This document shows, one piece after another, positions 1 to 11,177 of a stretch of DNA of 11,177 nucleotides (position 1 is the stretch's first letter; every line of letters starts with the position of its first letter). A model generated the notes under the pieces. It did no database searches and was not told the origin of the DNA. It saw only the letters and a program-made list of their open reading frames with translations. The DNA comes from Gammaproteobacteria bacterium (GTDB taxonomy: Bacteria; Pseudomonadota; Gammaproteobacteria; Chromatiales; Chromatiaceae). Location: the NCBI GenBank assembly GCA_029287695.1, contig JARFQQ010000217.1, forward strand, positions 1 through 11,177, in the 5' to 3' direction. The translations under genes and the position numbers were made by a program.

Positions 1-200
1 TAGAGCATCACACGCCTGCTCTCTCCGGCGGCTTCCTCGAGGTCCTCGCGTATATCGAGAAACGACTCCTTGAACCAGGCCGGTTTGGTGTGATACCCGG
101 GATTGACGAAACCGGCTTCGAGTTCGCCTTCCGACGCTGCCATGAGAAGAGTCGGCGCCAGCAGCAGAAACAGCAGGATCGACAGGCTTGGTTTCTTCAT
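1..200 (-). CDS. Secreted thioredoxin-like protein, 5' part only
   Basis: The first 66 codons of a minus-strand gene lie here; the rest is beyond the left edge. The start is ATG at 200-198, with a GGAG Shine-Dalgarno at 210-207 and 6 bases between. Residues 1-22 form a clear signal peptide: MKKPS, a leucine-rich core, then an APTLLMAAS stretch that suits signal peptidase cleavage. The mature N-terminus contains NPGYHTKPAWFKESFLDIRED followed by a charged EEAAGESRR segment leading into the hydrophobic residues VML. From memory, this arrangement precedes the CxxC active site in periplasmic thioredoxin/SoxW-like proteins, but the CxxC itself would lie outside the window. The role would be periplasmic disulfide exchange or reduction. 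The signal peptide is directly visible; the family call is inference from a short N-terminus. Confidence 0.6.
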   Translation of the reverse strand, partial: MKKPSLSILLFLLLAPTLLMAASEGELEAGFVNPGYHTKPAWFKESFLDIREDLEEAAGESRRVML

Positions 201-515
201 GTTCTGCTCCATTCGGGATTCTATCGCCTTACTATATACGATGTGTCTGTCTGTATCCGTGTCAGATAAAAAATAAAATACTTTATAAAATACGTTCAAA
301 TAATTGATATTAATAATATTAATTTATCGAAATGCATCGCTGCATAAACTGCCATCCCTCTCTCGTCTGCATGACTTGTGTCCTGTGGCGCAGCGGTATG
401 ACCGAGTCTCTGCTGCCCGGCCCGTCCTGCCGGTTTTCGCGAGGATCCACAACCGGTTGACCGGTAGGGTCCCACACCGTAGTCTTCATCGCTGGAAAAT
501 TACGAGAATTGCCAG
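201..515. promoter_or_regulatory. Divergent intergenic region, AT-rich core
   Basis: This 315-base gap separates two divergent genes. Bases 264-330 are strikingly AT-rich against GC-rich surroundings and contain ATTAAT-AAT-ATTAAT (309-323), an inverted repeat of two self-complementary hexamers. A weak minus-strand -35-like TTGAAC faces the secreted protein gene. Nearer the methyltransferase gene is the perfect palindrome CAACCGGTTG (450-459), overlapped by ACCGGT-TG-ACCGGT (452-465), which looks like an operator half-site pair. A poor TTGACC (457-462) / TAGTCT (480-485) promoter pair with 17-base spacing overlaps it. I see no convincing gene here. The AT-rich and palindromic features are observed; promoter and operator roles are inferred. 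Confidence 0.35.
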
Positions 516-1166
516 ATGCTCACTGATCAAGCCAGAGAAAACATGATTGAACAGCAGATCCGTCCCTGGAACGTCATCGATGAGGATGTGCTCAATGTCA
601 TGAAACAGATTCCACGCGAATTCTTTGTTCCGGAGGAATACAAGGATCTGGCTTTTGCCGACACGGAAATCCCGATCGCGGAGGGTCAGTCAATGATGTC
701 GCCAAAAATCGAGGCGCGCATGCTGCAGGCGCTGGCAATCAAGCCCGGTGACAGGGTTCTCGAGATCGGCACCGGTAGTGGCTACATCACCGCCTGCCTG
801 GACTGGCTCAGCGACGAGGTGACATCCATCGAGATTTTCGATTCGCTCTCCAGCCAGGCGCAGGAGCACCTTGCTGCATTTGGCATCCGGGACGCAAAAC
901 TCGTCATCGATGATGCTTTCTCATATGAGTTCCTTACTCTCTTCGATGTCATTGCCGTCACAGGCAGCCTGCCGGTCCCGACAGACATGTTTGAAAAGCT
1001 GCTTGCCACCGGCGGCCGCCTCTTCCAGGTCGTCGGCCAGGGGGCATCTGCCAGCGCACAACTGGTCACACGTGTTGCTGACGAGATCTTCCACCGTGAA
1101 GAGCTTTTCGAGACCGCCCTGCCCCCGCTGATCAATGCCCCCGAACCGAAGCGCTTCAGCTTCTGA
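516..1166 (+). CDS. Protein-L-isoaspartate O-methyltransferase-like protein
   Basis: A 216-residue class I SAM-dependent methyltransferase of the protein-L-isoaspartate O-methyltransferase (PIMT) family. Family members methylate L-isoaspartyl residues in aged cytosolic proteins to start their repair. SAM motif I is VLEIGTGSGY (residues 81-90), followed by an acidic TSIEI strand (103-107), the FDVIAVTGSLPVP strand (143-155) and GGRLFQVVGQG (166-176). The N-terminal helices (QIRPWNVIDEDVLNVM, then PREFFVP) and length match the family. ATG 516 has GAGAA at 504-508 upstream and gives the usual N-terminus. It is atypical: the classical GQTIS(Q/A)P substrate loop reads GQSMMSP (57-63), and the TAAPPEIP segment reads TGSLPVP. 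It may therefore be a diverged paralogue with another substrate. The stop shares a base with the next start, so the two genes are probably cotranscribed and translationally coupled. Family is secure; true PIMT activity is less so. Confidence 0.88.
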   Translation: MLTDQARENMIEQQIRPWNVIDEDVLNVMKQIPREFFVPEEYKDLAFADTEIPIAEGQSMMSPKIEARMLQALAIKPGDRVLEIGTGSGYITACLDWLSDEVTSIEIFDSLSSQAQEHLAAFGIRDAKLVIDDAFSYEFLTLFDVIAVTGSLPVPTDMFEKLLATGGRLFQVVGQGASASAQLVTRVADEIFHREELFETALPPLINAPEPKRFSF

Positions 1167-1390
1167 TGACAGGTCCTGAAGAGAAAGATCCGCAGGAGCC
1201 CGGCCTGCTTGCACACGCCGGGAGTGTGCTGGCCGCCTTTTTCGGCGTGCAAAGCAACAAGGCGCGTGAGAGAGATTTCACCAAAGGGAAACCCTCTACC
1301 TATATCATTCTCGGGATCATTCTGACGATCGTCTTCATCCTGCTGATCTTCGGTGTCGTCAAGCTGGTGCTCTCTCTGGCAGGCGTTTGA
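1166..1390 (+). CDS. DUF2970 small membrane protein
   Basis: A 74-residue protein whose ATG overlaps the TGA of the methyltransferase gene by one base (TGATG), implying translational coupling. The N-terminal 19 residues are polar and variable. SVLAAFFGVQS (20-30) and RDFTKGKPS (36-44) are the conserved DUF2970 signatures. A single transmembrane helix spans roughly 45-71 (YIILGIILTIVFILLIFGVV), with almost no C-terminal tail. DUF2970 proteins occur mainly in beta- and gammaproteobacteria and have no established function that I know of. The likely topology is an inner-membrane protein with its charged N-terminus in the cytoplasm. Downstream, GAAGAGA (1389-1395) can pair with TCTCTTC (1429-1435) around an inner GCGGAGATCCGC, a possible weak terminator. 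Confidence 0.85.
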   Translation: MTGPEEKDPQEPGLLAHAGSVLAAFFGVQSNKARERDFTKGKPSTYIILGIILTIVFILLIFGVVKLVLSLAGV

Positions 1391-1455
1391 AGAGAGGATG
1401 CAGTGGAGGCGGAGATCCGCAGAGGTTTTCTCTTCATGAGATTCGCGTATTGTTC

Positions 1456-1516
1456 CGTCGATTGCTGAAGTCGAAGCCCGGGGTTGTCGAAGTCACTTCG
1501 CTCTTTCGCAATGACG
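1456..1516. repeat. REP-like element A (GTCATTGCG type)
   Basis: The ends are imperfect inverted repeats: CGTCGATTGC (1456-1465) and GCAATGACG (1508-1516), equal apart from one bulged base. Inside lies the perfect palindrome CGAAGT-C-ACTTCG (1488-1500). Read on the minus strand it begins CGTCATTGCGAAAGAGCGAAG, close to the very common bacterial repeat built on GTCATTGCGAGGAGCGAAG. The structure is seen directly; assignment to that dispersed family is recognition from memory. Confidence 0.6.
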
Positions 1517-1519
1517 ATG

Positions 1520-1584
1520 GATTCGTGGGAGCCCGCACTGCGGGCGAATCTTCGCCGAGAGGGCTCGGCTCCTGCAATCGAATC
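1520..1584. repeat. Two-hairpin REP/BIME-like element B
   Basis: Nested symmetry is visible. The outermost arms are GATTCG (1520-1525) and CGAATC (1579-1584). The next arms are GGAGCC (1528-1533) and GGCTCC (1567-1572). Inside are two hairpins, GCCCGC-ACT-GCGGGC (1531-1545) and GCCGAG-AGGG-CTCGGC (1554-1569). Two GC-rich hairpins in opposite orientation bounded by GTGGGAGC-like ends is the typical form of REP doublets in gammaproteobacteria. It probably acts as an mRNA 3'-end stabiliser or bidirectional terminator between the convergent genes. Confidence 0.65.
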
Positions 1585-1648
1585 GGGGTCGGGGTCAACT
1601 TGACTCCGACGCCTATAATTTCGAAAAAATAGACTCCGACACCGCCCC
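1583..1648. repeat. REP-like element C (GACTCCGAC type)
   Basis: A long hairpin runs 1588-1610: the arms GTCGGGGTCAA and TTGACTCCGAC are separated by a single C, with one G-T pair. The motif GACTCCGACGCC (1602-1613) recurs as GACTCCGACACC (1632-1643). Both can also pair with GGGGTCGGGGTC (1585-1596), giving alternative folds. An AT-rich TATAATTTCGAAAAAATA spacer lies between. Repeats of this sequence type are familiar from genomes carrying REP-associated tyrosine transposases (RAYT, Y1 family), but no transposase is in this window. Confidence 0.6.
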
Positions 1649-1680
1649 CTGACACAAAGAAGTCGACCGACAAAACATAT

Positions 1681-1717
1681 CTTTGCGCCCTTTGGGGTTC
1701 TCTGCGAGCTTTGCGTC
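1681..1717 (-). repeat. Short tandem CGCAAAG-type repeat D
   Basis: Read on the minus strand there are four adjacent degenerate 9-10-base units: GACGCAAAG, CTCGCAGAG, AACCCCAAAG, GGCGCAAAG. The array begins at the base immediately after the TAG stop of the DUF374 gene (1720-1718). Similar CGCAAAG arrays recur between genes in many environmental bacteria. The tandem structure is observed; its function is unknown. Confidence 0.6.
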
Positions 1718-2377
1718 CTAGTCTTCACCCAACCCCGCAAGCCGCTCGGCATTGGCGACATTCTCCATCATGCATTCGGTCACCTCGCAGCGCACGTCTT
1801 CAGGCTCTTCCGTGAGGCGCTTTCTGTCCACGAAGCAGGGAGTGCCCAGCGAGATCCAGACCGTCGAAAAGGGTTTCGGCAGACGGTGGCGATCCCAGGA
1901 GGTGAAAACCCACTGCCGGTCAGCAACGAAGTGGTAAGGCACGATCGGACACCCCGACATGGCACTGATCATCAGGATGCCCGTCTGCAGCTCATGCCGG
2001 GGGCCTCGCGGACCATCAGGGGTGATGGCGGCCGGGTGTCCCTTGCGCAGCAGTCTGACCATCGCCTTGGCGGCCTTCGAGCCGCCCTTCGAGGAGGAAC
2101 CGCGCACCGGAATGTTTCCGCAAAGTTCGATGCCGCGAGCGATGATAGCGCCATCCTTGCTGTCACTGGCCATCATTGCGCAGCCCGTGTCTCTCTCCGT
2201 ATAGACGCTGACAGCGGTGTTCTCGTGCCAGGAGCCGAAAATCCAGCTCTTCCCGTCTGCTGCGAGTTTTTCGAGCGACTCCCGGCGGCTGAAACGCACC
2301 TTGCAGGTAGCCATCAGCAGTCCGATCAGCAGCCGGTAGAGTCCCGGTAAAAGAAACAGCAGAATTTTATCTTTCAT
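1718..2377 (-). CDS. DUF374 lysophospholipid acyltransferase-like protein
   Basis: A 219-residue protein of the DUF374 branch of the lysophospholipid acyltransferase superfamily. Members are thought to transfer acyl chains to lipid acceptors at the inner membrane. An N-terminal hydrophobic segment (residues 4-23) is a likely membrane anchor. The core runs from GSWHENTA (48-55, with the putative catalytic His51) through SDSKDGAIIARGIELCG (71-87) to ITPDGPRGPR (118-127), the best DUF374 signature. Its ATG overlaps the waaA stop in ATGA (2377-2374), so it is almost certainly cotranscribed and translationally coupled with waaA. That points to a role in lipid A/LPS or another envelope lipid. The substrate is not known, and it is not a classical LpxL/LpxM by sequence. 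The gene ends directly against a tandem repeat. Confidence 0.85.
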   Translation of the reverse strand: MKDKILLFLLPGLYRLLIGLLMATCKVRFSRRESLEKLAADGKSWIFGSWHENTAVSVYTERDTGCAMMASDSKDGAIIARGIELCGNIPVRGSSSKGGSKAAKAMVRLLRKGHPAAITPDGPRGPRHELQTGILMISAMSGCPIVPYHFVADRQWVFTSWDRHRLPKPFSTVWISLGTPCFVDRKRLTEEPEDVRCEVTECMMENVANAERLAGLGED

Positions 2378-3645
2378 GATGACTCTTTCAGGGATTGCTG
2401 CAGAAGCTGTGCAACGCAGTCGAGCGCACCCTGGTTACGCTCGACCACGTCGAGTCCTGCCTGGCCTATTACCGTGCGTCGCTCCGCACTATCGAAGAGT
2501 TCGAGCAGGACCCGGGCCAGCTCGCTGCTATCGGCGACCTGCACAAGGGCTCCTGCATCGAGCATGAGTTGTGTAATGCCGAGAAAGTTTTTCATATGCG
2601 GGCCGACAATGACGGGCAGGCCGAGAGACGCGGGCTCCAGGACGTTATGTCCTCCGACAGGCATGAGGCTGCCTGCCACAAAGGCGACATCGGCTGCTGC
2701 AAAGAAAACCGTGAGTTCTCCCATGGTATCGCCCAGATAGACCTGGCTTTGCTGCCTGCAAACCGGATTTTCCGAACGCCTGCAGTAACTGAATCCCTGT
2801 CGGTCAACCAGTGCGGCGACATCGTCAAAGCGTTCGGGATGCCTGGGTGTCAGCACCAGTAGCGCATCCGGATATTTCGCCAGGATTTTCCTGTGGACAT
2901 CGAGCAGCAGCTCGTCCTCGCCGGGATGGGTACTGGCCGCGACCCAGACATGACGTCCGGTGCCCCACGAGGTGCGCAACAGCTCGCCATGTTCCCTGAT
3001 GCTCGCAGGAATGCGGACATCGAACTTGACGCTGCCGCAGGTATGGACCTGTTGTCTGTCGGCGCCAAGCGTTACGAATCGCCCGGCATCCTGGCTGTTT
3101 TGTGCAGCAATGGCAGCAAAGCTCCTGATCGCGGGTGCAATGAGTGCGCGGACACGCTGGTAGCCTTTTGCGGATGGTTCAGAGAGGCGTGCGTTGGCGA
3201 GTACGACCGGTGTCCCCCGCTTCTTGCAAAGATGCATGAAGTTAGGCCATATCTCGGTTTCCATCACCACGATCAGCCTTGGCTGGAAAGCACGCAGTGC
3301 GCGCCTGATCGCGAATGGAAGATCGTAGGGGAAATAGATGTGGGTCACCGTGTCACCATACATCTGTGTGACACGGTCGGCGCCGGTCGGTGTCGTTGTC
3401 GAGATCACGACAGGAACGTCCGGCAGATTTTCACTCATCCAGCGCATCAATGGCTGTGTTGCCTGGGATTCGCCGACAGAGACAGCATGAATCCAGATGC
3501 AACCCTCGGGAACGGGACGCTGGTAGATGCCGAAGCGTTCCGCAGCGCGCTGGCGGTATCCCGGATTCCTGCGCCCACGCCACCACAACCGCAACAGAAC
3601 GAACGGTATCAGCAGGTAGAGCAAGAGGGTGTAGAGGAGTCTCAA
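2374..3645 (-). CDS. waaA: 3-deoxy-D-manno-octulosonic acid (Kdo) transferase
   Basis: A 423-residue WaaA/KdtA, essentially the length of the E. coli enzyme. It transfers Kdo from CMP-Kdo to lipid IVA at the cytoplasmic face of the inner membrane, the first step of LPS core assembly. It has an N-terminal hydrophobic anchor (1-20), then RWWRGR-type basic residues. WIHAVSVGES (51-60) contains the expected catalytic glutamate, Glu59. The segment VMETEIWPNF (127-136), the NARLSEPSAKGY stretch (151-162), the sugar-nucleotide domain from about 230, and GGHNVLEP (331-338) are all present. The start is TTG (3645-3643): an in-frame TAA lies two codons upstream, and the conserved RLLYTLLLYLL N-terminus begins immediately, so no better start is available. 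There is no clear Shine-Dalgarno, suggesting modest translation. An extended -10 promoter candidate lies upstream, and the DUF374 gene follows with an overlap. Confidence 0.96.
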   Translation of the reverse strand: MRLLYTLLLYLLIPFVLLRLWWRGRRNPGYRQRAAERFGIYQRPVPEGCIWIHAVSVGESQATQPLMRWMSENLPDVPVVISTTTPTGADRVTQMYGDTVTHIYFPYDLPFAIRRALRAFQPRLIVVMETEIWPNFMHLCKKRGTPVVLANARLSEPSAKGYQRVRALIAPAIRSFAAIAAQNSQDAGRFVTLGADRQQVHTCGSVKFDVRIPASIREHGELLRTSWGTGRHVWVAASTHPGEDELLLDVHRKILAKYPDALLVLTPRHPERFDDVAALVDRQGFSYCRRSENPVCRQQSQVYLGDTMGELTVFFAAADVAFVAGSLMPVGGHNVLEPASLGLPVIVGPHMKNFLGITQLMLDAGALVQVADSSELARVLLELFDSAERRTVIGQAGLDVVERNQGALDCVAQLLQQSLKESS

Positions 3646-3678
3646 GAATTACCGGAAGCATATCCACGTACTGGCCGC

Positions 3679-3687
3679 ATCATAGCA
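3679..3687 (-). promoter_or_regulatory. Extended -10 promoter candidate for waaA
   Basis: On the minus strand this reads TGC-TATGAT, a TGn extended -10 hexamer; no -35 is recognisable at 16-18 bases. Transcription would start near 3672, leaving a leader of about 27 bases before the TTG start of waaA. The left arm of a GCATGC-N7-GCATGC dyad (3685-3703) overlaps it, so a bound protein could affect this promoter. Prediction by motif only. Confidence 0.4.
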
Positions 3688-3795
3688 TGCAGCACCGGCA
3701 TGCCGCCGTCTCCGTGAAGTACATCGACTGCTTGTCTCGAGCGCAATCCCGGGCACCTGAGCCGAGATGATCCATGTCTGTCATTTCGGGAAATC

Positions 3796-3817
3796 GCAGG
3801 GTAAACAGGCGCCCTGC
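3796..3817. promoter_or_regulatory. GCAGGG/CCCTGC dyad upstream of the sigma-54 promoter
   Basis: GCAGGG (3796-3801) and CCCTGC (3812-3817) form a perfect dyad with a 10-base spacer, ending 5 bases before the -24 element. A second small dyad, ATTTC-GG-GAAAT, lies at 3783-3794. Either could bind a regulator or form a small hairpin. The symmetry is observed; function is inferred. Confidence 0.3.
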
Positions 3818-3822
3818 CTCCA

Positions 3823-3838
3823 TGGCATGCTAATTGCA
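3823..3838 (+). promoter_or_regulatory. Sigma-54 (RpoN) promoter for the ANTAR regulator
   Basis: The sequence TGGCATGCTAATTGCA matches the -24/-12 consensus TGGCACGRNNNTTGCW at all but two of the defined positions. It keeps the essential GG and GC dinucleotides and the exact spacing. Initiation would fall near 3849, 18-27 bases before the plausible starts of the downstream gene. This also excludes the upstream TTG at 3834 as the real start, because it would not be transcribed. A GCATGC-N7-GCATGC dyad at 3685-3703, about 150 bases upstream of the start point, is at a typical distance for an enhancer-binding activator, but it does not match the NtrC consensus well. Confidence 0.65.
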
Positions 3839-3866
3839 TCATTCTGATCAATATTCAACGTGGAGT

Positions 3867-4430
3867 ATGGCCAACGTGTGGCGACTGGCAATCATCTCGG
3901 AAGACAAGAATGCCCCGACTGCCCTGTCCGGGCTCGATTTCGTCCATTTTGCAGGACACTTCTCGCCAGATGATGATCCCGAATCGATCATCGCCGATGA
4001 GACACTCGATGCACTGCTATTGATCACGCAGGGACTCGAAAAGGTGCAGGATTCACTTCCGCGAATGGCCGAGAAGCTGCCGGTTCTGCTTTTCACCGAT
4101 GATGACCGCGTTGAGCAGATCAATCTCGCGCTGAAAAACGGGATCAGTTCCTATGTCATCAGAGGGTTCGATCCGCAACGTCTCGAACCCCTGCTGAAAG
4201 TCGCGATAACGCGTCATCGCCAATCCATGGAACAGCACGAGCGCCTCAGGCGCATCGAGAGCGCGCTCACAGAGCGCAAGTCCATCGAGCGCGCCAAGGG
4301 GCTCATCATGCAGCGCAAGCAGTGCAGCGAGGACGTGGCCTACCAGGCGATGCGTCGGCTCGCCATGAGCAGCAACAGGAAAATTGCCGATATCGCCAAC
4401 GATGTCATCAGGGCCTCGGGCCGGTTATGA
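3867..4430 (+). CDS. ANTAR-domain regulator with degenerate receiver (NasT/AmiR-like)
   Basis: A 187-residue two-domain protein. Residues 4-118 have a receiver-like alternation of strands and helices (RLAIISED, DALLLIT, LPVLLFTDD, SYVIRGFD). Residues 124-186 are a clear ANTAR domain, with ERKSIERAKGLIMQ followed by SEDVAYQAMRRLAM and IANDVI. ANTAR proteins bind paired hexaloop hairpins in nascent RNA and antagonise transcription termination, often in nitrogen or amide metabolism. The acidic pair and a Thr after strand 4 remain, but the phospho-acceptor position after strand 3 is Ile53 and the switch Lys is Arg99. Control is therefore probably by a partner or ligand, as for AmiR, not by phosphorylation. 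ATG 3867 is used here. GTG 3876 (MWRLAIISED) is equally plausible because GGAG at 3862-3865 is 10 bases from it but only one base from the ATG. A sigma-54 promoter lies upstream and Anbu follows after 71 bases. Confidence 0.85.
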   Translation: MANVWRLAIISEDKNAPTALSGLDFVHFAGHFSPDDDPESIIADETLDALLLITQGLEKVQDSLPRMAEKLPVLLFTDDDRVEQINLALKNGISSYVIRGFDPQRLEPLLKVAITRHRQSMEQHERLRRIESALTERKSIERAKGLIMQRKQCSEDVAYQAMRRLAMSSNRKIADIANDVIRASGRL

Positions 4431-4459
4431 GAGATGCCATATTCCCCGTCCCTTTCTCC

Positions 4460-4468
4460 TGCTAGAAT
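4460..4468 (+). promoter_or_regulatory. Extended -10 promoter candidate for anbu
   Basis: TGC-TAGAAT is an extended -10 element with no good -35 (TATTCC at 17 bases spacing). Start of transcription would be near 4475, about 27 bases before the Anbu ATG. The same TGC-extended form is seen for waaA. Anbu could use this promoter, read-through from the regulator gene, or both. Motif evidence only. Confidence 0.4.
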
Positions 4469-4501
4469 TCCTGCCTCCTGCGGCAAACGACAACACGAAT
4501 C

Positions 4502-5236
4502 ATGACTTACTGTCTCGCGCTGAAGCTCAATGAGGGCCTGGTCTTCTGTTCCGACTCGCGTACCAACGCAGGAGCAGACCAGGTCAGCACCTACAGCAAG
4601 ATGCACCGCTGGGGTATCGATGGCGAGCGACAGTATGTCCTGCTCAGCGCCGGGAATCTCGCAACCACCCAGAGTGTTCTCAACCGCGTACAACGCGATA
4701 TTGCGGAGGGCGCCGAGGAGTCACTTGCCAACATGCGCTACATGTCCGATGCAGCGGCCTATGTGGGCAAGCTCAACAAGGCCGAACGCGAACGGCATGT
4801 CTCCCCTGACGATGTCAATGCAGGCTTCAATCCGGCCGCGACACTCATCCTTGGTGGACAGATCCGCAACGAAGAGCCGCAACTCTTTATGATCTATCCT
4901 GAAGGCAACTACATCAGCGTCTCGGATATCACGCCATTCCTGCAAATCGGCGAGAAGAAGTACGGAAAGCCGATTCTGGACAGGATCATACGCACAGATA
5001 CAGATGTCGACTCGGCAGTACGCTGTGCGCTCGTCTCCATGGATTCGACCATGCGCTCGAATGCGACCGTCGGGCCGCCAATCGAACTGCTCGTCTACAA
5101 GAGCGACAGTCTCACGGGAGGCTGCTACCACGCGTTTGACGATAACCATGCCTACCTGCAGTCGCTGCGCAGAAGCTGGGACGAGAAAGTGATCAACGCA
5201 TTCAACGAAATGCCTTCGCTGCCACTGGATTGCTGA
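4502..5236 (+). CDS. anbu: Anbu, bacterial proteasome-like peptidase (COG3484)
   Basis: A 244-residue N-terminal-nucleophile hydrolase of the Anbu family, the usual length. After removal of Met1, Thr2 becomes the N-terminal nucleophile (MTYCLALKL). Asp18 in SDSRTNAG and Lys33 in YSKMHRWGI correspond to the proteasome Thr1/Asp17/Lys33 triad. LLSAGNLATTQS (47-58), FNPAATLILGGQ, LFMIYPEGNYI and the conserved ALVSMDSTMRSNATVGPPIELL region complete the beta-subunit core. There is no propeptide and no signal peptide, so it is cytosolic and matures by Met removal. The structurally studied Anbu proteins form open ring or lock-washer assemblies. Its substrate is unestablished. It sits convergent with three amidoligase/transglutaminase genes that usually accompany Anbu, and 71 bases downstream of an ANTAR regulator gene on the same strand. 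No clear Shine-Dalgarno precedes the ATG. Confidence 0.94.
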   Translation: MTYCLALKLNEGLVFCSDSRTNAGADQVSTYSKMHRWGIDGERQYVLLSAGNLATTQSVLNRVQRDIAEGAEESLANMRYMSDAAAYVGKLNKAERERHVSPDDVNAGFNPAATLILGGQIRNEEPQLFMIYPEGNYISVSDITPFLQIGEKKYGKPILDRIIRTDTDVDSAVRCALVSMDSTMRSNATVGPPIELLVYKSDSLTGGCYHAFDDNHAYLQSLRRSWDEKVINAFNEMPSLPLDC

Positions 5237-5239
5237 GTA

Positions 5240-5284
5240 GCACCGCCCTTTCCCCGTGACTGAGGCTCCGTCAGTAAGCGGTGC
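5240..5284. terminator. Convergent-gene hairpin, possible bidirectional terminator
   Basis: GCACCGC (5240-5246) pairs with GCGGTGC (5278-5284), and a nested ACTGA (5259-5263) pairs with TCAGT (5271-5275). It fills the 50-base gap between the stop codons of Anbu and the convergent transglutaminase gene. Only a short CTTT follows on the plus strand and no T-run on the minus strand, so intrinsic termination would be weak. A perfect GCCTTTAAAGGC palindrome (5283-5294) overlaps the transglutaminase stop. Confidence 0.4.
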
Positions 5285-5286
5285 CT

Positions 5287-6159
5287 TTAAAGGCGCTCGA
5301 CATTGACAGCCACTCCCAGTCGATGCTTGCCACCGCCATAGACAACGCCCTTGAGCGGCGCGACATCGGCATAATCTCGTCCCCAGGCTGTCGTAATATG
5401 CTGATCGAGAGGAATCCTGGCGTTGGTCGGGTCGAAATCCATCCAGCCGCGCTGGGGTACGTAGATGCTGAACCAGGCATGTGACGCATCGACACCGACC
5501 AGCTTCTCCTTTCCCTCCGGCGGCAGAGTCTCGATATAGCCACTCACATAACGTGCCGCGAGCCCCATCGAGCGCAGGCAGGCAATCGCGAGATGCGCAA
5601 AATCCTGACACACGCCGCGCCTGTGGGCGATGACATCCTGTAGCGGGGTCGCGATAGTCGAGAATCCCGGGTCATAGGTGAAATCCCGGTTGATGCGATG
5701 CATCAGGTCTTCCACGCCTTCGATCAGTGAGCGTCCCGCTGGAAAAGATGACTGCGCATACTCGACGACTGCCGGACCGGCTTCGGTAAAATCCGTGCGC
5801 AGGAGGTAGAGTCGAGCCTCCAGTGTGTCGGTATCCTTTTCCGTCTTCATCATCTCTGCTGCACTCTCCCAGCTGACAGGAAACAGCATGTCGAGAGCCG
5901 CACCGGTTTCCAGCTCAACCTCGCTGGTTGCCCGAACGACCAGCCTGTTATGGGGCTTCTCTATTGAGAAATTGACCTGTCTGTTTCCAAAAAGATCTGT
6001 CCACTCATTCACGCTGGATGGTTGTGGTTCGATGTGTAAAGCACTCGAGAGACAACGCTGCTGGCGGGTGTTGCGCACCAGGAGGCGTGCCACGTTGTGA
6101 CAGAGGGAAACATTGCTGCTGTAGTCATAGGTTGTCGAGTGGGTGACGCGGTATCTCAT
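5287..6159 (-). CDS. Transglutaminase-like cysteine protein (COG1305)
   Basis: A 290-residue protein. It has an N-terminal beta-rich Bact_transglu_N region (1-90, beginning MRYRVTHSTTYDYS with HNVARLLVRNT) and a C-terminal transglutaminase/papain-like core. The catalytic triad is intact: Cys184 in RRGVCQDFAHLA, His227 in DASHAWFSIY and Asp243 in DFDPTN. Proteins of this fold cleave amide bonds or transfer acyl groups to amines. In Anbu clusters this one is predicted to act as a peptidase or amidase on a ligase product. There is no signal peptide, so cytosolic action is expected. The start ATG (6159-6157) has a GGGGA Shine-Dalgarno 6 bases away and overlaps the stop of the upstream ATP-grasp gene in ATGA, implying translational coupling. 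It is the last gene of its operon, ending convergent to Anbu. Confidence 0.92.
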   Translation of the reverse strand: MRYRVTHSTTYDYSSNVSLCHNVARLLVRNTRQQRCLSSALHIEPQPSSVNEWTDLFGNRQVNFSIEKPHNRLVVRATSEVELETGAALDMLFPVSWESAAEMMKTEKDTDTLEARLYLLRTDFTEAGPAVVEYAQSSFPAGRSLIEGVEDLMHRINRDFTYDPGFSTIATPLQDVIAHRRGVCQDFAHLAIACLRSMGLAARYVSGYIETLPPEGKEKLVGVDASHAWFSIYVPQRGWMDFDPTNARIPLDQHITTAWGRDYADVAPLKGVVYGGGKHRLGVAVNVERL

Positions 6160-8726
6160 GAGTCTTCCCCGGAACGCAGCCGGACAAGCTGATGCGGCAT
6201 TTCGGCAGCCTGGAAGTAGGCGGCAGTGATGGCATTGGAGAGAGCCGGCAATCTCCCGGCGAGGACACCGAGAAATTCATGCAGCAACTCGCGCGATCCT
6301 GTCTGTTTGGTGGTTGTGGAGAGACGATTGATATCCGCGAGCCTGACCAGTGTTGCCGTTTCGAGAGCGAGTCGCTCGATTTCACTGCGGCTGCCCGTAT
6401 CCCGCTTGTCTGGCAGGCCGGCAACATGTTCCTCGATCCTTGTCATCTGGTAGGCAAGCGAACGTGGATTGTTCTCGTCACAAATGACGAGATCGAGCAT
6501 GAGTGGAATCTCTGCATCCTCGCGATAGCGCCGCCTGTAGGTCATGAGGCTGTCCACGATGGTGAGCACAGAGTCGCGCAGGAGACTCTCGTCGTCGATG
6601 CCATGGGATGTGGAGAGCATGCTTTCCAGCAGCCGGCTGATTTGCAGGGCGCGTTCGATCCGCCGCCCCATGTCGAGAAAACGCCAGCTGCGGCCACGCG
6701 TGATGTTTTCGAGCGTCAGGCCTGAAAAAGCCGTCAGGGCCGTGATGAGATTGTCGAATTCATCGAGCGCATCGATGATATTCCCGGGCTTAATATTATA
6801 AAGCGCATTAGATTCATCATCTATATCATTGATAATACGCCATGTATCCGAAGAAAGCCTGTCACGCACCGAGCGCGCGGTACGCAGAAAGGAGGAGAGT
6901 GTCTGCATCAGACTGCCGGAGCTGGAGCGATCGCAAATGACGCGGTATAACTCGTTCCGCGCTGCCTCTGGATCACCCGTGGGCAGATTGAGAAAACCCG
7001 GCCAGGTCATGGTCTGCTTCGTCACGCTCACGAGCAGCCTGTCGAACGCCTGCGTGCCGGCACCCTCCCCCGTCTCGAGAAATTGCAGCGCCAGTCGCAG
7101 CAGGCGGCTGACAAATTCCGCACGCTCTGCATAGCGCCCGGTCCAGAACATGTTGTCTGCGACGCGCCCCGGGACAGCACCATGCCTCTCCGGGACATAG
7201 ACAGCATGCTGGCGCTCGCCGAGGAGGCTGACCTGTTTCTCCGGCTCTGTCGCAAGCACCCAGGTATCCTTGCTGATACCACCCGCCTGGCTCGTCACGA
7301 TCAGCTGGTCGTTGCTGGAACCGACCCGCGTCAACCCTCCTGGCATCACCATGTAGCCATGCTCCTCGGCAACGAGAAATGCGCGCAGGACAGCATGGCG
7401 CGGCTTTAGGCTGTCGCCATCGAAAACCGGCAGGCTCGACATTGGAAGACGCTCCTGGGCGATATAGTGGAGAGGGTTCGCCTGAATCCTGGCTTTCAGT
7501 TCCTCGCGATCTGCTGTCGATAACTCATCGCCGAAACGCGATCGAAAACCCATGGATTGATGCACGGGCTTGATAACCAGATTCTCCAGGTTGGCGAGGA
7601 CATGCTGACGCTCGAGCGGATCGCCGCACCACCAGGTCTCCACGGACGGCAGCATGAGCTCCTGTCCAAGCAGCAGGCGGGCAAGCTCGGGAAGATAGCG
7701 CAAGAGTGCAGGACTTTCGAGGATGCCGCTGCCAAGCGGATTGGCCACAGCAACATTCCCGGCACGCACTGCGTTCATCAGTCCGGGAACCCCGAGATAG
7801 GAATCCTCGCGTAACTCGACGGGGTCGCAGTAGCTGTCATCCATGCGGCGCAGGATGACATGGACGGGGCGTAAGCCCTCCAGTGTCTTGAGCCACACCC
7901 GCTCTTCGCGCACGACCAGGTCGCTGCCCTCGACAAGCGTATAGCCGAGATAGTTGGCTAGATAGGCATGCTCGAAGTAAGACTCGTTTGCAGGCCCGGG
8001 ACTCAGCAGGACGATCGTTGCCTCTTTCTCGTCACTCGAGGGCGCATGACTGTCCAGCGTATGGCGTACGGTTCTGAAATAGCTTGCCAGACGGTGTGTA
8101 TGTGAATCCCGGAAAAGGCTCGGCAGGACGCGCGAAATGACGATCCTGTTCTCGAGCGCATAGCCGGAGCCGGAGGGGGCCTGGGTTCTGTCACTGAGAA
8201 CGCATGTCTCGCCGTTGCGGTCTCGCACGAGATCTGCAGCATAAAAGACAAGCTGACTCGAGATGGCCATCCCGGGGTTGATACAGGGAATCAGGTATCC
8301 GGGATGCGAATGGAGCAACTCTGGCGGCAATACCCCCTGACTGACGAGCTTTCGTGGTCCGTAGAGGTCCTGCAGGAGCAGGTTGAGTAATTCGGCACGT
8401 TGCATGAGCCCGCTTTCGAGGCCGGCCCAGGTATCACTTTCGAGGAGATGTGGTATGAGGTCGAGTTTCCAGGGACGTGTCGTGCCGCCACGCTCGCCAT
8501 AGAAATTGTAGGTGACGTCGTTCTCGCGCATCTGGCGCCAGGTTTCATCGCGCCGCTTGCGCAACTCCACCGGCCCCATCTGTTCAAGCGCCTCCATGAG
8601 ATAAAGCCAGTGCGGACGCACCTCCCCTGCAGGGTCGCACATTTCATCGTGACAGCCGGGCGGAATATAGTCCGTGCAAAGCGAGCGTGCGCTATCCGGT
8701 GTGATCTCTGTCGATTTCTGTTTCAA
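6156..8726 (-). CDS. Circularly permuted ATP-grasp ligase fused to Alpha-E domain
   Basis: An 856-residue fusion of two parts that in other genomes are often separate proteins (COG2308 and COG2307). Residues about 20-500 are a circularly permuted ATP-grasp domain: RVRPHW-like EVRPHW (35-40), NFYGERGGTTRPW (74-86), SGSGYALENR (185-194), LLSPGP (240-245), GSGILESPAL (332-341), NLVIKP (382-387), YIAQERLP (421-428) and MPGGLTRVG (461-469). This predicts ATP-dependent carboxylate-amine ligation. Residues about 515-845 are the all-helical Alpha-E domain, starting at VADNMFWTGRYAERAE (522-537). The start is TTG (8726-8724): no ATG lies between it and the upstream in-frame TAG, and the next in-frame Met (29) would cut the conserved CHDEM segment. 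An AGAAG sequence 8 bases upstream is a weak ribosome site. The gene lies 75 bases after the DUF2126 gene and overlaps the transglutaminase gene. The amide product is unknown. Confidence 0.93.
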   Translation of the reverse strand: MKQKSTEITPDSARSLCTDYIPPGCHDEMCDPAGEVRPHWLYLMEALEQMGPVELRKRRDETWRQMRENDVTYNFYGERGGTTRPWKLDLIPHLLESDTWAGLESGLMQRAELLNLLLQDLYGPRKLVSQGVLPPELLHSHPGYLIPCINPGMAISSQLVFYAADLVRDRNGETCVLSDRTQAPSGSGYALENRIVISRVLPSLFRDSHTHRLASYFRTVRHTLDSHAPSSDEKEATIVLLSPGPANESYFEHAYLANYLGYTLVEGSDLVVREERVWLKTLEGLRPVHVILRRMDDSYCDPVELREDSYLGVPGLMNAVRAGNVAVANPLGSGILESPALLRYLPELARLLLGQELMLPSVETWWCGDPLERQHVLANLENLVIKPVHQSMGFRSRFGDELSTADREELKARIQANPLHYIAQERLPMSSLPVFDGDSLKPRHAVLRAFLVAEEHGYMVMPGGLTRVGSSNDQLIVTSQAGGISKDTWVLATEPEKQVSLLGERQHAVYVPERHGAVPGRVADNMFWTGRYAERAEFVSRLLRLALQFLETGEGAGTQAFDRLLVSVTKQTMTWPGFLNLPTGDPEAARNELYRVICDRSSSGSLMQTLSSFLRTARSVRDRLSSDTWRIINDIDDESNALYNIKPGNIIDALDEFDNLITALTAFSGLTLENITRGRSWRFLDMGRRIERALQISRLLESMLSTSHGIDDESLLRDSVLTIVDSLMTYRRRYREDAEIPLMLDLVICDENNPRSLAYQMTRIEEHVAGLPDKRDTGSRSEIERLALETATLVRLADINRLSTTTKQTGSRELLHEFLGVLAGRLPALSNAITAAYFQAAEMPHQLVRLRSGEDS

Positions 8727-8801
8727 GGTGATTCTTCTTGCGAGAATGCGATGCGGCTATAGAAGACTTTACGCATTTATCATCCGCAGGGAAACAGCCG
8801 T

Positions 8802-11177
8802 CTAGCACCCGGGTAACTTGCGCAGGTCAAGCGTCCAGGGGTATTCACTGGTCGTCTCCTCGAATTCGGGATCGAATTCTCCCTGGGTGTGTCCGATATC
8901 GCGGAAACGCGCAATGCGACGTGATTCGGCTTCGTTGGCATTGACAGGGAAAGTCTCATAGTTACGCCCGCCCGGGTGTCCCGAGAAATAGGTGCAACCA
9001 CCGATTGAGCGCCTGTTCCAGGTGTCGTAGATATCGAACACGAGCGGCGTATGGACGCCGATGGTCGGATGCAGTCCAGAAGGAGGCTGCCACGCCTTGT
9101 AGCGCACTCCGGCGACGAATTCGCCCCTGCGGCCGGTCGACCGCAAGGGCACGCGCCGGCCATTGCACAGCACGATATGGCGATCTTCTGTCATGCCATT
9201 GATTCTGACCTGCAGACGTTCCACAGCGGAGTCGACGAATCGTGAGGTGCCCTGGGCAGTCACCTCTTCTCCAAGGACATGCCAGGGTTCGACGGCCGTC
9301 CTGAGCTCAAGGTGGATATCCTGCCGGGTGATCTCGCCGATGTGGGGAAAGCGAAACTCGAGGAATGGCGCAAACCACTCGAGCCTGACCGGATAACCGA
9401 AAGACTGCAGTTCGCAAATGACATCCTCCAGGTCCTGCCAGACGTAGTGCGGCAACATGAACCTGTCATGCAGCTCGGTTCCCCAGCGCACCGGTTTTTT
9501 ACGGTATGGCTCCCGCCAGAAGCGCGCGATGAGTGCCCGGAGCAGCAACATCTGCACAATACTCATGCGCGCGTGCGGCGGCATTTCGAAAGCACGGAAT
9601 TCAACCAGGCCGAGACGTCCGCTGACTCTCTCGGGTGAGTAGAGTTTGTCGATGCAGAACTCCGAGCGATGCGTATTGCCGGTCAGGTCGACCAGCAGGT
9701 TTCGCAACAGCCGGTCGACAATCCAGGGCGATGGCGTCTCCCCTTCCGGGATCTGCTGGAAGGCGATCTCGAGTTCGTAGAGACTTTCGTTGCGACCCTC
9801 ATCGACGCGTGGCGCCTGCGAGGTCGGACCGATGAAAAGACCACTGAAAAGATAGGAGAGCCCGGGGTGATGCTGCCAGTAGGTCACGAGGCTCTGCAGC
9901 AGGTCCGGCCGGCGCAGCATCGGGCTGTCCGCCGGCGTCAGCCCGCCGATGGTGACATGGTTGCCGCCACCGGTTCCGGTATGGCGACCGTCGAGCATGA
10001 ACTTCTCGGTCGCCAGCCGCGAGAGCCGCGCCTCTTCGTAGAGGGCTTGCGTATTCGTCACGAGTTCATCCCAGCTCTTCGCCGGGTGAATGTTGACCTC
10101 GATGACGCCAGGATCAGGCGTGATCGCAAAGCGTTTCAGACGATGGTCGCCGGGCGGCTCGTACCCTTCGAGGATCACGGGTATCTCGAGCTCGGCGGCG
10201 GTTGCCTCGATGGAACGGACCAGGTCGAGAAAGTGCTCCAGATGGGTAACGGGCGGCAGGAAGACGTAGAGCTTGCCGTCCCGTGGTTCCACGCAGAGGG
10301 CTGTGTGTATCAGCTTGCCGGCTTCCATACCGGGGGCTTCTCTCTCGCTGGTAGCTGCGGGGGTTGCTGCTGCATTGCCCGAGGGTTGCTGTTCCCTGTA
10401 GCCGAAGGGCGCGGATGCCTGTGGCCGCACAATCTGGTAGCGGCGTGCGATTTCGCCATAAATATCGCCAAGTTCCGGCCGCGATTCAAAGGTGCAACGC
10501 TCGATGAAAGTTTCACGCTCGCCCTTTTCCACCCATGGCAGCGCATCAAGCGGCAGCCGGTAACCCATTGGGGAGTCACCCGGCAACAGAAAAAGACGAC
10601 CGCGCCTGAATGACCAGGGCAAGCTCGCCCACCCCGGCTGCGAGGCAGTGTCATCCCACTTCAGCGGCAGGATATATCCCGTTGCCTTGCCAAGACCGCG
10701 GTCAAAAATCCGCCTCAGGCGCGAGCGTTCCTGCCGGTTCTCGAGCTTGTTGTCGGAGACATCGACGTTTTCCGGCAAGGTTCCCTCTTTCCACATGTAA
10801 TAGAAAGCATCCTCGTAGCCGGCTTGCACCGTCTCATCCGAAATGCCGAGATAGCGTGTCAGTGTGCTGACAAAGCGTTGCGCATCGGGGATATCGAGCT
10901 GTCGGGAAGTGTTCTCGTCCGCAAGCCAGCGAGGATCGTTCCACACAGGTACCCCGTCAGCACGCCAGAAACAGCCAAGTGCCCAGCGAGGAAGCGGTTC
11001 GCCCGGGTACCACTTGCCCTGCCCGTAATGGAGCACGGCACCCGGGGCAAAACGTTGCTGCAGCCTCTGAAGGAGATCGACAGCCAGTTCCCGCTTCTTC
11101 TTGCCAAGGGCGTTGATATTCCACTCGGCGCCATCCATGTCATCGATGGAGACGAAGGTCGGTTCGCCGCCCATCGT
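8802..11177 (-). CDS. DUF2126 putative amidoligase (COG4196), N-terminus missing
   Basis: The reading frame is open to the right edge; 791 C-terminal codons are visible. The ATG at 11174 is internal: TMGGEPTFVSIDD is a conserved mid-protein motif of this roughly 1,100-residue family, so about 300 residues with the usual N-terminal transglutaminase-like domain are beyond the window. Counting from that Met, the visible part has KWYPGEPLPRWALG (54-67), EGYEPPGDHRLKRF (336-349), IEVNIHP (358-364) and HTGTGGGNHVTIGG (398-411), the signature of a glutamine-synthetase-fold carboxylate-amine ligase core. An Ala/Pro/Ser-rich linker (about 261-285) separates the segments. It ends TLDLRKLPGC with TAG at 8804-8802. 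It is the most upstream visible gene of the operon leading to the ATP-grasp and transglutaminase genes. Enzymatic activity is predicted from family analysis, not proven. Confidence 0.92.
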   Translation of the reverse strand, partial: TMGGEPTFVSIDDMDGAEWNINALGKKKRELAVDLLQRLQQRFAPGAVLHYGQGKWYPGEPLPRWALGCFWRADGVPVWNDPRWLADENTSRQLDIPDAQRFVSTLTRYLGISDETVQAGYEDAFYYMWKEGTLPENVDVSDNKLENRQERSRLRRIFDRGLGKATGYILPLKWDDTASQPGWASLPWSFRRGRLFLLPGDSPMGYRLPLDALPWVEKGERETFIERCTFESRPELGDIYGEIARRYQIVRPQASAPFGYREQQPSGNAAATPAATSEREAPGMEAGKLIHTALCVEPRDGKLYVFLPPVTHLEHFLDLVRSIEATAAELEIPVILEGYEPPGDHRLKRFAITPDPGVIEVNIHPAKSWDELVTNTQALYEEARLSRLATEKFMLDGRHTGTGGGNHVTIGGLTPADSPMLRRPDLLQSLVTYWQHHPGLSYLFSGLFIGPTSQAPRVDEGRNESLYELEIAFQQIPEGETPSPWIVDRLLRNLLVDLTGNTHRSEFCIDKLYSPERVSGRLGLVEFRAFEMPPHARMSIVQMLLLRALIARFWREPYRKKPVRWGTELHDRFMLPHYVWQDLEDVICELQSFGYPVRLEWFAPFLEFRFPHIGEITRQDIHLELRTAVEPWHVLGEEVTAQGTSRFVDSAVERLQVRINGMTEDRHIVLCNGRRVPLRSTGRRGEFVAGVRYKAWQPPSGLHPTIGVHTPLVFDIYDTWNRRSIGGCTYFSGHPGGRNYETFPVNANEAESRRIARFRDIGHTQGEFDPEFEETTSEYPWTLDLRKLPGC

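Follow-up and report, generated by a model that had tools for sequence, protein, structure and literature searches.

Anbu was named as a family in 2008, and its substrate has been open ever since, according to the passages of PMC5666114 cited here. Other Anbu proteins are recorded as split-ring assemblies with a C-terminal helix (PMC8665760). In the assay passages of the two main sources, peptidase activity was absent on the substrates assayed (PMC6376114), and Anbu was inactive on BODIPY-casein and on the peptides tried (PMC5666114). The latter source likens Anbu to processive proteasome-like peptidases, gives it no known AAA+ partner, and argues from structure and proteasome-inhibitor binding that it serves plain protein degradation. 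Pull-downs in Yersinia bercovieri, as described in the corresponding passages of PMC6376114, revealed no operon partner that binds Anbu specifically. The idea that a tag is made and then removed is already set out in PMC6376114 from Iyer 2009, and is also cited in PMC5666114.

The window is the whole stretch of DNA that was analyzed, one complete contig of 11,177 nucleotides. The source genome is 56.5% complete and is spread over 226 contigs. The features of the window are the following.

516-1166, + strand: PCMT (gene call/profile)
from 1166, + strand: DUF2970 (gene call/profile)
1718-2377, - strand: DUF374 acyltransferase (gene call/profile)
2374-3645, - strand: KdtA (gene call/profile)
3823-3838, + strand: putative sigma-54-like -24/-12 site TGGCATGCTAATTGCA, at most one mismatch to TGGCACN5TTGCW
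3867-4430, + strand: gene for an ANTAR-domain (antiterminator-type) regulator (Pfam ANTAR, E 9e-19; mechanical ORF from 3834)
4502-5236, + strand: Anbu proteasome-like peptidase (Pfam Proteasome, E 1e-8)
5287-6159, - strand: bacterial transglutaminase-like protein (Bact_transglu_N, E 1e-24; Transglut_core, E 2e-19)
6156-8726, - strand: fused CP_ATPgrasp_2 and Alpha-E, 856 aa (E 1e-152 and 9e-75; TTG start in the mechanical ORF)
8802-11177 (contig end), - strand: DUF2126 putative amidoligase (E 0; 5' end missing)

The profile matches of Anbu, the transglutaminase, the ATP-grasp/Alpha-E protein, and DUF2126 are far above chance. The genes for the last three are co-directional, and Anbu is convergent with all of them. 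The start of the transglutaminase gene overlaps the stop of the ATP-grasp gene by 4 nt, and 75 nt separate the end of DUF2126 from the ATP-grasp start. This spacing and the shared direction suggest that the three genes probably form one operon. The initial annotation placed the system at 4502 to 11177, an interval that misses both the ANTAR gene and the sigma-54-like site.

Five distinct solved Anbu-like sequences (5loy, 5nyw, 5lox, 5nyj, 5nyf) match the Anbu protein of the window over nearly its full length (E 1e-69 to 3e-55). Numbered without the initial Met, the protein has Thr1, Asp17, and Lys32, which are invariant across 27 aligned sequences; the initial annotation had taken it for an N-terminal-Thr peptidase. 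It also keeps His34, Ser48, Leu52, and Thr55, the S1-pocket residues named for Y. bercovieri Anbu in the relevant passage of PMC6376114. The motifs GVCQDF, SHAWF, and FDPTN of the transglutaminase carry Cys, His, and Asp, from which we assign a putative triad, in agreement with the earlier description of this protein as intact. The permuted ATP-grasp with Alpha-E that had been noted is a single fused protein, and its ATP-grasp half is closest to 3n6x (named a putative glutathionylspermidine synthase), glutathione synthetases, GspS, and YgiC.

The assignment of DUF2126 to its family holds, but the protein is incomplete: the contig ends within its gene and leaves a piece of 791 aa that covers profile positions 53-826. 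Its best full-length relatives are about 1118 aa long and have an N-terminal Bact_transglu_N and Transglut_core region. A further transglutaminase domain of the window's DUF2126 protein therefore probably lies beyond the contig end. When the piece is aligned with 31 relatives, which are mainly full-length proteins, the columns that we assigned as the presumed Cys, His, and Asp of this N-terminal region are at least 90% conserved. In a Foldseek search with the predicted DUF2126 structure, YbdK was closest. PafA and Dop rank alongside YbdK for DUF2126. Both of our predicted structure models have modest confidence, and the likeness of the DUF2126 model to the glutamine-synthetase-fold ligases (YbdK, PafA, Dop, GS) is of background strength only. 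By hhalign, DUF2126 against GCS2 gave E 0.17, no better than the controls (E 0.084 for the Anbu control); the alignment was nevertheless the longest, with 149 columns versus 21-47 for the controls.

Among 55 genomes, including that of the window, 15 have Anbu, 20 have Alpha-E, and 12 have DUF2126. All 15 Anbu genomes contain Alpha-E, which lies in an open frame of at most 468 aa in 14 of the 14 besides the source genome. Class-wide, 276 genomes gave 53 with DUF2126, 84 with Alpha-E, 69 with Anbu, and 53 with Peptidase_Mx (41 strong). In the tally of the 275 genomes other than the window's, for which genome lists were entered by hand, 65 have Anbu and Alpha-E, 3 Anbu alone, 18 Alpha-E alone, and 189 neither (p 2e-42). 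Alpha-E is present in 52 of 52 DUF2126 genomes (p 1e-34), and Anbu in 43 of these 52. The initial annotation would have been refuted by a lack of co-occurrence; instead, the families co-occur strongly (Alpha-E in 65 of 68 Anbu genomes). Alpha-E genes were assigned by hand to one of two types on the basis of their bit score and open frame. In 78 of the 83 Alpha-E genomes there is one in an open frame below 700 aa; G108, G167, G173, G262, and G266 have only frames of at least 795 aa, and these five were counted as type I by score.

The association is asymmetric. Just 3 of 68 Anbu genomes are without Alpha-E, and two of these three hold partial Anbu matches (residues 1-124), versus 18 of 83 Alpha-E genomes without Anbu. 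Anbu thus needs the ligases more than the reverse. This one-way dependence fits an Anbu that acts on the ligase product better than it fits a general protease. The data favor the view that Anbu depends functionally on the ligases; the tag itself lies outside these data.

We also inspected Anbu loci, using the best 80 of at least 593 confirmed matches. This sample consists of the nearest relatives of the window's Anbu, most of them from Gammaproteobacteria and related groups, which makes p values look stronger than they are. The families cluster together in 48 of the 52 well-covered loci drawn from it. Within the same best 80 of at least 593, the nearest ligase gene is most often convergent with Anbu (42 loci), and is divergent in 15, co-directional in 8, and absent in 15. 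An unfused-type Alpha-E occurs in 58 of these best 80 loci and the type of the window in 11; ten ATP-grasp/Alpha-E pairs among them read as fused proteins of 847-864 aa. The window combines the fused kind with DUF2126. Six of the best 80 loci (L045, L062, L067, L078, L081, L089) have the Alpha-E type of the window with the other type absent within the stretch. An unfused-type ATP-grasp piece lies at the extreme edge of the L067 stretch. By genome, the fused type is present in 25 of 275, and 22 of these 25 also hold an Alpha-E in an open frame below 700 aa, as sorted by hand; the remaining three (G167, G262, G266) carry, in a long frame, another Alpha-E that scores higher. The genome of the window shows only the fused Alpha-E, which its 56.5% completeness may explain. 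The statement that all expected partners are seen is too strong, since Anbu normally pairs with the unfused ATP-grasp/Alpha-E (14 of 14 other Anbu genomes).

A further partner emerged from the loci. A Peptidase_Mx gene (PF15887 with zinc ribbon) is present in 38 of the best 80 of at least 593 loci, and in 36 of them it stands tail-to-tail with Anbu, the ends at most 140 nt apart. HExxH is present in 34 of 34 clustered members. The 52 loci of this sample with at least 6 kb on each side include 2 with Peptidase_Mx and DUF2126, 23 with Peptidase_Mx only, 14 with DUF2126 only, and 13 with neither; the p value for this distribution is 0.0008, uncorrected for kinship. By genome the sign is opposite, with Peptidase_Mx in 19 of 52 DUF2126 genomes versus 22 of 223 others, a positive association. 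Alpha-E accompanies 40 of the 41 strong Peptidase_Mx genomes among the 275, a count that leaves out 12 weaker matches of 53. A profile search of the window's 56.5% complete genome gave no Peptidase_Mx match. DUF2248 (PF10005) is a predicted zinc peptidase in the passage cited from PMC3650047. A literature search, with subscription journals mostly outside its scope, found no link between Peptidase_Mx and Anbu; Iyer 2009 may well mention it.

The start codon of the ANTAR gene (ATG 3867) has GGAG immediately 5' of it. The protein has no Pfam match to a Response_reg domain, its solved relatives include NasR (4akk), and its family membership suggests a role in antitermination. Within the sample examined, only the window has an ANTAR gene ahead of Anbu. 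The sigma-54-like site begins 44 nt before this ATG, a suitable distance. No other site in the window comes within one mismatch of the consensus, but at least one such site arose in 68 of 200 shuffled windows, and the window's own site is thus not beyond chance. An rpoN gene was found in the source genome.

For the relatives, we scanned 300 nt upstream of profile-match starts (rather than start codons), again with at most one mismatch and with the sixth base widened to C/T after the site of the window had been seen. Scored in this way, sites precede 12 of 55 ATP-grasp genes of the unfused type, whereas the figure for other genes is 16 of 818 (p 1.6e-8); this enrichment concerns genomes other than that of the window. 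Shuffling gave a mean of 0.33 and a maximum of 4 in 300 trials, and the opposite strand gave 3 of 55. Sites precede 2 of 18 transglutaminase-DUF2126 genes and 1 of 82 Anbu genes; none was found before 7 fused ATP-grasp, 69 Alpha-E, 38 Peptidase_Mx, or 23 other transglutaminase genes. A search for NtrC-type sites gave none that was convincing.

Published expression data bear on the same point. In the Burkholderia cenocepacia ntrC mutant, I35_5080 (DUF404/407), 5081 (DUF403), and 5082-5083 (transglutaminase domains) are down 6- to 9-fold, and the passages cited from PMC5491218 name I35_5080-5083 as common targets of NtrC and sigma-54. Pseudomonas putida PP_2685-2688 are termed nitrogen-responsive (PMC7801951, PMC3325844). 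In Table 2 of PMC7801951, PP_2686-2688 are up 14- to 20-fold in the rpoN mutant versus 11- to 15-fold in the wild type, and Anbu (PP_2685) changes 1.12-fold in the wild type, the corresponding values for relA/spoT and rpoN being 4.81-fold and 1.45-fold; an entry in PMC3325844 lists PP2685 at 11.1-fold. Taken together, nitrogen control is well supported; for sigma-54, data from one species support a requirement and data from another contradict it.

Our main reading, to which we give a rough probability of 0.45, is that the genes form a nitrogen-starvation amidoligase-peptidase module and that Anbu acts on what this module makes. ATP-grasp/Alpha-E and DUF2126 would spend ATP to join a carboxylate to an amine, giving an amide- or isopeptide-linked peptide, free or protein-attached. 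The transglutaminase domains and Anbu may then cleave, exchange, or trim this product. The module would be switched on by nitrogen control through NtrC and probably sigma-54; in the source lineage, Anbu seems to be under its own sigma-54-like promoter, behind the ANTAR antiterminator. We count against this reading the inactivity of Anbu on peptides, the lack of a partner complex in the passages cited, the P. putida rpoN result, and the weak Anbu induction in Table 2 of PMC7801951. The site of the window being within chance, the lack of site enrichment before Anbu or fused ATP-grasp genes, the unconvincing NtrC sites, and the modest models weigh in the same direction. Co-purification of Anbu with the ligases, put forward in the initial annotation as a check, has a negative precedent in the Y. 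bercovieri pull-downs cited above.

The same ligases could instead serve a small-molecule pathway, in which they make a soluble amide such as glutathionylspermidine or a gamma-glutamyl peptide. Its hydrolysis by Anbu and the proteins of transglutaminase fold would store or recover nitrogen, and proteins would stay unmodified. This is possible, if doubtful. The nearest relatives of the ATP-grasp half and the YbdK match of DUF2126 point this way, as does a search for a conserved tag gene that saw none, and the genes are grouped with urea domains in marine metagenomes in the passage cited from PMC3597751. However, a processive proteasome-like Anbu, as PMC5666114 describes it, would be an odd choice for cleaving a small amide. 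The same ligases are also linked to Peptidase_Mx, a second peptidase unrelated to Anbu, and YbdK shares its rank for DUF2126 with PafA and Dop, both of which work on a protein tag. A protein tag resembling pupylation under nitrogen starvation is itself improbable; DUF2126 would then be a PafA-like ligase, ATP-grasp/Alpha-E would build or activate the tag, and removal of the tag or degradation of the tagged protein would fall to Anbu, joined in many relatives by Peptidase_Mx. We consider it equally unlikely that Anbu serves as a general protease in protein turnover during nitrogen starvation, with the ligases as no more than co-regulated neighbors. The structural and inhibitor-binding case of PMC5666114 speaks for such a protease, and the 18 of 83 Alpha-E genomes without Anbu indicate that the ligases work without it. 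Yet a general protease need not depend on ligases, as the scarcity of Anbu genomes without Alpha-E suggests Anbu does, and the assays and the AAA+ partner statement cited from PMC5666114 do not suit one.

The module appears to be accessory in the source genus. In five genomes of the same genus (72-93% complete), Anbu, Alpha-E, and DUF2126 are all absent. Two of the five keep PCMT-DUF374-kdtA at 54-65% identity, with the module absent on the contigs examined; a TamA-like gene comes next after kdtA in one (L149), and the contig of the other stops there. Such a distribution would suit chance neighbors, misassembly, or a dying accessory island, in which case the linkage would be uninformative on function in the source genome. 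We regard this as very improbable: the five distinct reading frames are intact save for the contig cut, the same families cluster in the locus sample with the convergent order commonest, and the KdtA of the contig has its closest match in the same genus (up to 62% identity, 11 genomes searched).

The one-way dependence, the nitrogen link, and the second peptidase make the question of the Anbu substrate concretely testable. If the module reading is true, the ligase product should build up in nitrogen-starved cells without Anbu.

Compared with known systems, the Pup-proteasome system (PafA, Dop, Pup) differs, as no AAA+ partner or 20S proteasome is seen here and the fold match is at background strength. 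A search of 12 Anbu genomes for a Pup homologue gave none, while its control recovered Corynebacterium glutamicum; the genome of the window is incomplete. The RimK/RimB and Rlo systems, in the passages cited, share the pairing of an ATP-grasp ligase with a peptidase, but use other ATP-grasp and (aspartic) peptidase families, and their substrates are partly known. The B. cenocepacia cluster I35_5080-5083 shares the ligase families, under NtrC control there, with an ATP-grasp, an Alpha-E, and two transglutaminase-domain proteins, the large one presumably DUF2126. Unlike in the window, its ATP-grasp and Alpha-E are separate genes, and Anbu is unmentioned in the passages on this cluster. Closest is the Anbu operon of Pseudomonas, Yersinia, and others, which in the passages of PMC5666114 and PMC6376114 has the same four families adjacent and the same Anbu catalytic and S1-pocket residues; relative to it, the window has the ATP-grasp/Alpha-E fusion, DUF2126, a convergent Anbu, and the ANTAR gene before Anbu. 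Earlier publications already contain the gene set, the tag hypothesis, and nitrogen control in two species, and the initial annotation was right that comparative genomics had linked these families and left the product unexplained. What the present analysis adds is the asymmetric dependence of Anbu on the ligases, an enrichment of promoter sites against which contrary evidence stands, the distinction between two types of ligase set, and Peptidase_Mx as a partner.

Peptidase_Mx, which consists of a zinc ribbon and an HExxH metallopeptidase, adjoins Anbu in 38 of the 80 other loci (the best 80 of 593 Anbu matches), and the two genes are arranged tail to tail in 36 of these 80. An ANTAR neighbour of Anbu was found in none of the same 80 loci. 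The ANTAR regulator of the window is without a recognised receiver domain. A 91-aa acidic protein near Anbu at locus L035 has relatives in 11 loci and gave no matches in Pfam and NCBIfam.

Window 3867-4430, ANTAR regulator gene, directly preceding Anbu
Window 1166-1390, gene for a small membrane protein (DUF2970), its start overlapping the PCMT stop
L022:10707-11747, minus strand, example of Peptidase_Mx, next to Anbu
L035:6085-6360, plus strand, small acidic protein, 71 nt upstream of Anbu

A DUF2126 relative, shorter and diverged, was observed in four further stretches (L015, L016, L018, and L019). Its frames of 713-809 aa cover profile positions 343-826, with a weak N-terminal match. This shorter relative accompanies the long form in genomes G015, G027, G074, G171, and G200.
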